From positions 1 to 64,000 of the forward strand of contig JANYBT010000054.1 of assembly GCA_025360645.1 (NCBI GenBank): a stretch of DNA of 64,000 nucleotides. The letters run 5' to 3'. Every line of letters starts with the position of its first letter. Within the stretch, counting starts at the first letter, position 1. The stretch comes from Acidobacteriaceae bacterium. Lineage in GTDB: Bacteria; Acidobacteriota; Terriglobia; Terriglobales; Acidobacteriaceae. Shown one piece after another: positions 1 to 64,000 of this stretch. The notes below the pieces were generated by a model. It searched no databases. It had not been told where the DNA came from and worked only from the letters and a program-made list of their open reading frames with translations. A program made the position numbers and the translations under genes.

Positions 1-51
1 GACAGAAGTGCTGCAACTAAGAATCCGCACCATGGAGAACACGCTGCCGTC

Positions 52-92
52 GGCACCCCACTTCTCGCAAAGAACGCGAGAAATGGGGCACC
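52..92. repeat. Long intergenic hairpin (17-bp stem, 7-nt loop)
   Basis: Arms at 52-68 and 76-92 are reverse complements except for three positions that could form G-U pairs. The loop is 69-75. The stem is GC-rich with a short A/T-containing core. I recall similar stem-loops between genes in Acidobacteria genomes, but this is memory and not a search. There is no T-run after it, so a simple intrinsic terminator is unlikely. Confidence 0.55.
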
Positions 93-106
93 CCTAGTGG
101 TAGAAT

Positions 107-358
107 TTGCAACGTGCCCAGAAAGATGCGGGGCACCCGGCAGAGAGTCTTCTAAAACTTGCGATATTTCTATCTGGCCCAGTATCCGGAATGTCTACGC
201 TCGCAACTGGCGGCAATGTCACTCAGGCAAAGCAGAACGCCAATGCCGTAAGTATAGTCACTGGTGGTGCAGGAATTGCCCGCGACAAAGGGTTTTTGGA
301 AGCTGTGGATTGTGGCCTCCGCTTGATTGGTCTGAGTGGTACCGGATGCCCACAATAA
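107..358 (+). CDS. Doubtful small ORF or gene fragment, function unknown
   Basis: An 83-codon frame that can only start at a TTG (107), because an in-frame TAG lies just upstream at 101-103. The C-terminal two thirds is rich in Gly, Ala and Val and ends in a Cys-containing segment. That composition could be the tail of a larger, now broken protein, for example the variable tail of a large repeat protein, but no motif proves this. No convincing ribosome-binding site was seen. It precedes a better-supported membrane protein gene. It may well be non-coding. Confidence 0.22.
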   Translation: MQRAQKDAGHPAESLLKLAIFLSGPVSGMSTLATGGNVTQAKQNANAVSIVTGGAGIARDKGFLEAVDCGLRLIGLSGTGCPQ

Positions 359-411
359 AAGTATCTTCATAAGCAGGTATCGTGCGGCGGGTTTAGAAGG
401 CTGGAGGACGA

Positions 412-804
412 ATGGCAAAGCCATTGTGGAGTAGTCTCCTATCTATAACGACCTGTTTCACCCTGTTGGCATTTGCGCTAGCCTACGGATTTGCACGAAG
501 CATCATCTCGCCAAGAGCACTCGAAGTTGGATTCTTGGTGCTAATCGGATGTCTTGCTGTTGTGGTCTCGTTCAGGTTCAGCAAGGGTGTGACTGCTTTC
601 AAGAATGAATCTTCTCAATCAGCGAGAAAGGGAAGTTCAATCAGAGTTTTGCAGGTTACTGTCGTAGTATTGCCGCTGATGCTTATCTTCGGATTGTGGC
701 TTACCAGAGGCGACCCGCTGGCTCCACGGCTGGTAGGTGCAGCGATGAATATTGTCGTAACATGTTGGTTCATCTCTCTCCTACGTCGGGCAAATGGGAA
801 TTAG
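412..804 (+). CDS. Small multi-pass membrane protein, function unknown
   Basis: A 130-residue protein with a strong GGAGG ribosome-binding site 5-7 bases before its ATG. Four hydrophobic segments are visible at about residues 10-30, 38-55, 82-100 and 105-123, separated by short charged loops. It has no recognisable catalytic motif and I cannot assign a family. It stands alone: a doubtful fragment lies upstream and about 340 bases without a gene follow. An immunity-like role beside a broken toxin tail is conceivable but unsupported. Confidence 0.6.
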   Translation: MAKPLWSSLLSITTCFTLLAFALAYGFARSIISPRALEVGFLVLIGCLAVVVSFRFSKGVTAFKNESSQSARKGSSIRVLQVTVVVLPLMLIFGLWLTRGDPLAPRLVGAAMNIVVTCWFISLLRRANGN

Positions 805-1148
805 AGTTGTGCTCCGCCATAATTTCCTCTCGCAAACAAGGGTCGCCCTATCCCTTATCTCATGGATGCGGGGTACGGTACATCGGGCACGCGCTGAAGG
901 CTAGAAGTGGCGGTCGAACCACAGCGCCCCGTCTTTTATCTCCACACTCAAACCAATGCATACTCTCAAGACAATATTTCCGCCTGCCAGAATTCTTGTC
1001 AAGCCCTTTTACTTGAGGTGTTCTCCGCACCTCCATCAAAACACACCAAATATATACTTCTAGTCCATAGGACAAAACCTGCCTTCAAAATGGTATAATA
1101 ACTATAAGAATGGAAAAAGAACTGCTGCGCTCCCCGAAAGGGTCGGGC
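805..1148. other. Gene-free stretch, possible stray promoter
   Basis: No frame here has convincing coding character. A perfect TATAAT lies at 1094-1099 on the plus strand with only a weak -35 upstream, and it points into the antisense of the following regulator gene. A short stem (CCCGA/TCGGG) just past the regulator's stop could aid its termination, but the T-run is some 15 bases away. The middle part has low-level coding-like texture and may be gene debris. Confidence 0.4.
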
Positions 1149-1880
1149 CTAGCCGCCTACCGGCAACCATTCTGCAGGACACGTGTTTCCGCTGCTCACC
1201 GCATACAGCACCAGCTCCACCCGCGACGAGATTCCCAGCTTGTCGAACACCCGGAACATATATTTCTTGATCGTGTTCTCGCTCAGGCCGAGTTCGCAGG
1301 CGATGTCTTTGTTGGTCAGTCCTTCGGCCACCAGCGCGACCACTTGCTCTTCCCGCGGCGTGAGCAACTGCGTTCCTTTCGCATTCACCACCCGCATCGT
1401 AGGAGTGTGCGCCACCACGTCCAGCAGGAAGTGCAACTGCTCGTTGTTGATCCAAATCTGGCCGTGATGAACGGTGTGGATGCACTTGCAAAGTGCCCGC
1501 AACGACGACTCGCTGAAATGGAACAGCCCGGTCGCGCCCGCGCGGAAAGCGTTTACCACAAATTCGCGGTCGTAAGTGTCAATCAGCAGGATAAGCGAGA
1601 CCCGCGGGTGCGTCAGGTGAATGCGCCGCAGGATGGCAACCCCGTCCCATCGCCCTGCCAGCCGCTCCTGGCTCAGCAGGACGACATCGACGGGGTGGCC
1701 GGCGATGGCTATCAGAATCGCTTCCGACTCGATGCGGCAGGATTGCACGTTGAATTCCGGCCGCCGCCGCAGCGCGCCCATCAGCAGCTTGGATTGAATG
1801 GGGCCGGAATCCGCCACCAGCACTTCGATAGGACGTTCGCCCTCGGCAAGTGACGCGTCCAAGGTTCTCATCAGAGACAT
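1149..1880 (-). CDS. LuxR/NarL-family regulator with degenerate receiver domain
   Basis: 243 residues. The N-terminal part (about 18-140) has the layout of a response-regulator receiver. However, the phospho-acceptor position reads DVVLLSQERL, with Ser70 where Asp is expected. The conserved Lys after the AGA turn is replaced (AGATGLFHFSE), and only one acidic residue (Asp24) remains in the N-terminal pocket. The C-terminal part (about 170-232) is a typical LuxR helix-turn-helix starting LTPREEQVVALVAEGLTNKDI. It is divergent from the exopolysaccharide operon across 436 bases and probably controls it. Because the receiver lacks key residues, control by ordinary phosphotransfer is unlikely; ligand binding, dimerisation or expression level are alternatives. 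Confidence 0.85.
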   Translation of the reverse strand: MSLMRTLDASLAEGERPIEVLVADSGPIQSKLLMGALRRRPEFNVQSCRIESEAILIAIAGHPVDVVLLSQERLAGRWDGVAILRRIHLTHPRVSLILLIDTYDREFVVNAFRAGATGLFHFSESSLRALCKCIHTVHHGQIWINNEQLHFLLDVVAHTPTMRVVNAKGTQLLTPREEQVVALVAEGLTNKDIACELGLSENTIKKYMFRVFDKLGISSRVELVLYAVSSGNTCPAEWLPVGG

Positions 1881-2316
1881 GATTGATCTATTATGCGCGG
1901 CGACTGAGGGTGATGTCAGGTACGTACGTCACACATGCGGCGCGAGTCGCGTCACATCGGGGGGAGGCGTTTGCTGCGAAAAAACGGGAGAATTTGTGCC
2001 GGCCGAATGTGACTTGCGGTCAGCAGCGAGTGCGCATCTCCACGTGATTCAAGCACTTGGTGACCGGCGTCGGACCCACATTGGAGGAAGGCTGAACAAA
2101 TCCGATGAGGGGAGGGGAACTCGGGGAGAGTCCACCCAGGTAGACAGTTTCTGGTGTGAGTAGTCGCGAAATCAATCGCCTCTAGCAACTTCTGGAGACA
2201 ACACTTTGCATGTCTTGCGTGCTCCGAAGCTCGGCCGTAACGTTGAAACTGAAACATTCCGCAAGTGCAAGCTTGCGAAAGCGGTCGCGACGAGCAGGCG
2301 GTCAGAGCAACAGGAG
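1881..2316. promoter_or_regulatory. Divergent control region between regulator and EPS operon
   Basis: A 436-base stretch separating the minus-strand LuxR-type gene from the plus-strand export gene; it must hold promoters for both. A palindromic GTACGTAC lies at about 1920 inside a wider imperfect inverted sequence (GTGA...TCAC) and could be an operator. Open frames through it have poor protein texture. No clear consensus promoter stands out by eye. Confidence 0.35.
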
Positions 2317-3141
2317 ATGAACGCAATATTACGCACGGTCGTGGTGGTGGCTGCTGGTCTGCTCGTCCAGCAGTCGGTCGTGGTCGCAGCGGGGCAAGAA
2401 GTGGCGCCGGCAGCAGTGGTAAGCAGTCTGGAAAGTCCGAACAGCTCGAACGTTCCATTGCCGGCGGTGGGATCCAAGGGGAATCTGTCCCTGGACACCC
2501 AGACGCCTCTTGACGCTGCGATCACAAAACCCGGCAGAGCGGAAGGCACGGGAGATCCTGCACTCGGAGGGGAGCGCCATCCGCTCTATCGGCTACACAA
2601 GAGCGACGTTCTGGAAGTGAGTTTCACGTTTTCACCCGAGTACGACCAGACTGTCACCATTCAACCCGACGGTCGCATTTCGCTGAAGCACGTAGGCAGC
2701 CTGTTCGTGGAGGGACTGAGCCTGCCGGACCTGACGGATGCGGTGCGTGGCGCCTGCGCGGGGACGTTGCATGACCCCGAGGTCAGTATTGCTCTGAAAG
2801 ATTTTGAGAAACCGTATTTCATCGCGACGGGCGAAGTGGCGCGTCCAGGAAAATACGAGTTGCGCAGCGAAATTACGGTGAACGAGGCGGTGGCCATGGC
2901 GGGCGGCTTCACCAAACAGTCGAAGCACTCGCAAGTGGTGTTGTTCCGGCGCGCGGCGGACGATCTGGTCGAGGCCCGCGTGTTGAACCTGAAGCAGATG
3001 CTGAACCACAGGAACTTGAGCGAAGACATGCACTTGCGGCCCGGCGACCTGGTCTACGTGCCGCAAAGTCAGATCTCAAAGATCCAGCGCTTCATGCCCA
3101 CGTCGAGTATGGGCATGTACATGAGCGGATTGAAGTTCTGA
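2317..3141 (+). CDS. Wza-like polysaccharide export protein (Poly_export + SLBB)
   Basis: 274 residues from the ATG at 2317, chosen because it opens directly with a signal peptide (about residues 1-25, ending near VVAAGQ). The longer frame from 2206 would bury that signal. A low-complexity Ala/Ser/Pro linker follows. Next is the polysaccharide export domain (about 90-170, beginning YRLHKSDVLEVSF) and one SLBB domain (FIATGEVARPGKYELR onward). No lipobox Cys is visible, unlike E. coli Wza, and the protein is shorter, so the outer-membrane channel may be completed differently. It is the first gene of the EPS run, and its stop is followed after one base by the next start. The GGAG before the ATG is unusually close. 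Confidence 0.85.
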   Translation: MNAILRTVVVVAAGLLVQQSVVVAAGQEVAPAAVVSSLESPNSSNVPLPAVGSKGNLSLDTQTPLDAAITKPGRAEGTGDPALGGERHPLYRLHKSDVLEVSFTFSPEYDQTVTIQPDGRISLKHVGSLFVEGLSLPDLTDAVRGACAGTLHDPEVSIALKDFEKPYFIATGEVARPGKYELRSEITVNEAVAMAGGFTKQSKHSQVVLFRRAADDLVEARVLNLKQMLNHRNLSEDMHLRPGDLVYVPQSQISKIQRFMPTSSMGMYMSGLKF

Positions 3142-3142
3142 G

Positions 3143-4651
3143 TTGGCAGTGAGCGACGAGATGTTAGAGGAAAGCCCAATTCGCAGGCAGCTGAGAGCAC
3201 CGCCCTCCCCCACCATGCGCGATGTGCTGGCGGTGGTTTTCCGGCAACGGAGGCTGTTCGCCTGGAGCTTTGCGGTGACGTTTGCGATTGTCCTCCTGTA
3301 CGGGATCATGTCTCCCAACTACGAGGCCCATATGCGGGTGCTGGTGCGCAGAGGGAGACTGGATCCCGTGATGACGGCGGAGGTCAACACGCCGCCGCAG
3401 TTTGCGCGCAGCGAGGTGGGCGAAGAGGAACTGAACTCGGAAGTGGAACTGCTGCGGGATGAACAACTTCTGAAGAACGTGGCGCTTGCGGCAGGAGTCG
3501 TAAAACCGAGTCTGTTCACGCGGCTGCACCTGACGGCGGACGATGCGGAGGGGAACGCGCAACGAGCGGCGCGCACGCTTGCTCAACAAGTGCAGGTGGC
3601 GGCGGTGAAGCGCACCAACCTGATCCAGGTTGCGTACCGGGCGGACAGTCCGGCGGAGGCGGCCCGAGTTTTGCAGGCGCTGATGGCGCAGTACCTGGAA
3701 AAACATGCTGCGGTGCATCGTCCGTCGGGCGAGTCGCGGTTCTTCGATCAGCAGACAGCGCAGTACCAAGAGCGGTTGGCAGCGGCGGAGCGGTCGGTGG
3801 CCAGCTTCACGCGCGAGCGGGGAGTGGTCTCGGCGGCATTGGAGCGGGACATCGCATTGCAGAAGTTGGGAGAGGCGGATGCGGGAGCGCGGCTGGTGCG
3901 GCAGGGGATTGCAAATCAGCAGAAGCGTATCGAAGAACTGGGTCGGCAACTTGCGAAGCTGCCGGAGCGGAGCACCACGGAGGTGCGCACCTCGGACAAC
4001 CCGATCTTGCTGGAAAAGCTAAAAACGAAAGTGCTCGAGCTGCAATTGAAGAGAACCGAACTAGTGACCAAGTTCGAACCGAGCTACCGGCTGGTGCGGC
4101 AGGTGGATGAGCAGATTGCGGAAGCGCGGCAAGCGATCGTGGCGGAGAACCTGACGCCGGTGCGGGAACAGATCACGGCGAAGGACGCGAATTACGAGTG
4201 GGCTAAGGCGGAATTGGCCAGGGCCTTTGTCGATCTGGGCGGACTGCAAGCGCAGGAACTGGCCGCGAATGGTCAGTTAGCTGCGCTGCGGCAGTCCGCC
4301 CGCCAGTTCCAGCAAGACGCGCTGGTGCAGGGGGACCGGACGCGCCAGGCCAAGGCGGAGGAAGACGACTATTTACTGTACCGGCGCAAGCGGGAGGAGG
4401 CGCGGATCGGAGATGCGCTGGACGAACGGGGCATCGTGAACGTGGCAGTAGTGCAGGAACCGGTAGCACCGGCAATTCCGGTCCATTCGTTCCTGGCATT
4501 TTTGCTGGCGGGATTTGGAGCGGCCAGTGTGATGAGCGTGGGGACGGTGTTCGTGGCGGACTACCTGGACCCGGCGCTGCGGACGCCGGAGGAAGTGATC
4601 TACATTCTGGGAGCGCCGCTGCTGGCGTCATTGCCGGAAGATGCAGCGTAG
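3143..4651 (+). CDS. Wzz/GumC-type chain-length determinant protein
   Basis: 502 residues. A transmembrane helix at about 33-55 is followed by a long periplasmic region rich in heptad-like Arg/Glu/Gln/Leu coiled coil (about 185-420). A Pro-rich stretch (EPVAPAIP) and a second helix at about 449-472 follow. This is the polysaccharide co-polymerase architecture, which sets polymer length and links the inner-membrane polymerase to the export channel. There is no cytoplasmic kinase domain after the second helix; a CpsD-like protein comes as the next gene. The start is uncertain: TTG at 3143 almost touches the upstream stop, and GTG 3149 or ATG 3161 are alternatives that do not affect the domains. 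Confidence 0.88.
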   Translation: MAVSDEMLEESPIRRQLRAPPSPTMRDVLAVVFRQRRLFAWSFAVTFAIVLLYGIMSPNYEAHMRVLVRRGRLDPVMTAEVNTPPQFARSEVGEEELNSEVELLRDEQLLKNVALAAGVVKPSLFTRLHLTADDAEGNAQRAARTLAQQVQVAAVKRTNLIQVAYRADSPAEAARVLQALMAQYLEKHAAVHRPSGESRFFDQQTAQYQERLAAAERSVASFTRERGVVSAALERDIALQKLGEADAGARLVRQGIANQQKRIEELGRQLAKLPERSTTEVRTSDNPILLEKLKTKVLELQLKRTELVTKFEPSYRLVRQVDEQIAEARQAIVAENLTPVREQITAKDANYEWAKAELARAFVDLGGLQAQELAANGQLAALRQSARQFQQDALVQGDRTRQAKAEEDDYLLYRRKREEARIGDALDERGIVNVAVVQEPVAPAIPVHSFLAFLLAGFGAASVMSVGTVFVADYLDPALRTPEEVIYILGAPLLASLPEDAA

Positions 4652-4689
4652 CGGAGAAGAGTCGGGGTCTGAAAGCGGAGAGTCTTGAG

Positions 4690-5412
4690 ATGAGTGCGGG
4701 TGTGGATGTTTTGCGAGCGGCGATTCTATCGGATGACGCTGAGCCGCGCCTCGAGGTGCGAAGGGAAGCCGTGGCGCCGCCGACTGCACGGTGGAGCGCG
4801 AGCGAGTTTGAGCGAGAGCAACTGAGAGCGCTGGTGAGGAGAGTATTTTTCCCGGGCTGGCCTCGTCCGGCGAAACAAGTGGTTTTCGCTGGAATCGAAG
4901 ACGGCGAAGACATGGCCGGGACGTGTTTGCAGGTGGCGCAAACCTTGGCGGCGGAAGTTTCCGCGACGGTGGCGCTGGTGCCGGCAACCGCCGAGCCCGG
5001 GGGAGAGCAGAGCCCCTTGGAGTGGAAGAACGAAGTGACGGGGCCACAGAGCAGTCTGCGAATGATTTCTCGGCGGCTTTCCGAGCACGTGTACGAGGTA
5101 CCGGCGCAAGTGCTGGCTGGACAGGACGGAGGAGCTTGCCCCGCGGCGAGGTTGCGAGACCGGATCCACCAACTGCGCCACGACTTTGAATACTGTGTGC
5201 TGTATTCTCCGCCTCTCGGACGGTCGAACCAAGCGGCATTGCTGGGGCAGTTGACGGATGGAGTGGTGCTGGTGCTGCAGGCGCACCAGACGCGACGAGC
5301 GGCGGCCAGCAAAGCGCAGGAAGTTTTGCGAGACGCCAATGCCAAACTAATCGGAGTGGTGCTGAAGGGGAGGCGGTTCCCAATCCCCGAAGGCTTGTAC
5401 CGGCGGTTGTAG
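4690..5412 (+). CDS. CpsD/CapB-like P-loop protein, predicted pseudo-kinase
   Basis: 240 residues with the overall pattern of bacterial tyrosine (BY) kinases that partner chain-length proteins. The end (DGVVLVLQAHQTRRAAASKAQEVL..., then IGVVLKG) matches the family well. All three ATP motifs are lost. The Walker A place reads AGIEDGEDMAGT with no GKS/T, Walker A' reads VALVPAT with no Asp, and Walker B reads YCVLYSPPL where DxPP is usual. The Tyr-rich tail is also missing (only one Tyr near the end). It follows the Wzz-like gene, so a structural or regulatory partner role is more likely than kinase activity. Confidence 0.72.
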   Translation: MSAGVDVLRAAILSDDAEPRLEVRREAVAPPTARWSASEFEREQLRALVRRVFFPGWPRPAKQVVFAGIEDGEDMAGTCLQVAQTLAAEVSATVALVPATAEPGGEQSPLEWKNEVTGPQSSLRMISRRLSEHVYEVPAQVLAGQDGGACPAARLRDRIHQLRHDFEYCVLYSPPLGRSNQAALLGQLTDGVVLVLQAHQTRRAAASKAQEVLRDANAKLIGVVLKGRRFPIPEGLYRRL

Positions 5413-5485
5413 TTTTTCAACAAAATTTGATTCGCAGCAAATCCATTCAATTGTAGTTCGAGTCGATGCGTGGGAGAGGGCAGCA

Positions 5486-7081
5486 ATGTCTTTGCCGGCA
5501 GTTTCGCCATTGCCTAACCAAAGCGTAGCGGTGGAGAGCTATGCGCGAGTGATTCCAGGCTCTGCCGTGAGGGCGGCGGGGCAGAAGAAAGGGCCAGCGC
5601 GAGTGGGGGGTAGGGGGCCTCAAGGCGAAGTACATGATCCGCAGGAATGGATTGAGGCGGCCGAGACGGGCAGCGGCACGGCAGATTATCCGCAGCGGGT
5701 GCAAGCTATTCTGCAGGCGATGCTGCCGCGGCCACGAGCGGAGAGCCGGTGGAACTTGTGGCGTGCGGTGCTAGTGGATGGAGCTGTACTGCTGGCGGGT
5801 TCGTTGGGAACGGCGCGAGTGTTGGGCTTGCATCTGGGGTTTTCGGTGGGATTCGCCACGCTGTACACGATTGTGGCGACGCTGTTGATTTTCAGCGAAG
5901 GAGGCTACGACAGCGACTGCCGCAGCGCGGCGCCGGTGACCAAGTCAGTGATGTGGGCGGCGTTGCTGACGGTGGGTTGCAGTTGGCTGATGACGGATGG
6001 GTCGCCGACGCGGGTGCATACGCTGCGGGCGGCGGCGGCGGGGTCGGCGGGATTGCTGGCGCTACGCTGGTGCACCATGCACCGCGCGTCGATCAGGTTG
6101 CGGTCCGGGTCCGCGCCGGTTCGCAATGTGTTGATCGTGGGTGCGGGACGGGAAGGCAGGAGGATCGCGGAGCATCTGGAGTCGCTGCCGCGATCGGGCT
6201 ATGCGGTGAAGGGCTTTCTGGACGACACGCTGCTGGCCTATCCGGGAGTATTGGGACGGATCGACGATTTGGAACAGGTGGCGCGTGCCCACTTCGTGGA
6301 TGAGGTGATGGTCGCTCTGCCGGGAGAACCCGACCGGTCACGCAGCATAGTGGAGCGGGCGCGCCGGAACCGGCTGGACGTGACGGTGGTCCCGAATCTT
6401 TATGGATCGGCCGCGGGGAAAGTGCAGATCAAGAACCTGGGGAGTGTTCCCATGCTGACGCTTCACCAGGAGGCGCTGCCGGCGGGAGGGCTGTTGGGGA
6501 AGCGTGCCTTCGATGTGGTGGGAGCGCTGGGTGGGCTGGTGGTGGGCTGGCCGTTGATGGTGGCGATCGCACTGCTGATCAAATTGGATTCGCCCGGGCC
6601 GGTCTGCTATGTAGCGGAGCGAGTGGGCGAGAAAGGACGGCGTTTCCGTTTCTACAAGTTCCGCACCATGCGGCAGCACTCGAACGGGCAAAGGGAGGAG
6701 TTGCGAAAAATTAACCAGCGGCAAGGACCGTGTTTCAAGATCGCCGGTGACCCGCGCGTGACCCGTTTGGGAGCGGTGCTGCGCCGCTACAGTCTCGACG
6801 AACTGCCCCAACTCTGGAATGTGCTGCTGGGGGACATGAGCCTGGTGGGACCGCGGCCTCACCCGGTAGATGATTTCGAACGGTATGAGCTGAACCATCT
6901 CCGGCGCCTCGACATGAAGCCGGGTTTGACGGGATTGTGGCAGATCATAGCGAGAAGGAATCCATCGTTCCACATCAACATGGCGCTGGACTTGGAATAC
7001 ATCGAACGCTGGAGTTTCTGGGGCGATTTGCAGATTCTGATGCGGACGGTGCGGGTGGTGCTGGCGGGGGAGGGAAGGTGA
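5486..7081 (+). CDS. Polyprenyl glycosylphosphotransferase (WcaJ/EpsE-like priming enzyme)
   Basis: 531 residues. Hydrophobic segments at about 88-185 form the membrane anchor. A Rossmann-like CoA-binding region (NVLIVGAGREGRRIAEHL) follows at about 213-300. The C-terminal bacterial sugar transferase domain starts GKRAFDVVGALGGLVVGW (about 338) and carries YKFRTM, the DPRVTRLGAVLRR-YSLDELPQ stretch and MSLVGPRPHPV. The enzyme transfers a sugar-1-phosphate, usually glucose-1-P or galactose-1-P, to undecaprenyl phosphate at the inner membrane to start each repeat unit. A GGGAGAGG ribosome-binding site precedes the ATG. It lies 74 bases after the CpsD-like gene, in the same direction. Confidence 0.92.
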   Translation: MSLPAVSPLPNQSVAVESYARVIPGSAVRAAGQKKGPARVGGRGPQGEVHDPQEWIEAAETGSGTADYPQRVQAILQAMLPRPRAESRWNLWRAVLVDGAVLLAGSLGTARVLGLHLGFSVGFATLYTIVATLLIFSEGGYDSDCRSAAPVTKSVMWAALLTVGCSWLMTDGSPTRVHTLRAAAAGSAGLLALRWCTMHRASIRLRSGSAPVRNVLIVGAGREGRRIAEHLESLPRSGYAVKGFLDDTLLAYPGVLGRIDDLEQVARAHFVDEVMVALPGEPDRSRSIVERARRNRLDVTVVPNLYGSAAGKVQIKNLGSVPMLTLHQEALPAGGLLGKRAFDVVGALGGLVVGWPLMVAIALLIKLDSPGPVCYVAERVGEKGRRFRFYKFRTMRQHSNGQREELRKINQRQGPCFKIAGDPRVTRLGAVLRRYSLDELPQLWNVLLGDMSLVGPRPHPVDDFERYELNHLRRLDMKPGLTGLWQIIARRNPSFHINMALDLEYIERWSFWGDLQILMRTVRVVLAGEGR

Positions 7082-7085
7082 GCCG

Positions 7086-8489
7086 ATGCTCTCTGGCGGG
7101 GCAGGAGTAATGCTGGGGAGAAAAATCCTGACCACAGAGCCCGCGCCGGGAGGTGGGCAAGCGGGCTCTTCGAGATTTGTTCCGGGGGACAGGGCGGGCG
7201 AAACATATGGCGGGCTGATAATGCGCGAGCCCTTGTGGGAAGCGACGGCAACGGTAGTACGACCGCTTCGGTTCCTGTTTCTGGCGCCCTCGTGGTTATT
7301 TTTGGCAACGTTGGCAGTGGTGTTGTTCCGCCCGCCGGACTACCCGTTTTATTCCGCGGACCACGTGGTCTTTGTGGCGCTGCTGCTGGCGGCGGGGTTG
7401 AACGTGATGGTGACGCGGCGACAGATACCGCTGGTCAAGGCGATTACTGCGCCAATGCTGTGCCTGCTGGTGCTGGCGGGGGCACGGCTGCTTAGCCAAC
7501 CGTTCGACGCGGAGACGTGGAGTCTGGTGGCGGCAAAGTTCGTGGTACCCTACACGCTGTTTCACCTGGCGATACTGGTGTTTGGCGAGGTGCGGGCTGG
7601 GCGACGGCTGGAGATCTTCGCGGTGGTGGTTCTGGCGTACTTGTGTTTCACGGCGCTCGCGTTTGTGGCGGGTGCAAGGGCGCTAGTTTTTCCTCGTTTC
7701 ATTTTGGATGAGAGTATTGGCATCCACCTGGATCGAGCTCGCGGGCCGTTCCTGCAAGCGGTGGCGAACGGGGTGACGTTGAACTTGCTGGGCCTGGTTG
7801 CGTTGGACTCGTTCGGACGAGGCCGGTTGCGGGGCTGGGGGGGCGCATTGCTTTTGGCGGCACTCCCGGTGGCGATTTTGGCGACGATGACGCGGGCGGT
7901 ATGGCTTTCGTTCGCCGGTTCGGTGGTGGCGGTGTGGTGGCTCAACGACAGTCAGCGGATACGACGAGTGTGCCTGGCGTGGGTGATTGCGGGCGCGATG
8001 GTGGCGGCGGTGGCCCTGAGTTCAGAGACCTTGCGGTCCACATTGCAGGATCGGGCGGTGGAAGAGGGGCCGGTGGAAGTGCGGTTGTCAGTGTACCGCG
8101 CCGCCTGGGAATTGATTCAGGAGCGGCCGCTGGTGGGGTGGGGAATCAACCGGATGCCGCCGGAACTGGCGCGGCGCATGGAGGGGTATCACCTGAAAGC
8201 GTTTTGGCCGCACAACACCTATCTGGAAATTCTGGTCGAGCAAGGCGGGTTGGGATTGGGATTGTATGTGTGGTTGATGGTGGGGGTGTACCGCCTGGGG
8301 CGACCGCGAACGGCCCGCGGCGATGAGTTTCCGGGCGCAGGCTTCCGAAGACTGTGGCCGGTGACGTTGGGGGTGTACTTGTTCAATGCGATGTTTGTGG
8401 TGATGAACTACCAATTCGTGAACGGGTTGGTGTTTACGCTGGCGGGAGTATTGGCGGCGCAGAACCGGCGCGATGAGGAGGCGCGGTAG
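7086..8489 (+). CDS. O-antigen ligase/Wzy-like polymerase
   Basis: 467 residues with about 10-12 hydrophobic segments. The WzyC-type signature lies in a large loop near residues 335-385: YRAAWELIQERPLVGWGIN, then WPHNTYLEILVEQGGLG. It would polymerise lipid-linked repeat units, or ligate finished chains, on the periplasmic face. The ATG at 7086 has a purine-rich site upstream. A second ATG at 7221 begins just before the first membrane segment and may be the true start, since the first 45 residues are hydrophilic. The last base of the stop codon is also the first base of the next gene's GTG. Confidence 0.87.
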   Translation: MLSGGAGVMLGRKILTTEPAPGGGQAGSSRFVPGDRAGETYGGLIMREPLWEATATVVRPLRFLFLAPSWLFLATLAVVLFRPPDYPFYSADHVVFVALLLAAGLNVMVTRRQIPLVKAITAPMLCLLVLAGARLLSQPFDAETWSLVAAKFVVPYTLFHLAILVFGEVRAGRRLEIFAVVVLAYLCFTALAFVAGARALVFPRFILDESIGIHLDRARGPFLQAVANGVTLNLLGLVALDSFGRGRLRGWGGALLLAALPVAILATMTRAVWLSFAGSVVAVWWLNDSQRIRRVCLAWVIAGAMVAAVALSSETLRSTLQDRAVEEGPVEVRLSVYRAAWELIQERPLVGWGINRMPPELARRMEGYHLKAFWPHNTYLEILVEQGGLGLGLYVWLMVGVYRLGRPRTARGDEFPGAGFRRLWPVTLGVYLFNAMFVVMNYQFVNGLVFTLAGVLAAQNRRDEEAR

Positions 8490-9970
8490 TGCTGTGCCCA
8501 CTAAGCAGCGCAATACTCCTCAGCACACGCTCACTGCTGGGGGCGGGGAGAGGGCTGTTGGCAGTGATTGGGCTAGTTTGGCTGCTCTGGGTGTGCGGTG
8601 GGCCACCCGTAGTGGCGCAGCCAGCTGTTTCCCGAAATATCGCCGGTGAGGTGATTCCAGCCGAGTTCTTCGGGCTGCATTTTCGCCGGGACAAGATCGC
8701 GTGGCCCGCGGTGCCGTTCGGCAGCTTGCGCTTGTGGGACACGGACACGCGCTGGCAGCAAATGAATCCGGGACCGGGCAGGTTCGAATGGGCGGTACTT
8801 GACGACTACCTGCGGGCAGCCAAGAGTCACGGAGTGAGCGATGTGTTCCTGACGCTGAGCAGTACGCCGAGATGGGCGTCATCGGACCCGTCGAACCGGC
8901 TCTGCGACTATGGCGGGCTGATCGCGCCGGGAACCCGAGGAGACTGCGACCCGCCGAATGACTTGAACCGCGACGGGACGGGAAGCGACCAACACTGGCG
9001 CGACTTTGTGTATGCAATGGCGGCCCATCTGGCGGGTCTGGATCCGGCGGTCTACGCCGCGGTGAAGTACTTCGGGATGTGGAATGAATTCACGCGGAAA
9101 GCATCGTGGACGGGAACGAGCCAGCAGTTGGTGCGGATGGCGCAGGATGCAAACTGTATTTTGACGGGACGCGGAAGGATCACTTCTTTAGGGCAAAGTT
9201 GTACAGCAGCAAATCAAGGCGAGCCTGGGGTGGGAGTGCTTGCGGCGGCGCGACTGGGGACGCCTGAGGCGGTGGCTGGCCCGAGCAGCAGTCCCGCACT
9301 CGGAGCCTATCTAGGGACGGCGGGAGCGGCGGAGGCGGCGGACGTGGTAGTGGTCCATGCCTATGCCTATCCAGACATGGGCCCTGCGGCGGCGGAGGAC
9401 CTGGGGCCGAGGTGGCAGTCGCTGGCGGACGCGATTCCAAACGAGGCGAAAGATCGTCCGGCGTGGAGCAGCGAAGGCAGTTGGGGAGACACCGCGCGGC
9501 GACTTCCCGATACCGATATGCAGATGGCCTATGTCACCCGTTACTTTTTGCTGGGGTGGTCACTGGGATACCGGCGGATGTACTGGTACGCCGCGGACAG
9601 TTCGTGGGGAAGGCTGATTCGACCCAATGGGATTGAAGGTTGCCGAGACAAGCGGAGCGGTATGGGTTGCCCCACTCCGGCGGCGAAGGCATGGGCAACA
9701 GTGTATCGCTGGATGGTGGGGAGCACGATGACGAGGCGGTGCGCGGTGCAAGGTCAGTGGGTATGGACCTGCGAATTGACGACGCCGGACGGGGAGAAAG
9801 CGATGGCGGTATGGGATGCATCGCAGCCATGCGCTGGAGGAAAGTGCGCGAGCAGCAGTTACGCCGCGCCCGCTGGCTACACAAAGTACGAGACGCTGGA
9901 CGGTGACGAATATCGAGTGCGGGACGGTCACGTGCCGATCCGCGCAAAACCAATTTTACTGAGGCATTGA
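8489..9970 (+). CDS. Secreted glycoside-hydrolase-like TIM-barrel protein
   Basis: 493 residues. A hydrophobic signal or anchor lies at about 18-42. The body resembles clan GH-A enzymes such as the GH39-like group. FGMWNEFT contains Glu200, a fitting acid/base, and AWSSEGSWG contains Glu329, a fitting nucleophile. Two Cys-rich pieces (CDYGG/CDPPND and CRDKRSGMGC) suggest disulfides. It is translationally coupled to the Wzy-like gene and is followed after one base by a glycosyltransferase. A role in trimming, releasing or remodelling the exopolysaccharide fits. The exact GH family and substrate cannot be told from sequence alone. Confidence 0.75.
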   Translation: MLCPLSSAILLSTRSLLGAGRGLLAVIGLVWLLWVCGGPPVVAQPAVSRNIAGEVIPAEFFGLHFRRDKIAWPAVPFGSLRLWDTDTRWQQMNPGPGRFEWAVLDDYLRAAKSHGVSDVFLTLSSTPRWASSDPSNRLCDYGGLIAPGTRGDCDPPNDLNRDGTGSDQHWRDFVYAMAAHLAGLDPAVYAAVKYFGMWNEFTRKASWTGTSQQLVRMAQDANCILTGRGRITSLGQSCTAANQGEPGVGVLAAARLGTPEAVAGPSSSPALGAYLGTAGAAEAADVVVVHAYAYPDMGPAAAEDLGPRWQSLADAIPNEAKDRPAWSSEGSWGDTARRLPDTDMQMAYVTRYFLLGWSLGYRRMYWYAADSSWGRLIRPNGIEGCRDKRSGMGCPTPAAKAWATVYRWMVGSTMTRRCAVQGQWVWTCELTTPDGEKAMAVWDASQPCAGGKCASSSYAAPAGYTKYETLDGDEYRVRDGHVPIRAKPILLRH

Positions 9971-9971
9971 G

Positions 9972-11231
9972 ATGAGCGTCAGGGTAGTCGCCTACATCGC
10001 GAACGAATTTCCAAGCCCGTTCGAGCACTATGTGGCGGACGAAATCGGGGAGCTGCGACGGCGGGGAGTGCGAGTCATCCCGTGCAGCGGGAGAGCGGCA
10101 TACGGGGCTGGGTGGAAGGGGGAGTCGGAGCAACTGCGGGAAGAGACGGTGTGCCTGAGGCCGGTTTCTGCGAAGTTGGCGGCGCAGTCGATATGGCTTT
10201 TGGTCTGCAATCTAGGACTGCTTTCGGATTTGTGGCTGCGACTGGCGAGAGGAAGGGAAGGACTGCGGCAACGGTGGCATGGGGTGGCCCACACTTTGTT
10301 GGGGGCGGCGCTGGCGATGCAGTTGAGAGGGAAGGGGGTTGAGCACATCCACGCGCATCATGGCTACTTTGCATCGTGGGTTGCGATGGTGGCGGCGCGG
10401 CTGCTGGGGACGGGATTCAGCCTGACGCTGCACGGTTCGGATGTACTGCTGCACGGGGCCTATCTGGATACGAAGCTTGCGAACTGCGGGTTTTGCTGCA
10501 CGGTGTCGGAATACAACCGCCAGTTCATCCTGGAGCGGTATCCGGAGGTGGAAGCGGGGAAGGTCGTGGTGCAGCGATTGGGAGTGGATGTGGAGCGGTT
10601 CACGCTGCTGCCGGCGGCAGAGCGAGGCGAGGGGGAGCGGCTGCGGTTGCTATCGGTCGGGCGGCTTCACGCGGTGAAGAACCATCGCTTTCTGATTGAC
10701 GCGTGTGCCCGGCTGGAACAACGGGGAATTGATTTTGAATGCGTGATTGCGGGCGATGGGCCAGAGAGAGAGGCGTTGTCGCGACAAGTGAAGGCGCGTG
10801 GATTGAACGGCCGGGTGAGATTTCTAGGACAGGTGGAGCGAGAGAAGTTGCGAGGCTACTATGCGACGGCCGACCTGGTGGTGCTCACCAGCCGCAGTGA
10901 AGGGGTGCCGCTGGTGCTGATGGAAGCGATGGCGCAGGGACGGTTGGTGCTGGCGCCGGCGATCACGGGCATTCCGGAGCTGGTTGAGCACGGAAAAAGC
11001 GGGTTTCTCTATCGCGAGGGATCGATGGAAGACTTCATGGCGCGGGTGGAAGAGGTGAGGAGGGCTGCGCCGGAAATGCTGGAGAGAATGCTCAGGGCAG
11101 GGCGGGAGCAAGTGCGGTCGCGATTCAACTTGCATACGAATGTGGAAGGGTTTGGGGAGTGGTTCGTGGAGCGGGCGGGGCGGAGCGAGGAGAACGGACA
11201 GTATGAGAATCCTGTACTGCAACAAATATAA
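9972..11231 (+). CDS. GT4-family glycosyltransferase
   Basis: 419 residues with the GT-B two-domain layout. The N-terminal half contains the HIHAHHGYFASWVAMVAARLLG segment typical of WcaL/AmsK-type transferases. The C-terminal half has LLSVGRLHAVKNHRFLIDA, VIAGDGPEREAL and LTSRSEGVPLVLMEAMAQG, in which the Glu-x7-Glu (EGVPLVLME) region binds the nucleotide sugar. It adds a sugar to the lipid-linked repeat unit in the cytoplasm. The ATG follows the previous stop by one base, and the 3' end overlaps the next gene by 29 bases, so this belongs to one operon. Confidence 0.9.
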   Translation: MSVRVVAYIANEFPSPFEHYVADEIGELRRRGVRVIPCSGRAAYGAGWKGESEQLREETVCLRPVSAKLAAQSIWLLVCNLGLLSDLWLRLARGREGLRQRWHGVAHTLLGAALAMQLRGKGVEHIHAHHGYFASWVAMVAARLLGTGFSLTLHGSDVLLHGAYLDTKLANCGFCCTVSEYNRQFILERYPEVEAGKVVVQRLGVDVERFTLLPAAERGEGERLRLLSVGRLHAVKNHRFLIDACARLEQRGIDFECVIAGDGPEREALSRQVKARGLNGRVRFLGQVEREKLRGYYATADLVVLTSRSEGVPLVLMEAMAQGRLVLAPAITGIPELVEHGKSGFLYREGSMEDFMARVEEVRRAAPEMLERMLRAGREQVRSRFNLHTNVEGFGEWFVERAGRSEENGQYENPVLQQI

Positions 11232-13713
11232 CTTTGGCTTTAGCGGCACCGAGGCGTATTTGTTTTCGCTGATGCGGCTGATGCGGGAGCGGGGAAACGA
11301 AGTCGCGCTGTTTTCGATGGAGCACGGACGCGAGCCGGAGATGGATTGCGAACAGACGCTGGTACCGCATCGGGATTTCAAGGATCCCCGGCAAGGAGTG
11401 TTGCGGCGCGTGGGTTTGGCGGGGCAGGCGATTTATTCGCGACAGGCGCGGCGAGCGCTGGGCGAGCAGGTAAGCAGGTTTCTTCCCGAGGTGGCGCATG
11501 TTCGCAACATCTATCACCACTTGTCGCCGTCGATTCTGTGGGAACTGAAGCGGCGTGGTGTGCCTGTGCTGTATCACCTGAACGATTTCAAGCTGCTGTG
11601 TCCGAGTTACAACCTGGTGTCAGGCGGGGAGGCGTGCGAACGCTGCGCGGGAGGGCAATACTGGCGGGTGTTGAGCGAGGGTTGTTACCAGGGATCGCGG
11701 GCAGCGGCAGCGGTGCTGGCGGCGGAGGCGTATGTGCACCATTGGCTGAAGACTTATGAAGAGTGCGTGGACATGTTTCTAGCTCCGAGCCAGTTCGTGC
11801 GGGACAAGTTGGTGGCGGCGGGATGGGACGGCGCGAAGATCCGGGTGCTGGCGCATTTTCAAAGCTTGCCGGAAGCGGTGGAGGGATCGGCGGGGCTATC
11901 GGCGGGGGGAGGGGATTACATCGCCTACTTTGGGCGACTGTCGCGAGAGAAGGGAGTGAGCGATCTGTTGCAGGCGATGAGGAGGTTGCCGAGGATTGCG
12001 CTGCGTATTGCGGGAGAGGGGCCGGAGCGGGTGGAGTTGGAAGCAATGGTGCGGCGGTGGGGATTGCGGAACGTGGAATTCCTTGGCCACATCACAGGTG
12101 GGGCGCTGGAGCACTTGGTGGGGGGGGCGAGGTTCACGGTGTTTCCGTCACACGCCTACGAGACGCTGGGCAAGAGCATTTTGGAATCCTATGCGCGGGG
12201 TAAGCCGGTGATTGCGAGCGACCTGGGATCGCGGCGTGAACTGGTGCAGGACGGGAAGACCGGGGTGTTGTATCCAGTGGGAGATGTTGAGGAATTAGCG
12301 GATGGGATTTCGTTTTTGTACGAACGTCCGGAGTTGACGCGGCAGATGGGGAGGGCGGGGCGAACGATGGTGAAACAGCGGCACGATCCGGAGGAACATT
12401 ACCGGGCGATGGTGGCGATCTATGAGGAGATGATTGGGGGAAAGGCGGAGCGGTCGAGAGAGAGGGTGGTTGGCCGGAAAACGGCAGCCGCGAAACTTCG
12501 GGTGGCGTTCATCGGCGGCCGCGGAGTGGTTGGCAAATACAGCGGCATCGAAGCATATTACGAGGAAGTGGGAAAGCGGCTGGCGGGGAAGGGTCACGAA
12601 GTCACGGTGTACTGTCGAAACTACTTCACGCCGGCGCTGGCGAATTGCAATGGGATGCGGCTGGTGCGGCTGCCGACGGTGCGCTCGAAGCACTTGGAGA
12701 CGGTGGTGCACACGCTGCTGAGCACGGTGCACGCCATGTTCTCGGGCTGCCAGATCGTCCATTATCACGCTTTGGGGCCGGCGCTGTTCTCGTTCCTGCC
12801 GCGTCTGGTGGGAAAGAAGACAGTGGTGACGGTGCAAGGGTTGGATTGGCAGCGGAAGAAGTGGGGCAGGCTAGCATCGGCGGTATTGCGACTGGGGGAG
12901 CGGGCGTCGGTGGGGCTGCCGAGCGCTACGATGGTGGTGTCGCGGACGTTGCAAGGATATTACCGGGAGCGGCACGGGGCGGAGACGCTGTACATCCCGA
13001 ACGGGACTCAACTTCGAGAGCGCAAGCCGGGGCGGACGCTGGCGGCAAAAGGATTGAGCGCGGGCAACTACATTCTGTTTCTGGGCCGCTTCTCGCCAGA
13101 GAAGAACTGCCATCTGTTGATCGAGGCGTTCGAGAGGATTGAGACCTCCGCGCAACTGGTGCTGGCGGGCGGCTCCAGCTATACCGACGACTACACCCGC
13201 GAGTTGCGAAAGCACGAGTCAGAGCGGGTGCGTTTGCTGGACTGGGTGGCGGGCGAGGAGTTGGAGGAGTTGCTGACCAATGCGATGCTGTTCGTGCTGC
13301 CGTCAGATTTGGAGGGGCTGTCGCTGGCGCTGCTGGATGCGATGGGGGCGGGAGTGTGCGTGCTGACCAGTGACATTCCGGAGAACTGCGAACTGGTGGA
13401 GGGCGCGGGCTTTACCTTTCGGCGGGGTGAAGTTGCAGACTTGGAGCGCATGCTGCGGTTGCTGATTGCCGATGAGCAGGTGCGGCGGGAGGCGGGGATG
13501 CAGGCCAAGCGCAAGATCGAGTCGAGTTATCTTTGGCCGGAGATAGTGAGGACGATCGAACGAAGCTATCGCCAGATCATGGGATGGGGAGGGCGGGGAT
13601 GGGAAGGGCCGAGGCCGAGGGACGCCGCGAGGCCAGCCGAGGACGAGGTGCGGATGCAGGAGCAGGAGCAGGTGTGGGAGCGGGAGCGGGAGCAGGAAAC
13701 GTCCGTCGCATAG
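11203..13713 (+). CDS. Double GT4 glycosyltransferase fusion
   Basis: 836 residues from ATG 11203, chosen for its GAGGAG site about 10 bases upstream and because the protein then opens MRILYCNKYNFGFSGTE. Domain one (about 1-410) has YFGRLSREKGVSDLLQAM, RIAGEGPERVELE and FPSHAYETLGKSILESYARG. Domain two starts near 431 (LRVAFIGGRGVVGKYSGIEA) and has LFLGRFSPEKNCHLLIEAF and LPSDLEGLSLALLDAMGAG. Both look complete, so one polypeptide may add two successive sugars. The last 40 residues are a low-complexity Gly/Arg/Glu/Gln tail encoded by a purine-only-like tract. An eight-G run at 12120-12127 lies within domain one. Confidence 0.9.
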   Translation: MRILYCNKYNFGFSGTEAYLFSLMRLMRERGNEVALFSMEHGREPEMDCEQTLVPHRDFKDPRQGVLRRVGLAGQAIYSRQARRALGEQVSRFLPEVAHVRNIYHHLSPSILWELKRRGVPVLYHLNDFKLLCPSYNLVSGGEACERCAGGQYWRVLSEGCYQGSRAAAAVLAAEAYVHHWLKTYEECVDMFLAPSQFVRDKLVAAGWDGAKIRVLAHFQSLPEAVEGSAGLSAGGGDYIAYFGRLSREKGVSDLLQAMRRLPRIALRIAGEGPERVELEAMVRRWGLRNVEFLGHITGGALEHLVGGARFTVFPSHAYETLGKSILESYARGKPVIASDLGSRRELVQDGKTGVLYPVGDVEELADGISFLYERPELTRQMGRAGRTMVKQRHDPEEHYRAMVAIYEEMIGGKAERSRERVVGRKTAAAKLRVAFIGGRGVVGKYSGIEAYYEEVGKRLAGKGHEVTVYCRNYFTPALANCNGMRLVRLPTVRSKHLETVVHTLLSTVHAMFSGCQIVHYHALGPALFSFLPRLVGKKTVVTVQGLDWQRKKWGRLASAVLRLGERASVGLPSATMVVSRTLQGYYRERHGAETLYIPNGTQLRERKPGRTLAAKGLSAGNYILFLGRFSPEKNCHLLIEAFERIETSAQLVLAGGSSYTDDYTRELRKHESERVRLLDWVAGEELEELLTNAMLFVLPSDLEGLSLALLDAMGAGVCVLTSDIPENCELVEGAGFTFRRGEVADLERMLRLLIADEQVRREAGMQAKRKIESSYLWPEIVRTIERSYRQIMGWGGRGWEGPRPRDAARPAEDEVRMQEQEQVWEREREQETSVA
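13581..13608 (+). other. Predicted G-quadruplex-forming tract
   Basis: Six runs of three or four G separated by one or two bases lie on the coding strand near the 3' end of the double glycosyltransferase. This meets the usual pattern of at least four G3 runs with short loops. The purine-rich bias continues to about 13700. Confidence 0.7.
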
Positions 13714-13869
13714 GAGTCTTGCGACGGAGAGCCAGGTCTTTGCGGAGTGGGAGGCAAGGGGTTCGACTGGCTGCGGCAAACGGGGACAGAGACTCTGCGC
13801 CCTTTCTTGTTTACAATCAAGGGAACTTGCGGCACGCGCTCAGGGCGTGGCTGGAAGGGTTTCTATCCC

Positions 13870-14943
13870 ATGGACAATCCCATCCTGGTGACCGGCGGGG
13901 CCGGATTCATTGGCTCGAATTTCATCCTGCAATGGCTGCGGCAAGAAACCGGTGGGGTGATCAACTTCGACAAGCTGACCTATGCGGGTAACTTGCGAAA
14001 TTTGGCGAGTATCGCGACGGATGCGCGTTACCAGTTTGTGCACGGGGACATAGTGGACCGGGATTTCGTGCGGGAAGTATTGCAGCGGCACCAGCCGAGC
14101 GCGATTGTTCATTTCGCGGCGGAAAGCCATGTGGACCGGTCCATTCACTGTGCCGACGATTTTATTCGGACCAACATCGAAGGCACGTTTGTGATGCTGG
14201 AAGAGGCGCGGGCTTACTGGGCGAATCTGGCGGCGGCGGGAAGAGAACGGTTCCGGTTTCTGCATGTTTCTACGGATGAAGTGTACGGGTCGCTGGGGCC
14301 GGGCGAGCCTGGGTTTTGCGAGACCACGGCCTATGCGCCCAATAGTCCGTATGCAGCGTCGAAAGCGGCGTCCGACCACCTGGTGCGTGCCTACCATCAC
14401 ACCCACGGTCTGCCGACGCTGACTACGAATTGCTCCAACAATTACGGGCCTTACCAGTTTCCGGAGAAACTGATTCCGCTGACGATCGTGAATGCGCGGC
14501 GGGGGAAGCCGTTGCCGGTGTATGGCGACGGATTGAATGTGCGCGACTGGCTGTATGTGGAGGACCATTGCGAGGCGATTCGAGCCGTCTTGTCGCGTGG
14601 GAAAGTGGGCGAAACATACAATATCGGCGGCGACACCGAGAAAACAAATCTTGAGATCGTGGAGACGGTGTGCAGCGCGATGGACGAACTGAAAGGGGAC
14701 GCCCAACTGTTCCCTCACAAGAAACTGGTGATTTTTGTGAAGGATCGCTCGGGCCATGACCGGCGCTATGCCATGGATGCCAGCAAGATTAAACGCGAAT
14801 TGGGATGGGCGCCGCGGGAGACCTTTGAGAGCGGGATGCGCAAGACAATTTCATGGTTTCTGGAGAATGACGAGTGGGTGAGAGAGGTGACCAGTGGGCA
14901 GTATCGGGAATGGATGTCGACGCACTATGCGCTTGAGCCTTGA
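13870..14943 (+). CDS. rmlB: dTDP-glucose 4,6-dehydratase
   Basis: 357 residues from the ATG at 13870; the longer frame from 13747 has no sensible N-terminus, and GGAAGGG lies upstream of 13870. The extended SDR motifs are clear: VTGGAGFIGSNF for NAD binding, HFAAESHVDRSI, STDEVYGSLG with the catalytic Thr-Asp-Glu, and the YAASKAASD Tyr-x3-Lys pair. The enzyme converts dTDP-glucose to dTDP-4-keto-6-deoxyglucose, the second step of dTDP-L-rhamnose synthesis. It is first in the order rmlB-rmlA-rmlC-rmlD. The 156-base gap before it is the largest inside the EPS run, so it may have its own promoter. Confidence 0.96.
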   Translation: MDNPILVTGGAGFIGSNFILQWLRQETGGVINFDKLTYAGNLRNLASIATDARYQFVHGDIVDRDFVREVLQRHQPSAIVHFAAESHVDRSIHCADDFIRTNIEGTFVMLEEARAYWANLAAAGRERFRFLHVSTDEVYGSLGPGEPGFCETTAYAPNSPYAASKAASDHLVRAYHHTHGLPTLTTNCSNNYGPYQFPEKLIPLTIVNARRGKPLPVYGDGLNVRDWLYVEDHCEAIRAVLSRGKVGETYNIGGDTEKTNLEIVETVCSAMDELKGDAQLFPHKKLVIFVKDRSGHDRRYAMDASKIKRELGWAPRETFESGMRKTISWFLENDEWVREVTSGQYREWMSTHYALEP

Positions 14944-14946
14944 GGC

Positions 14947-15855
14947 ATGAACCCAGACCAACGTAAGCCCACACCTTACCGCGGCATCATTCTGGCCGGG
15001 GGCTCGGGGACCCGTCTGTATCCGGTGACTCATGCCGTGTGCAAGAGCCTGCTTCCGGTATATGACAAACCGATGGTGTATTACCCGCTATGCACTCTGA
15101 TGCTGGCGGGGATACGTGACATCCTGGTCATTTCGACGCCGCAGGATCTGAGGACCTTTGAGCGGCTGCTGGGAAGCGGCGAACGTTACGGCATCAGCCT
15201 GCAATATGCGGCGCAGCCGAAGCCCGAGGGGATTGCGCAAGCGTTTCTAATTGGCCGCGAGTTTCTTTCTTCCGACTGTTGCGCGCTGGTCCTGGGCGAC
15301 AACATTTTTCACGGCGATGCACTGGTGAACCGGTTCCGGGAGGCGACTGAGAAGGCAAGCGGAGCCCGGGTGTTTGCGTATCCGGTGCATGATCCAGAGC
15401 GCTATGGAGTGGTGGAGTTCGACGGCGAGGGCAAGGCGCTCAGTCTGGAAGAAAAGCCGAAGCACCCGAAGTCGCGATATGCCGTGACTGGCTTGTACTT
15501 TTATGACAATAAGGTAGTGGACATCGCACATTCGCTGCGGCCATCGGCGCGGGGAGAACTGGAGATTACGGACGTCAACAAAGAGTATCTGCGGCGGGGG
15601 GAACTGGAGGTGTGCGTGATGGGCCGGGGAATGGCGTGGCTGGACACGGGTACGCACGAAGCGCTGATGGAAGCGGCGCTATTTATCCAGACGTTGGAGA
15701 AGCGGCAAGGGTTGATGGTGGCTTGTCCGGAGGAGATTGCATACCGTGCCGGCTACATCAGCGCGGAGCAAGTAGAAGGGATGGCGCACTCGATGCGCAA
15801 CAACAACTACGGCGCATATCTTTCGCAGCTCTTGAAAGAAAGGTGGTTCGGATGA
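14947..15855 (+). CDS. rmlA: Glucose-1-phosphate thymidylyltransferase
   Basis: 302 residues, normal for the family. [16 protein letters not shown] forms the nucleotide-binding loop and [16 protein letters not shown] the sugar-phosphate site. [10 protein letters not shown] carries a metal-binding Asp and [20 protein letters not shown] follows as expected. It makes dTDP-glucose from dTTP and glucose-1-phosphate, the entry step for rhamnose. The start lies 4 bases after rmlB, and its stop overlaps the rmlC start (ATGA), so translation is coupled. Confidence 0.97.
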
Positions 15856-16424
15856 GCGCAACGGCGCAGAAGGGCGCGGGGATCAAAAAGATCGGCACCT
15901 CACTGGCCGGCGTGTTTGTTCTGGAACCTCGTGTGTTTCACGATGAGCGTGGTTTTTTTCTGGAGAGCTACAGCGAGCGGGAATGGGCGGAAGCGGGAAT
16001 TCAGGAGCGGTTTGTGCAGGACAATCATTCCTACTCAGTGCGGAATGTTCTGCGCGGGCTGCACTACCAGGTGACCCATCCCCAGGGAAAGCTGGTGCGG
16101 GTTGCGGTGGGAGAGGTGCTGGATGTAGTGGTGGATTTGCGGCGCAGTTCGGTGACCTTCGGGCGATGGGAATCGATCAGCTTGTCAGCAGAAAACAAGC
16201 GAATTCTTTGGATTCCTGAAGGCTTCGCGCACGGGTTTCGGGTGGTTTCGGAAAGCGCGCATGTTTTGTATAAGGCGACGGACGTGTATGACCCGGAGGG
16301 GGAGCGCACCCTTGCGTGGGATGATGCGGAGCTCAAAATCGATTGGCAACTGGATGAGGCGCCGGTGGTTTCGGCCAAAGATCGCGATGGAGTCTCGTTT
16401 CGCAACGCGGAGACATTCGATTAG
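15852..16424 (+). CDS. rmlC: dTDP-4-dehydrorhamnose 3,5-epimerase
   Basis: 190 residues from the ATG at 15852, which overlaps the rmlA stop by four bases; the longer frame from 15612 runs antiframe through rmlA. Family motifs: [36 protein letters not shown] with the catalytic His region, [15 protein letters not shown] and [12 protein letters not shown]. This cupin-fold cytoplasmic enzyme epimerises carbons 3 and 5 of the 4-keto sugar. It lies between rmlA and rmlD. Confidence 0.96.
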
Positions 16425-16436
16425 GGCGACTTCCTG

Positions 16437-17300
16437 ATGCGCATCACACTATTTGGAGCTTCGGGTCTGCTGGGTCAGGCATGGGTGCGACAGTGCAAGC
16501 AGGACGAACTAACGGCGCCGTCCTCTAAAGATGTGGACATCCGCGATGCCAGTCAAGTGCTGGCGCAACTGCAAGTCTCGCGGCCCGAATGGGTGGTGCT
16601 GGCGGCCGCCTATACGGACGTAGACGGATGCGAGACGAATCCCGAGCTTTGTGTCGCGGTAAACACTACGGGGGCGGTGAACGTGGCGCGTGCCGCGAAA
16701 GAAGTTGGGGGTCGCCTGTTGTTCTTCAGCACGGACTACGTCTTTGGCGGCACTGGCACGAAGCCGCACGAAACAGATGACGCGCGCGACCCCATTAATG
16801 TATATGGCCGGGCCAAGGCTGAAGCCGAATTGCAATTACTGGAGTTGATGCCAGATTGCTGCATAGTGCGGACCTCGTGGTTATTTGGAGCGGGGCGGAA
16901 GTGTTTTCCGGGCACGATTCTGGAACTGGCGAGGACGCGCGAGGAAATCCGCGTGGTGATGGACCAGAAGGGGTGCCCCACCCTGGCAGACGATCTGGCT
17001 GGGGCGGCACGGCGGCTTTGCGAACTGAATGCGCGCGGCATTGTGCACGTGACAAATGCGGGCGCGTGCAGCTGGTTTGAGTTTGCGCAGGAAACGGTTC
17101 GTGGCGCTGGACTAGAAACCCGCGTCCTGCCGACTACCAGCGCGGAGTTCGTTCGTCCTGCGCAAAGGCCTGCTTATAGTGTGTTGTCGACAGACAGTTT
17201 GCATCGCCATGGAATCGCGATGCCGCCATGGCAAGACGCGCTGGCCCGTTATCTCGCCCAGGAAGCATACGAGGCGCACACCTACGGCAGCGGAAATTGA
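16437..17300 (+). CDS. rmlD: dTDP-4-dehydrorhamnose reductase
   Basis: 287 residues. An SDR-fold N-terminus (LFGASGLLGQAW), the central VVLAAAYTDVDGCE, FFSTDYVFGG and YGRAKAEAE (Tyr-x3-Lys) are all present. It reduces the 4-keto intermediate with NADPH to give dTDP-L-rhamnose, completing the precursor pathway for the EPS glycosyltransferases. It starts 12 bases after rmlC. Its last 19 bases overlap the 3' end of the convergent CCA-adding enzyme gene, which marks the end of the EPS locus; no terminator hairpin is obvious. Confidence 0.95.
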   Translation: MRITLFGASGLLGQAWVRQCKQDELTAPSSKDVDIRDASQVLAQLQVSRPEWVVLAAAYTDVDGCETNPELCVAVNTTGAVNVARAAKEVGGRLLFFSTDYVFGGTGTKPHETDDARDPINVYGRAKAEAELQLLELMPDCCIVRTSWLFGAGRKCFPGTILELARTREEIRVVMDQKGCPTLADDLAGAARRLCELNARGIVHVTNAGACSWFEFAQETVRGAGLETRVLPTTSAEFVRPAQRPAYSVLSTDSLHRHGIAMPPWQDALARYLAQEAYEAHTYGSGN

Positions 17301-18649
17301 CGCCATACCAGGTCCATGGCATCTTCTCCCGATGACAGGAGGCCTTCCAGTTGGGCATCCTCAATCGCAGCCAATATGTGTTTGAACTGGGGTCCGGGTT
17401 TGTATCCGGCCCGGATCAAATCGTCGCCGGTGACTAAGGGCACGGGACGCATGGTCTCGGGAGGAATCGAGTGCAACTTTTCCTGGGCGTAGTGGTAGCA
17501 GGTCAAGTCGCGGTGGCTGGAGAGGCAGTCCATACGGTGCAGGGCCATGTGTTCCTCGAAGGCGGGTAGCCGCAAGAACTTTTTCAAAGTGGAATCCTTC
17601 ATGCGCAATACGTCGCCAAAGCGCATGTGATTTTGCACCAAAGCCAGGCTCTGCTGAGTGTCGTCGTTGGAAAAACGGAGACGACGGCAAATGTTCTCTG
17701 CCATCTTGACACCGACTTCGACATGACCATCGAAGCGGATGCGGTCGGGAGCGACTCGAAAAGTAGAAGGTTTGCCGACATCGTGCAATAGCGCGCCCCA
17801 CGCCAAGGTGGGAGAACAGCCCAGAGAAAGCTGCTCGAGGAGCAGGAGGGTGTGCTCGAAGACGTCGCCTTCGGGATGATACTGCGGCGGTTGGTCGACT
17901 CCTTTCATGGCGCTGATTTCGGGCAATACTTCTTTGAGCAGACCGCTGGAATCCAGCAGCAAGAATGCCTGGCGGGCATGTCCCTCGGTGAGCATTTTGG
18001 TGAGTTCAACGCGGGTGCGCTCATGGGAAACGTCGCGCACTCGGAGGGCGTGTTTCTGCATGGCGCCAAAAGTGGCGGCTTCAATGAGAAATTGAAACCG
18101 TGCTGCAAAACGCACCGCGCGCAACAAGCGAAGCTTGTCTTCCGCAAAGCGCTGTTCGGGATCGCCGATGGCGCGAATGATGCCTGCCTGAATATCGTTG
18201 CGCCCACCGACAAAATCCAAAACCTCGCCGCTGGCCGGATCGAGCAGCAGGCCATTGATGGTGAAGTCGCGGCGTTGGGCGTCTTCCTGCGGACTGCTGC
18301 TGAAGCGGACCTGGTCAGGATGGCGTCCGTCGCTGTAACTGAGATCGCAGCGGAAGGTGGCGACTTCCACGCGACCCCTGCTGGCAGAGGAAGTCACGTC
18401 CGCTTGTTGCTGGTCATGGGCGGGCGCGACCAGCACTACGCCAAACTGGGCTCCCACAGGGATCGCGGCGGGAAAGATGCGCATGACCTGGTCTGGAGTT
18501 GCGTCGGTGGCCACGTCATAGTCCGCGGGCTCGCGCTTGAGAATGATGTCGCGCACGCAGCCGCCCGCGAAATAGGCCGTATGGCCGCGCAGGCGCAGGG
18601 TGTGGGCAATCCACTCCGCATCTTTCCTGGCATGGCTAAGGAGCGTCAT
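17282..18649 (-). CDS. tRNA CCA-adding/poly(A) polymerase family enzyme with HD domain
   Basis: 455 residues. The nucleotidyltransferase head has GGCVRD and DYDVATDATPDQV with the metal-binding Asp-x-Asp pair. FTINGLLLDPASGEVLDFVGG and the RLLRAVRFAARF helix follow. A middle-to-late HD-type segment (HTLLLLEQL, then WGALLHDVGKPSTF) adds a probable phosphohydrolase domain, as in E. coli Cca. It most likely builds or repairs the CCA end of tRNA. Poly(A) polymerase or a split A-adding enzyme are alternatives that sequence alone does not exclude. It is transcribed toward rmlD and divergent from the small membrane protein/XRE operon. Confidence 0.9.
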   Translation of the reverse strand: MTLLSHARKDAEWIAHTLRLRGHTAYFAGGCVRDIILKREPADYDVATDATPDQVMRIFPAAIPVGAQFGVVLVAPAHDQQQADVTSSASRGRVEVATFRCDLSYSDGRHPDQVRFSSSPQEDAQRRDFTINGLLLDPASGEVLDFVGGRNDIQAGIIRAIGDPEQRFAEDKLRLLRAVRFAARFQFLIEAATFGAMQKHALRVRDVSHERTRVELTKMLTEGHARQAFLLLDSSGLLKEVLPEISAMKGVDQPPQYHPEGDVFEHTLLLLEQLSLGCSPTLAWGALLHDVGKPSTFRVAPDRIRFDGHVEVGVKMAENICRRLRFSNDDTQQSLALVQNHMRFGDVLRMKDSTLKKFLRLPAFEEHMALHRMDCLSSHRDLTCYHYAQEKLHSIPPETMRPVPLVTGDDLIRAGYKPGPQFKHILAAIEDAQLEGLLSSGEDAMDLVWRQFPLP

Positions 18650-18726
18650 CTCAGTGTAAATCGCTTTCCGCGCGGAGCCTGGCTTCGCTGATTCAGGCTA
18701 GCACGGCTCGGGGTCTAAAAATAAAG

Positions 18727-18744
18727 TGTAAAGCATGCTTGACA
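18727..18744. promoter_or_regulatory. Operator copy 1 overlapping the -35 box
   Basis: TGTAAAGCATGCTTGACA is an 18-base near-perfect palindrome with core AAGCATGCTT. Its last six bases, TTGACA (18739-18744), are a consensus -35. A -10-like TACAAA lies at 18763-18768 after 18 bases. An identical copy lies 47 bases downstream. It is probably bound by the XRE-type regulator encoded at the end of this operon. Confidence 0.7.
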
Positions 18745-18773
18745 CCAGCAAGGTGGGTTTGGTACAAACGACA

Positions 18774-18791
18774 TGTAAAGCATGCTTGACA
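18774..18791. promoter_or_regulatory. Operator copy 2, just downstream of the predicted transcription start
   Basis: This is an exact repeat of the 18-base palindrome at 18727. It sits a few bases after the expected transcription start and ends 15 bases before the ATG of the membrane protein gene. The spacing of 47 bases is about 4.5 helical turns. Binding at both copies would block the promoter and early elongation, a typical autorepressor layout. Confidence 0.7.
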
Positions 18792-18806
18792 GTTCGAGGA
18801 GGCATT

Positions 18807-19187
18807 ATGGGGTTCTCGGGAAAGCGTTATACGGCAGAAATGATTGCGGCCGTTACGGCTTATGCGGTGGTACTGGTGGTCAGCATCCGGATGTTGCAGC
18901 ACGGCATACAGGGGCCGTTGCGATATACGGTGGCCCTGCTGCCGATGCTGCCATTGCTGCTAGTGCCGTTCGTGGTAGTGCGGTCGTTGCAAAGGATGGA
19001 CGAACTGCAGAAGCGAATTCAGTTGGAAGCTTTAGCATTCGGATTTACCGCTTCGGCACTGCTGACTTTTGGGTACGGATTTCTGCAAGGAGTGGGCCTT
19101 CCGCAAGTCAATTGGTGCTTCGTCTGGCCGGTGATGGCGGTCTGCTGGATCGTCGGCCAAATGCTGGCGTCTCGGAGGTATCGGTGA
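18807..19187 (+). CDS. Small membrane protein paired with XRE regulator
   Basis: 126 residues from the ATG at 18807, which has a GAGGAGG site seven bases upstream. Four hydrophobic segments: about 8-25, 33-55, 72-92 and 98-118, with a charged helix (RSLQRMDELQKRIQLEAL) between the second and third. I recognise the type, a small membrane protein coupled to a short HTH protein, but not a function. The stop overlaps the start of the XRE gene (GTGA). Transcription is predicted from a TTGACA promoter covered by palindromic operators. Confidence 0.8.
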   Translation: MGFSGKRYTAEMIAAVTAYAVVLVVSIRMLQHGIQGPLRYTVALLPMLPLLLVPFVVVRSLQRMDELQKRIQLEALAFGFTASALLTFGYGFLQGVGLPQVNWCFVWPVMAVCWIVGQMLASRRYR

Positions 19188-19372
19188 AAAGCCGGGTAAG
19201 GGAACTGCGGCTAGAACACAACTGGTCGCAGGCCGAGTTAGGAGAGAAGCTTGGGGTCTCGCGGCAAACCGTGAATGCCATAGAAACGGAGAAATACGAC
19301 CCCAGTTTGCCGCTGGCGTTCAAGCTGGGCCGCTTGTTCAAGAAGCGGGTCGAGGACATTTTTGAAGCTTAG
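19184..19372 (+). CDS. Short XRE-family (YozG-like) transcriptional regulator
   Basis: 62 residues, essentially one helix-turn-helix: SRVRELRLEHNWSQAELGEK followed by SRQTVNAIETEKYDPSLPLA, ending DIFEA. The GTG start overlaps the preceding stop and has GGAGGT about five bases before it. Proteins of this size and ending are typical autoregulators of two-gene modules. The two palindromes at 18727 and 18774 are the obvious target. It is followed after 55 bases by the amidohydrolase gene, which could be in the same transcript. Confidence 0.88.
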   Translation: MKSRVRELRLEHNWSQAELGEKLGVSRQTVNAIETEKYDPSLPLAFKLGRLFKKRVEDIFEA

Positions 19373-19427
19373 AGGTTCGCAACTATTTGGAGGCGAGGAA
19401 AATAAAATCACATTCACAGGAGGCAAC

Positions 19428-21278
19428 ATGCAGAGCGGGAAATTGAAGCGGTACGCGGTGGTGACCATGGTTGGAGTGCTCGGAATATTCTGTGCGCTCG
19501 GATTGCAGGCGCAGCAGGGTAGAGCGGCGTCGAGTGAGTTTCTGGTTCGGAATGCCCGGGTGTTCGACGGCCAGAAGACAGAGGGGGTCGAAGTTTGGGT
19601 GAGGGACGGGAAGATTTACGGCGTTGGAAAAAACCTGAAGGCGCCGGCGGGAATCCGGGTAGTGGATGGGACTGGCGACACGCTGCTGCCGGGCCTGATC
19701 GACTCGCACACTCATGCGTGGGGCGATGCACTGGAGCAAGCACTGATGTTTGGCGTGACAACGGAGCTGGATATGTTCAGCGACGTGAAATTCGGTCAGC
19801 AGATGCGAAGTGAACAGACGGCGGGGAAGGCGACGGATCGTGCGGATTTGTTCTCTGCCGGCACACTGGTGACTGCCCCCGGGGGACATGGGACGGAATA
19901 CGGGATTCCAATCCCTACGATCAGTCGTCCGGAAGAGGCGCAGGCGTTTGTGGATGCACGCATTGCGGAGGGAAGCGATTACATCAAGCTGGTGTATGAC
20001 GATGCCAGCGCCTACGGCTCCCATCGCCCCACGTTGAGCAAGGAAACCATGAAGGCGGTGAGTGATGCGGCCCACAAGCGCGGCAAATTGGCGGTGGTTC
20101 ATATTGGCAGTCAGCAACAGGCGAGGGATGCGATCGATGCGGGGGCCGACGGTCTGGTGCACTTGTTTGAGGAGGTTAAACCCGCGCCCGATTTTGCCAA
20201 GGTGGCGGCTGCGCACCATGTTTTTATAATTCCGACTTTGGCAGTTCTGGAAAGCGTTGGCGGGGATGCGGGTGGCGCTGCGCTGGCTGCGGACCCGCGT
20301 CTGTCGCCGTACTTGACTTCGGAAAACATGGCGAACTTGAAGAAGAGCTTTCCGAAGTTTCCGACGGGGTTGAGCGAGAAATATGCGGAAACCGCGGTGC
20401 GAGAACTCAAGGCGCTGAAGGTTCCGATGCTGGCAGGGACGGACGCACCGAATCCCGGAACTGCGCATGGCGCCAGCCTTCACCGCGAACTGGAACTGTT
20501 GGTGCGCGCGGGACTGACTCCGGAAGAGGCGTTGGCGGCGGCCACCTCGGTCCCCGCCGCGACCTTCCATCTGAGCGATCGGGGCTCCATTGCTGTGGGC
20601 AAGCGCGCCGATTTGCTTCTGGTCAAGGGCGATCCGACGAAAGACATCACGGCCACGCGGGACATCGTTGCAGTGTGGAAGCAGGGCGTGGAGGCGGATC
20701 GACAGAGCGATCGCGCGAAGATTGAGAAAGAAAAGCAAGCTTCCGAGCAGGCTCGCAACAGCGCCGCGCCGAGTGGATCGGAAGTTGGGCTGATCAGCGA
20801 CTTCGAAGACGGCAAAGCCAGCGTGAAGTTCGGCGCGGGCTGGAGCGTGAGCACGGATGACATTGCGGGCGGAAAATCTACGGGGTCGATTAACGTAGTA
20901 GTAGGCGGAGCCAACGGCAGTAAGCAGGCGCTCGCGGTTGCGGGGGAAATTGCTCCGGGCTTGCCTTTTGCCTGGGCGGGCGCCATGTTCAGCCCAGGCC
21001 CTCAACCCTTTATGCCGGTGAACCTGTCGGCGAAGAAGGCATTGACTTTTTCAGTGAAGGGCGACGGCAAGACCTATCGCGCCATGTTCTTCACCCAGAG
21101 CGGGGGCCGCATGCCTGCAGTGCAGACGTTTGTCGCAGGTGCGGAGTGGCAGAAGGTCAGCTTGCCTTTTTCGGGCTTCAACGGCACCGACGGCCACGAC
21201 ATCAACTCTATTCTTTTGGTCGGCGGGCCGACTGCCGGCAAGTTTGACTTCCAGGTCGATGATGTAAAACTGGAGTAG
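19428..21278 (+). CDS. Secreted amidohydrolase with C-terminal CIA30-like domain
   Basis: 616 residues from the ATG at 19428, preceded by a CAGGAGG site. Signal peptide at about 1-28 (ending LQAQQG). The metal-dependent hydrolase domain (about 35-440) carries LIDSHTHAW (His94, His96), YIKLVYDD with the likely bridging Lys, VHIGS, and GTDAPNPG with the catalytic Asp, close to the imidazolonepropionase/prolidase-like group. From about 455 a second domain (LISDFEDGKASVKFGAGW ... DFQVDDVKLE) resembles CIA30 or a carbohydrate-binding jelly roll. The substrate is unknown; it acts in the periplasm or outside. Confidence 0.85.
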   Translation: MQSGKLKRYAVVTMVGVLGIFCALGLQAQQGRAASSEFLVRNARVFDGQKTEGVEVWVRDGKIYGVGKNLKAPAGIRVVDGTGDTLLPGLIDSHTHAWGDALEQALMFGVTTELDMFSDVKFGQQMRSEQTAGKATDRADLFSAGTLVTAPGGHGTEYGIPIPTISRPEEAQAFVDARIAEGSDYIKLVYDDASAYGSHRPTLSKETMKAVSDAAHKRGKLAVVHIGSQQQARDAIDAGADGLVHLFEEVKPAPDFAKVAAAHHVFIIPTLAVLESVGGDAGGAALAADPRLSPYLTSENMANLKKSFPKFPTGLSEKYAETAVRELKALKVPMLAGTDAPNPGTAHGASLHRELELLVRAGLTPEEALAAATSVPAATFHLSDRGSIAVGKRADLLLVKGDPTKDITATRDIVAVWKQGVEADRQSDRAKIEKEKQASEQARNSAAPSGSEVGLISDFEDGKASVKFGAGWSVSTDDIAGGKSTGSINVVVGGANGSKQALAVAGEIAPGLPFAWAGAMFSPGPQPFMPVNLSAKKALTFSVKGDGKTYRAMFFTQSGGRMPAVQTFVAGAEWQKVSLPFSGFNGTDGHDINSILLVGGPTAGKFDFQVDDVKLE

Positions 21279-21286
21279 GAGAGGGA

Positions 21287-22426
21287 ATGGCGTTGATCCT
21301 TGGCATTGAGAGTTCGTGCGACGAAACCGGCGCGGCGGTAGTGGCGAGCGGCGAGAAGATCATCTCAAACGTGGTGGCCTCGCAGATCGCCACTCACCAG
21401 CGTTATGGTGGAGTGGTGCCTGAACTGGCTTCGCGCGAGCATTTACGGGCCTTGGTTCCCGTGGTGCGGCAGGCGCTGGCGGAAGCTGGGCAGACCTACC
21501 AGTCCCTGGACGCCATCGCGGTGACGCAGGGGCCAGGCCTGATGGGCGCGCTGCTGGCGGGCATCAGCTATGCCAAGGCGTTGGCGTTCGCCGCGGAAAA
21601 ACCACTGATTGCCGTCAACCATCTGGAGGGCCACATCCACGCCGTGCTGCTCGAGGCGAAGCGGAAGGGCAACGGTCAAATGGAGTTTCCGGTGCTCGCT
21701 CTGGTGGTTTCCGGCGGGCACACGCATCTCTATTTGGCTGCCCAGTATGACGCCGGCTGGACTTATGAAAATGTCGGGCGGACCCGAGATGATGCTGCAG
21801 GCGAGGCTTTTGACAAGGTGGCGAAGCTGTTGGGACTGGGTTATCCGGGAGGGCCAATTGTGGATGGCCTGTCCAAGCATGGGAATCCGGAGGCAGTACC
21901 GTTTGCGCTGGCGCAGATGAAGCACCGCGACCGTAACCAGCAGGGAATTCCTACAGGGGCCCGTGTCCGTTTTGATTTTTCCTACAGCGGCCTGAAGACC
22001 GCCGTTCTCCGGTATGTGCAACTGCACAATCTGCAAGCCTCCATCGACGCCCGACGGAACGCTTTGTCGTCCATCGCCAAACCCACGGTCGAAGACTACC
22101 TGGGGCTGTGCGACGCGCAGACGTTCAACCTGATTGCAAGCTTCCAACGCGCCATCGTGGACGACCTTACGAGCAAGACCTTGGCCGCAGCGCGAGAGTA
22201 CGACGCGGAAACAATTTTCGTGACCGGAGGAGTCGCGGCCAACAACGAGCTTCGTCAGCGCTTCGGGCGCGAGGCGGCAATGGAAGGACTGCCCGCCCAT
22301 TTTCCCTCGCGACCGCTTTCTACGGATAACGCGGCGATGATTGCTGCAGCCGCTTATCCAAAATTTCTGGCGGGAGACTTTGCGGCGATGGATCTTTCCG
22401 CAGAGTCGGGCTTGGTGCTGCGTTGA
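21287..22426 (+). CDS. tsaD: tRNA threonylcarbamoyladenosine synthase subunit
   Basis: 379 residues with an unmistakable TsaD/Kae1/Gcp sequence: ILGIESSCDETGAAVV, ASREHLRALVPV, AVTQGPGLMGALLAG, the metal-binding HLEGHIHAVL, VSGGHTHLYL, DDAAGEAFDKVAKLLGLGYPGGP and FVTGGVAANNELRQ. With TsaB, TsaE and TsaC (not in this window) it makes t6A at position 37 of ANN-decoding tRNAs. AGGAGAGGG precedes the ATG, which lies 8 bases after the amidohydrolase stop. The length is slightly above that of E. coli TsaD. Confidence 0.97.
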   Translation: MALILGIESSCDETGAAVVASGEKIISNVVASQIATHQRYGGVVPELASREHLRALVPVVRQALAEAGQTYQSLDAIAVTQGPGLMGALLAGISYAKALAFAAEKPLIAVNHLEGHIHAVLLEAKRKGNGQMEFPVLALVVSGGHTHLYLAAQYDAGWTYENVGRTRDDAAGEAFDKVAKLLGLGYPGGPIVDGLSKHGNPEAVPFALAQMKHRDRNQQGIPTGARVRFDFSYSGLKTAVLRYVQLHNLQASIDARRNALSSIAKPTVEDYLGLCDAQTFNLIASFQRAIVDDLTSKTLAAAREYDAETIFVTGGVAANNELRQRFGREAAMEGLPAHFPSRPLSTDNAAMIAAAAYPKFLAGDFAAMDLSAESGLVLR

Positions 22427-22529
22427 GTTGGTCTTGGCGGTGAGGTTACGGAGTGTCTGGGACGAGGCCGAGGAGCTTCTGAATATAGACGGAATGTGAC
22501 AAAATGTCCGCTGCCTTGCCGGTGCGGTG

Positions 22530-22557
22530 CTGACATGCAACCCATACCGGATACAAT
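22530..22557 (+). promoter_or_regulatory. Predicted promoter of phoB-like gene, possibly giving a leaderless transcript
   Basis: CTGACA at 22530-22535, 16 bases, then TACAAT at 22552-22557. The expected transcription start is at or next to the GTG start codon (22564), and no ribosome-binding site precedes that codon. Confidence 0.55.
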
Positions 22558-22563
22558 GTTCTC

Positions 22564-23256
22564 GTGAAAGCTGCCATCTTTGTGGTCGAAGACGATCTCG
22601 ACATCTCCCGCCTGGTCCGCCACCATCTGGAGGGCGCGGGGTTTCCGGTGCGCCTTTACTCCACTGGAAACATGGTCCTCACCGATGCGGAGCGCCAGCG
22701 TCCGGTGCTGTTCTTGCTGGACATTATGGTTCCGGGCAAGGATGGACTGGAGTTGTGCCGCCAGATCCGACAGTCGGTAGCGCTGGCGTCGATTCCCGTA
22801 ATTTTTCTCACCGCCAAGAGCAGTGAGTCAGACCGGGTGCTGGGGCTAGAGTTAGGAGCCGACGATTACATTCCCAAACCCTTTAGTCCGCGCGAGCTGG
22901 TGGCCAGAGTGAAAGCGGTCTTGCGGCGTTTCGAGCGGCCGTTGTCGCCCGGGCCATTTGCGGTGGATGAAATCCAGATTGATCCCAGCGCCATGACTCT
23001 CTCCATCCGCGGGGAGCACGTTCCGACGACGGCGACTGAATTCCGGCTGCTGGACTACTTTGTTCGCCATACCGGACGCGTGTTTACCCGCGACCAGTTG
23101 CTCGATGCGGTATGGCGCGATACTTCTTACGTGACGCCGCGTTCGGTGGATGTGTACGTGCGTCGAATCCGGGAGAAGATTGAGCCCGACCCGGAAAACC
23201 CGAGATACTTAAAGACGGTTCGAGGGGCCGGCTATCGTTTCGAGGTCCCGCGTTGA
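22564..23256 (+). CDS. PhoB/OmpR-family response regulator
   Basis: 230 residues. The receiver domain (about 1-118) keeps the paired acids (VVEDDLDI), the phospho-acceptor Asp in LLDIMVPGKDG, the Thr in FLTAKSSESD and the Lys in YIPKPFSPREL. A winged-helix DNA-binding domain follows (about 130-228: TEFRLLDYFVRHTGRVFTRDQLLDAVW ... RSVDVYVRRIREKIEPDPENPRYLKTVRGAGYRF). The start is GTG, without a Shine-Dalgarno sequence. Its stop overlaps the kinase start. With a PhoR-like kinase and a PhoU-like gene behind it, phosphate regulation is the likely role. Confidence 0.92.
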   Translation: MKAAIFVVEDDLDISRLVRHHLEGAGFPVRLYSTGNMVLTDAERQRPVLFLLDIMVPGKDGLELCRQIRQSVALASIPVIFLTAKSSESDRVLGLELGADDYIPKPFSPRELVARVKAVLRRFERPLSPGPFAVDEIQIDPSAMTLSIRGEHVPTTATEFRLLDYFVRHTGRVFTRDQLLDAVWRDTSYVTPRSVDVYVRRIREKIEPDPENPRYLKTVRGAGYRFEVPR

Positions 23257-24965
23257 GTCGCAGGATTTTCTTCAAATTGATGTTGGTGTTTGTAGCGGTG
23301 ATTGCGGTCGCGGCAGTCACCTTGGACTTCTCAGTGCGCCGCGCGTGGCAGCAGGCTTTGCAAGAGCAGATTACACGCGACCTCGGCCAGAAGGCGGCCC
23401 TGTTTGCCAATCGCGTGGAGACAGATCGTTCGCACTCGCTGGCCGATATCGCTGCGCAGGAAGCCCATGCCGCCGGAGCGCGCGCTACTGTCATTGACCC
23501 CACTGGAAGGGTGCTGGCGGATTCTGAAGCCTCTGTGATTCCAGAGGGCCAACAGGATCTTCCGGAATTCAGGAGCGCGTTGGCGGGCAAGATCGGTTCG
23601 GACGAACGCGAAAACCCTCAGCTGCACATTCCGACTATCTACGTCGCGGCTCCGATTTCTGGCGGAGCGGTGCGCTTCGCCTATCCGATCTCAGAGACGG
23701 AAACCTCCACTTCGCGGCTGCGGATGGCGTTGGGGTGGGGCACCGCATTGGCTCTGGGTTTCGCACTGCTTGTTGCCGTGGTGGCATCGCGTTATACAGC
23801 CAGCCGCCTGAAGCGCATCGTGGGTTTTGCCGAGCAGGTGGCTGCGGGCGACTTGAGCGCCCGGATTGCGGAACCTTCGGTGGATGAAGTGGGGCAGGTG
23901 GCGTCAGCGCTGGACAAGACCGCGCGTCGGCTCGAAGAAAGCTTCTCCCGGGTCCAGACCAGCCAGCGAGAATTGGAAACGGTGCTGAACAGCATTCAGG
24001 ATGCAGTAATTGCGGTGGGGCCTGACGGCTTGGTGCAATGGGCCAATCGCAGCTTGGATCGCCTGCTGCTGCAACCCCCGCGGCTCAATGCCCCGGTCGT
24101 GGAAACGGTTCGTGACCCGGATTTCCTCGCCACTATTCGGCGCGCCAGCCAGTCTCAGGTGGTCACCACTGGCCGCGCCAACTCAATCTTGCCCGGGCAC
24201 ACTTTCGAAGTGACAGCGGCCCCCATGCCGCAAGGTGGCGCGGTCGCGGTATTGCGCGACCTGACGGAGAACGAGCGCATGGAAAAGACACGCCGGGATT
24301 TCATTGCGAATGTATCCCATGAGTTGCGGACACCTCTGACGTCGATACAGGGCTATACCGAAACCTTGCTCGACGGAATGACGGAGAGCAATCACGTCCG
24401 CGATTTTCTGGAGGTCATCCGCAAGAACGCTACGCGCATGGGGCGGCTAACCGAGGACTTGCTAACCCTGGCGCGGGTGGAGTCGGGAGAGCAGCGCTTT
24501 GATCTGGAGCCAGTATCCCCCGCGGAACTGCTGTCCGATGCGCGCGAGAGCTTCCAGGAGATGGCGCGGGTCTACGGAGTGGAGATCATCGTGGAAAGTA
24601 CAGCCCCGCAGCAGGTTCGCGCAGATCGCGAAGCGGTACACCAGATCTTTGCCAACCTCATGGAAAATGCTTTGAAGTATGCCGCCAACGGCAAGCGAGT
24701 GGTGCTCGGCGCGCGTGCCGACAAGGGCAACGTTGAATTTTACGTACGCGATTACGGGCCGGGGATCGCGTCCGAAGACTTGCCGCGCTTGTTCGAGCGC
24801 TTTTACCGTGTGGACAAGGCCCGCTCTCGCGAATCGGGAGGGACGGGACTGGGACTGGCGATTGCCAAACACATCGTGATGGCGCATGACGGTACCATCC
24901 GCGCGGAAAGCGAGCTCAATCACGGCTGCACGTTCCTGTTCACGCTGCCTAATGCGGCCGCTTGA
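23253..24965 (+). CDS. PhoR-like sensor histidine kinase
   Basis: 570 residues with a TTG start overlapping the regulator's stop by four bases. Transmembrane helix at about 5-27, a periplasmic sensor region at about 28-160, and a second helix at about 163-185. A HAMP linker follows (VGFAEQVAAGDLSARI), then a PAS segment (ELETVLNSIQDAVIAVGPDGLVQ). HisKA carries the phospho-His in FIANVSHELRTPLTSIQGY. The ATPase core has the N box NLMENALKYA, GPGIASEDLPRLFERFYRVD and GGTGLGLAIAKH. All catalytic boxes are intact. It should phosphorylate the adjacent PhoB-like regulator. Confidence 0.93.
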   Translation: MSRRIFFKLMLVFVAVIAVAAVTLDFSVRRAWQQALQEQITRDLGQKAALFANRVETDRSHSLADIAAQEAHAAGARATVIDPTGRVLADSEASVIPEGQQDLPEFRSALAGKIGSDERENPQLHIPTIYVAAPISGGAVRFAYPISETETSTSRLRMALGWGTALALGFALLVAVVASRYTASRLKRIVGFAEQVAAGDLSARIAEPSVDEVGQVASALDKTARRLEESFSRVQTSQRELETVLNSIQDAVIAVGPDGLVQWANRSLDRLLLQPPRLNAPVVETVRDPDFLATIRRASQSQVVTTGRANSILPGHTFEVTAAPMPQGGAVAVLRDLTENERMEKTRRDFIANVSHELRTPLTSIQGYTETLLDGMTESNHVRDFLEVIRKNATRMGRLTEDLLTLARVESGEQRFDLEPVSPAELLSDARESFQEMARVYGVEIIVESTAPQQVRADREAVHQIFANLMENALKYAANGKRVVLGARADKGNVEFYVRDYGPGIASEDLPRLFERFYRVDKARSRESGGTGLGLAIAKHIVMAHDGTIRAESELNHGCTFLFTLPNAAA

Positions 24966-25073
24966 ACCACGAGAAAAATCTTCGAAGAATTTACACACTT
25001 TTAATGATCGTGCCGCTCCCCAAGCCTTATGCTCAGCTGCTGGTAAGCCATATTGTGGAAAAGTGGCGCTAAA

Positions 25074-25832
25074 ATGAGCCTAGATCCAAGTCGCATTCCG
25101 GCAAACATGAGCAGAGCGAGCGCGACATCCGCGGGATCGGAATCCGTTCCTTCTCGCTTGGTGGAGAGGACTGTGCACGCTTGCGGCATTGCGCAGGAAG
25201 CCGCCGCAGCCGCAGCCGAGGGCATCGCGACCGGGTCCCACTCGTGCCTGGCGAGCATCCGCCTGCGGGAAAAAGAGTTGGACGCTATCGATCTGGAGAT
25301 TGACTCGGGCGTCACCACTGCCATCACGCAAGTGACCGAACCGGAAGCCCGGCAACTGCTGGCCTGCATGAAGTTCATGATTGCGCTGGAGCGTATTGGC
25401 GATCTGTTGCTCAGTTTTGCCAACAGCGCGCAGTCCGCGGGCGCGCGCGTTGATTCCCAAGACTCACGCGACTTAACACAGATGGCGACGATCCTGGAAA
25501 AAATGCTGCATGACGTCGGCGAGTCGTTTTCCAGTCGCGACGTAAAGAAAGCGATGGCGGTGTTGCGCGCGGATGGCGAAATTGACCGCTTACGCAATTT
25601 GATCTTCCTGCGTCACATCGAAAATCCTGAGAACATTGCCCGCCAAGCCAGTCTGCAAGTGATCTTCATGACCCAGTCGCTGGAGCGGGCGGGGGACCAC
25701 GTAAAGAACATGGCTGAAGAAGTGTGCCATTTCGTGAGCGGGCATAGCGTCCGCCACCTGCTGATGGCATACGACAAGCCGATCGAGCAGATGTTCCTCG
25801 ACTGGCTGCGCACCCGCGACGAAAAGCACTAG
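25074..25832 (+). CDS. PhoU-like phosphate-signalling protein
   Basis: 252 residues from ATG 25074 (a TTG at 25053 is possible). Two PhoU-type three-helix units are visible. The first contains MKFMIALERIGDLLLSFANS; the second contains ASLQVIFMTQSLERAGDHVKNMAEEVCHFVSG, which carries the family's acid-rich metal-binding E/D-x-x-x-D pattern. PhoU proteins couple phosphate transport to PhoR. It lies 108 bases after the kinase in the same direction. No pstSCAB genes are present here. The N-terminal 30 residues are Ser/Ala-rich and may be a poorly conserved extension. Confidence 0.85.
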   Translation: MSLDPSRIPANMSRASATSAGSESVPSRLVERTVHACGIAQEAAAAAAEGIATGSHSCLASIRLREKELDAIDLEIDSGVTTAITQVTEPEARQLLACMKFMIALERIGDLLLSFANSAQSAGARVDSQDSRDLTQMATILEKMLHDVGESFSSRDVKKAMAVLRADGEIDRLRNLIFLRHIENPENIARQASLQVIFMTQSLERAGDHVKNMAEEVCHFVSGHSVRHLLMAYDKPIEQMFLDWLRTRDEKH

Positions 25833-25836
25833 ACCT

Positions 25837-28338
25837 CTACACCTTCGCACCAAAAGCCAGCGCCAGCAGGGTCTTTTGTTCCATCTCGTGAGCTTTGGCG
25901 GACCCGGTAGCTGGACTGGGGCTGGCGGAGCGCTTGACCGAGCGCAGCGTGCGATCACCCGCAATGTGCCGCAAGTGCGGTAAAACGAATGACAAAGCGC
26001 CCATGTTGGCCGGCTCCTCTTGCACCCAGACAAGTTCCCGCAGGTTCGGATATCGGGCAAACTCGGCGGCGAGTTCACGCTCGGGGAAGGGATACAACTG
26101 GTCGAGGAAGACGACGGCAGTGTTCTGATCGTGGCGCCGCCTTCTCTCCTGCTTCAATTCATGCCCGATTTTGCCGGTGCAGACCAGAATTTGTCTTGCA
26201 TCCGAAATTTCGGGGTCACGCAGAAACAAAGAGAACTTCTGCTCGGTCAAGTGTTCCACAGGGGAAGAGGCATCAGGGTGGCGCAACATGCTCTTGGGAG
26301 TGAACACCACCAGCGGCTTGCGCCACTTGCAGATGGCTTGCCGTCGCAGCAAATGGAAGTATTGCGCTGCGGTCGAGGGCTGGCAAATTTGGAAATTGTC
26401 GCGCGCGGCGAGTTGCAAGTAGCGCTCAATGCGAGCGCTCGAATGCTCTGGTCCCTGGCCCTCATACCCGTGCGGCAGTAAGAGCACCAGCCCGGAGAGC
26501 AGGCCCCACTTCTCTTCACCCGCAGAGATAAACTGGTCAATCACCGCCTGCGCGACATTGGCAAAATCGCCGAACTGCGCTTCCCACAGCACCAGCGCTT
26601 CGGGATAATCGCGGCTGTAGCCATACTCGAACCCCATGACGCCTTGCTCAGATAGGGTGGAATTAATAATCTCGCAAGGCGCCTGGCCTGCAGCAATGTT
26701 TTGCAGCGGCACATACTGATGCTCATTTTCGACGTCGATCAACGCGGAGTGGCGTTGGTTGAACGTGCCCCGACGGCTGTCCTGGCCGCTGAGCCGAACC
26801 CGGATTCTCTGCTTCACCAGACTGGCAAACGCGAGCGCTTCGGCCATGCCGTAGTCAACGGCACGCTTACCAGTTCCCATTTCCGCGCGCTGCTCCAGCA
26901 ACTTCTTCACTTTCGGGTGGATATGGAAATCGCTGGGATAGGTGGTGAGCCCGACCGCTAGCTCCTCCAGTTCCGCGCGTGTAAGGCCAGTCTCGGTGTC
27001 GTATTCGTTCCTGTAACGGCCGCCCACATAGCCGTCCCAGTACTTGGGCAGGTCTCGCAGAGTGGGCTTCTTGGTAATGGTTCCGGCCTTGCTTTGGGCG
27101 TCTTCGAGCTCCGCCTTGATGGCGAGGACGCGGGAGTTCAAATCTTCGATTTCAGCGTCTTCCGCGTAGATCTCCCACAGTTGCCGGTGGTCCTTGATCG
27201 CCTTGTACAGGAGTGGCTGGGTGATAGTCGGATCGTCCACTTCGCTGTGGCCGTGGCGGCGATAGCCGATCATGTCAATCACTACATCGCTGCCAAAGGT
27301 GTAGCGATACTCCAATGCCATGCGCCCTACTCGAACAACCGCATCCACGTCTTCCCCGTTGACATGAAAGATGGGAATCGATTGCCGGCGCGCCAACTGG
27401 GCTGCAAACCTCGCCGATTGCAGTTCTGCCGAATCTGTGGTGAAACCCAAAAGATTATTGACGATGACATGGACTGTTCCGCCTACCGTGTATCCCTTCA
27501 GGTCGGCGAAGTTCAGAGTCTCGGCAAAAATCCCCTGGCCTGCAAAGGCTCCGTCTCCGTGCACCAGCAGCGGCAAATATTTCTCACGGCCACCCTCCCC
27601 GGCGCGGTCTTGCTTGGCGCGCGTGCGGCCGACTGTAACCGGATCCACCGCCTCCAGATGGCTCGGATTCGACACCAAGTGAATATGAAGTTTCGCGCCA
27701 CTACGGGTGATGTACTCGCCCGTCGCGCCCATGTGATATTTCACGTCGCCACCGCCCAGAACGCTGCGTGGGTCCACGTCTTCAAATCCGGCGAACACTT
27801 CTTCCGGCGCGCGCTTGGCAACGTGCGCAATCACATTTAAGCGGCCTCGGTGGCTCATTCCCATCACCAGTTCGACCGCGCCCCGTTGACCCGCCGCATC
27901 CAAGATTTCATCCACCAGGGGAAGGAGGGCGGTGACGCCTTCAAGCGAGAACCGCTTGGTGCCCAGGTAGCGCTGCTGCAGAACAAGTTCGAAAATATCG
28001 CCGCGAATCAGAAGGTCGAGAACTCGTGCCTGATCCACTGCCGGGGCTGCAGCCTCCATGCGTTCCTCGATCCAGCGCCGACGTTCCGATTCGGCAATGT
28101 GCATGAATTCCGCGCCAATGGTTCCGCAGTAGAAGCGGCGCGCCTCTGCGGCAAACTCGCCGTCGGTTGGCAGATCGGGATGGGGATCTGGTTTCAGGAA
28201 CCCGAGCGGATCGAGGTCGGCCCCCAGGTATCCCCAGTGGCGGTATTGCAAGAAGATGCGATCGCGCTCAGGGCTGGGTGATTCCAGAAGTTCGCTAGCG
28301 GAGCGGTCAGGAGTGCTTTTGGAGGAACGGGTCACCAT
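25837..28338 (-). CDS. sucA: 2-oxoglutarate dehydrogenase E1 component
   Basis: 833 residues. The N-terminus has the family opening (YRHWGYLGADLDPLG) but is about 100 residues shorter than E. coli SucA, probably lacking part of the segment that contacts the E2 core. Thiamine diphosphate binding is shown by VHGDGAFAGQGIFAET ... VIVNNLLGFTT. RFSLEGVTALLPLVDEIL, GMSHRGRLNV, YRRHGHNE-like YRRHGHSEVDDP, and the C-terminal FLPHGYEGQGPEHSSARIER-like stretch (LLPHGYEGQGPEHSSAR) complete the identification. It decarboxylates 2-oxoglutarate for transfer to the E2 lipoamide. No sucB or lpd is next to it. The ATG is divergent from the ureohydrolase gene. Confidence 0.95.
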   Translation of the reverse strand: MVTRSSKSTPDRSASELLESPSPERDRIFLQYRHWGYLGADLDPLGFLKPDPHPDLPTDGEFAAEARRFYCGTIGAEFMHIAESERRRWIEERMEAAAPAVDQARVLDLLIRGDIFELVLQQRYLGTKRFSLEGVTALLPLVDEILDAAGQRGAVELVMGMSHRGRLNVIAHVAKRAPEEVFAGFEDVDPRSVLGGGDVKYHMGATGEYITRSGAKLHIHLVSNPSHLEAVDPVTVGRTRAKQDRAGEGGREKYLPLLVHGDGAFAGQGIFAETLNFADLKGYTVGGTVHVIVNNLLGFTTDSAELQSARFAAQLARRQSIPIFHVNGEDVDAVVRVGRMALEYRYTFGSDVVIDMIGYRRHGHSEVDDPTITQPLLYKAIKDHRQLWEIYAEDAEIEDLNSRVLAIKAELEDAQSKAGTITKKPTLRDLPKYWDGYVGGRYRNEYDTETGLTRAELEELAVGLTTYPSDFHIHPKVKKLLEQRAEMGTGKRAVDYGMAEALAFASLVKQRIRVRLSGQDSRRGTFNQRHSALIDVENEHQYVPLQNIAAGQAPCEIINSTLSEQGVMGFEYGYSRDYPEALVLWEAQFGDFANVAQAVIDQFISAGEEKWGLLSGLVLLLPHGYEGQGPEHSSARIERYLQLAARDNFQICQPSTAAQYFHLLRRQAICKWRKPLVVFTPKSMLRHPDASSPVEHLTEQKFSLFLRDPEISDARQILVCTGKIGHELKQERRRRHDQNTAVVFLDQLYPFPERELAAEFARYPNLRELVWVQEEPANMGALSFVLPHLRHIAGDRTLRSVKRSASPSPATGSAKAHEMEQKTLLALAFGAKV

Positions 28339-28458
28339 AAGAAGTTCTAGAATATCGGATTCACGGCCCGGTGTGCTGGATTTGAGCCGCGCTCCGTCAC
28401 TGACGACGCAGCACAGTTGGTTGTAAGATTTTCAGCAGATGATCAGAGCGGTTCTTCT

Positions 28459-29286
28459 ATGACGTCCCAACCTCATTCTGGCATTAACGATCTGGGCAAG
28501 CCTGTGATTCTGGGCATTCCTTTCGACGCAAATTCCTCGTGGCTGCGTGGTTCTGCGGGAGCCCCGCCGATTATTCGGGTGGCGTTCCGCTCTGACTCTG
28601 GGAACATGTGGACCGAAACCGGCGTGGATCTGGGAGCCGCTGGGGCCTACCTTGATGCCGGGGATCTGAAGTTCCACTTTCAGCAGGCTTTCACCGTCAT
28701 TGAGGACAAAGTTGGGGAATTGTTGGATCGCGGGCTGCGCCCGGTTTGCCTGGGCGGCGACCACTCCATCACGCTGCCCGTAGTGCGAGCCTTTGGCAAG
28801 CGAATTCCCGGGCTCACCATCATTCATTTCGATGCCCATCCCGACCTCTACGATGAACTGGAAGGGAACCGGTTGTCGCATGCCTGCCCCTTCGCCCGCA
28901 TTATGGAGGAGGGTTGCGCCAAGCGCTTAATTCAGGTCGGGATACGAACCATCAATGGGCACCAGCGTGAACAAGCCGCTAAGTTCGGCGTCGAAGTCAT
29001 TGAAATGAGGCATCTCCCCGCACTCGACAAGATGAAGGTGGACGGGTCGGTGTACATTTCCTTCGACATGGATGTGCTCGATCCCGCGTTCGTTCCCGGC
29101 ATTTCTCATCGCGAACCGGGGGGGATGTCTGTCCGCGAGGCTCTGGCGCATCTCCAGGCCATCACGGGCCACATTGCCGGCGCCGATATCGTCGAGTTCA
29201 ATCCCGCTCAGGACTCCTCGCAATTGACCGCCACTGTCGCCGCAAAACTGTTGAAAGAAGTATTGGGAAAGATGATCCTCGACTAG
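28459..29286 (+). CDS. Agmatinase/arginase-family ureohydrolase
   Basis: 275 residues from ATG 28459; a longer frame from 28417 is less likely because the family opening (ILGIPFDANSSWLRGSAGAP) then starts correctly. The binuclear manganese ligands are all present: His102 in GGDHSI, Asp125, His127 and Asp129 in FDAHPD, and Asp203 and Asp205 in SFDMDVLDP. The family hydrolyses guanidino compounds to urea plus an amine. Agmatine to putrescine fits the neighbouring polyamine-type genes; arginine or formiminoglutamate are alternatives. It is divergent from sucA, with 120 bases between the starts. Confidence 0.88.
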   Translation: MTSQPHSGINDLGKPVILGIPFDANSSWLRGSAGAPPIIRVAFRSDSGNMWTETGVDLGAAGAYLDAGDLKFHFQQAFTVIEDKVGELLDRGLRPVCLGGDHSITLPVVRAFGKRIPGLTIIHFDAHPDLYDELEGNRLSHACPFARIMEEGCAKRLIQVGIRTINGHQREQAAKFGVEVIEMRHLPALDKMKVDGSVYISFDMDVLDPAFVPGISHREPGGMSVREALAHLQAITGHIAGADIVEFNPAQDSSQLTATVAAKLLKEVLGKMILD

Positions 29287-29401
29287 CTGGTCCGCATACA
29301 GGGCAGTGAGAAGGGGGGCCTTGTTTGTTCGCTGTTTTGCTGCCGGTCGGGAAAACACTTCAAGAGAGGGCGCAGAAGCGGCCCAGGGGAAGCTGCCCTT
29401 A

Positions 29402-30463
29402 TCACTGAGCTGCCTTCACTTCGTTCCAGATTTCGTTGTACTTGGAGCGGCGAGGAACGTCTTGCCAGAAATAGAGGCGTTTCTGGTAGTTGTCCACGTC
29501 GTCGAGGTGAAGATTCTTCCTCTCTTCGGGAGTCATGAACTGCGCCGCCTGCGGGTTAGCCGGAGTGTAGCCGGTGACATCGGTCGCTTTCTTCTGAGTC
29601 TGCGCCTGAATCATGTACTCGAGAAATTTGTAGGCGAGGTCTTTGTTCTCGCTGCCTGCGGTGATCATCAGGTGATCGATCCAGCCTGTGGTGTTTTCCT
29701 TGGGGATGGTCTCGCCCACTGGGAATCCGGCCTTGCGCAATTGATTGGTCATAAGCGGCCATCCCATGGCGGCGACGACTTCGTGATTCTGGAAGAGGTT
29801 GGTGAGCTCGCCGCCGGTGGACCACATCTTGCGGATGTTGGGCTTGAGCTCAATGAGCTTGTTCTTCACCGCAGTCAGTTCCGCATCGGTCAGGTTGTAC
29901 AGATGTCCGGGTTCGGGTTTGTCGTAGCCCAGAATTTGGGCAGCCAAGTACACGGTGGAGAGGTCGTCCCATACGGAGATTTTGCCTTGCAGCTTCGGAT
30001 CCCAGAGGACGTTCCAACTGTCGGGTGGTTGCGGAAACGCTGTGGTGACATAGATCAAGGGATCGGGGCCCCACATGAACGGGACGCCATAAACCTTGCC
30101 GTCCACGCGAACCAGCGGCAATGCGGTGAGCTGCGGCGAGAGTTGCGCGTAGGAGGGAAGCTTGGTGAGATCGAGAGGCTCGGCCAGACCAGCTTTGGCG
30201 ATGGAAGTTGCGACGTCGCTGGAGGGGGAAATGACATCGTAGTTGCCCGCACTGCCGCCGCGCAGTTTGGCGACCAGTTCGTCACTGGACCCCATGTAGG
30301 AAGCGGTGACCTTGCAGTGGTTCTGCTCTTCAAAGGCCTTCACGAAAGAAGAATCGGCGTAGCCCTCCCAGACCAGCAGATTAAGAGATGGCGTCTTCTT
30401 CTGACACGACCCGCAGAGAAGGAGGAGGCACACCAGAGCTAGGGTTAGGACCTGTCGCGACAT
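29402..30463 (-). CDS. PotD/PotF-like polyamine-binding lipoprotein
   Basis: 353 residues. The lipoprotein signal has the lipobox LCGSC with Cys20. The mature part begins LNLLVWEGYADSSFVKAFEEQ, the usual opening of spermidine/putrescine-type binding proteins, and contains YDVISPSSDVATSIAKAGL, YGVPFMWGPDPLIY and WDVLWDP-like WNVLWDPKLQGKI. It would capture a polyamine or similar cation in the periplasm. The permease and ATPase genes (potABC) are missing from the window; the only transporter nearby is an APC permease. Its 5' end abuts the amidohydrolase gene (one base shared), so the two are cotranscribed. Confidence 0.85.
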   Translation of the reverse strand: MSRQVLTLALVCLLLLCGSCQKKTPSLNLLVWEGYADSSFVKAFEEQNHCKVTASYMGSSDELVAKLRGGSAGNYDVISPSSDVATSIAKAGLAEPLDLTKLPSYAQLSPQLTALPLVRVDGKVYGVPFMWGPDPLIYVTTAFPQPPDSWNVLWDPKLQGKISVWDDLSTVYLAAQILGYDKPEPGHLYNLTDAELTAVKNKLIELKPNIRKMWSTGGELTNLFQNHEVVAAMGWPLMTNQLRKAGFPVGETIPKENTTGWIDHLMITAGSENKDLAYKFLEYMIQAQTQKKATDVTGYTPANPQAAQFMTPEERKNLHLDDVDNYQKRLYFWQDVPRRSKYNEIWNEVKAAQ

Positions 30464-32196
30464 TATTTTTTCTCCCGGGCAATGGTGCTGGCAGCGGTCA
30501 TCCAGTTGGGCGACTCGTACACTACCTTCCCATCCACCATGGTGAGCAACACTTCGGTCTTGGAAACCTGCGTGGGCTCAATCTGGAACAGATCTTGCGA
30601 GATCACGATGAGGTCGGCAAGTTTTCCCGTTTCCAGCGAACCTTCGGTGGCTTCGGTGCGTCCGGCAATGGCCGCACCCAACGTGTAGGCGTGGATGGTG
30701 TCTTCGAGGCTGAGGCGCTGCTGGGGAAGGAAGCCGTCAGCAGGTTTGCTATCGGCGGTCTGGCGGGTCATGGCCATTTGCACGCCCGGCCACGGATTGA
30801 GCGTGACCACAGGCCAGTCGCTGCCGAAAGCCAGGCGGCCGCCGCCATTTTGAATGCTGCGCCACACCCAAGCGCGCTGGGCACGCTCGGAACCGACATT
30901 GCGGGCCCAGATGTCGAGAGTGTCTTCGTCGGGCGTGGCATGCAGCGGTTGAAAGCTGCCGATTACACCCAACTTGCCGAAGCGGGAAATGTCAGAGGCT
31001 GAGACGGTCTCGATGTGCTCGATGCGCGGACGGGCATCTTTGCTGCGGTTGACCTCAGCGGCGTTTTGATAAGCGTCGAGCGCAAGACGGACAGCTTTGT
31101 CGCCGATGGCATGGGTGAAAATCTGAAGACCGCGGCGGTCGAGCTCGGCGATGGCCTGCTTGTACTTTGCGTCGTCCCAGAACAACTTGCCGCTCTGAGT
31201 GGGATCGTCGCTGTAGGGAGATAGCATGGCGGCGGTATGAGATTCGATCACGCCGTCAAGCATGGTCTTGACCGCGCCGCCGGAGATCCAGTCGTCATGG
31301 TAGGTGCGGCGGATGCTCTCTATCGTGGCGAGGTTGGGGGAGGTGAGTTCAGGTGGATCGAGGAAGTAGGCAACGTACATGCGCACCGTGAGTTCGCCGC
31401 GCTTGCGTAGTTCGTCATAGAGATCGAGGTAAGGATGGTCGCCCCCCGCGCTGTGCACGCGGACAAGGCCATACTGATTAGCGGTGTGAAGGCCCAGGCG
31501 AAGCGCGGCGAGGCGCTGCTCGCGAGTGGGCTTTGGGACGAATCCTGCGACCAAATCACTGGCGGACTCTTTCAAGGCTCCGGTGGCGTTGCCGGCGGCA
31601 TCCCGGACAATTTGTCCGTTGGGAGGGTCAGGAGTGTTGCTATCAATGCCTGCAAGGGCAAGGGCTTTGCTGTTCGCCCAGGCGCTGTGACCATCAAAGG
31701 CCTCCAAATACACCGGGCGGTCGGCAACCACGGCGTCAAGATATTTCTTGTCGGGTAGCGCCGCAGCACCGAAGGTGGGGTAGGTCCACCCCATGCCTGT
31801 GATCCAGAGTTCCTGGGGATGAGATTCGGCATAAGCCTTCACGCGCTTTTGAATTTCCTCGATCGTCCCAGCCTCGTTGAGAACGACGTGGGTCAGGCCG
31901 AGCGAGCCTTCCATGAAGTGGATATGGCAGTCCGCGAATCCAGGCAGTACGAGGTGATGGCGTGCGTCGATGACCTGGGTCTTGGGACCACGCAGCGCAT
32001 CCATCTGCTGATCGTTGCCGACCAAAACAATCTTGTGATCGCGAATGGCTAGGGCCTCGGCCCACTTTTGCTGAGGATTCACCGTGTAAATTCGGGCGTG
32101 CAGAAGGATAGTGTCGGCCGGAGGGGTGGCAGCCTGCGCGGGAAGCGCCAAGAGCAAAGCGAAGAATGCGAAAAAACAAGCGCGAATGTGAGTCAT
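30463..32196 (-). CDS. Secreted amidohydrolase (amidohydrolase 3/YtcJ-like)
   Basis: 577 residues from the ATG at 32196. A signal peptide (FFAFFALLLALPAQAA) follows within the first 25 residues, which supports this start over the longer frame. The metal-dependent hydrolase features are ILLHARIYTVNPQQKWAEA, HLVLPGFADCHIHFMEGSLG with the His-x-His pair, IFTHAIGDKAVRLALD, PRIEHIETV and FGSDWPVVTLNPW. YtcJ-like enzymes cleave N-acyl or N-formyl amides. Here it might free amines outside the cytoplasm, but the substrate is unknown. It lies between the PotD-like gene and the regulator on the same strand, 27 bases from the latter. Confidence 0.85.
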   Translation of the reverse strand: MTHIRACFFAFFALLLALPAQAATPPADTILLHARIYTVNPQQKWAEALAIRDHKIVLVGNDQQMDALRGPKTQVIDARHHLVLPGFADCHIHFMEGSLGLTHVVLNEAGTIEEIQKRVKAYAESHPQELWITGMGWTYPTFGAAALPDKKYLDAVVADRPVYLEAFDGHSAWANSKALALAGIDSNTPDPPNGQIVRDAAGNATGALKESASDLVAGFVPKPTREQRLAALRLGLHTANQYGLVRVHSAGGDHPYLDLYDELRKRGELTVRMYVAYFLDPPELTSPNLATIESIRRTYHDDWISGGAVKTMLDGVIESHTAAMLSPYSDDPTQSGKLFWDDAKYKQAIAELDRRGLQIFTHAIGDKAVRLALDAYQNAAEVNRSKDARPRIEHIETVSASDISRFGKLGVIGSFQPLHATPDEDTLDIWARNVGSERAQRAWVWRSIQNGGGRLAFGSDWPVVTLNPWPGVQMAMTRQTADSKPADGFLPQQRLSLEDTIHAYTLGAAIAGRTEATEGSLETGKLADLIVISQDLFQIEPTQVSKTEVLLTMVDGKVVYESPNWMTAASTIAREKK

Positions 32197-32223
32197 AATA
32201 TAGCCCCTTGTCCGGTCGCCCAA

Positions 32224-33051
32224 TCAGAATGTGGGCGGCGTGTTGATCCACAGGACCCAGGTTTCCGATTTACCTGGGTTCTTCCAACTGTGTGGAGTGG
32301 AACTCTCGAAATAGAAACTGTCACCCGACTTCAGCAAGTACTCTTCTTCGTTGAGTGCGATGTGCAGTTGCCCTCGAAGAAGATACAGAAACTCTTCGCC
32401 CTCGTGATTGTAGGATTCGCCGCTGCCCTTGCCTGGGGCCACGCGAAACAAATGCGGCTCCATCGCCGTCTTGCCCCAGGCGAGAAGCTCCATGCGCACT
32501 CCGGGCCCGGCTTCGAGCACTTTGCGGCTGGCCGGCTTCACCAGGCGGCTATTAAAGTCAGAGGCCTCGAAGAACTCCAGGATATTGGTGCGGTAGTAGC
32601 GAGCAATGCGGCGGAGAGTGGCGACCGAAGCGCTCATTTGCGAACGTTCGAGGGAACTGAGAAAACCGGCGGTCACCGCAACCGCCGACGCGACCTCCGC
32701 CAAACCCAAGCCGCGCTGAGCGCGCAATCGACGCAGGTGGGGACCGATGGCCGCGGTGGCTCGATCGGGGACCGGCTTGATTTTTCTTTCGCGCCTGAGC
32801 AACTCGACGATGGCGGGGGCATTGAGTCCGCGCACCTTTCGCAAATAGCGGGCACGCCGCAGCAACTGAACGTCGCGATCAGAATACAGGCGGTACTGGC
32901 TTTCGGTGCGGTGCGGGCGAGCGAGGCCGAGGGCTTCCCAAGTGCGGATGGCAGAGGCGGAAATGCCCACCGCGCGGGCCACGTCTCCGATTTTGAGGTA
33001 GGCTTTTCCGGCAGTTGGCTTAGCGCTCAAATCAACATCTCCGTGGTCCAT
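32224..33051 (-). CDS. Three-domain regulator: MerR + XRE HTH + cupin
   Basis: 275 residues from ATG 33051; a TTG at 33081 would add ten residues. A MerR-type winged helix (about 19-85: LKIGDVARAVGISASAIRTW, then RLYSDRDVQLLRR) is followed by an XRE helix-turn-helix (about 105-160: LRRLRAQRGLGLAEVASAVA, then GFLSSLERSQMSAS). A PuuR-like cupin follows (about 180-270: YNHEGEEFLYLLRGQLHIAL, then SFYFESSTPHSWKNPG). Cupin-XRE proteins often sense amines or their breakdown products. It is divergent from the TonB receptor, and an inverted repeat over its own -10 suggests autoregulation. Confidence 0.9.
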   Translation of the reverse strand: MDHGDVDLSAKPTAGKAYLKIGDVARAVGISASAIRTWEALGLARPHRTESQYRLYSDRDVQLLRRARYLRKVRGLNAPAIVELLRRERKIKPVPDRATAAIGPHLRRLRAQRGLGLAEVASAVAVTAGFLSSLERSQMSASVATLRRIARYYRTNILEFFEASDFNSRLVKPASRKVLEAGPGVRMELLAWGKTAMEPHLFRVAPGKGSGESYNHEGEEFLYLLRGQLHIALNEEEYLLKSGDSFYFESSTPHSWKNPGKSETWVLWINTPPTF

Positions 33052-33099
33052 ATCCAGCTTCGCTGCTTTTCCACTTGACAATACCGGGGCAAGTTCACT

Positions 33100-33124
33100 A
33101 ACCTTGCGCGATTATAGCAAGGTT
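33100..33124. promoter_or_regulatory. Inverted-repeat operator in the regulator/TonB intergenic region
   Basis: AACCTTGC (33100-33107) and GCAAGGTT (33117-33124) are perfect reverse complements with a 9-base spacer. The spacer holds TATAAT on the minus strand (33116-33111), preceded 16 bases upstream by TTGCGC (33138-33133), giving the regulator's own promoter. The arm sequence resembles MerR-family operators, which fits the regulator's N-terminal domain. Confidence 0.65.
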
Positions 33125-33184
33125 TGATTTGGGCGCAAGACCTAAAACAGCCTGGCTCACATTCCCCAGTAGTACGGAGGCACC

Positions 33185-36100
33185 ATGACGCTTTCCACCT
33201 CTCGCCGGGCGAACGCCGCCCTGTTGGGATTCTTGCTTCTGCTGGTCGTCCCCTTTGCCGCGCGGGCCCAGAGTACTGGTGGGCGAATCGTCGGGCGTGT
33301 CGGGGACCCCAGCGGCGCGCTGGTGGCGGGCGTAAAGGTGATCTTGACGAACGAGGCGACGGGAGTGGCCCATAGCGTCCAGACCAACAGCAGCGGCGAT
33401 TACGTGTTCCTGGATGCCCCCGCTGGAGTCTACTCTGTGGAGTTCGAAATGGGAGGATTCAAGAAGACGGTGCGCAAGGGGGTCACCGTGGAACTCAATG
33501 CGGTGGTCACTCTGAACGAGAACCTTCAGGTGGGCGGGGCCCAGGAACTGGTGGAAGTGACTTCAGAGGCGCCGCTCGTGGATACCACGAGCACACAACT
33601 GGGCGCAGTGATGGATTCGCAGCAGGTCTCGAAACTGCCGCTCAACTCCCGCGATACCTATCAACTGCTGCAATTGCAGCCGGGTGTGCAAGGCGTGGGA
33701 GGATCCGATCTCTTCTATGGCAGCAATCAGGCCGGTGCGGTCTCGGTGAACGGAGGCCGGGGGCGGTCCAATAGCTTCAACGTCAACGGCGGAGACGGCA
33801 ACGATTTGTTCGTCAACGCTCCGGCCATTCAGCCCACGCCCGATAGCATTGAGGAATTTCGGGTGCTTTCCAATACCTTTGATGCCGAGTACGGGCGCAA
33901 CTCAGGCGCGGTGATCAATGTGGTCACCAAGTCGGGCACAAACGGCTGGCACGGCAGCGCCTATGAATTTCTGCGGAACCAGCTGTTTAACGCCAAAGGC
34001 TACTTGGACTTGCGGCGCCCGGATGATAAGCAAAATCAGTTTGGCGGAACGTTTGGAGGACCGATCAAGAAAGACCGGACGTTCTTCTTCACGTCCTATG
34101 AGGGACGAAGAGTGGTGCATGGGATCTCGTCGGATCTGGTGAACGTTCCGACCGCGGCGGAGAGGACGGGAGATTTTTCGGCAACGCCCTTCACGGGAGG
34201 GATCACCACCAGCACGGTGGCGACTATCTTGGCCGAACGACCAGGATGTGGCACCTCGTCCTTTCCCACCAGCGTGATTCCGACCGGCTGCTTTGATCCC
34301 GTGGCCGCCGACATCCTGAATCGCTATGTACCATGCCCAAATGCAGATTCGACTTGCACCAACCTGGCAAACACGGATCACACGTTCCGCGCGATTCCGA
34401 ACGAAAATTCCCACGCCGACCAGTTCACATTGAAACTAGACCACCGAATCAACGACAAGCAGAACCTGAGCTTCTATTATTACTTCAACGACTCTTCGGA
34501 CGCACAGCCGTTCACCCGATTTCAAGCGGCGACGCCTAACCTTCTGCCGGGATTCGGCAACAACAATGCTTTCCGCGCGCAGCAGGCCAACCTGTCGCAT
34601 ACCTGGACGCTAACTTCTAGTACAGTGAACGAATTCCGGGTTACCTATTTCCGGGAAGCGCAGGGCACTTTCCTGCATCCGCAACGAACCAATCTGGTTA
34701 CAAACTCTTGCAGTTCAGCTGTCTCACAGTTCTGCTTTACGGGAACTCCGGACGTTTCGATACCCGGTGTCACCCCGAGCCCGAACCTCGGAATTACTCC
34801 AAACCTGGGGGCGAACCACGAAGGCGTGCCGTTTATTAGCCTCAATGGGGGTTTCACGATCGGCAATGACTATGAAGGCGAGTTGCCGCAGACCGGAAAT
34901 ACTTATCAGTTCAGCGATAATCTGACCAAGGTATTCGGTAATCACACTGCCAAGGTGGGCGTAGACTTTAGGAATCAGCGATTCCTTCAAACCTTGTTCT
35001 TCGATCCGAACGGAGATTACACGTTTTCGGGGGGAGGGCCGAACGACACCGGGAATATATTTGCCAACTACCTACTGGGCCTTCCCGATTCTTACCTGCA
35101 GGGCTCCACCCAAACCGAAGACGTACGCGGCAACTCCATCTATCTATTTGCTCAAGACAGTTGGAAGATTCGTCCGAATCTGACTCTGAACTATGGACTC
35201 CGTTGGGAGTTCAACCAGCCCATTTACGACAAGGGCCTGCGTTACCAGACCTTCCGCCCAGGGCAATCGACGAAGGTCTTTCCTTGTCAGCTCAGTGCGG
35301 CCAGTCTGGGTACGCTCGGCTATAGCAATCCGAACTGTAGCGACCCGACCTCAGACTCCGCAGCAGTATTTCCGGTCGGCCTGGTCGTGCCAGGAGACAC
35401 CGGCGTTCCCAGAGGACTGACTCAGAGTTACTACAACGCCTGGGCCCCCCGCATCGGAATTGCCTGGGATCCTTGGAAAGATGGAAAGACGACGATCCGG
35501 GCAGGTTTTGGGGTGTTCTACAATCCCATCGAGCAGCTAGTGTTGGAGCAGTTCCAAGGTGAGCCTCCATTCGGCGGCAGCTCGTTGCTTTCTCAGGGTT
35601 TGTTCAACACTCCGTTTGTGAGCCAAAATGGAGGAGTCAGTCCAAATCCGTTTGCGGGAGTTCCGGGCGGGATTCGCAATACGCTGCGCGGATCCTCAAT
35701 TGACTGGTCCATTTTTCGTCCCATTTTGTTGTTCGGCGAATTGCAGCCGAAGTTGCGGGCGCAAACCACCAACCAGTACAACTTCGGGATCCAGCGCGAG
35801 ATCTCCAAAGACATGGTGCTCTCAGTGGGGTATGTGGGCTCCCAAGGCCACCGGTTGCTGGCTACCCATGACTTGAATTACGGAAACGCGCAAACCTGCC
35901 TTGATCTGCAAAACATCTCTACTCTGACCGGGGATACGAGCATCAAGTGTGGCCCCTTCGCGTCAGACAACGCTTTCAGTATTCCGGCGGGGGAGATTCC
36001 TGCCGGTGTGACATTGCACTTGCCCTACGGCTCGCAGGCAACAGTGACCGGGCCCAACGCGACTCCCATCACCCTGGTCGGCTTGCGTCCGTACAGTTCC

Positions 36101-36910
36101 CCAAGATGCGAGCCCTCTACGGGGGTTGGCTGTCCTTCCGACGGCGTGCCCGTCTTCTCCAGTATTTTCGCCCAGGACACTATCGGCAACTCCAACTACA
36201 ACTCATTACAGGCGTCCCTGGAAAAGAGATTGAGCCGGGGCTTACAGTTTGAGCTGGCGTATACGTTCAGCAAGTCCATCGACGACGCCTCCAGCTTCGA
36301 GAATAGTCTGAGGCCGATCTGCAAACGCTGCAATCGGTCGCTTTCTCTGTTCGACGCCCGTCAGCGGTTAGTCATCAGCTACCTGTGGGCACTCCCCGTA
36401 CCTCAATATCAGGGAGCCAAAGGGAAAGTGCTGAATGGATGGGCCGTATCGGGCATTACAAGCCTCCAAAGCGGTTTCCCAATCAGCATTAAATCGAGTA
36501 ACGATTCCGAACTCCAAAACAGTTTTGATTTTGAGTTGCCGGGCAAGCCTGACCTGATTGCGCCCTTCCACAAGCAGGACCCTCGATCGCACGGCCTTTA
36601 CGCTTTTGATCCGAATTCGTTCGCGTTGCCCACGCAATCAGCGACTTCAACGCCACTGCAGCTGTTGGGCAATTCGCCCCGCACCATCTGCTGTGGGGCG
36701 GGAATATCAAATTTTGATTTTTCAGTGCAAAAGATAATGCCTTGGGGTGAGACGAAGCATTTCGAGTTTCGAGCGGAGTTCTTCAATATTTTTAACCATG
36801 CGCAGTTTCTGAACCCAGACGGTAACATCAGCGATGGAGCCGATTTTGGTCGCGTCAAACACACTCGCGAACCACGCAATATTCAATTCGCTTTGAAGTT
36901 CGCGTTTTAG
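33185..36910 (+). CDS. Oar-like TonB-dependent outer-membrane receptor
   Basis: 1241 residues. Signal peptide at about 1-28 (LLLLVVPFAARAQS), then a carboxypeptidase-regulatory/Cna-B-like domain (about 32-110: GRIVGRVGDPSGALVAGVKV). A plug domain (about 125-240: STQLGAVMDSQQVSKLPLNS, GRGRSNSFNVNG, EYGRNSGAVINVVTKSGTN) and a long beta-barrel follow, ending in Phe. Many large TonB receptors of Acidobacteriota have this plan and take up unknown substrates. GGAGGC lies before the ATG. It is divergent from the three-domain regulator and heads the aminotransferase cluster, so its ligand may be a polyamine conjugate or peptide. Confidence 0.93.
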   Translation: MTLSTSRRANAALLGFLLLLVVPFAARAQSTGGRIVGRVGDPSGALVAGVKVILTNEATGVAHSVQTNSSGDYVFLDAPAGVYSVEFEMGGFKKTVRKGVTVELNAVVTLNENLQVGGAQELVEVTSEAPLVDTTSTQLGAVMDSQQVSKLPLNSRDTYQLLQLQPGVQGVGGSDLFYGSNQAGAVSVNGGRGRSNSFNVNGGDGNDLFVNAPAIQPTPDSIEEFRVLSNTFDAEYGRNSGAVINVVTKSGTNGWHGSAYEFLRNQLFNAKGYLDLRRPDDKQNQFGGTFGGPIKKDRTFFFTSYEGRRVVHGISSDLVNVPTAAERTGDFSATPFTGGITTSTVATILAERPGCGTSSFPTSVIPTGCFDPVAADILNRYVPCPNADSTCTNLANTDHTFRAIPNENSHADQFTLKLDHRINDKQNLSFYYYFNDSSDAQPFTRFQAATPNLLPGFGNNNAFRAQQANLSHTWTLTSSTVNEFRVTYFREAQGTFLHPQRTNLVTNSCSSAVSQFCFTGTPDVSIPGVTPSPNLGITPNLGANHEGVPFISLNGGFTIGNDYEGELPQTGNTYQFSDNLTKVFGNHTAKVGVDFRNQRFLQTLFFDPNGDYTFSGGGPNDTGNIFANYLLGLPDSYLQGSTQTEDVRGNSIYLFAQDSWKIRPNLTLNYGLRWEFNQPIYDKGLRYQTFRPGQSTKVFPCQLSAASLGTLGYSNPNCSDPTSDSAAVFPVGLVVPGDTGVPRGLTQSYYNAWAPRIGIAWDPWKDGKTTIRAGFGVFYNPIEQLVLEQFQGEPPFGGSSLLSQGLFNTPFVSQNGGVSPNPFAGVPGGIRNTLRGSSIDWSIFRPILLFGELQPKLRAQTTNQYNFGIQREISKDMVLSVGYVGSQGHRLLATHDLNYGNAQTCLDLQNISTLTGDTSIKCGPFASDNAFSIPAGEIPAGVTLHLPYGSQATVTGPNATPITLVGLRPYSSPRCEPSTGVGCPSDGVPVFSSIFAQDTIGNSNYNSLQASLEKRLSRGLQFELAYTFSKSIDDASSFENSLRPICKRCNRSLSLFDARQRLVISYLWALPVPQYQGAKGKVLNGWAVSGITSLQSGFPISIKSSNDSELQNSFDFELPGKPDLIAPFHKQDPRSHGLYAFDPNSFALPTQSATSTPLQLLGNSPRTICCGAGISNFDFSVQKIMPWGETKHFEFRAEFFNIFNHAQFLNPDGNISDGADFGRVKHTREPRNIQFALKFAF

Positions 36911-36923
36911 AAACGCTACACGT

Positions 36924-36947
36924 CCCGGGCGGTTGCGGCCGCCGGGG
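36924..36947 (+). other. GC-rich hairpin after the TonB receptor gene
   Basis: CCCGGGCGG (36924-36932) pairs with CCGCCGGGG (36939-36947) with one mismatch and a six-base loop. No T-run follows. It could be an RNA-stability element or partial terminator that sets different levels for the receptor and the downstream enzymes. Confidence 0.4.
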
Positions 36948-36993
36948 AACATCCTAATGGCCGCCCGCGGCTTGAGCACTTTGGAGAGTCTCG

Positions 36994-38361
36994 ATGTACC
37001 CGGAATTAGACAAAGAAATCGCCGAGTTTACCAGGCGCACGCCGAAGTCGGCGGAGGCGCATAAGAAAAACCTGAAGCGTATTCCCTTGGGCGTGGCCAG
37101 CAATTACCGCGCTTACGATCCGTATCCGATCTTTGTACAAGATGCGCAGGGCAGCAAGTTTCGTGATCTGGATGGCAACGAATACATTGATCACAACCTG
37201 TGCTTCGGCGCGATCATGGCGGGGCACTGCCATCCCGCGGTGATGAAGGCGGTCGAGAAGCGGCTGAGCCTGGGCACCATGTTCGGCATGCCACACAATA
37301 TGGAGTGGGAACTGGCGGAAGAAATCTGCGCCCGCTTCCCAGTGGAGATGGTACGGTTTGGCAACAGCGGGACGGAAGCCACGATGCATGCCATTCGTCT
37401 TGCGCGAGCAGCGACCGGGCGGGACAAGATCCTGAAATTTGAGGGCGGTTATCACGGATTGCATGATGCCGCGCTGGTCAGCGTGAAACCACACGAGCCA
37501 GATTTTGGCGATGTGAACGCGCCGACGGCAGTGCCCGGCGGGCTGGGTGTGCCGAAAGCGAGCATCGACAACGTCGTGGTCGCGAGTTTCAATCACTTGG
37601 CGAGCGTGGAGTTGCGATTCCAGCAGAATCCCGGGCAAATTGCGGCGATCATTTTAGAACCGATCATGATGAACGTCGGCTTGCTCATGCCGCAACCAGG
37701 CTTTCTGCAAGGGCTGCGCGATGTTTGTACCAAAAATGGGGCGCTTTTGATTTTCGACGAGGTAAAGACTGGTGCAAAACTCGGATGGGGCGGAGCTTCA
37801 GAATACTTCAACGTCAAGCCCGACATGATTTGCCTGGCAAAATCGATTGGCGGGGGGTTGCCCCTGGCGGCCTTTGGCGCCAGCCGGGCAGTGATGGACC
37901 TGATCTCGCAACACAAGGTCTTCCACGGCGGAACCTACAACACGAATCCGGTTTCGATGGCGGCAGGCCTTGCAACCTTCCGCGAAGTGCTTACTCGCGA
38001 GAATTACGCTCTTGTGGACAAGCTCAGTAAAAAACTCACTGAGGGATACCGCAAAACAGTGGCGAAGGTTGGCTTGCAGGCGTATATAGCTAGCGCGGGG
38101 GCGAATGGCGCTCTCATGTTCTATCCCAAGGAAATCGTGAACTACCGCGACTGGGCCGCCATCGACATCGATTTGTGGCGGCACTACTGGTTCGCGATGG
38201 TCAACCGGGGAGTGATGCCGCAACCCTACTGGTGGGATGAGCAGTGGACCATCTCGGTGCAGCACAACGAGGCGGACATCGACAAGCATCTAGCAGCGTT
38301 TGACGACATCGCAGCGGCCCTGGCCACATCACAGCAGGCGCGCATGGTGGTCGCGCGGTAG
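36994..38361 (+). CDS. Class III aminotransferase, glutamate-1-semialdehyde aminomutase-like
   Basis: 455 residues. PLP-binding features include RFGNSGTEATMHAIRLARAAT, KFEGGYHGLHDAAL, LLIFDEVKTG with the PLP-contacting Asp, and MICLAKSIGGGLPLAAFG with the Schiff-base Lys. The closest pattern is the GSA-aminomutase branch, which also includes beta-amino-acid aminotransferases. Its place among catabolic genes, and not heme genes, argues for a transaminase acting on a beta-amino acid or diamine. GGAGAG precedes the ATG; it lies 83 bases after the TonB gene, past a GC-rich hairpin. Confidence 0.85.
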   Translation: MYPELDKEIAEFTRRTPKSAEAHKKNLKRIPLGVASNYRAYDPYPIFVQDAQGSKFRDLDGNEYIDHNLCFGAIMAGHCHPAVMKAVEKRLSLGTMFGMPHNMEWELAEEICARFPVEMVRFGNSGTEATMHAIRLARAATGRDKILKFEGGYHGLHDAALVSVKPHEPDFGDVNAPTAVPGGLGVPKASIDNVVVASFNHLASVELRFQQNPGQIAAIILEPIMMNVGLLMPQPGFLQGLRDVCTKNGALLIFDEVKTGAKLGWGGASEYFNVKPDMICLAKSIGGGLPLAAFGASRAVMDLISQHKVFHGGTYNTNPVSMAAGLATFREVLTRENYALVDKLSKKLTEGYRKTVAKVGLQAYIASAGANGALMFYPKEIVNYRDWAAIDIDLWRHYWFAMVNRGVMPQPYWWDEQWTISVQHNEADIDKHLAAFDDIAAALATSQQARMVVAR

Positions 38362-38461
38362 GACAAATCGTCCTGCCGACAGGATGACAGCGCATAACTT
38401 GATGTTGGCGCTCTGGCCCGCTACACGATGGAAGTGTGGAAAGCTTCCGTAGGAGCATCTC

Positions 38462-39880
38462 TTGTCAGCTACCGATCCAAGCCGGCAGCACTTGAAGCGC
38501 GTTCTTGGACGCCGCGACCTGGTGCTGCTGTTTGTGGTGGCGGTGTTCAATCTGAACGTGGTGCCCTCCATTGCGGCCAACGGCGGGGTGACGGTGTGGC
38601 TGTGGATCATCTCGCTGCTTCTGTTTTTCTGGCCGCAGGGAATTGCCGTGATTGAACTGGCCCATCGCTATCCGGGGGAAGGCGGCGTCTATCTGTGGGC
38701 CAAGGAGGTGTTCGGCGACTTTCATGGATTTCTTTCCGGCTGGTGCTACTGGACCAACAACATGCTGTACGTGCCAACGGTGATGCTCTACTTCGCGGGT
38801 GTGTCGGTGTTCGTGTTCGGCCCCGGGCATCAGGCGCTAGCGGACAATAAAGTATTCGCGCTGGGGTCGGCGCTCATTCTGCTGGCTCTGTTGACTGCGG
38901 TCAACATTGTCGGGCTCGGGGTGGGCAAGTGGATCAATAACCTGGGTGCGGTCGGGACTTTCATCGCCGCTGCGGTCCTGATTGGACTGGGGGGGGTGGA
39001 CTGGTTACGTTTTGGCACAACCTTATCCGCTGCCGAGTTTCATATTCCGGCGGACCCTCGTTTTGTGTTGAATTCGTTTGGCGTGATTTGCTTTGGGTTG
39101 GTGGGACTGGAGCTCGCGTCCATCATGGGCGATGAAATTCAGGAGCCGAGACGGACCCTTCCGGGAGCAGTGGCCTGGGGCGGAGTGATATCAGGAGTTC
39201 TGTATGTGGGCGCGACACTGACCCTGCTCGTGGCGGTGGGGAAGAAGGACATCAGCGTGCTGCAGGGCATTGTGCAGGCGGTGAGTCACATGGCCGGCGA
39301 GGTCGGAGTGTTGTGGATCGTTGCGCCGTTTGCGCTTTTGCTGAGTTTGTCCATCGCGGGCATTGGGTCGGCATGGATGGGAGGCTCCGCGCGAATTCCG
39401 TTCGTGGCAGGCCTAGATTCCTACATGCCAGTATGGCTGGGGAAGATACACCCACGCTATGCGACCCCCTATGCCGCGCTCATCGTCCAGATGGTGGTGT
39501 CGGCGCTGCTGGTGGTGTTGAATGCGCTGGGTGGCGGCGGAGTGCAGGAAACGTTTCAGAAATTGCTCTCGCTGGCGGTGGTGCTGCAGTTGGTGCCGTT
39601 CCTCTACATGTTTGGAGCGCTATTGAAGATTGCATGGAACGAACCTGTCTCCCTGGGCCACTACAGTCGGAGAACCCTGTTCGCGGCGGGCGTTAGCGGT
39701 CTGGTGACGACCACTCTGGGTATCGCACTGGTGTTTTTCCCAGCGCAGCAGATTACCTCGCTGTGGTCCTATGAGATTTGGATGGTGGGTGGGACGGTAT
39801 TGTTCATTGGGCTGGCGGCGTTTTTCTTCTTTGTTTATGGTCGCCGGAAGGCGGCGTTGACAATTGCAACCGGAGTGTAG
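38462..39880 (+). CDS. APC-family amino acid/polyamine permease
   Basis: 472 residues, about 12-13 hydrophobic segments. The N-terminal LGRRDLVLLFVVAVFNLNVV and the consensus-like HRYPGEGGVYLWAKEVFGDFHGFLSGWCYW are typical of APC transporters of the YfnA/glutamate-GABA or putrescine type. It should import an amino acid or amine across the inner membrane. TTG start with AGGAG upstream. It stands between two catabolic enzyme genes, so its substrate is probably what they break down (GABA, beta-alanine, putrescine or similar). Specificity cannot be read from the sequence. Confidence 0.9.
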   Translation: MSATDPSRQHLKRVLGRRDLVLLFVVAVFNLNVVPSIAANGGVTVWLWIISLLLFFWPQGIAVIELAHRYPGEGGVYLWAKEVFGDFHGFLSGWCYWTNNMLYVPTVMLYFAGVSVFVFGPGHQALADNKVFALGSALILLALLTAVNIVGLGVGKWINNLGAVGTFIAAAVLIGLGGVDWLRFGTTLSAAEFHIPADPRFVLNSFGVICFGLVGLELASIMGDEIQEPRRTLPGAVAWGGVISGVLYVGATLTLLVAVGKKDISVLQGIVQAVSHMAGEVGVLWIVAPFALLLSLSIAGIGSAWMGGSARIPFVAGLDSYMPVWLGKIHPRYATPYAALIVQMVVSALLVVLNALGGGGVQETFQKLLSLAVVLQLVPFLYMFGALLKIAWNEPVSLGHYSRRTLFAAGVSGLVTTTLGIALVFFPAQQITSLWSYEIWMVGGTVLFIGLAAFFFFVYGRRKAALTIATGV

Positions 39881-39933
39881 CCAGACGCGCGCCCGGACGC
39901 CCATCCCTGCATCGCGCTCTTTTAGGAGGTGGT

Positions 39934-41415
39934 ATGGCAGACGGAGTGAAGACGAAAGTACGCACTTATCAGAACTACATTAACGGCGAGTTCGTCAGCA
40001 GCGCTTCAGGAAAAACGCTCGAGGTGATCGATCCCTCAACCGAAGAGGTGATGGCGCTCGCCCCCGACTCTGGCCCCGAAGACGTGAACCGCGCGGTGGC
40101 CGCCGCCAAGGCTGCTTTCGAACAAGGCCCGTGGGCCAGTTCGACTGCACAGGAACGTGGCCGCGTGCTGTTTCGCTTGGCGGAAAAGCTGCGGCAAAAC
40201 GCTCCAATGCTGGCCGAGTTGGAATGCCGCAACACCGGCAAGCCGATTGTCGAAGCGGAGTTCGACATCAACGATACGGCAACCTGCTTTGAATATTACG
40301 GGGGCATGGCGACCAAAGTGGTGGGCTATGTGAACCCGGTCCCCGACAATGCCATGAGCTTGACGCTGAAGGAGCCGGTCGGCGTGGCGGGGCAGATCAT
40401 CCCGTGGAATTATCCGCTGATGATGGCGGCGTGGAAACTTGCGCCGGCGCTGGCGGCGGGGTGCACATGCATTCTGAAGCCAGCCGAGCAGACGCCGATC
40501 ACCGCATTAGAAATGGCGGCATGGTTTACCGATGTGGGGCTGCCACCCGGCGTGGTCAACGTCATCGTCGGATTTGGCGAGACATGTGGAGCGCCCCTGG
40601 TGCAGCACGCCGACGTGAACAAGATCGCGTTCACCGGCAGTGCGGCAGTGGGCAAGATCATCGTGAAGCAGGCGGCGGACACGGTGAAGCGCGTCACCCT
40701 TGAACTTGGAGGCAAGTCACCAAACATCTTTTTTGCGGATGCCGATTTTGAAGCGGCGATTGATGGCGCGCTGTTCGGTGTGTTCATCAACCAGGGCGAG
40801 GTCTGTTCCGCGGGCAGCCGGATCCTGGTGCAGAAGTCCATTTACAAGAAGTTTGTGGATGCGATGGCTGAGAAGGCGAAGATGATCAAACTCGGTGCGC
40901 CGCTGGATCGCGCCACCAAGATGGGGCCGCTGGTCAGTAAAGCGCAATTCGACCGTGTGTGCTCTTACCTTGAGCTCGGTAAGACGGAAGCCAAGGTGGC
41001 ATCGGGAGGCGGGCGCGCAATGGAATTCAACAGGGGCTACTACGTTCAGCCTACCATCTTCTACGACGTCGATAACAGTGCGCGGATCGCACGAGAAGAA
41101 ATCTTCGGGCCAGTTGCTACGGTGATTCCGTTCGAAGACGAAAGAGACGCCATCAGGATTGCCAACGACTCTCCTTATGGGCTGGCCGCGGCGGTGTGGA
41201 CTCGCGACATCTACAAAGCGATGCGCGCTGTTAAAGCGATACGCGCGGGAATTGTCTGGGTCAATCACATGCAACCGACCTACGTGGAGGCTCCCTGGGG
41301 TGGGTACAAGCAATCCGGCTTCGGGCGTGAGCTGGGACCGTGGGGCATTGAGGACTATCTCGAAACCAAGCAAGTGTACATCAACCTGAACGAAGCTCCC
41401 ATTGGATGGTACTGA
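39934..41415 (+). CDS. Aldehyde dehydrogenase, aminoaldehyde/betaine-aldehyde type
   Basis: 493 residues from ATG 39934, preceded by a near-perfect AGGAGGTG; the longer frame from 39778 overlaps the permease. Motifs: IIPWNYPLMMAAWKLAPALA, KPAEQTPITAL, FTGSAAVGK, the general-base Glu in LELGGKSPNIFF, and the catalytic Cys in NQGEVCSAGSR. EEIFGPVATVIPF and GGYKQSGFGRELG follow. It is like 4-aminobutyraldehyde dehydrogenase (PuuC/PatD) and would oxidise an aminoaldehyde to an amino acid such as GABA or beta-alanine with NAD+. It is followed by one base and then the GabT-like gene. Confidence 0.9.
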   Translation: MADGVKTKVRTYQNYINGEFVSSASGKTLEVIDPSTEEVMALAPDSGPEDVNRAVAAAKAAFEQGPWASSTAQERGRVLFRLAEKLRQNAPMLAELECRNTGKPIVEAEFDINDTATCFEYYGGMATKVVGYVNPVPDNAMSLTLKEPVGVAGQIIPWNYPLMMAAWKLAPALAAGCTCILKPAEQTPITALEMAAWFTDVGLPPGVVNVIVGFGETCGAPLVQHADVNKIAFTGSAAVGKIIVKQAADTVKRVTLELGGKSPNIFFADADFEAAIDGALFGVFINQGEVCSAGSRILVQKSIYKKFVDAMAEKAKMIKLGAPLDRATKMGPLVSKAQFDRVCSYLELGKTEAKVASGGGRAMEFNRGYYVQPTIFYDVDNSARIAREEIFGPVATVIPFEDERDAIRIANDSPYGLAAAVWTRDIYKAMRAVKAIRAGIVWVNHMQPTYVEAPWGGYKQSGFGRELGPWGIEDYLETKQVYINLNEAPIGWY

Positions 41416-41416
41416 T

Positions 41417-42781
41417 ATGGCTACGATACAACTGCGTACCGCAATTCCGGGCCCGCGTTCGCAGGAGTTAATGCGGCGGCGCAATGCGGCAATCGTGCGG
41501 GGCGCGTTTCATGCTACGCCTGTGTTCATTGCAAAAGCCGAAGGGGCGGTCGTCGAAGATGTGGATGGCAACCGGCTGATTGATTTTGCGGGAGGCATTG
41601 GCTGCCTGAATACGGGCCATCGGGCGCCCACGGTCGTCGATGCAGTGCGGAAGCAGCTCGATCGTTTTCTCCACACCAGTTTTAACGTCCTGCCGTATGA
41701 GAGCTATGTGGCCGTGGCGGAACGCTTGAACGCGATGACGCCGGGGAAGTTTGCCAAGAAGACTCTTCTCGTGAATACGGGAGCCGAAGCGGTGGAGAAT
41801 GCCATCAAGATTGCTCGCTGCTACACCCATCGTCCGGCGGTGATTGCGTTTGAAGATGCGTTCCACGGCCGCACCTACATGGCGATGGCCGCCACGAGCA
41901 AAACCCACCCTTACAAATCCGGCTTCGAGCCGTTTCCAGGCGAGGTCTACCGCATTCCCTTCGCATATTGCTACCGCTGTTCCTATTCGCTGAAATATCC
42001 CTCGTGCGACATGTTGTGTGCGCGCCATCTGGAAGACACCTTCAAGCGCGTGGTGGCGGCAGAGGCGGTCGCCTGCGTAATTGTAGAGCCGATTTTGGGC
42101 GAGGGAGGATTCGTAACTCCTCCAGCGGAGTTCTTTCCCATCCTGCGTGAGATTTGCGATAGGCACGGCATTCTGCTCATCGCTGACGAAGTGCAGACGG
42201 GATTTGCGCGAACTGGCGCCATGTTTGCCTGTGAGCGCGTCGGCCTGGAACCTGACTTGATCACAATGGCAAAATCGCTCACCGGGGGCTTGCCCATGGC
42301 TGCAGTGACGGGGCGCGCGGAAGTGATGGATGCCCCGGGAGTAGGCGGCCTGGGTGGGACCTTTAGCGGCAACCCGCTTGCCTGCGAGGCTGCGCTGGCA
42401 GTGCTCGATATGATCGAGGCGGAAGACTTATCTGCGCGGGCCAATGAGCTGGGAGAGCGGTTCCGCATACGGGCCTCGCAGTGGCAGGCGAGATGGGATC
42501 TGGTCGGCGACGTGCGCGGCCTCGGCGCGATGCAGGCGTTTGAGTTGGTGCAGTCCCGCGTCAGCCGTCAGCCCGCGGAGGAACAGACCAGGCAATTGTC
42601 ACAGTACTGCTACGAGCACGGGCTGGTGACCATCACTGCGGGCTCGTACGGAAACGTGCTTCGATTGCTAATGCCGCTAGTGATCACGGATGCGCAGATG
42701 GACGAGGCGCTGGATGTCCTCGAAGGCGGATTGTCGAACGTTGCGGAGAAGAAGGGCAACCTTGCGGTCCAGGCGGTATAG
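41417..42781 (+). CDS. 4-aminobutyrate (or beta-alanine) aminotransferase
   Basis: 454 residues from ATG 41417, one base after the previous stop. It matches GabT over its length: LIDFAGGIGCLNTGHRAP, LLVNTGAEAVENAIKIAR, AFEDAFHGRTYMAMAAT, VIVEPILGEGGF, LLIADEVQTGFARTGAMF and ITMAKSLTGGLPMAAV with the PLP Lys. It would convert GABA to succinate semialdehyde or beta-alanine to malonate semialdehyde, with 2-oxoglutarate as amino acceptor. The MmsA gene directly after it (no gap) points to malonate semialdehyde as at least one product. A Cys-rich patch (YCYRCSYSLKYPSCDMLC) is present, as in a subgroup of GabT enzymes. Confidence 0.9.
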   Translation: MATIQLRTAIPGPRSQELMRRRNAAIVRGAFHATPVFIAKAEGAVVEDVDGNRLIDFAGGIGCLNTGHRAPTVVDAVRKQLDRFLHTSFNVLPYESYVAVAERLNAMTPGKFAKKTLLVNTGAEAVENAIKIARCYTHRPAVIAFEDAFHGRTYMAMAATSKTHPYKSGFEPFPGEVYRIPFAYCYRCSYSLKYPSCDMLCARHLEDTFKRVVAAEAVACVIVEPILGEGGFVTPPAEFFPILREICDRHGILLIADEVQTGFARTGAMFACERVGLEPDLITMAKSLTGGLPMAAVTGRAEVMDAPGVGGLGGTFSGNPLACEAALAVLDMIEAEDLSARANELGERFRIRASQWQARWDLVGDVRGLGAMQAFELVQSRVSRQPAEEQTRQLSQYCYEHGLVTITAGSYGNVLRLLMPLVITDAQMDEALDVLEGGLSNVAEKKGNLAVQAV

Positions 42782-44248
42782 ATGAAAGTTCCGAACTACG
42801 TGAACGGCGAGTGGCGCGAGGCGACAGCGAGCGAGTGGCTTGACGTCGCCAATCCGGCTACCGCAGAGGTCATTGCTCAGACGCCGCTAAGTGATGTCGC
42901 CGAGGCCATGCGCGCCATCGCTGCTGCGGAAGCTGCGTTTCCCGAGTGGCGGCGCACTCCAGCAGAAGACCGCATTCAGCCCCTGTTCAAGCTCAAGCAA
43001 CTTCTGGAACATCATATTGACGACTTTGCCCGCACCATCACGCAGGAAAATGGCAAGACCTTTGCCGAGGGAAAAGGCGAAATGCGGCGGGCCATCGAAA
43101 ACGTAGAGGTGGCGTGCGGCATCCCGATGATGATGCAGGGCTACAACCTGGAAGATGTCGCGCGCGGCATTGACGAGATAATGATCCGTCAGCCGCTCGG
43201 AGTTGTCGCTGCGATTACTCCATTCAACTTTCCCGGGATGATTCCGTTCTGGTTTCTGCCGTATGCGATTGCTTGCGGCAATACGCTAGTGATCAAACCC
43301 TCCGAGCGCGTGCCTTTGACCATGAAGCTTGCGTTTGAGCTTCTGGAAAAGACCGGTCTGCCGAAAGGCGTGGTCAATCTTGTGAATGGCGGGAAAACGG
43401 TAGTGAACACGCTGCTCGATGATCCCCGCGTGCGGGCCATCAGCTTTGTCGGTTCGACCCCGGTGGCTCGTTACGTTTACGCCAGAGCGGGTGCCAACGG
43501 AAAGCGGGCGCAGTGCCAGGGCGGAGCCAAGAACCATGTCATTGTGCTGCCGGATGCCGACATGCCAATGGCGACGCAAATCATTAGCGACAGCGCGTTT
43601 GGGTGCGCCGGACAGCGATGTCTGGCCGTGTCGGTCGCAGTCACGGTGGGCGAGGCGCAACAAACCTTTCGCGATTCCATCACGGATGCGGCGGCCAACC
43701 TGCGCGTCGGCAATGGCCTCGAGGAAGGCGTGCAGATGGGGCCGGTCATTTCGCACCAGAGCAAAGATCGCATTGAAAACCTGATTGGCTTGGGACAGAA
43801 GCAAGGCGCTAGGGTTGTGATCGACGGCAGAAACGCGAGTGTGTCGCAGTATGAGCGCGGCAATTTCGTCAGGCCGACAATTCTCGACAACGTTCCCAGT
43901 TCGAGTGAGTTGGTGGACACGGAAATCTTCGGGCCAGTCCTGAGCTTGGTGCACGCCAATGACTTGGACGAGGCGATGGACTTCCTGCATCGCAGCGCAT
44001 TCGGGAACCAGGCGTCGCTGTTTACCTCTAGCGGGTCGGCGGCGCGCCGCTTCCGCTACGATGCGCCGGCGGGCAATATTGGCATCAACATTGGTGTAGC
44101 CGCTCCCATGGCATATTTTCCTTTCAGTGGCTGGAAAGACAGCTTCTTCGGAATCATGCATGGACAGGGACGCGACGCTGTGGAGTTTTATACGGAAAAG
44201 AAAGTTGTCGTCGAGCGCTGGTCCAGGGAACACTCGCGCAAGTTCTGA
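42782..44248 (+). CDS. mmsA: CoA-acylating methylmalonate/malonate-semialdehyde dehydrogenase
   Basis: 488 residues; the ATG directly follows the GabT-like stop. The MmsA/IolA branch is recognised by [57 protein letters not shown] and the catalytic Cys in [23 protein letters not shown]-like features are replaced by [15 protein letters not shown] near the end. The enzyme converts malonate semialdehyde to acetyl-CoA, or methylmalonate semialdehyde to propionyl-CoA, releasing CO2. Placed after a GabT-like transaminase, it gives a beta-alanine to acetyl-CoA route. Confidence 0.93.
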
Positions 44249-44299
44249 CCCAAGGCTCGACTGAGGTAAATATATTTCTGGATCTCGATGAGGCAATCA

Positions 44300-45634
44300 A
44301 TGACAACTTCGACAGATGTCCGGCCCATGACCGGTGAGGAAATCGTTTCGCTCACCAAGAAACACACCTTGTTCGAATGGTCGGCGCAGTCGAAGGTCGA
44401 TCCCATTCCAGTGGCGCGCGCGAAGGGCATCTATTTCTGGACGCCGGAAGGCAAGCGCTTCATTGATTTCAACAGTCAACTGATGAGTGTCAACATCGGC
44501 CACGCTGATCCGCGCGTAGTGCAGGCGATCAGCGAGCAGGCGGCCACCTTGGCCTATGCCAATCCTTTCATGGCGACTGAGCCGCGGGCGCGCCTAGGTG
44601 CCAAGCTAGCGGAAATCACGCCGGGCGACATCGACACTTTCTTCTTCACCAACGGCGGCGCGGAAGCCAACGAGAACGCAATCAAAATTGCGCGCTTTTT
44701 TACCGGGCGACACAAGGTCATGGCGCGTTACCGCTCCTATCATGGCGCGACGGCGGGGAGCATCAGTCTGACGGGCGACCCGCGGCGCTGGGCGGCTGAG
44801 CCCGGCATTCCCGGCGTGGTGCGCGTGCTCGATCCTTACCACGGCATTGAGCGCGGATGGGAATCCGCCGAGTCGTCTCTGGCCATGATTGAAGAGATTA
44901 TTCAGCTCGAAGGGCCGCACACCATCGCCGCGTTTTTTCTGGAGACGGTCACCGGCACCAATGGCATTCTGGTCCCGCCTGACGGCTACATGCAGGGCGT
45001 CCGTGAGTTGTGCACCAAATATGGCATTCTGATGGTTGCCGACGAAGTGATGTCGGGCTTTGGCCGCACCGGCGAGTGGTTCGCCATTGATCATTGGAAG
45101 GTTGTACCCGACATGATCTGCATGGCCAAGGGACTGACCAGCAGCTATCTGCCGCTGGGTGCGGTCGGGATGCGGCATCACATCGCTCAGCACTTCAACG
45201 ATAAAGTGTTCTACGGCGGCTTGACCTACAACAGTCATCCCATGGGATGCGCCGCTGCGCTAGCCACGATTCGGGTGTATGAGGAAGACAATCTAATTGA
45301 AAACGCACGCCAGATGGGCGCGGTGATGAAGTCGTTGATGGCGGAGTTGCAAGCGAAACATCCGTCGGTGGGAGCGGTGCGAAGCATCGGCTTGTTCGGG
45401 ATTGTAGAGCTGGTGCGTAACCGCGCGACCCGTGAACCCATGGCGCCATTCAACGGTACCGCGCCGGAAATGGCGGCGTTGGGAAAATTCTTTCGCGAGA
45501 ACGGTCTCTTCACCCTGGTGCGCTGGAACGCGTTCTACACCAATCCTCCGCTGTGCATCAACCAGGAGCAGATCCGCGAAGCCTTCGCCATCATTGATCG
45601 CGGGCTGGAGATCACGGATCAGGCTGTGGTGTAA
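44300..45634 (+). CDS. Class III aminotransferase, taurine/diamine-pyruvate type
   Basis: 444 residues from ATG 44300, which has GAGG 6-7 bases upstream; ATG 44288 is an alternative. Features: FIDFNSQLMSVNIGHADPRV, FFFTNGGAEANENAIKIAR, RYRSYHGATAGSISLTGDPR, FLETVTGTNGILVPPDGY, LMVADEVMSGFGRTGEWF and MICMAKGLTSSYLPLGAVG with the PLP Lys. This branch includes pyruvate-dependent omega-transaminases for taurine, putrescine and similar primary amines. It would supply the aldehyde used by the dehydrogenases upstream. It is the third class III aminotransferase in 9 kb, 51 bases after mmsA. Confidence 0.87.
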   Translation: MTTSTDVRPMTGEEIVSLTKKHTLFEWSAQSKVDPIPVARAKGIYFWTPEGKRFIDFNSQLMSVNIGHADPRVVQAISEQAATLAYANPFMATEPRARLGAKLAEITPGDIDTFFFTNGGAEANENAIKIARFFTGRHKVMARYRSYHGATAGSISLTGDPRRWAAEPGIPGVVRVLDPYHGIERGWESAESSLAMIEEIIQLEGPHTIAAFFLETVTGTNGILVPPDGYMQGVRELCTKYGILMVADEVMSGFGRTGEWFAIDHWKVVPDMICMAKGLTSSYLPLGAVGMRHHIAQHFNDKVFYGGLTYNSHPMGCAAALATIRVYEEDNLIENARQMGAVMKSLMAELQAKHPSVGAVRSIGLFGIVELVRNRATREPMAPFNGTAPEMAALGKFFRENGLFTLVRWNAFYTNPPLCINQEQIREAFAIIDRGLEITDQAVV

Positions 45635-45759
45635 GCCGCGGCGATATTGCTTCTACCTGAAGGCGCCGCGTAATTCTATCGGCCGTAGCCATGTGCGGCG
45701 GCCAGTCACTCGTCCATTGGCCCGCACCCCGCGCCCGAATCTTGCCGCACTCCCGCTAA

Positions 45760-46908
45760 CTACTTCTCCAGTCGGTTGTACTTCTTCAGTACCTCGCGCA
45801 GGCGGTCATGCGGCAGGGCGATGACGGTGCGGCCATTGACGCCAGTCATCGTCTCCGCCGCTACCATGGCGTTGATCACTGCTTCTTCGGTAGCTTGCAC
45901 GGTTGCCAGAAAGACCGGGTTCAATTGCTCGTTGGGAAGCATCTTGAGTTCGCGCACGCCCTTGGTTAGGCCTGCCCCAGGATTGGCGGTCGAGAATGCG
46001 ATGAAGATGTCGCCGGAACCGTCACCCGAAAAGCTTCCGTTGCGACCCAATCCCAGCGCAACTCGCCGAGCCACACGCTTCAATTGCGTAGGAATCAGCG
46101 GAGCATCGGTGGCGACCACCACAATAATGGAGCCGACATCGTCATTGCGGACCGTGTGGTCGGTAATTTCGCGGCCCACCGGCACGCCGGCGATGCGCAA
46201 CTGGTTCCGCCATCCGTAATTGCATTGCACCAGCACACCCACGGTGTAGCCGCCGAACTTGGCATCCAGCACGCGCGACGACGTCCCAATGCCGCCCTTG
46301 AATTCGTTGCAAATCATACCCGTCCCGCCACCGACGTTCCCCTCCTCCACCGCGCCTCCGTGCGCGCTTTCGATGGCGTGGATAGCATGTTCCGGCTTGA
46401 CGTGGAAGCCGTTGGCGTCGTTCAGGTCACCGTCCCAGGTCTCCGCCACTACCGGCAACGACCAGAAGTAGCCTTCCTCATCGGCGGGAGCTTTCTTTAC
46501 CCGCCATTGGATCACTGCATCCCGCACCACTCCGACGCTGTGGGTGTTGGTGATCATCACCGGGCCGTCCAGGAAGCCAAGGTCCTCCACCGCCGTCGTT
46601 CCCGTCATCTCGCCGTTGCCGTTCAGGGTGAACCATCCCGCAAAAACCTGATCAGTGGGGTCTTTCCCACGCGGTAGCACGGCGGTCACTCCGGTGCGGA
46701 CTACTCCCGCGACCACGCCCGGTTTCCCCTCGCCCGAAATCAGCGTAGTGTGACCCACCTCCACGCCCTTCACATCGGTGATGGCATTGAACGGGCCGGG
46801 TTTGCCATCAAAAGGCACCCCAAGGTCGCGTGCGCGCGGCTTTGTTTGCGCCATCAATCCGGCACAGAGCGTGAGAGCGAGCACAGGGATCAGGCGAATT
46901 GTGGACAT
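45760..46908 (-). CDS. Secreted S58-family (DmpA/BapA-like) aminopeptidase
   Basis: 382 residues from ATG 46908, which has AGGAG upstream and opens with a signal peptide (LIPVLALTLCAGLMAQ); the longer frame lacks this. The P1/S58 signatures are GNVGGGTGMICNEFKGGIGTSSR and DDVGSIIVVVATDAPLIPT. Ser260 after Gly is the expected autoprocessing site and N-terminal nucleophile. Known members release N-terminal D- or L-amino acids or beta-amino acids such as beta-alanine. Sitting convergent to the transaminase/MmsA operon, a beta-aminopeptidase role that feeds it is attractive but inferred. Confidence 0.88.
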   Translation of the reverse strand: MSTIRLIPVLALTLCAGLMAQTKPRARDLGVPFDGKPGPFNAITDVKGVEVGHTTLISGEGKPGVVAGVVRTGVTAVLPRGKDPTDQVFAGWFTLNGNGEMTGTTAVEDLGFLDGPVMITNTHSVGVVRDAVIQWRVKKAPADEEGYFWSLPVVAETWDGDLNDANGFHVKPEHAIHAIESAHGGAVEEGNVGGGTGMICNEFKGGIGTSSRVLDAKFGGYTVGVLVQCNYGWRNQLRIAGVPVGREITDHTVRNDDVGSIIVVVATDAPLIPTQLKRVARRVALGLGRNGSFSGDGSGDIFIAFSTANPGAGLTKGVRELKMLPNEQLNPVFLATVQATEEAVINAMVAAETMTGVNGRTVIALPHDRLREVLKKYNRLEK

Positions 46909-46952
46909 AAGGCTCCTGCTAGGAAATACTGTCTGGTTGAAGAATGAGCAGT

Positions 46953-47483
46953 TTACCAGCCCATGCGTTCGCGCAAGCTGGTGATGTGGGCGACGTGATG
47001 CCGGTTGTGCCATGAGTACAAGGCCAGATTCTTTTCCAGGCTGACGATGCCGAGTGCAGGGTGCCGAAACGTGTGCTTCCATTCGTTGGAATCGATGTTG
47101 CGAAGCATCAGGCTCCAGCGGTGATGCAAAGCGTCGATGAGGCTCAGGGAAATTTCAATCGGAGCGGTGCGCGCTTCTTCGAGCTCAGCCCAACGTCCTT
47201 CTTCGTACGGCTTGATGGTTGGTTCTTCTTCTGTGAGCGCCAGCTTGAACCGGATGTAAGCGTTCATGTGGCTGTCGGGCAGGTGATGCGCCACCTGACG
47301 TACGGTCCAGCCTTCGGGACGATGGGGCGTGTCCAGTTGCGCTTCGTTCAGACTACTGACGGCAGCGCGCAGCCGGGTTGGAAGGTTCTCAATCTCGCTT
47401 AAATGCTTCTGGCGCGCTTCGTCTGTTAGGACGCCCTCAAAAGAAAATTTGCCAATGGGATAGCGCAGGTCGTGCTCGGGCAT
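46953..47483 (-). CDS. DinB/YfiT-like putative metal-dependent transferase
   Basis: 176 residues forming the DinB four-helix pattern. The metal triad is His67 (VAHHLPDSH), His159 and His163 (WHNRHHVAH). The opening RYPIGKF is typical of the YfiT family, members of which are annotated as bacillithiol transferases or metal-dependent hydrolases. Whether this host makes bacillithiol cannot be told here. It is 44 bases upstream of the S58 peptidase gene on the same strand and divergent from mrdA. Confidence 0.88.
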   Translation of the reverse strand: MPEHDLRYPIGKFSFEGVLTDEARQKHLSEIENLPTRLRAAVSSLNEAQLDTPHRPEGWTVRQVAHHLPDSHMNAYIRFKLALTEEEPTIKPYEEGRWAELEEARTAPIEISLSLIDALHHRWSLMLRNIDSNEWKHTFRHPALGIVSLEKNLALYSWHNRHHVAHITSLRERMGW

Positions 47484-47791
47484 AATCGCTCCAAGGGTGA
47501 AATAGTTTGTGACGATGAGGTGACCCTCACCACCTTCATTGTAGGCGACATCCGCTCTGCTCCATCGCTCGTCATGCTGTCAGTCATTGCGCCGCCTGAT
47601 TCGCCGATCGCCGAATGGATCGCCTAACGACCACCGACGAACGACGAACGCCAACATCTGCCCGCTGCCTGCTTCGAGTTGCAGAAAGCGGCATTCTCTC
47701 CCTTCGGCATACAATACAGTCAACTTCCAGGCTGGCGCATGGGCGCTCACACAAGTCCCCGCCCCCTGAAAATCAAGGACTTGCTGAATTC
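47484..47791. other. Gene-free region upstream of mrdA
   Basis: 308 bases between the divergent YfiT-like and mrdA genes. A long open frame runs through it into mrdA, but its Arg/Ser/Thr-rich translation looks non-coding and a normal PBP2 N-terminus begins at 47792. It contains short CGATCGCC/GAACGACGAACG-type repeats at about 47598-47650 and presumably both promoters, none of which is clear by eye. Confidence 0.4.
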
Positions 47792-49756
47792 ATGCTCGAC
47801 CGGGATGACAAAGTATCTTCCTTCAGGCTGACCGCGATTCAATATGGACTCCTGTTCATTTTCCTGGTGCTGGCCTATGGGTTGTGGCGGCTGCAAGTGG
47901 TGCAGAGCAATCTGTACGCCGGCTTGGCCGAAAAGAACCGCATCCGCAATGTGCCCATCCTCGCTCCCCGTGGCAAGCTGCTTGACCGCGAAGGCCGCGT
48001 CATCGTGGACAACTACCCTTCGTTTTCAGCACTGATATTGCGGGACTCGGCACGGGACCTGATCGGCGACGCGGACCTAATTGCTCAGGGCTTGCACCTG
48101 AATCCCGACGATCTGCGCGAACGCATCCGTCGCTTCGACGGCTTGCCCACCTATGAGCCCATCTTCATCAAAGACGACATCACCCCTGATGAACTGGCGT
48201 TCATTGACTCGCACCGCAACGAACTCCCCGCCCTGGACGTGATCATGGCGCACCGACGCCTTTATCCCAAGAGCGGGTTCATGGCGCACTTGATCGGCTA
48301 CGTCGGCCAAGTCACCGACAACATGCTCAACCAGCCCCAGTTCGAGAACTACAACCCGGGCGACGTAGTGGGTGTTTCCGGAGTCGAGAAGCAATACAAC
48401 CAGATTTTGATGGGACAAAACGGCTCGCGGCGGGCCATTGTGAACAGCCGCGGCAGAGAAGTGGGACACCTCGATGAGACCCCTGCGACACCCGGTAAAC
48501 AGCTCAAGTTAAGCATTGACCTTGACCTGCAAATTGCTGCGGAAGAGGCACTTGATGGGAAGAATGGAGCGATCGTTGCCATGGATCCACGCAACGGCGA
48601 AATCCTCGCCATGGTGAGCCGCCCGACCTTCGATCCCAATGACTTTGCCGTGCACATCACGCGCGACGAGTGGACAAAACTCACTACCGACGAGAACCAC
48701 CCCCTGCTGAACAAAGCCATCCAGGCGCAACTCGCTCCCGGCTCGGTGTTTAAGATCATCATGGCGACGGCGGGACTGCAAGAAGGTATTGCCCAAGACC
48801 TGAAAGTGGTGTGCCACGGCGGCGGAACGTTTTACGGGCGCTTCTTCAAGTGCTGGATTGCGGCGCAGCACAGTTCGCACGGCGTAGTCGAGATCAGCCG
48901 AGGTATTTACCAATCCTGCGACGTGTTCTTTTACACTCTGGCGGAGCGGTTGGGGATCGGGCGCATTGCCCAATATGCGACGGCCTTCGGGTTGGGACAG
49001 AAAACGCACATCGACTTGCCGCAAGAAGCCAGCGGCTTGATGCCGTCAGAGGAGTGGAAGATCCGCAACTTCAACCAGAAGTGGTACGCGGGAGAAACCA
49101 TCTCGGTGGGCATTGGCCAGGGTGCCGTGGCAGTTACGCCCGTTCAACTGGCGCGGGCGATCGGCGGGATCGCGAGCGGTGGAGTGATGCATCGTCCGCA
49201 TGTGCTGCTGGCCCGGGAACTGCCTGACAACATGATTCCGGCGCAAGACTCGAGCAATGTGGTCCGAGTGCCGATTGATCCTAAAAATTGGGAGATCATC
49301 ACGAACGCGATGGCCAACGTGCCTTCCCCGCTTGGCACGGCGAATAGCGCCCACTTGCAAGGAATTGATTTCGCCGGCAAGACGGGCAGTGCACAGACCG
49401 TCAGCAACGATGCACGAAAAATCCTGACTAGTGCCAAGTACAAAGACAATGCCTGGTTCGTGGGTGTGACCCCGCGCCGCAACCCGGAAATCGTCGTCGC
49501 CGTGCTATTTGAGGGCGGAGAGCACGGACAGTTTGCAGCCCGCATTGCAGCTCAGGTGGTGAAGGCGTACGTGGAGAAACAGCGCCGCCTGCCGACCAAG
49601 CTTGCCCAAGCCGGACAACCCGTCGAGATGGCAGGCCTGTGGAACCAACCGCCCGCTCATGACGGCGAAACTCCCGGCCTCAAGGGCGCACGATTCCACA
49701 TTCCTTTGGTGCGACGCATGGCGCCGCCAGCGGCTGCCGCCCCAGGGTTGCACTGA
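47792..49756 (+). CDS. mrdA: Penicillin-binding protein 2 (transpeptidase)
   Basis: 654 residues from the ATG at 47792. A membrane anchor at about 13-36 (AIQYGLLFIFLVLAYGLW) is followed by the non-catalytic dimerisation domain (NRIRNVPILAPRGKLLDREG). The transpeptidase motifs are Ser318-x-x-Lys321 (PGSVFKI), Ser375-Cys-Asp (IYQSCDVFF) and Lys530-Thr-Gly (GKTGSAQT). It crosslinks peptidoglycan during rod elongation together with RodA, encoded 15 bases downstream. The usual mreBCD genes are not directly upstream. The C-terminal tail is Pro/Ala-rich. Confidence 0.94.
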   Translation: MLDRDDKVSSFRLTAIQYGLLFIFLVLAYGLWRLQVVQSNLYAGLAEKNRIRNVPILAPRGKLLDREGRVIVDNYPSFSALILRDSARDLIGDADLIAQGLHLNPDDLRERIRRFDGLPTYEPIFIKDDITPDELAFIDSHRNELPALDVIMAHRRLYPKSGFMAHLIGYVGQVTDNMLNQPQFENYNPGDVVGVSGVEKQYNQILMGQNGSRRAIVNSRGREVGHLDETPATPGKQLKLSIDLDLQIAAEEALDGKNGAIVAMDPRNGEILAMVSRPTFDPNDFAVHITRDEWTKLTTDENHPLLNKAIQAQLAPGSVFKIIMATAGLQEGIAQDLKVVCHGGGTFYGRFFKCWIAAQHSSHGVVEISRGIYQSCDVFFYTLAERLGIGRIAQYATAFGLGQKTHIDLPQEASGLMPSEEWKIRNFNQKWYAGETISVGIGQGAVAVTPVQLARAIGGIASGGVMHRPHVLLARELPDNMIPAQDSSNVVRVPIDPKNWEIITNAMANVPSPLGTANSAHLQGIDFAGKTGSAQTVSNDARKILTSAKYKDNAWFVGVTPRRNPEIVVAVLFEGGEHGQFAARIAAQVVKAYVEKQRRLPTKLAQAGQPVEMAGLWNQPPAHDGETPGLKGARFHIPLVRRMAPPAAAAPGLH

Positions 49757-49771
49757 GGTGGCAAGACTACT

Positions 49772-50860
49772 TTGACGCGCAGTATTTCATTTCGCGATTT
49801 CGACTGGTGGCTGTTGGCGCTCGTGCTGGCCATCTGTCTGCTTGGGATCATTGAGATTCGCAGCGCTACATCGCACACGAAGTTTGCCGGCGCCCATCTG
49901 AAGCAGGTGTATTGGATTGTTGGCGGCATATGCGCCATGTTTTTGCTGAGTTTGGCCAATTACCAGGTTCTGCTGGAGCGGGTGCGCTGGATGTATCTAA
50001 TGTCGGTGGGTTCGCTGCTGGCAGTGCTCGTGTTCGGCCAGAAGTATTTGGGGGCGAGGCGCTGGATCAAGATGCCGGGTGGACAGCACTTTCAACCGTC
50101 AGAGTGGGTCAAGCTGATTCTGATCCTCGCGGTGGCCAAATATTTTGCCGACCTCCAACAGAAGGAACTTTCGTGGCCGGATTTCCTGAAAGCGGGGTTG
50201 ATGGTCGGAGCCCCGATGCTCATGGTACTAGTGCAACCGGACTTGGGGACCGCGCTAACCTATCTTCCTATTGCCGCAATGGGCCTCTTCCTCGGCGGTT
50301 TGCGCTGGAAACAGATGCTCACGGTTTTGTTGTTCGTGGGACTGTTGCTTCCCGTCGCATGGGTCAAAGTCTTAAAGCCGTACCAGAAAGAGCGGCTGAC
50401 CAGCTTCCTGAATCCGGACGCTGACCGGCGGGGCTCCGGATACCAAGTGAACCAGTCGCTGATCGCGGTGGGAGCGGGCGGGATCTGGGGCAGCAGTGAA
50501 GGCTCGCAGACCCACCTGATGTTTCTGCCGGTTCCGCAAACCGACTTCATTTTCGCGGCGTTTGCCGAGGAACATGGGCTTGTGGGTGCGTTGACCCTTT
50601 TGCTGCTATACTTCATGGTGCTGATGCGATTGACGCAGAATGCGCAGACGGCACCTGACCGCGCTGGAGCATTCGTCGTGATGGGTGTGGTGGCTGTGCT
50701 TGGCTTTCATATCCTGGTCAACGTTGGCATGGTGGTCGGGTTTATGCCGGTTACCGGAATACCCCTCCCGCTGATGAGTTACGGCGGGTCTTCAGTTCTG
50801 TTCATGTTTTTGGCCTTGGGTTTGGTGATGAACATCCGCATGCGCCGGTTTGTGAATTGA
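49772..50860 (+). CDS. rodA: Rod-shape peptidoglycan glycosyltransferase RodA
   Basis: 362 residues, about ten membrane segments, TTG start. SEDS-family signatures: GARRWIKMPGGQHFQPSEWVKLILILAVAKYF, LVQPDLGTALTYLPI with the catalytic Asp region, GSGYQVNQSLIAVGAGGIWG and FAEEHGLVGAL. The C-terminal GIPLPLMSYGGSSVL is also present. It polymerises lipid II in the elongasome and partners with the PBP2 encoded just before it. Transcription probably continues toward the RNase E/G leader, but a 390-base gap follows. Confidence 0.95.
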   Translation: MTRSISFRDFDWWLLALVLAICLLGIIEIRSATSHTKFAGAHLKQVYWIVGGICAMFLLSLANYQVLLERVRWMYLMSVGSLLAVLVFGQKYLGARRWIKMPGGQHFQPSEWVKLILILAVAKYFADLQQKELSWPDFLKAGLMVGAPMLMVLVQPDLGTALTYLPIAAMGLFLGGLRWKQMLTVLLFVGLLLPVAWVKVLKPYQKERLTSFLNPDADRRGSGYQVNQSLIAVGAGGIWGSSEGSQTHLMFLPVPQTDFIFAAFAEEHGLVGALTLLLLYFMVLMRLTQNAQTAPDRAGAFVVMGVVAVLGFHILVNVGMVVGFMPVTGIPLPLMSYGGSSVLFMFLALGLVMNIRMRRFVN

Positions 50861-50904
50861 GTTGAAGGTTGGGGACAATCGCGCTACCGTAGGTGGCGCT
50901 TCAA

Positions 50905-50938
50905 GAAAATTGATTACTACCGAAAATTGATTACGACC
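50905..50938 (+). repeat. Tandem 17-base repeat
   Basis: GAAAATTGATTACTACC (50905-50921) is followed directly by GAAAATTGATTACGACC (50922-50938), differing at one base. It is AT-rich against its surroundings and lies just after rodA. Confidence 0.75.
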
Positions 50939-51250
50939 GCCCTCGCGGACAAAGAAGGGCAGACACCGGCGAAGACGATCGGGAACGCCGGCCAGGATTG
51001 AAGTGGAAGTTGAGCCAGAAGGGTAACGGCCCCCTCAAGAGTCAGAGAGAGCGGTCACAAACCTGGTTCCACGCAGAAACGTGCGCAAGAATTGCATGAT
51101 GTTTACGCAGTTACGGTTCCGGGGTAAACCTCCGGGCCAAAGGGCTAGCCTAACGGCTGCCGCGCTCGTTGTTCACGCCACTCCTGCCGCATTGTTCCCC
51201 TCAGTCTTCCGGTGAATTTGCTGCCGCAGAACGGCAGCACCGGAGCTTGT
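50939..51250 (+). promoter_or_regulatory. Structured leader upstream of the RNase E/G gene
   Basis: No gene is visible in this stretch. Two clear hairpins occur: 51119-51135 (six-base stem CCGGGG/CTCCGG with one G-U pair) and 51219-51239 (perfect eight-base stem TGCTGCCG/CGGCAGCA). CCGGTG (51209-51214) could pair instead with CACCGG (51238-51243), which covers the ribosome-binding GGAG at 51242-51245. That would offer a switch for translation. E. coli RNase E controls its own mRNA through its 5' leader; a parallel here is inference. Confidence 0.45.
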
Positions 51251-54016
51251 ATGAATAGAGAGTTGTTTGTATCCACCACACCTCACGAAACCAAGGTGGG
51301 TCTGGTGGAGGACGATTTACTCGCAGAAATTTACCTGGAACGCGAGAACGAATACACCCTCGCTGGGTCCATTTACAAAGGCAGAGTCACCCGCGTGCTC
51401 CCCGGTATGCAGTCCGCTTTCGTGGACATCGGGCTGGAGCGCGACGCCTTCCTTTACGTTTCCGATTTCATGGACCTGGAGCAGCACGACGAGGACCTGG
51501 ATACACCCGTCCCAGTCAAATCCGCTCCTGAACCGAGACAGCAAGAACCGAGAGTGTTTGAAACTCGAGCGCCCCGCGCGGAAATGCGTTCTGCCGCGCC
51601 ACCGGCAGAAGATACCCAAGGCGACGAAGGGACAGAGGCATCGGGCGGGCAAGGCTCCTCCGGCGAACAATTTGCCGCGACAGGGAATGGCGGTCGGGGT
51701 GGCCGCGAAGGTCGGGGTTTCCGTGGCCGCCGCCGTCGCGGACGCCGCGATGATCGAAGTGAACGAAGCGACCGAACTGAACGAAGTGATCGTGGCGAGC
51801 GACGTCCGGCGGAGCCCCTCGCCGCCGCCCCGGCCTCGATCCCGCCACCAATGACTGCACGCCCTTCGCGTGCATTCAGCGAAGAATACGGCCCTCCCGC
51901 AGGCTACGAGCCCATGCTCCTTCCCGGCGAATCCATCTCAAAATATCGGGGAGTTGCCAAAACCATCGCCCCTCCGGCCGTGAGTCAGGCCGAGGCTGCA
52001 GTAACTGAGGTGCCCCAGCACGAGCCCGTTCACTCCGAAGTCCTCCCGACCCAGGCGACCTTTGCATCGCAGGAGCCTGAGTGGAAGGGCTGGCACGCGG
52101 AGCCCGAAGAAGCTCATGCCGAAATCGCTGAGCCCAGTGTGGTTTGGGCTAGAAACGACAACTTGGAGTTGAAGGAAGAGCCAGAGACCCACGTCGAGCC
52201 GGAAGCCGTCGCGGCGGACGAGGAACACCAGCCTAGTCACCAGCACAGTCACGAGCCTAGTGACGATCTCGCCACCGACGTCCATGCCGAACCTGCCCAC
52301 GCGACGGTTGAGGCAGAGCACAACGCCGAACCCGAGCCTCACCAGGAACCGTCGGACGATCAACATCATCGCCTGCACGGCGCGGTAGTAAACGAGGAAA
52401 TCGACGAAGAAGAGGCGGACTTGGCCGCTTACGTGGAAGACCTCGAAGAAGATGCCACCTTCGAGGAGATGGAAGAAGAAACCAGCGCGGCCAACGAATT
52501 TGGCCAGACCCGGCGCAGCGTATTTGCCGCTGATACCACTGGAGCAGCTCACGAAGAACACGAAACGCTGTTGGGGATCGAAGCCGAGGGCGCTGAAGAG
52601 GACGAGGGAGACGATCTCGATCTGGACGAAGCGCAGGCGGAAGCCGAGGCACTAATGGCGTCGGGCGGGGCGGTTCATCCCGCTGATGACACCAACTCCG
52701 ACGGCAGGGTTTCCCCTGTGGGCGACCCGCAACGTGAACAGCAGTCTGAAACCGACCGTCGCCGCGGGCGCCGGGGCGGTCGTCGCTTTACCCGCAAGCG
52801 CGAGAACACCGTGATTCCGCAAATCAGCGACCTGCTCAAAGAAGGCCAGGAAATTCTGGTCCAGATTGCCAAAGAGCCGATTGGCAAGAAGGGTGCGCGC
52901 ATCACCAGCCACATCGCTCTTCCGGGACGCTTCCTGGTTTACATGCCGACGGTGAATCATACCGGAGTGTCGCGCAAAATTGCTTCCGAAGAGGAGCGGC
53001 AACGCCTGAAGCGCATCATCCAAAGCGAGCGGGAGAACGGGCACGGTGGCTTCATTGTTCGCACCGCCGCCTCAGGATGCTCCGAAGACGAGCTTCGGGC
53101 CGACATTCGCTTCCTCAAGAATCTGTGGAACGAAATCAAAGGCCGCGCGGATTCCAATAAGGCCCCGGCTCTGATTTATCACGATCTCAACGTGGTCGAG
53201 CGCGTGCTGCGCGATCAGGTGACTTCAGACTTCTCCGTGATTTGGGTGGATACCGAACAGGAGTACGAGCGCATTCTGCGCTTCGCTAACCGCTTCCAGC
53301 CCGCCTTGGTGCGGCGCGTTAAGCTCTACACCAAGGAGACTCCGCTGTACGAGCAGTTCGGTCTCTCCGAGGAAATCAACAAGGCGCTGAAGTCGAAAGT
53401 GTGGCTGAAGAGCGGCGGTTACATTGTCATCAATCAGACCGAAGCTCTGGTCGCGATTGACGTCAACACCGGCAAGTACGTGGGTAAGACCACCCGGCTG
53501 GAAGACACCATCGTCAAGACCAACGTGGATGCGATCAAGGAAATCGTTCGCCAGATTCGCCTCCGCGACTTGGGCGGCATCATCGTCATCGACTTCATTG
53601 ACATGGACGAGCGCCGCAATCGCCAGAAGGTCATGCAGGCGCTGGAAGAAGCTCTTCGCAACGACCGTGCGCCCTCCAAGGTCCTGCAGTTTAACGATTT
53701 CGGTTTGGTGGCGATTACACGGAAGCGTGTGAAACAGTCGCTGGAGCGGACCATCGGCTCCCCGTGCCCCTACTGCGAGTCCACCGGATTCGTGAAGTCG
53801 GTCACCACGGTTTGCAACGACATTTATGTCGAGGTGCGCAAAGTCGCCAAGCACCTGCAGAATCCTGACGTGATGCTGCGAGTGAACCCGGAAGTGGCGA
53901 AGACGCTGAAGAACAACAACGCCAAGCTGCTGATCGAAATGGAAGAACTCTTGGGCCGGAGCATCATTGTGAAATCCGATCCGGCATTGCACCAGGAACA
54001 GTTCGACGTGAACTAG
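51251..54016 (+). CDS. Ribonuclease E/G with a large insert in the S1 domain
   Basis: 921 residues from ATG 51251 (GGAG five bases upstream). The S1 domain starts normally (GSIYKGRVTRVLPGMQSAFVD ... FLYVSDF, to about residue 78). About 435 residues of disordered, Glu/His/Pro-rich sequence with Arg/Ser/Asp-Glu repeats (RSERSDRTERSDR, RRRGRRGGRRFTRKR) follow. The second half of S1 then resumes near 518 (LLKEGQEILVQIAKEPIGKKG). The catalytic core is complete: AIDVNTGKYVG and IVIDFIDMDE carry the metal-binding Asp residues, and CPYCESTG is the zinc-link. It processes rRNA/tRNA and decays mRNA. A strong terminator follows. Confidence 0.93.
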   Translation: MNRELFVSTTPHETKVGLVEDDLLAEIYLERENEYTLAGSIYKGRVTRVLPGMQSAFVDIGLERDAFLYVSDFMDLEQHDEDLDTPVPVKSAPEPRQQEPRVFETRAPRAEMRSAAPPAEDTQGDEGTEASGGQGSSGEQFAATGNGGRGGREGRGFRGRRRRGRRDDRSERSDRTERSDRGERRPAEPLAAAPASIPPPMTARPSRAFSEEYGPPAGYEPMLLPGESISKYRGVAKTIAPPAVSQAEAAVTEVPQHEPVHSEVLPTQATFASQEPEWKGWHAEPEEAHAEIAEPSVVWARNDNLELKEEPETHVEPEAVAADEEHQPSHQHSHEPSDDLATDVHAEPAHATVEAEHNAEPEPHQEPSDDQHHRLHGAVVNEEIDEEEADLAAYVEDLEEDATFEEMEEETSAANEFGQTRRSVFAADTTGAAHEEHETLLGIEAEGAEEDEGDDLDLDEAQAEAEALMASGGAVHPADDTNSDGRVSPVGDPQREQQSETDRRRGRRGGRRFTRKRENTVIPQISDLLKEGQEILVQIAKEPIGKKGARITSHIALPGRFLVYMPTVNHTGVSRKIASEEERQRLKRIIQSERENGHGGFIVRTAASGCSEDELRADIRFLKNLWNEIKGRADSNKAPALIYHDLNVVERVLRDQVTSDFSVIWVDTEQEYERILRFANRFQPALVRRVKLYTKETPLYEQFGLSEEINKALKSKVWLKSGGYIVINQTEALVAIDVNTGKYVGKTTRLEDTIVKTNVDAIKEIVRQIRLRDLGGIIVIDFIDMDERRNRQKVMQALEEALRNDRAPSKVLQFNDFGLVAITRKRVKQSLERTIGSPCPYCESTGFVKSVTTVCNDIYVEVRKVAKHLQNPDVMLRVNPEVAKTLKNNNAKLLIEMEELLGRSIIVKSDPALHQEQFDVN

Positions 54017-54051
54017 GCTGCCAGGTGGTCGAACCCGAGTCGCGAGGCTCG

Positions 54052-54090
54052 AAAGGGACGGGTCAAGCTGACCGTCCCTTTCTTTCTGTG
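54052..54090 (+). terminator. Rho-independent terminator of the RNase E/G gene
   Basis: AAAGGGACGGGTCA (54052-54065) pairs with TGACCGTCCCTTT (54069-54081) with one bulged G and a three-base loop, followed by CTTTCTTTCT. It lies 36 bases past the stop codon. Confidence 0.88.
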
Positions 54091-54133
54091 CCGTTCACTT
54101 CGACAGCGTGGCAGAGCGATTCCCCCGTCGGGT

Positions 54134-54163
54134 TGAACTCGTAGCCGCCGCAGGACTAGGATA
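54134..54163 (+). promoter_or_regulatory. Possible promoter for the aldo/keto reductase gene
   Basis: TTGAAC at 54134-54139, 18 bases, then TAGGAT at 54158-54163, 23 bases before the GTG start. It lies just after the preceding terminator, where a new promoter is expected. Confidence 0.4.
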
Positions 54164-54186
54164 GTTCTCATACGAGAGGTGTAACC

Positions 54187-55239
54187 GTGGAAAAATCACA
54201 GCCTAAGTCTTCCTCTTCCTCGCGGCGCGATTTCTTGAAGACCACTGGTGCGGTCACGGCCGGAGTTATGGCCAGCGGGTTCATCGGTGATACCGCCCAT
54301 GCCCTCCCATCGCTGCCGTTCAACCCGGTCACGGCAGATGCCATGCCCACTCGCAACCTCGGACGCACCGGTCATCGCGTAGGTATCTTCAGCCTCGGCG
54401 GCCAGGCCTCTATCGAGCAGCCCAACAACGATGCTGTCGCCGTGCCCTTGGTGGAGCGGGCTCTCGACCTCGGCGTGAACTACATTGACACCGCTGCGCA
54501 ATACGGGGGCTCAGAACGCTGGAGCCAGCGCTACATCGGCCAGGTCATGAAGCGCCGCCGCAATCAGGTGTACTTGGCCGGCAAGACCCATGATCGCACC
54601 CGCGATGGCTCACTCAAGTTGCTGGAAGAGTCCCTCAAGTTGCTGAACACCGATCATCTAGACGCATGGCAACTGCACCACATTGACCGCAAGGAGGAAG
54701 TCGAACAGATTTTCGCCAAGGGCGGCGCGTTGGAAGCGCTGGTGCAGGCGCGCGAGCAGAAGATGGTCCGCTACCTCGGCGTCACCGGACACTCGGATCC
54801 GGAAGTGTTGATGGAGTGCCTGAGGCGTTTCGACTTTGACCAAATCCTCATGGCGGTGAACGCGGCCGACAAACACCATCGCAGCTTTATGGAGCAACTG
54901 CTGCCGATGGCTGTGGGCAAGAAAATGGGCATCATCGGGATGAAGATCCCCGCCCGCGGACGCATTCTGGAGTCGTGGCACCCGGAGAAGAGCAAAGACA
55001 CCGGATGGAACCAGCCGGCGCCGAAGCCGGGCGTGCTGGCGATGAAGGAAGCCATGTACTTCACTCTCTCTCTACCCGTGAGCACGGTAATCATTGGCTG
55101 CGACAACCTTGCGCAGCTTGAAGAAAACGTGAAGCTGGCTCGCGACTTTACTCCTCTGAGCGAAAAACAATTGGCGGGCCTGACCGAACGCACAGAACCA
55201 ATCGCGCGCCAATCATTGTTCTTTCGCAACTGGGCGTAG
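54187..55239 (+). CDS. Tat-exported aldo/keto reductase
   Basis: 350 residues, GTG start with GAGAGGTG upstream. A twin-arginine signal (SRRDFLKTTGAVTAG) ends near residue 40. The AKR barrel begins MPTRNLGRTGHRVGIFSLGG and has LDLGVNYIDTAAQYGGSE with the Asp and Tyr of the catalytic tetrad, the Lys in VYLAGKTHDRT and the His in WQLHHID. A Tat signal implies folding with its cofactor in the cytoplasm before export. The substrate is unknown. Such Tat-AKR proteins are often called oxidoreductases in Acidobacteria and Planctomycetes (recall, not searched). Confidence 0.9.
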   Translation: MEKSQPKSSSSSRRDFLKTTGAVTAGVMASGFIGDTAHALPSLPFNPVTADAMPTRNLGRTGHRVGIFSLGGQASIEQPNNDAVAVPLVERALDLGVNYIDTAAQYGGSERWSQRYIGQVMKRRRNQVYLAGKTHDRTRDGSLKLLEESLKLLNTDHLDAWQLHHIDRKEEVEQIFAKGGALEALVQAREQKMVRYLGVTGHSDPEVLMECLRRFDFDQILMAVNAADKHHRSFMEQLLPMAVGKKMGIIGMKIPARGRILESWHPEKSKDTGWNQPAPKPGVLAMKEAMYFTLSLPVSTVIIGCDNLAQLEENVKLARDFTPLSEKQLAGLTERTEPIARQSLFFRNWA

Positions 55240-55296
55240 GCGACCTGCAATAGGCCAACCCTGCGCCATCCCCGCACTTGTGATTAAATCCCAGCT

Positions 55297-56091
55297 ATGC
55301 CAAAAATTCGAAGCGCGGACGCCGAAGTCGTCTATGAAGCGCTCGGTGAGGGCAAACCGGTGGTTCTGTTGCATCCGGTCCCAGTACACCGCGAATTCTG
55401 GAAGCCGGTGGCGGACGCGCTCTCGCAGAACTATCGGTTGATTCTGCCGGACTTGCGGGGACACGGAGACAGTGAGGTTGGCGAGGGGCCGGCGACGATG
55501 GAGAAGCACTCCGAGGATCTGGCTCGCGTGCTCGACGATGCTGGAGTGGGAAGGGCGATATTTGTCGGCGTGTCAATTGGCGGATATGTGTTGTGGGAGT
55601 TCTGGCGGCGGTACCGCGAGCGCGTGGCGGGGCTCATCCTGGCGGATACCAAGGCGCAGGCGGACACTGCGGAGGGCCGGGCCGGGCGTCTGACCGCGGC
55701 TGCGAATGTGCTGGAGCAGGGAACGGAGCCGTATTTCCAGAGCATGCTGCCCAAGCTTATGGGGCAGACGACGCACCGAACCCGTCCAGACCTGGTGGAC
55801 GCGGCGCATCGCATGATGCAGAAGATGTCGGCGGCGGATGTCAGCCAGGTGCTGCAAGGCATGGCACAGCGCTCGGACTCGGTGGCGACGCTAAAAACCA
55901 TCCATGTGCCCACCCTTGTGCTAGTGGGCGAGGAAGACCCGCTCACGCCGATAGGCGATGCGGAACTGATGCGGCAGGCCATCGCCGGGGCGGACCTGAA
56001 AGTGATCTCGCGTGCCGGACACTACGCGCCCTTCGAGCAAGCGGAGGAAGTGGGCAAACTTGTCCGAGCATTTGTCGAGAGAGTAGGCTAG
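55297..56091 (+). CDS. Alpha/beta hydrolase
   Basis: 264 residues with the complete catalytic triad: Ser93 in GVSIGG, Asp214 in GEEDPLTP and His242 in AGHYAPFE. The oxyanion region is VVLLHPVPVHREFW, and LPDLRGHGDS is the usual second strand-turn. It is close to the 3-oxoadipate enol-lactonase/esterase group in general look, but the substrate is not determinable. It stands alone between the AKR and ribBA genes; a hairpin at 56121-56142 follows 30 bases downstream. Confidence 0.9.
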   Translation: MPKIRSADAEVVYEALGEGKPVVLLHPVPVHREFWKPVADALSQNYRLILPDLRGHGDSEVGEGPATMEKHSEDLARVLDDAGVGRAIFVGVSIGGYVLWEFWRRYRERVAGLILADTKAQADTAEGRAGRLTAAANVLEQGTEPYFQSMLPKLMGQTTHRTRPDLVDAAHRMMQKMSAADVSQVLQGMAQRSDSVATLKTIHVPTLVLVGEEDPLTPIGDAELMRQAIAGADLKVISRAGHYAPFEQAEEVGKLVRAFVERVG

Positions 56092-56120
56092 AGGGCTCCC
56101 GGCCACGATCCGCGACTCTA

Positions 56121-56142
56121 CTGGGCAACTCAAATTGCCCAG
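56121..56142 (+). terminator. Hairpin between the hydrolase and ribBA genes
   Basis: CTGGGCAA (56121-56128) and TTGCCCAG (56135-56142) form a perfect eight-base stem with a six-base loop. Only a weak T content follows, so it may be a weak terminator or an RNA element in the ribBA leader. It does not look like an FMN riboswitch. Confidence 0.45.
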
Positions 56143-56198
56143 CTTGTGATAAGACAATACGAGTTGCAAGCCAGAAGACAGGAATATAGGCAAGACGT

Positions 56199-57362
56199 AT
56201 GGCGAGCGAAAATTTGTTTACCGATGTCCCGACGGCGATCGAGGAGATCCGCGCCGGGCGGTTGATTGTCCTGGTGGATGACGAGGATCGCGAGAACGAA
56301 GGCGACCTCATGCAGGCGGCGGAAAAAGTCACGCCCGAGTCCATCAACTTCATGGCGAAATACGGGCGCGGCCTAGTATGCCTGGCCATGACCGAGGAGC
56401 GGCTCGACCACTTGCGGCTGGGGCCGATGACCACCGAAAACACGTCGCAGTTCGGAACCGCGTTCTGCGAGGCGATTGACGCGCGAGACGGGGTGACCAC
56501 GGGGATTTCCGCGTATGATCGCGCGCGAACCATCCAAGTGGCGATCGCGCCGGAAACCCGACCGTCCGACCTGGCCCGGCCCGGCCATATGTTTCCGCTT
56601 CGAGCGCGCAAGGGCGGCGTGCTGGTGCGGGCGGGGCAGACCGAGGCTTCGGTGGATCTGGCGCGGCTGGCGGGCATGATTCCGGCTGGGGTGATTTGCG
56701 AAATTATGCGCGAAGACGGGACCATGGCCCGGGTGCCCGATCTCTCAGAGTTTTGCCGGCAACACCAATTGAAAATGCTGACCGTGGCAGAGATGATTCG
56801 CTACCGCATGCAGAACGAGCGCTATGTCCATCGCGCGGGCGAAGCCCTGGTGGACACCCAGTTCGGCGAGTTCCGGCTGATCGCGTATGAGAGCGACGTG
56901 GATGGCGGCGAGTCGCATCTGGCCTTGCTGCGCGGGGACATTCATGATGCGGCAGGTCCGGTACTGGTGCGCATGCACGCTCATTGTCTGATGGGCGATG
57001 TGTTTGCAGCGACCGCCTGCGATTGCCACCCCACTCTGCAGGCGTCACTCCAGGCGATCGCCCGCGAAGGCAGGGGTGCTCTGATTTACCTGCACCAGAA
57101 TGCTCGGAGCTTTACCGTGGAGAAGATCGCCGAGCAATCGTTTTTGACTTTCCATCGCGAGCGGCAGCTGCCTTCCTTGCCGGAGAGCGAACGCAAGACC
57201 CAGCGCGAGATCGGAATAGGGGCGCAGATCCTCTCCGACCTGGGGCTGAAGAAGATCCGACTCTTGACCAACCATCCCCGGCGGGTGGCAGCGCTGGAAG
57301 GTTTCGGAATTGAGATTGTCGAAAAGGTGCCCGTGAAGCTGGAGCTGGCTCAAAGAGTGTAA
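56199..57362 (+). CDS. RibBA-type protein with intact RibB and degenerate RibA half (RibBX-like)
   Basis: 387 residues. The N-terminal 3,4-dihydroxy-2-butanone-4-phosphate synthase domain (to about 205) has VDDEDRENEGD, TGISAYDRARTI and RPGHMFPLRA, but GQTEA where GHTEA is common (Gln147). The C-terminal GTP cyclohydrolase II domain keeps the three zinc Cys (263, 274, 276 in HCLMGDVFAATACDC) and GIGAQIL. It has HQNARSFTV instead of RQEGRGIGL, and loses the usual ANxxLGF segment. GTP hydrolysis is therefore doubtful. It should still make the four-carbon riboflavin precursor. Similar RibB-plus-dead-RibA proteins (RibBX) are known from Shewanella and relatives. Confidence 0.87.
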   Translation: MASENLFTDVPTAIEEIRAGRLIVLVDDEDRENEGDLMQAAEKVTPESINFMAKYGRGLVCLAMTEERLDHLRLGPMTTENTSQFGTAFCEAIDARDGVTTGISAYDRARTIQVAIAPETRPSDLARPGHMFPLRARKGGVLVRAGQTEASVDLARLAGMIPAGVICEIMREDGTMARVPDLSEFCRQHQLKMLTVAEMIRYRMQNERYVHRAGEALVDTQFGEFRLIAYESDVDGGESHLALLRGDIHDAAGPVLVRMHAHCLMGDVFAATACDCHPTLQASLQAIAREGRGALIYLHQNARSFTVEKIAEQSFLTFHRERQLPSLPESERKTQREIGIGAQILSDLGLKKIRLLTNHPRRVAALEGFGIEIVEKVPVKLELAQRV

Positions 57363-57481
57363 CCTTCCAAGCCCGCGCGGCGGTGGTTTGGTAACCCGCC
57401 CCCGCAAGTTTTTCTTTTCGCCGCAATCCTATAGACTGCCGTCTGGAATTTCCTCAATGCAAGGGGTTGATTGATGTCCAG

Positions 57482-57637
57482 ATGTGTCTGTTGAACGTGT
57501 CACTGACCTTTGATTTTTCCCGCTGGTATGCGCTCACCGCGCTGATCGTGCCGCTGTTGATTGCAGTTCTAACCGTATGAGCGTTTTACACGGCTACCGC
57601 GGGGCAGAAGCTGTTCCAGGGCGAGATGCTCGAGTAG
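57482..57637 (+). pseudogene. Decayed C-terminal tail of a membrane protein
   Basis: From the ATG at 57482 the frame reads 32 residues with one membrane helix (SRWYALTALIVPLLIAVLTV), then TGA at 57578, then continues AFYTATAGQKLFQGEMLE to TAG 57635. A WYA-helix-FYTS-GGQPLFG-type tail ends many large acidobacterial membrane proteins (from memory). If the TGA was once TGG, the tail reads through without a shift. No upstream body remains before ribBA's stop at 57362, so this looks like the leftover of a deletion. Confidence 0.5.
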
Positions 57638-57663
57638 GGCGACTCTCCGTTCTCCGGCGTTGC

Positions 57664-58422
57664 CTACCCCTCTCGCAGCAACACGAGCGCGGTCACGTCG
57701 TTGAGAGCCGGAGGGACGCACATGAAGTGCTCCACTCCAGCCAAGATCGTGGTCGCCAGTTGTTCTGCGCTTGAAATGTTCGCCGCTTTCAGAATCTCCT
57801 CGACCCGTTCCAGACCGAATTCCGACGACTCCTCGTCATTGCACCGCCCCTCCGTCACTCCCCGCGACACCAATGCCAGCGCTGCTCCCGGCGGCAGGGC
57901 TGCGGTCACCGCGTCGTGCGTGACGTGCGAAAAAAGCCCGAAGGGAAGGCCTGTCGCCGGCATTCGCGTCACCTCTCCGCTTTGGTCCCGGAGCAGCGCC
58001 GGCGTGTGTCCCGCGTTGCTGTAAGTCAAGGTGCCGATCGTCTCGTTGTAGCATCCCACGAATGCTGGACAAGACCTTACCCCGTTCGCCGCCTCCATCA
58101 CGCTGCGATTGAGTCGTAGCGACAACTCAATCATCGCCTCTGCCTCATTGACGTCCTCTTCGGCAAACAGTTGCGCCCCGGCTTGCCGAAACGTCTGTTG
58201 TGCCGCCGAAACAATTCCGGCGTTTTCCTCGTGCCGTCCGGCTACATCGAGCATCCCAAACAACACCAGGTTTGAACGCACTCTCACAAAGTCATAGAGG
58301 TCTCCACCCTGCGGCGTCCCGTAATATACCGCTGCGATGGCGGCATTGGTCATCGTCGGCACTGCCACCGGTACACTCTCGCCTGTGGCAGGCGCCGCCT
58401 CTTTCTTGGAAAACAATCCCAT
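57664..58422 (-). CDS. SpoIIE/RsbU-like PP2C serine phosphatase
   Basis: 252 residues, a single catalytic domain without a sensor. Motifs: GGDLYDF (Asp41, metal-binding region), GMLDVAGRHEENAG (Asp59, the DVSGHG equivalent), LTYSNAGHTPALLRD and the final NDVTALVLL, where the first Asp of the usual DDVT is Asn. The family dephosphorylates anti-sigma-factor antagonists or similar partner proteins. No such partner is encoded nearby. It lies 33 bases downstream of the amidase start region on the same strand, that is, after the amidase stop, so the two genes run in tandem but with the phosphatase upstream in transcription. Confidence 0.85.
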   Translation of the reverse strand: MGLFSKKEAAPATGESVPVAVPTMTNAAIAAVYYGTPQGGDLYDFVRVRSNLVLFGMLDVAGRHEENAGIVSAAQQTFRQAGAQLFAEEDVNEAEAMIELSLRLNRSVMEAANGVRSCPAFVGCYNETIGTLTYSNAGHTPALLRDQSGEVTRMPATGLPFGLFSHVTHDAVTAALPPGAALALVSRGVTEGRCNDEESSEFGLERVEEILKAANISSAEQLATTILAGVEHFMCVPPALNDVTALVLLREG

Positions 58423-58455
58423 GGCCCACTCCGTATGAAAGTATCAGACTAAGTT

Positions 58456-60078
58456 CTACAATACCGCCGTCGCCAAAAAGCGCGGCGTCCGCCTCGCCTT
58501 CATCACCTGCTCAAACCCATAGGCAATCTTCAGCAGGCCCGGCTCGCTCCACGCCCGCCCGAAGAAAGATGCACCCACCGGCAGACCCCAAAGAAATCCA
58601 GCTGTCACGTTGATGTTGGGATAGCCCGCCACCGCCGGCGCACTCGAACTCCCGCCCGCCGCGTGGTCGCCGTCGATCAAGTCCGTCACCCATGCCGGCC
58701 CCGCGGTCGGCGCGAACAGAGCACCCAGTTTGTGCTTGTCCATCACTGCGTCGATGCCTTCGACCCGTGCTAACTGACGGTTCTTTGCCAGCGCATCCAA
58801 ATATTCTTTCTCTTCCAGTCCGCCCTTGGCTTCCGACTTCAGGAAAATGTCCTGGCCAAAATACTGCATCTCACGGTCGCGGTGGTGCTCGTTGAACTCG
58901 ATAATTTCCTGGAGCGTTTTCACCGGAGACGACGGTCCCAGCCGCGCCAAGTACTTCCGCAACCCCGCTTTTAACTCGTATAAGAAAACTGTCATCTCGG
59001 TATCGTCGAATTTTCCAATCGTCTCAATGTCCGCGGGATCCACTATTTCGGCGCCAGCTTTCTTCATGCTGGCAATCACGCTCTCGAACATTGCATCCAC
59101 GCTGTCGCTGAATCCAAAGTACTTGCGCACCACCCCAATCCGCGCCCCTCGCAAGCCATTCGGATCAAGGAAATTCGTGTAATCCAAGACTGGCCTCGCC
59201 GAGGTCGTTACGGCGTCTTCGCCATCCCCACCCGCCAACGCGTTCAGCAGAATTGCCGCATCTCTCACCGTGCGAGCCATGGGCCCGGCGGTATCCTGGC
59301 TGTGTGAGATCGGAATGATGCCGGTCCGGCTGATCAGTCCCACGGTCGGCTTGATGCCAACAATGCCGTTCGCCGAGGAGGGACACACCACCGACCCATC
59401 CGTTTCTGTCCCCACCGCTACCACGCAGAGATTCGCTGAGACTGCCGCACCCGAGCCCGAACTCGATCCGCACGGATTGCGGTCCAGAGCATACGGATTC
59501 CGCGTCAACCCGCCCCGCCCGCTCCATCCGCTGGTTGAGTGGCTCGATCGGATGTTCGCCCACTCGCTCAAATTTGTTTTGCCTAGAATCACCGCGCCCG
59601 CCGCGCGCAACTTTTGCGCGACAAAAGAGTCCTTCGCCGGCTTTGCGCCCACCAGCGCCAGCGAGCCAGCGGTCGTGCCCATCCGGTCCGCGGTATCGAT
59701 GTTGTCTTTGATCAGCACGGGAATCCCGTGCAGTGGCCCACGCGGTCCCTTCGTTTTTCGTTCACGATCTAGGCTCGCCGCAATCTCCAACGCATCTGGG
59801 TTCACTTCAATCACAGCGTTGATTGCCGGCCCTTGTTTGTCAATTGCGTGGATCCGAGTCAAGTATTTCTGCGTGAGCGAGGTTGCAGTGTACTTCCCAG
59901 ACTCCATCCCCTCTTGCAGTTTGCCGATTGTCACTTCATCCAGTTCAAACTCAGCGACGGTCGCGGGTATCGATCCCACACCACGTGTATCCCCACGGAG
60001 CGCTGGCGAGACCGCCACCCCAATGCTTCCGATTACTCCCGCCTGCAGGAACCGCCTTCGATTGATTGATGAGGTCAT
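58456..60078 (-). CDS. Tat-exported amidase-signature enzyme
   Basis: 540 residues. The N-terminus carries a twin-arginine signal (NRRRFLQAGVIGSIGVAVSP). The amidase catalytic triad is present: Lys in VLIKDNIDTAD, the cis-Ser in PCGSSSGSGAAVSANL and the nucleophile Ser in GTETDGSVVCPSSANGIVGIKPT. The motif GLISRTGIIPISHSQDTAGPM follows as in glutamyl/peptide amidases. It hydrolyses an amide outside the cytoplasm; the substrate is unknown. A divergent tRNA-Gly gene lies 180 bases beyond its start. The 33 bases between its stop and the phosphatase start hold no clear terminator. Confidence 0.92.
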   Translation of the reverse strand: MTSSINRRRFLQAGVIGSIGVAVSPALRGDTRGVGSIPATVAEFELDEVTIGKLQEGMESGKYTATSLTQKYLTRIHAIDKQGPAINAVIEVNPDALEIAASLDRERKTKGPRGPLHGIPVLIKDNIDTADRMGTTAGSLALVGAKPAKDSFVAQKLRAAGAVILGKTNLSEWANIRSSHSTSGWSGRGGLTRNPYALDRNPCGSSSGSGAAVSANLCVVAVGTETDGSVVCPSSANGIVGIKPTVGLISRTGIIPISHSQDTAGPMARTVRDAAILLNALAGGDGEDAVTTSARPVLDYTNFLDPNGLRGARIGVVRKYFGFSDSVDAMFESVIASMKKAGAEIVDPADIETIGKFDDTEMTVFLYELKAGLRKYLARLGPSSPVKTLQEIIEFNEHHRDREMQYFGQDIFLKSEAKGGLEEKEYLDALAKNRQLARVEGIDAVMDKHKLGALFAPTAGPAWVTDLIDGDHAAGGSSSAPAVAGYPNINVTAGFLWGLPVGASFFGRAWSEPGLLKIAYGFEQVMKARRTPRFLATAVL

Positions 60079-60260
60079 CTTGAAACTCCCTAGGTATTGA
60101 TGCGCTTCGTTAGCATACGCGACCCCACCCCCCTGCGGAAGTCCTACCGCTCGAATGCGAAGCGCCTAAGGCCATCTTTACACAAAAGCGCGCCGTGGCA
60201 ATTCGCTAGAGCGAAGACATTGTTCCCTCACACCAAAAGTGGTAATCTTGCGACTGTTGG

Positions 60261-60335
60261 GCGGGAGTAGTTCAGCGGTAGAACGCCAGCTTCCCAAGCT
60301 GGATGTCGCCGGTTCGATCCCGGTCTCCCGCTCCA
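60261..60335 (+). tRNA. tRNA-Gly (anticodon CCC)
   Basis: A full cloverleaf is readable. Acceptor GCGGGAG pairs with CTCCCGC, the D arm is GTTC-AGCGGTA-GAAC, and the anticodon arm is CCAGC-TTCCCAA-GCTGG with CCC at positions 34-36. The T arm is GCCGG-TTCGATC-CCGGT (one mismatch at the end), the discriminator is T, and CCA (60333-60335) is encoded. It reads GGG codons, which are frequent in the EPS genes of this window. Confidence 0.96.
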
Positions 60336-60617
60336 TGAATTCAATAACGTAGCGCAGCGGATGCTTGTTCATTTGATTCAATTGCGTCCAAGGCTTTCGC
60401 TCTGTCTGCCTTCGGTTGAGGCGTGCATGCCCCCGCTGTTACCGGCAAAACGCAGCGCTAAGGAGATACATCCTTCGCTTCGCTCAAGACGATAGAGTCG
60501 TTCAGAAATTGGGTTCTTCCCTTCCTTCCTCCATTCCCTCAGAAGGACAAGCGCTCGCCTCTCCAGTTCGAGAGCACATTGACACCTCCGGCATAAGCTA
60601 CCTAGCGGCTAGCCGAT
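60336..60617. repeat. Intergenic region with a degraded dispersed-repeat signature
   Basis: No gene is seen. The segment at about 60462-60500 (GATACATCCTTCGCTTCGCT, then CAAGACGAT) translates as RYILRFAQDD. From memory, such LRFAQDD strings mark dispersed intergenic repeats in many bacteria and are not real proteins. Only one copy lies in this window. Confidence 0.4.
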
Positions 60618-60866
60618 TTACTGCGCCTTCTCCGCGGAGTGCAGTTGCATCTGCCATTGTTCGCCCCCGTGGCTGGCGATGTATAGCGCGAGTTCGAGGC
60701 GGCTCCAGACTCCCAGCTTATCGAAAGTGGTGCGCAGGTAGTTCTTAATCACTTGCTCGGTGGTGCCAATGTGTTTCGCAATGTCGCGATTGGTGTGGCC
60801 CTGCCAGACCAGAGAGGCGACCTGAACTTCCCGGGGAGTGAGATGGTTACGCGGTTGCGTGTTCAT
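60618..60866 (-). CDS. Single-domain LuxR-type HTH protein
   Basis: 82 residues, nearly all helix-turn-helix: LTPREVQVASLVWQGHTNRD, then IKNYLRTTFDKLGVWSRLELALYIASHG. It has no receiver or ligand domain. The HTH is clearly closer to the EPS regulator at 1149-1880 (IKKYMFRVFDKLGISSRVELVLYAVSSG) than to its own neighbour. Its first 20 bases overlap the 3' end of the upstream LuxR gene, so the pair is translationally coupled. A DNA-binding modulator working with a full-length regulator is plausible. Confidence 0.85.
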   Translation of the reverse strand: MNTQPRNHLTPREVQVASLVWQGHTNRDIAKHIGTTEQVIKNYLRTTFDKLGVWSRLELALYIASHGGEQWQMQLHSAEKAQ

Positions 60867-61080
60867 TGTGCTCCTTCTCGAACATGGCGGTAGCCAGGCG
60901 GACGCGCTTACGGCCTTCGGTGATGCCAGCGCGCAAGAACAGGCTGCGCAGATGCTGTTTCACGGTGCGGGGACTGATGTTTAGTTGCCCAGCGATGTCT
61001 TTGTTCGAGCAGCCCTGGGTCAACAGACTGAGGACTTGTCGATCGCGAGCGGTGACTTTGATCTCGTCCAGATTAACCAT
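60847..61080 (-). CDS. Single-domain LuxR-type HTH protein
   Basis: 77 residues from the ATG at 61080, which has AGGAGAGGAA upstream; the longer frame to 61152 lacks such a site. Almost the whole protein is the HTH: VTARDRQVLSLLTQGCSNKD, then ISPRTVKQHLRSLFLRAGITEGRKRVRLATAMF. The KRVRLATAM ending is of the GerE/BldM-like short type. It is first of the two-gene unit. Partner and target are unknown; no histidine kinase is adjacent. Confidence 0.85.
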   Translation of the reverse strand: MVNLDEIKVTARDRQVLSLLTQGCSNKDIAGQLNISPRTVKQHLRSLFLRAGITEGRKRVRLATAMFEKEHNEHATA

Positions 61081-61382
61081 GACTAATGTTCCTCTCCTAA
61101 AGTTCGTGCTTGGGGACATGAACCACAGAGTGAGAAGCAACTCTTTCGCCAAATGTTCGTCTCGCGCTGGAGCGGTTTGTAGCCCCCTTGTTTTGAGCGA
61201 GATGCAGGCAGTACGTTGCGAACGGCAGGGGTTACCTCAGTGCGATGGGATGGGCCGCGTCCCAGAATGGGAGCCCAAAATGGGACGTGGGTGGAGCAGG
61301 AGCCGGGAGAGGGAAGCAGGCCCAGCGCTGGCCTGAAGGGATGACGGCTTGCATTGTTTCTTTTCGGAAGACCGTGTGGCGG
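61081..61382. other. Gene-free region between yvcK and the LuxR pair
   Basis: 302 bases between two minus-strand units; it should hold the promoter of the LuxR pair (near 61085-61180). A short imperfect repeat, CCCAGAATGGGAGCCCAAAATGGGAC-like, lies at about 61261-61286 with purine-rich sequence after it. No open frame looks coding. Confidence 0.4.
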
Positions 61383-62411
61383 TCAGGCTTCGGTGGTGAC
61401 GCGGGTGGCGAGTTGCATCAGGTCGATGGAGACTCGCGCGGTATCGTGGCGGGCGACTGGGCCGTCGCCGAGGTAATCGCCTAAGACAGGACGCACGCCC
61501 AAGGCTTGGACGCGTTCCAGGTCGTTTTCGATTTGGGCGGCGCCTTCGAGGGCGTACTTGGCTTTCATTTCCGGGGAAACGGGGGTTGAGTTGAGGAGAG
61601 CGTAATCCCAAATCTGGGAGTGGGCGTGTTGGTTCAAGGCCAGGATGTGATCGGCGGCGGAAAGGCCGAGGCTTTCATTGGCCTGCGTCATCAAGTTACA
61701 GACGAAGACTTTGGTGGCGGCGGAGTCGGCAATCGCCTGTTTGACGCCTCGGACTAACAAGTTGGGGATGAGGCTGGTGAAGAGAGAGCCGGGTCCGATG
61801 GTGATGAGGTCGGCCTGGGCGATGGCTTGAAGGGTTTGGGGCAGGGGCTCGGCGTCGGGTGGAACCAGAAACAACTCGCGGATACCGACCTTGCCGGCAG
61901 TGATGTTCGTTTCGCCGCGAACTCGCGAGCCATCTTGCAGGAGGGCTTCGAGTTCGACGTTGGAGGTGGTGGCGGGGAAGATGTGGCCGCGGGTGGAGAG
62001 AATTTCGGCGGACAAGCGCACGGCTTCGGCGAAGTCGCCGGTGATGGAGGTGAGCGCGGCAAGAAACAAATTGCCGAAGCTGTGGCCTTCAAGTCCATCG
62101 CCCTTCTGGAAACGATGTTGGAAGAGGCGGGAGAGCAGAGCCTCGTCCTCGGAGAGGGCGACGATGCAGTTGCGGACATCGCCGGGAGGAAGCATATTCA
62201 ACTCTTTGCGGAGGCGGCCGCTGGAGCCACCGTCGTCGCTGACGGTTACGATGCCGGAGAGTTCGGAGATCCAAGGAGACGAACCAGCAAGAGGAGCAGC
62301 GGGAGAGCGGACATACCACTTCAGGCCCTTTAAGAGCGTAGAGAGGCCGGTGCCGCCGCCGATGGCGACCACGCGCAGCCCTCTGCTAATAGCTGAGTTC
62401 GCCGGGTTCAT
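61383..62411 (-). CDS. yvcK: YvcK/GlmR-family (CofD-like) regulator protein
   Basis: 342 residues. VVAIGGGTGLSTLLKGLK is the nucleotide-sugar-binding loop; IVTVSDDGGSSGRLRKEL, PPGDVRNCIVALS, GHSFGNLFLAALT and DLITIGPGSLFTSLIPNLLV follow as in YvcK. These proteins bind UDP-GlcNAc and tune carbon flow into cell-wall precursors and gluconeogenic growth. In many Gram-positive genomes it sits with rapZ and whiA, which are absent here. The TPR protein gene ends eight bases upstream of its start and is on the same strand, so the two may share a transcript. Confidence 0.93.
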   Translation of the reverse strand: MNPANSAISRGLRVVAIGGGTGLSTLLKGLKWYVRSPAAPLAGSSPWISELSGIVTVSDDGGSSGRLRKELNMLPPGDVRNCIVALSEDEALLSRLFQHRFQKGDGLEGHSFGNLFLAALTSITGDFAEAVRLSAEILSTRGHIFPATTSNVELEALLQDGSRVRGETNITAGKVGIRELFLVPPDAEPLPQTLQAIAQADLITIGPGSLFTSLIPNLLVRGVKQAIADSAATKVFVCNLMTQANESLGLSAADHILALNQHAHSQIWDYALLNSTPVSPEMKAKYALEGAAQIENDLERVQALGVRPVLGDYLGDGPVARHDTARVSIDLMQLATRVTTEA

Positions 62412-62419
62412 GGCAACAC

Positions 62420-62980
62420 TCAGTAGCGGCTGTTGGGATAGACGTCGTGCGCATTCGGACCAGGATCCGGATAGAGCAATTCGGTGAAGCGAGGATCTTC
62501 GGTGAGCTTCTGAAAATCCGAATCGTTGCGGGCCTGGAAACGAATCGCAGGATTGATGCGGATGGCTTCTCCGAGACGCTGCAGAGCGGGTTCCAGATGG
62601 CCGGTCAAGCAGTCCAGGGCCGCCAGGCCAAATAATACGTAGTCGCGATTGGGATGCTGCTTCAGTAATTTTTCCAGATGCTCTCGCGCGTTAACGTAGT
62701 CGCCGATATTCAGCAGAGAGATCGCGTAGTCGAAATGCTCCTCAGGAGACTTGAACTGGCTGGCCGGTTGCTCCAGGTGCTGGTCGCAGATCTGGAGATA
62801 AATTGAAGCGCGATCACAGAGTTCTTTGTTGGCGGCGCCCAGGACCTTGTCGAGGTAAGTGCGAGCCCTCTCGAACTTGTGCTCGGAGAGCGCACGCAAG
62901 CCGGCCTCGTAGTTTTGCACGGCTTGTGCAGAGTTGGGATCGCCCCCGGCGGACTTTTTGCCGTCGGCCTTCTGAGACAT
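62420..62980 (-). CDS. Tetratricopeptide-repeat protein
   Basis: 186 residues from the ATG at 62980. Three or four TPR-like helix pairs are visible: AVQNYEAGLRALSEHKFERA, FDYAISLLNIGDYVNAREHLEKLLKQHP-type spacing, and LFGLAALDCLTGHLEPALQRLGEAIRINP. There is no signal peptide, so it is cytoplasmic. The end (DSDFQKLTEDPRFTELL) is typical of short TPR proteins. It is likely an adaptor; the partner is unknown. It sits directly before yvcK on the same strand. Confidence 0.85.
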   Translation of the reverse strand: MSQKADGKKSAGGDPNSAQAVQNYEAGLRALSEHKFERARTYLDKVLGAANKELCDRASIYLQICDQHLEQPASQFKSPEEHFDYAISLLNIGDYVNAREHLEKLLKQHPNRDYVLFGLAALDCLTGHLEPALQRLGEAIRINPAIRFQARNDSDFQKLTEDPRFTELLYPDPGPNAHDVYPNSRY

Positions 62981-63126
62981 TTGCAAGACTCGTGTGCTTT
63001 TCGTAGGGGCTCCTTTTAAACATCTGCGAGGTGAAGTTGAACTTCACGACTCTCTCCAGCTCATCGCGACTTCAATTCGCCGGATCCGACCGGAATGTTT
63101 GGCAGTCGCACGTCCATTTGCACAGA

Positions 63127-63582
63127 TTAGTTCAGGGTCGCCGAAGTTTCCAGATTTACCTGTTTCCAGTCGCCCTTGATGATACCCTGACGCACCTGGC
63201 GCGCGGTTTTGCCCTGTTTGGTTTGCGCGTAGGCGTAATAGAGCTCTTTCAAGCAGGTGGCGCATTGAGCCCCGTGAGTGTTCTCAAAGCAGCTGTGCAA
63301 GCTGTTGTGTCCCATGCGGTCGCAGTAGCAATAGCAAGGCTGCTGGTGCAGCACATTAGGAATCTTGGCCGCCAGTTCGTAGGCGTGGGTCTGGAACGGA
63401 TTTTGCGCGTCGGGACCCCACAGCTGGTCTTTGGTCAAAATAGCGGGGAGCTTCGTTCCTTTTGGCGGAGGCCCGGCATTGAAGGCTGGGACCTGACCCT
63501 CGTCCTGCGAAAGGGACCAGGGCCCCGACACCAGCATGACCAACGCCACCACAACGGACAGCACGAGACCGCGTTTGCACAT
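63127..63582 (-). CDS. Secreted PCYCGC-like Cys-rich protein
   Basis: 151 residues from ATG 63582, with GAGGAAC upstream; a GTG at 63597 is the alternative. A signal peptide or anchor lies at about 5-25. The mature part has PCYCYCDRMGHNSLHSCFENTHGAQCATC, with six Cys (83, 85, 87, 98, 107, 110) and three His (92, 96, 103). This resembles PCYCGC-motif (lipo)proteins, which are linked by sequence to metal or redox handling. No lipobox is present. Function is not established; copper or iron binding is a guess. The neighbour on the other side is lepB, divergent. Confidence 0.78.
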   Translation of the reverse strand: MCKRGLVLSVVVALVMLVSGPWSLSQDEGQVPAFNAGPPPKGTKLPAILTKDQLWGPDAQNPFQTHAYELAAKIPNVLHQQPCYCYCDRMGHNSLHSCFENTHGAQCATCLKELYYAYAQTKQGKTARQVRQGIIKGDWKQVNLETSATLN

Positions 63583-63726
63583 AAGAAAGTTCCTCACTCC
63601 CAGCAGCTATTCTACCTAAAGTTTGGCAAGCCTGTGTAGGGGAGGGGAGCGCGTGCCAGGCCGGAGCAAGTCACGCGGGCAAGCTCGGGCAAACACACGG
63701 GGCGAGCGAGCAATCCATATACAATA

Positions 63727-64000
63727 ATGGCTATGTCCGATTCCGCGGTTCCGCAGCAGAATGGAAACCAATCGCTGAATGCGAAGCCTGGGGGCTTCCT
63801 GCTGGGGGTATGGTTGCGCGATCTGGTGATCTCGCTCGCGATTTCCGCGTTCATCATCATTTTCATTTACCAACCGGTGAAAGTGGAGGGCACGAGCATG
63901 ATGCCCTCGCTCGATGACCAGGAGCGGATCTTCGTCAATAAATTTGTCTATCATCTGGAGCCGATTGAGCGCGACGACATCGTGGTGTTCCACTATCCGC
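63727..64000 (+). CDS. lepB: Signal peptidase I, 3' end outside the window
   Basis: The first 91 codons are seen. A membrane helix ([20 protein letters not shown], about 34-53) is followed by [23 protein letters not shown] with the catalytic Ser in TSMMP, and then the beginning of the substrate-cleft strand ([12 protein letters not shown]). The catalytic Lys lies beyond the window. It removes signal peptides from exported proteins at the periplasmic side. An ATG at 63733 is an equally possible start. No Shine-Dalgarno sequence is seen, and a TATACAAT element lies a few bases upstream. Confidence 0.92.

Follow-up and report, generated by a model that had tools for sequence, protein, structure and literature searches.

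The question raised by this locus is what a protein does when it is encoded where a BY kinase is usually found in an exopolysaccharide cluster, and yet has lost the residues with which such kinases bind ATP. The window (i.e., the whole stretch of DNA analyzed, 64,000 nucleotides of an Acidobacteriaceae genome) carries the gene at positions 4690–5412 of the forward strand, the strand that also carries the OPX, PCP, phosphoglycosyl transferase, and Wzy_C genes described below. The gene could be a kinase in decay, a protein that works through other kinases, or a structural partner of the chain-length protein encoded beside it.

An intact gene without the ATP-binding motifs

The open reading frame is intact, with exact bounds, an ATG start, and 240 codons for 240 amino acids. 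A putative Shine-Dalgarno-like element (GGAGAG, 4677–4682), read off the sequence, lies 7 nt 5′ of the ATG. We describe the gene as encoding a BY pseudokinase based on the ORF call, fold prediction, and family searches. With the canonical kinases of the same genome as the reference for the motif columns, the alignment places Met75 in the Lys column of the former Walker A loop (GIEDGEDMAGT, residues 68–78, 4891–4923), Pro98 and Thr100 in the Asp columns of the former Walker A′ (ALVPATAEP, residues 95–103, 4972–4998), and Tyr172 in the Asp column of the former Walker B (CVLYSPP, residues 169–175, 5194–5214). Thus, a preliminary description of this DNA was correct in stating that all three motifs are replaced. 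Active BY kinases have a Tyr-rich C-terminal tail; the window protein does not, as there is one Tyr among its last 30 residues.

Sequence models recognize the protein only in part. A Pfam search returned zero matches, and the NCBIfam models TIGR01007 (40.5 bits vs. a cutoff of 108.05, covering only residues 154–227) and TIGR03018, the XrtA-associated tyrosine autokinase (23.9 bits vs. 230.65), both score it below their cutoffs. The TIGR01007 match, and that of CapAB from the PDB to residues 162–226, bear out the preliminary description in its view that the C-terminal fold sequence is preserved. The input for AlphaFold2 was an 83-row alignment made up of 81 family proteins, the window protein among them, and two canonical kinases; the resulting model has a mean pLDDT of 84.3 and a pTM of 0.78, with the first ~30 residues and two loops as its weak parts. 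All 50 rows listed by Foldseek for this model are BY kinases (Wzc, CapAB, VpsO, Etk, BceF), with E-values down to 1.2e-10 and TM-scores of ~0.6. A second structural comparison gave Z-scores of 15.8–18.8 for BY kinases (CapAB 18.8, Wzc 18.0, VpsO 17.7) and at most 12.4 for MinD/ParA proteins (MinD 12.4). The protein is therefore confidently predicted to have the BY-kinase (CapB/Wzc) fold, and the outcome that the preliminary description named as refuting its reading, a predicted fold of another kind, did not occur.

The surrounding gene cluster

The gene is third in a cluster that begins with an OPX outer-membrane polysaccharide export protein (Poly_export and SLBB by domain search, 2206–3141; the true start is probably 3′ of 2206), followed by the partner PCP (3143–4651, identified using NCBIfam), a Wzz-like protein of 502 amino acids without a kinase domain. 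Downstream are an initiating phosphoglycosyl transferase (5486–7081, above the TIGR03025 cutoff) and a Wzy_C O-antigen ligase/polymerase-like protein (7086–8489, Pfam), then glycosyltransferases and dTDP-sugar (rhamnose-type) genes. With the PCP gene directly upstream, and the OPX gene before that, the gene has the usual place behind a Wzz-like gene, as had been noted from the letters of the sequence. The PCP scores 101.9 bits against TIGR03007, under the cutoff of that model, and terminates in a short cytosolic stretch, YLDPALRTPEEVIYILGAPLLASLPEDAA. No ATPase gene lies between the PCP and pseudokinase genes of the window. Elsewhere in the window, a single 857-amino-acid ORF (11140–13713) contains two tandem glycosyltransferase group 1 units.

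The same genome encodes three Lys-bearing BY kinases that score over the family cutoff (contigs C122, C31, and C111). There is also a Lys-less paralogue of the pseudokinase (G000 contig C128:29079–29828; L038:9077–9829), at a locus that holds OPX, PCP, and ExeA-like ATPase genes.

A family of acidobacterial relatives

We first searched the window's genome together with 60 relatives (61 genomes in all), which yielded 15 family places, and a profile of those 15 run over 399 genomes of the class found 95 places scoring at least 139 bits. A score gap separates these from canonical kinases, which begin at 120.8 bits. The 95 members analyzed here comprise 87 of the 95 profile places and eight from the 61-genome search; the other eight profile places were left out. 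The tested members score under the cutoffs of current models. Almost all of the 74 named loci carry Acidobacteriota titles, the cultured Acidicapsa dinghuensis being one of them, and the more distant ones are from Omnitrophota (two) and Phycisphaerales (one). One further locus (L206, CAJCHZ010000019.1) is titled Betaproteobacteria, but is a typical acidobacterial member, with a length and match position identical to those of contig C19 of genome G293, which belongs to the window's class, and the title is probably wrong. Our literature search, directed at the acidobacterial family itself, found nothing on it; Cuthbertson et al. may already list relatives.

Whether other Acidobacteria share the losses was a check suggested in the preliminary description, and they do share the loss of the Walker A Lys, which is absent from all 94 members that cover the site (Cys in 51, Ser in 18, Val in eight, Ala in seven, and others), with a Gly preceding the column in 72. 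The other motifs are lost less evenly. The first A′ Asp is retained in 77 of 94 members, the second is mostly Asn (73), and the Walker B Asp is retained in 58 of 95. Within the 14-member clade of the window protein, no member has the Walker A Lys or the Walker B Asp, and only L050 keeps the A′ Asp.

This uneven loss bears on the idea that the degenerate site is a residual sensor that binds a nucleotide or other ligand without hydrolysis. Many members outside the window clade retain GxGCS, the first A′ Asp, and the Walker B Asp, i.e., a partial ATP site, so weak nucleotide binding is possible for those members, and there are frequent Cys residues at Walker Lys+4 (81 of 95) and directly before the A′ Asp region (84 of 95). 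However, the Asp residues are also gone from the window clade, so nucleotide sensing is not a shared requirement, and we judge a sensor role to be very unlikely. The window protein has only the Lys+4 Cys (Cys79, 4924–4926), a residue that may serve in core packing or at a ligand site.

Operon conservation and selection

A PCP gene lies upstream, on the same strand and within 6 kb, in 83 of the 95 members. For six of the other 12, the DNA available upstream is <3 kb long; in L087 the start is over-called and overlaps the PCP; four (L049, L094, L095, and L100) have the PCP downstream; and for L089 no PCP is in view. A search with the family profile found no kinase-like domain in the neighboring PCPs.

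This constancy of position has a bearing on the proposal that the protein is a modulator, which would enter mixed rings with an active BY kinase and adjust its activity instead of working with the neighboring PCP. Active-type kinases do coexist with it in the window genome. Nevertheless, modulation of this kind appears very unlikely, as the gene stays beside its own kinase-less PCP in 83 of 95 members, and the authors who described EcpK, a comparable protein discussed below, argue against reliance on active kinases in Myxococcus xanthus (PMC12004946).

An ATPase gene is directly upstream in 55 of the 88 members with enough DNA. The one such ATPase tested is TIGR03015-like, under the cutoff, and the Walker A Lys pattern is present in all 61 ATPase ORFs. 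In two loci, an ExeA-like ATPase and the pseudokinase share one open frame (L093:2859–5099 and L139:3133–6177), which may reflect a gene fusion or an assembly frameshift. Combined loss of the A′ and B Asp occurs in 12 of 33 members without an ATPase neighbor and in 1 of 55 with one; we do not claim this as a rule, as it mostly reflects the window clade.

We calculated dN/dS by the Nei-Gojobori method, using our own script, for the 30 closest pairs of relatives. The best relative of the window gene is ~42% identical, too distant for a pair, and the values thus describe relatives only. In 29 of the 30 pairs dN/dS is 0.03–0.21, indicative of purifying selection, although these values are rough because dS is near or above 1 in many pairs. 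The exception (0.49) is the pair L157:7936–8853 and L158:7960–8877, the two members that lack the tail described in the next section, as if constraint had been relaxed after tail loss.

These results speak directly to whether the window gene is a kinase gene in decay, i.e., a pseudogene in progress. Every catalytic motif is gone from the window copy, as decay would predict. On the other hand, frames are open family-wide, the operon is conserved, and so is a new tail; together with the dN/dS data, from which only the tail-less pair departs, this conservation leads us to reject decay as hardly credible. The suggestion in the preliminary description that there is selection for a noncatalytic role is supported by the absence of the Lys wherever the site is covered, the persistent PCP neighbor, and the low dN/dS of relatives. 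Rather than an enzyme in decay, the window protein is probably a structural subunit that has been maintained as a partner of the chain-length protein.

A conserved C-terminal tail

The preliminary description noticed the loss of motifs and overlooked what has been gained: a conserved new C-terminal tail, RRFPIPEGLYRRL (residues 228–240, 5371–5409), which the family alignment places where the Tyr-rich tail would be, with a helix predicted by AlphaFold2 at residues 234–239. The C terminus is the most strongly conserved part of the family (R228 in 94 of 95 members, P231 in 90, and P233 and Y237 in 93 each; consensus RTFPIPExLYRRL), and the motif sits within the last residues in 89 of 95. A second conserved element, AHQTRR in the window protein (residues 198–203, 5281–5298; family consensus ANSTRR), has R202 in 87 and R203 in 88 of 95 members.

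The single conserved Tyr is central to the main rival explanation, in which the protein is a kinase-dead adaptor that switches via tyrosine phosphate, with Tyr237 phosphorylated in trans by another, active BY kinase. In keeping with this, Tyr237 is nearly invariant, 75 of the 95 members have exactly one Tyr within their final 30 residues, Lys-bearing BY kinases over the cutoff are encoded in the window genome (see above), and a match over the cutoff was found in 25 of 25 family-bearing genomes tested. However, such kinases are widespread in the phylum as a whole (28 genomes of a sample of 40 have a match over the TIGR01007 cutoff; the sample had ParA/MinD-like proteins mixed in but gave mostly canonical kinases), so their co-occurrence with the family says little. 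Furthermore, the Tyr is set in a rigid R-x-F-P-I-P-x-x-L-Y-x-R-L block, which looks to us more like a structural or docking motif than a loose phospho-tail. We consider trans-phosphorylation unlikely, with a small but real chance of being correct.

None of 22 loci encoding other BY-kinase-like proteins, used as controls, has the strict tail motif, and a looser pattern was absent from 63 distinct Lys-bearing BY kinases (of 85 distinct rows). One of the 22 controls, an acidobacterial PCP-fused protein (L031), is Lys-less and has a looser tail that the strict pattern missed. Other PCP-fused proteins without the Lys and with the tail are from Omnitrophota (L233, L234), Phycisphaerales (L235), Granulicella tundricola (L287), and Azospirillum (L284, L285, L294); stand-alone examples are from Komagataeibacter saccharivorans (L275), along with the two members of the window genome. 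Relatives on plasmids of Komagataeibacter and Azospirillum bear the annotation “hypothetical protein.” It should be noted that tail-bearing relatives were partly picked because the protein match reached the tail, a selection bias; four rows picked by a match to the tail (L288, L289, L290, and L291) nonetheless proved to be tail-less, three of them with the Lys and L288 with Arg in its place. Two Lys-less kinase-like rows are thus off the pattern, the tail-less L288 and L286, which has a degenerate tail-like RRNHVPHWM. The remaining Lys-less rows without the strict tail are L242, which looks ParA/CpaE-like, and six fragments or PCPs that are not kinase domains.

In a tree of 83 rows, built after removal of the tail and Walker A loop columns, the 44 stand-alone acidobacterial members fall on one side of a branch with an SH-aLRT of 92, and the rows with the canonical layout require two changes. 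Tail and Lys loss mark essentially one evolutionary split. With just two to three independent pairs (sign test p = 1), we regard the combination as a marker of lineage and make no claim of convergence or of independent origins.

Tentatively, we suggest that these proteins may represent an ancient line of PCP partners without kinase activity, both PCP-fused and stand-alone, that spans Acidobacteriota, Omnitrophota, Planctomycetota, and Alphaproteobacteria at a minimum. Its mark would be the tail R-x-[FY]-x-[IV]-P-x-x-[ILV]-Y, which would have replaced the mechanical role of the phospho-tail, and the tail alone might then suffice to identify co-polymerases that work without tyrosine phosphorylation. 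We consider this broader proposal somewhat less likely than not.

Comparison with known systems

In the published model, PCP-2 function needs cycles of tyrosine kinase phosphorylation (PMC12004946). The same report describes a different case in M. xanthus: EcpK, which lacks Walker motifs, interacts with the kinase-less PCP EpsV in two-hybrid assays, and EPS depends on it. AlphaFold-Multimer places the cytosolic C terminus of EpsV, 25 residues long, within a groove on EcpK. In the model published for this pair, the kinase-dead subunit attaches to the cytosolic end of the PCP and works as a scaffold instead of by phosphorylation. HfsB/HfsA of Caulobacter crescentus is counted by these authors as a second case, and they cite Cuthbertson et al. 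for similar pairs (PMC12004946).

The likeness to EcpK is considerable: a BYK-like fold, no Walker A, A′, or B motif, no Tyr-rich tail, and a partner PCP without a BYK domain and with a short cytosolic C terminus (PMC12004946). The fold, motif loss, partner type, and short PCP C terminus of the window system all fit the EcpK/EpsV model as described there. There are two differences. First, ecpK is not beside epsV, whereas the pseudokinase and PCP genes of the window adjoin. Second, EcpK, compared here by its description only, has a Lys/Arg-rich, Tyr-free C-terminal helix, whereas the window protein has RRFPIPEGLYRRL with Tyr237; as the C-terminal region of EcpK has no Tyr, its tail is not the acidobacterial tail, and the window protein lacks this hallmark of an EcpK orthologue proper. 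It resembles the EcpK/HfsB kind in its BYK fold without Walker motifs or a Tyr-rich tail and in its PCP partner without a BYK domain in the same pathway. HfsB, likewise compared by description only, is also a BY pseudokinase that stands alone and whose PCP partner, HfsA, is kinase-less, but it functions in an alphaproteobacterial holdfast system (PMC12004946).

Other systems share particular features. The CapB/CpsD/Wzc BY kinases (TIGR01007, TIGR03029) have the same fold and the position behind a Wzz-like gene, but the window protein lacks their Walker Lys and Asp residues and Tyr-rich tail, and scores under the TIGR01007 cutoff. XrtA-type EPS loci (TIGR03007, TIGR03018, TIGR03027, TIGR03015) have the same order of OPX, PCP, and kinase-like genes, and resemble the majority of family loci in the upstream ATPase gene; however, all of these models score under their cutoffs, the kinase is dead, and the window has no ATPase gene in that place. 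PslE of Pseudomonas aeruginosa (PDB 9v6l, 9v75) has a C-terminal stretch, including NRRRFEVP, that aligns with the tail region (profile E = 1.5e-6), a comparison that covers this stretch and not the Walker motifs. It differs in being a 670-residue chain and so, judging by its length, PCP-fused.

A probable phosphorylation-independent co-polymerase

Taken with the published cases, the evidence makes it likely, in our assessment, that the gene encodes a BY pseudokinase without kinase-type ATP binding or autophosphorylation, and that it forms with the adjacent kinase-less PCP a bipartite, PCP-2-like, phosphorylation-independent co-polymerase of the exopolysaccharide cluster. By analogy with EcpK, it could plausibly act as a scaffold for the chain-length protein. 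The pseudokinase would probably be positioned at the inner membrane, beneath the ring of the PCP, where it would hold the short cytosolic C terminus of the PCP, and the ring would be supported through binding and release rather than tyrosine phosphorylation. The tail is most likely a docking or membrane-facing element in place of the Tyr-rich phospho-tail; we infer that it docks onto the base of the PCP or onto the membrane face.

The concept of a two-protein, phosphorylation-free system is not new, as EcpK/EpsV and HfsB/HfsA are published. Within the literature searched, what is added here is a family of acidobacterial proteins and the signature of its tail. Two testable sites can now be named, the tail of the pseudokinase and the cytosolic end of the PCP. 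If the interpretation is correct, phosphorylation-free co-polymerases would be common in soil Acidobacteriota and recognizable from sequence.

Follow-up and report, generated by a model that had tools for sequence, protein, structure and literature searches.

The question raised by this locus is what a disordered segment of more than four hundred residues does inside the S1 domain of an RNase E/G family enzyme, and how it came to be there. In E. coli RNase E the long disordered degradosome scaffold is C-terminal. A sequence-only reading of the window (the whole stretch of 64,000 nucleotides that was analysed, from contig JANYBT010000054.1) described an S1 domain interrupted by disorder, and proposed that the RNase E scaffold, or an RNA-binding platform, had moved to a new place in the chain. 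The features of the region that bear on this proposal are the following:

47615 to 49756, forward strand: mrdA, penicillin-binding protein 2 (PF00905/PF03717), upstream, with the start codon unrefined
49772 to 50860, forward strand: rodA (PF01098), immediately preceding the RNase G gene
51251 to 54016, forward strand: RNase G gene, an intact open reading frame of 921 amino acids (ATG at 51251, stop at 54016)
51251 to 51475, forward strand: N-terminal region with the first S1 strands, residues 1–75, from the alignment with E. coli RNase E/G
51476 to 52804, forward strand: disordered S1 insert, residues 76–518, about 443 amino acids, net charge −58, from composition, pLDDT and orthologues
51683 to 51757, forward strand: Arg/Gly patch 1, residues 145–169, within GNGGRGGREGRGFRGRRRRGRRDDR, conserved relative to shuffles
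51905 to 51946, forward strand: short linear motif, residues 219–232, EPMLLPGESISKYR region, with LPGES..KY at 51920–51946
52376 to 52660, forward strand: acidic tract, residues 376–470, net charge −33, with two short helices predicted by AlphaFold2
52751 to 52804, forward strand: Arg patch 2, residues 501–518, TDRRRGRRGGRRFTRKRE, directly before the next S1 strand, from conservation
52805 to 54016, forward strand: remaining S1, 5′-sensor, DNase I, zinc-link and small domains, residues 519–921 and stop, from Pfam

An upstream GTG at 51212 is an alternative start, but an unlikely one because the orthologues begin at the same MNKELFVSSTPHETK. Pfam models assign residues 557–827 to PF10150 (RNase_E_G, 8.6e-104) and residues 838–920 to PF20833 (RNase_E_G_Thio), while the S1 model matches residues 39–81 weakly, over half of the domain. 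E. coli RNase E aligns to the protein in two blocks (residues 2–72 and 523–890), with the insert between them. The catalytic residues D737, N739 and D781 are kept (D303, N305 and D346 in E. coli RNase E), and so are the zinc-link cysteines C839 and C842 (C404 and C407), the 5′-sensor residues R604 and T605 (R169 and T170) and the S1 residues F57, F67 and K547 (F57, F67 and K112), with F57 and F67 being the RNA-binding aromatics of S1. With its catalytic, S1, zinc-link and sensor residues in place, the enzyme looks active.

The identity of the core decides whether anything can have moved. A tree of 73 cores plus both E. coli enzymes splits into an RNase E-type and an RNase G-type group with full support (100/100). 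The window protein falls with E. coli RNase G, whereas the RNase E-type group includes E. coli RNase E and consists mostly of C-terminally tailed members. The genome itself is an Acidobacteriota MAG of the Terriglobia, near relatives of Sulfotelmatobacter/Korobacter. A model of the Terriglobia core likewise scores E. coli RNase G at 439 bits versus 293 bits for E. coli RNase E. The NCBIfam RNase G equivalog is matched at 510 bits, below its cut-off of 594, with the match split by the insert, and Foldseek returned RNase E structures and nothing new. The chain ends 79 residues past Cys842, with no C-terminal tail; the early C-terminus had been correctly observed, and is of normal RNase G length: in E. 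coli RNase G, a protein of 489 residues, the corresponding cysteine is Cys408, so that the chain continues about as far beyond the zinc-link. By its core sequence, the window protein is an RNase G orthologue and not an RNase E; the compact, uninterrupted S1 of E. coli RNase G, typical but not strictly defining of that enzyme, is not shared. Given an RNase G core, the missing tail is an RNase G trait, and E. coli RNase G is not known to have ever had a C-terminal scaffold. The proposal that an RNase E scaffold had moved is therefore abandoned: nothing moved, and an RNase G without a tail acquired a segment inside its chain.

As to what this segment does, we consider that it is most likely a scaffold for protein docking and RNA binding. 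We lean, by a modest margin of belief, towards the view that the S1 insert of RNase G, as a main mRNA-decay endonuclease, acts like the tail of E. coli RNase E.

The insert occupies residues 76–518, close to the first estimate of about 435 residues between positions 80 and 515. It interrupts the loop linking two S1 strands, between F67 and K112 in E. coli RNase E numbering, beside the RNA path that these two residues are known to line. It is acidic and Arg-rich, comprising 23.5% D+E, 9.0% R, 1.4% K, 8.6% P and 4.5% H, and order-promoting residues fall from 35.8% in the core to 14.9%. The structure prediction agrees with disorder, with an AlphaFold2 pLDDT mostly between 30 and 45; the S1 strands were likewise modelled with low confidence. 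Its charges are arranged in blocks compared with shuffled sequences (z = 8.1), as they are in the tails of E. coli RNase E (6.9) and of acidobacterial RNase E enzymes (7.6), a pattern that, judged from sequence, would suit a BR-body-type region. The platform part of the earlier proposal holds up to this extent: the segment is disordered, charge-blocky and Arg-rich, with scaffold-like conserved short motifs, even though no RNase E scaffold was relocated.

The comparison with orthologues shows that the insert belongs to the enzyme. Among Terriglobia orthologues with a readable N-terminus and insert, 81/81 carry it in an open frame, at lengths of about 300–860 residues, while the part after the insert is constant (401–405 amino acids to the stop). 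Its absence from close relatives, one of the observations that would have undone the sequence-only reading, was not encountered. A frameshift or assembly artefact, the other such observation, is practically excluded: we found no point in its support, the insert lengths differ between orthologues around a constant core, and the segment is in-frame in dozens of independent assemblies, complete genomes included (Terriglobus roseus NC_018014 and Acidobacteriaceae ZG23-2 CP085323).

Within this variable segment, one short element stands out. When orthologues were scanned against shuffles along the insert, PMLLPGESISKY came far on top, followed by two Arg-rich stretches. The pattern LPGE[ST][LIR].[KR][YFH] is present in 81/81 Terriglobia inserts versus 0/16,200 shuffled ones; this count is one of sequences sharing descent and not of independent events, and its weight lies in the contrast with the hypervariable flanks. 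L224, P225, G226, E227 and Y232 are the only invariant columns of the insert alignment, and the LPGE core occurs twice in 40/75 inserts and three times in 2. At the DNA level, the motif pattern gives one or two matches each in 18 of 21 whole genomes, at or beside the PF10150 position wherever both were listed, and the reversed pattern gives zero matches in the same 21 genomes, which rules out a general genome word. Synonymous codons of the motif vary freely among orthologues; a constraint on the DNA or RNA is ruled out and selection acts on the protein. The AlphaFold2 pLDDT at the motif is 71 in the full chain and 83 when the insert is modelled alone, suggesting a short self-contained element that does not need its own core, as expected of a docking element. 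Docking of the motif onto its own core was also considered and found no support, as the predicted local confidence persists with the insert alone.

The remainder of the insert is far less constrained. Conservation over most of its length does not exceed that of shuffles, and column identity averages 14% across the alignment. These figures, together with lengths that range from about 300 to 860 residues, would fit a tolerant loop that has expanded mostly neutrally, in which the motif alone matters and its role is unrelated to RNA decay. Against such an expansion, which we regard as very unlikely, the insert has been lost in 0/81 Terriglobia orthologues, and both the order of its elements and its charge blocks are kept. 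Arg/Gly patch 1 precedes the LPGES motif in 81/81 Terriglobia inserts, with R158, G159, R161, R163, R165 and R169 conserved in at least 90% of the orthologues, and in 76/81 the motif lies between the first Arg patch and the acidic maximum, with the second Arg patch last.

The position of the insert suggests another role. Lying between F67 and K112, which line the RNA path, the segment could be an autoregulatory gate, whose acidic tract would imitate RNA and cover the S1/active-site channel until displaced by the substrate or by a regulator binding LPGES. The acidic tract has predicted helices, and in the Caulobacter structure 4OXP the helices of the S1 insert occupy the RNA site, with acidic side chains suggested as RNA mimics (PMC4245959). 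However, conservation is highest in the LPGES motif and in the Arg patches rather than in the acidic tract, the predicted local structure of the motif is independent of the core, and the 860-residue version is far larger than a gate needs. We consider a gate to be unlikely as the main function, although it is the main rival of a scaffold, and both functions may coexist in the same segment.

In the scaffold that we prefer, RNase G would have become a main mRNA-decay endonuclease beside RNase J. Both Arg-rich patches would keep RNA close to the catalytic channel, while LPGESxxKY would be a docking peptide recruiting a decay partner, such as a helicase, PNPase or RNase J. Short linear motifs recruit degradosome partners in the RNase E tail (PMC4435900), and charge patches drive the condensation of BR-body tails in alpha-proteobacteria (PMC12691583); blocks of opposite charge in the insert could promote clustering in the same way. 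We count in favour of a scaffold the RNase G core with its active residues kept, the single RNase E/G, the lack of a detected RNase Y and the presence of RNase J in the genome, the single clade of inserts, the motif in 81/81 inserts, the order of the elements, the motifs of the sister clades and the charge blocks. Several points count against it: the position of the insert could equally serve to block or gate the RNA channel, a net charge of −58 is unusual for a whole RNA-binding platform, the association of long inserts with a lack of RNase Y comprises few independent changes, and some families in the same genomic situation have short inserts.

The gene neighbourhood raises the alternative that the insert sets the location or clustering of the enzyme, as a condensate or through envelope attachment near the MreB/RodA machinery, the motif being an address tag and not a dock for decay enzymes. 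The RNase G gene follows mrdA and rodA, and the E. coli order mreBCD-yhdE-rng likewise places rng among cell-shape genes; moreover, the charge blocks resemble those of condensate-forming tails (PMC12691583). Nevertheless, this neighbourhood may be an old syntenic arrangement and does not prove where the enzyme is located, and no amphipathic membrane segment was seen in the insert by eye. Such a role in positioning strikes us as distinctly unlikely.

The history of the insert was traced across 297 Acidobacteriota genomes and about 100 gene regions. Inserts of at least 100 residues occur in many families and form a single clade on the RNase G tree (support 99/99), in enzymes of 800–1300 residues, and shorter inserts of 65–84 residues are found in a few other families (f15, f33, f57 and f72). 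On this gene tree, the inserts of at least 100 residues arose once within Acidobacteriota and then diversified. The families with long inserts have one PF10150 match per genome in the 297-genome survey, with the exception of one genome.

That genome, G270, from the same family as the window, has a pair of distinct S1-insert RNase G genes (L236 and L237), both with LPGE, which may reflect a duplication or a mixed assembly. The long N-terminal extensions of L169 and L170 were set aside, being apparently, by eye, read-through of upstream open frames in GC-rich DNA. A further RNase G, L175 of family f40, has an apparent Arg-rich N-terminal extension of about 110 residues (MSGELKRRRRRGRRGGRGRGG...), which may be a third position for such a segment.

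The rest of the RNase complement differs between lineages. In the genome of the window, searches found no second RNase E/G and no RNase Y, while RNase J is present (536 bits). Among the genomes with a long S1 insert, no RNase E-type paralogue was seen. Elsewhere in the phylum, the two-copy genomes examined, with both copies retrieved for part of them, combine a short-loop RNase G with a tailed RNase E; the families of the tailed RNase E-type paralogues have an RNase G without a long insert. RNase E-type paralogues with a C-terminal tail of 230–405 residues were recorded at L165, L182, L183, L187, L243, L244 and L246. By family, the median insert is 297 residues without RNase Y versus 30 residues with it (Mann-Whitney p 1.3e-4), but this association, strong across families, comes down to only five independent pairs on the tree and is not used as proof. 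Furthermore, families f15, f24, f29 and f38 lack RNase Y and have just one RNase E/G match, yet their inserts are short, indicating that such a genome does not require the insert. RNase Y is present in 19 of the 20 genomes listed without an RNase E/G match, and neither enzyme was seen in G053.

The sister clades of the Terriglobia enzymes carry motifs of their own. LPGE was not found in any of the 22 long S1 inserts that were tested outside Terriglobia. In families f10, f20, f52 and f60 (L151, L159, L181, L186 and L212–L216), exactly two copies of ILPxx[LIF] are present per insert in 9/9 sequences, compared with about 0.03 expected, and these pairs may constitute a second docking system; the pattern [IVL]LP[GEDAS]..[LIFV] misses this motif, whose spacing is different. 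In families f11, f21, f31, f59, f69, f70 and f75, the inserts contain FERxxDDE-like repeats; in all of these families but f59 (L152, L160, L161, L167, L168, L190, L191, L194 and L240) each insert has one to three of them, and an RRGGRGRRR-like stretch often precedes the next S1 strand. The place of the insert was thus conserved and its motif set replaced, similarly to the replacement of microdomains in the RNase E tail of gamma-proteobacteria (PMC4435900), and the sister-clade motifs could play the same docking role with different sequences. On this basis we tentatively propose, as a possibility that falls short of probable, that a degradosome evolved independently on RNase G in Acidobacteriota lineages without RNase E. 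An S1-embedded disordered scaffold would have been gained once, after which each class furnished it with docking motifs of its own: LPGESxxKY in Terriglobia, a pair of ILPxxL in another clade and repeats of FERxxDDE in a third. Partners would then be recruited at the entrance of the RNA channel and not at a C-terminal tail.

The LPGES motif could serve directly as bait in a search for the docking partner. Should the insert prove to be a scaffold, one could also ask by experiment whether scaffolds have to be tails, or whether placement beside the RNA channel alters substrate choice.

Compared with known systems, the insert lies inside S1 and not at the C-terminus, as first described, but calling this a new place is too strong because alpha-proteobacterial RNase E (Caulobacter, PDB 4OXP) and plant chloroplast RNase E have inserts at the same S1 loop. 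According to PMC4245959, those inserts are charged and predicted to be disordered, but measure about 50–150 residues versus about 300–860 here, and the helicase RhlB binds a Caulobacter fragment holding the insert; the LPGES motif is not reported in the text covered for the alpha-proteobacterial and plant enzymes. When the window protein is aligned with 4OXP and E. coli RNase E, its insert falls in this same loop. By score, the Caulobacter fragment is RNase E-type (144 versus 119 bits) and the acidobacterial core RNase G-type, so by sequence the insert was probably gained independently. Alpha-proteobacterial RNase E also carries a C-terminal scaffold. A 2011 survey gave a length of 511 amino acids for the RNase E/G of Fibrobacteres/Acidobacteria and predicted the degradosome to be absent (PMC3071783). 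In the literature covered, outside which the main classification paper on RNase E homologues falls, the S1-insert architecture is not described for Acidobacteria. The known kind is therefore the S1-loop insert, and what would be new is its long version on RNase G, across a large branch of soil Acidobacteriota.

The closest likeness is found in tails. At the position of the insert, about 12 residues are present in E. coli RNase G, in a cell that additionally has RNase E, whose tail of about 500 disordered residues resembles the insert in make-up, charge blocks and short motifs within disorder (PMC4435900). The tails of acidobacterial RNase E-type enzymes (e.g., L165, L187 and L246) are charge-blocky, Arg-rich and disordered like the insert, but C-terminal and on the other paralogue. 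The same difference separates the insert from the E. coli scaffold. A long disordered segment inside S1 that contains a nearly invariant short motif points to an RNA-decay scaffold of these bacteria's own, made on another enzyme and in another place than that of E. coli. If the insert is indeed a scaffold, degradosomes arose on two paralogues, at different positions of the chain.
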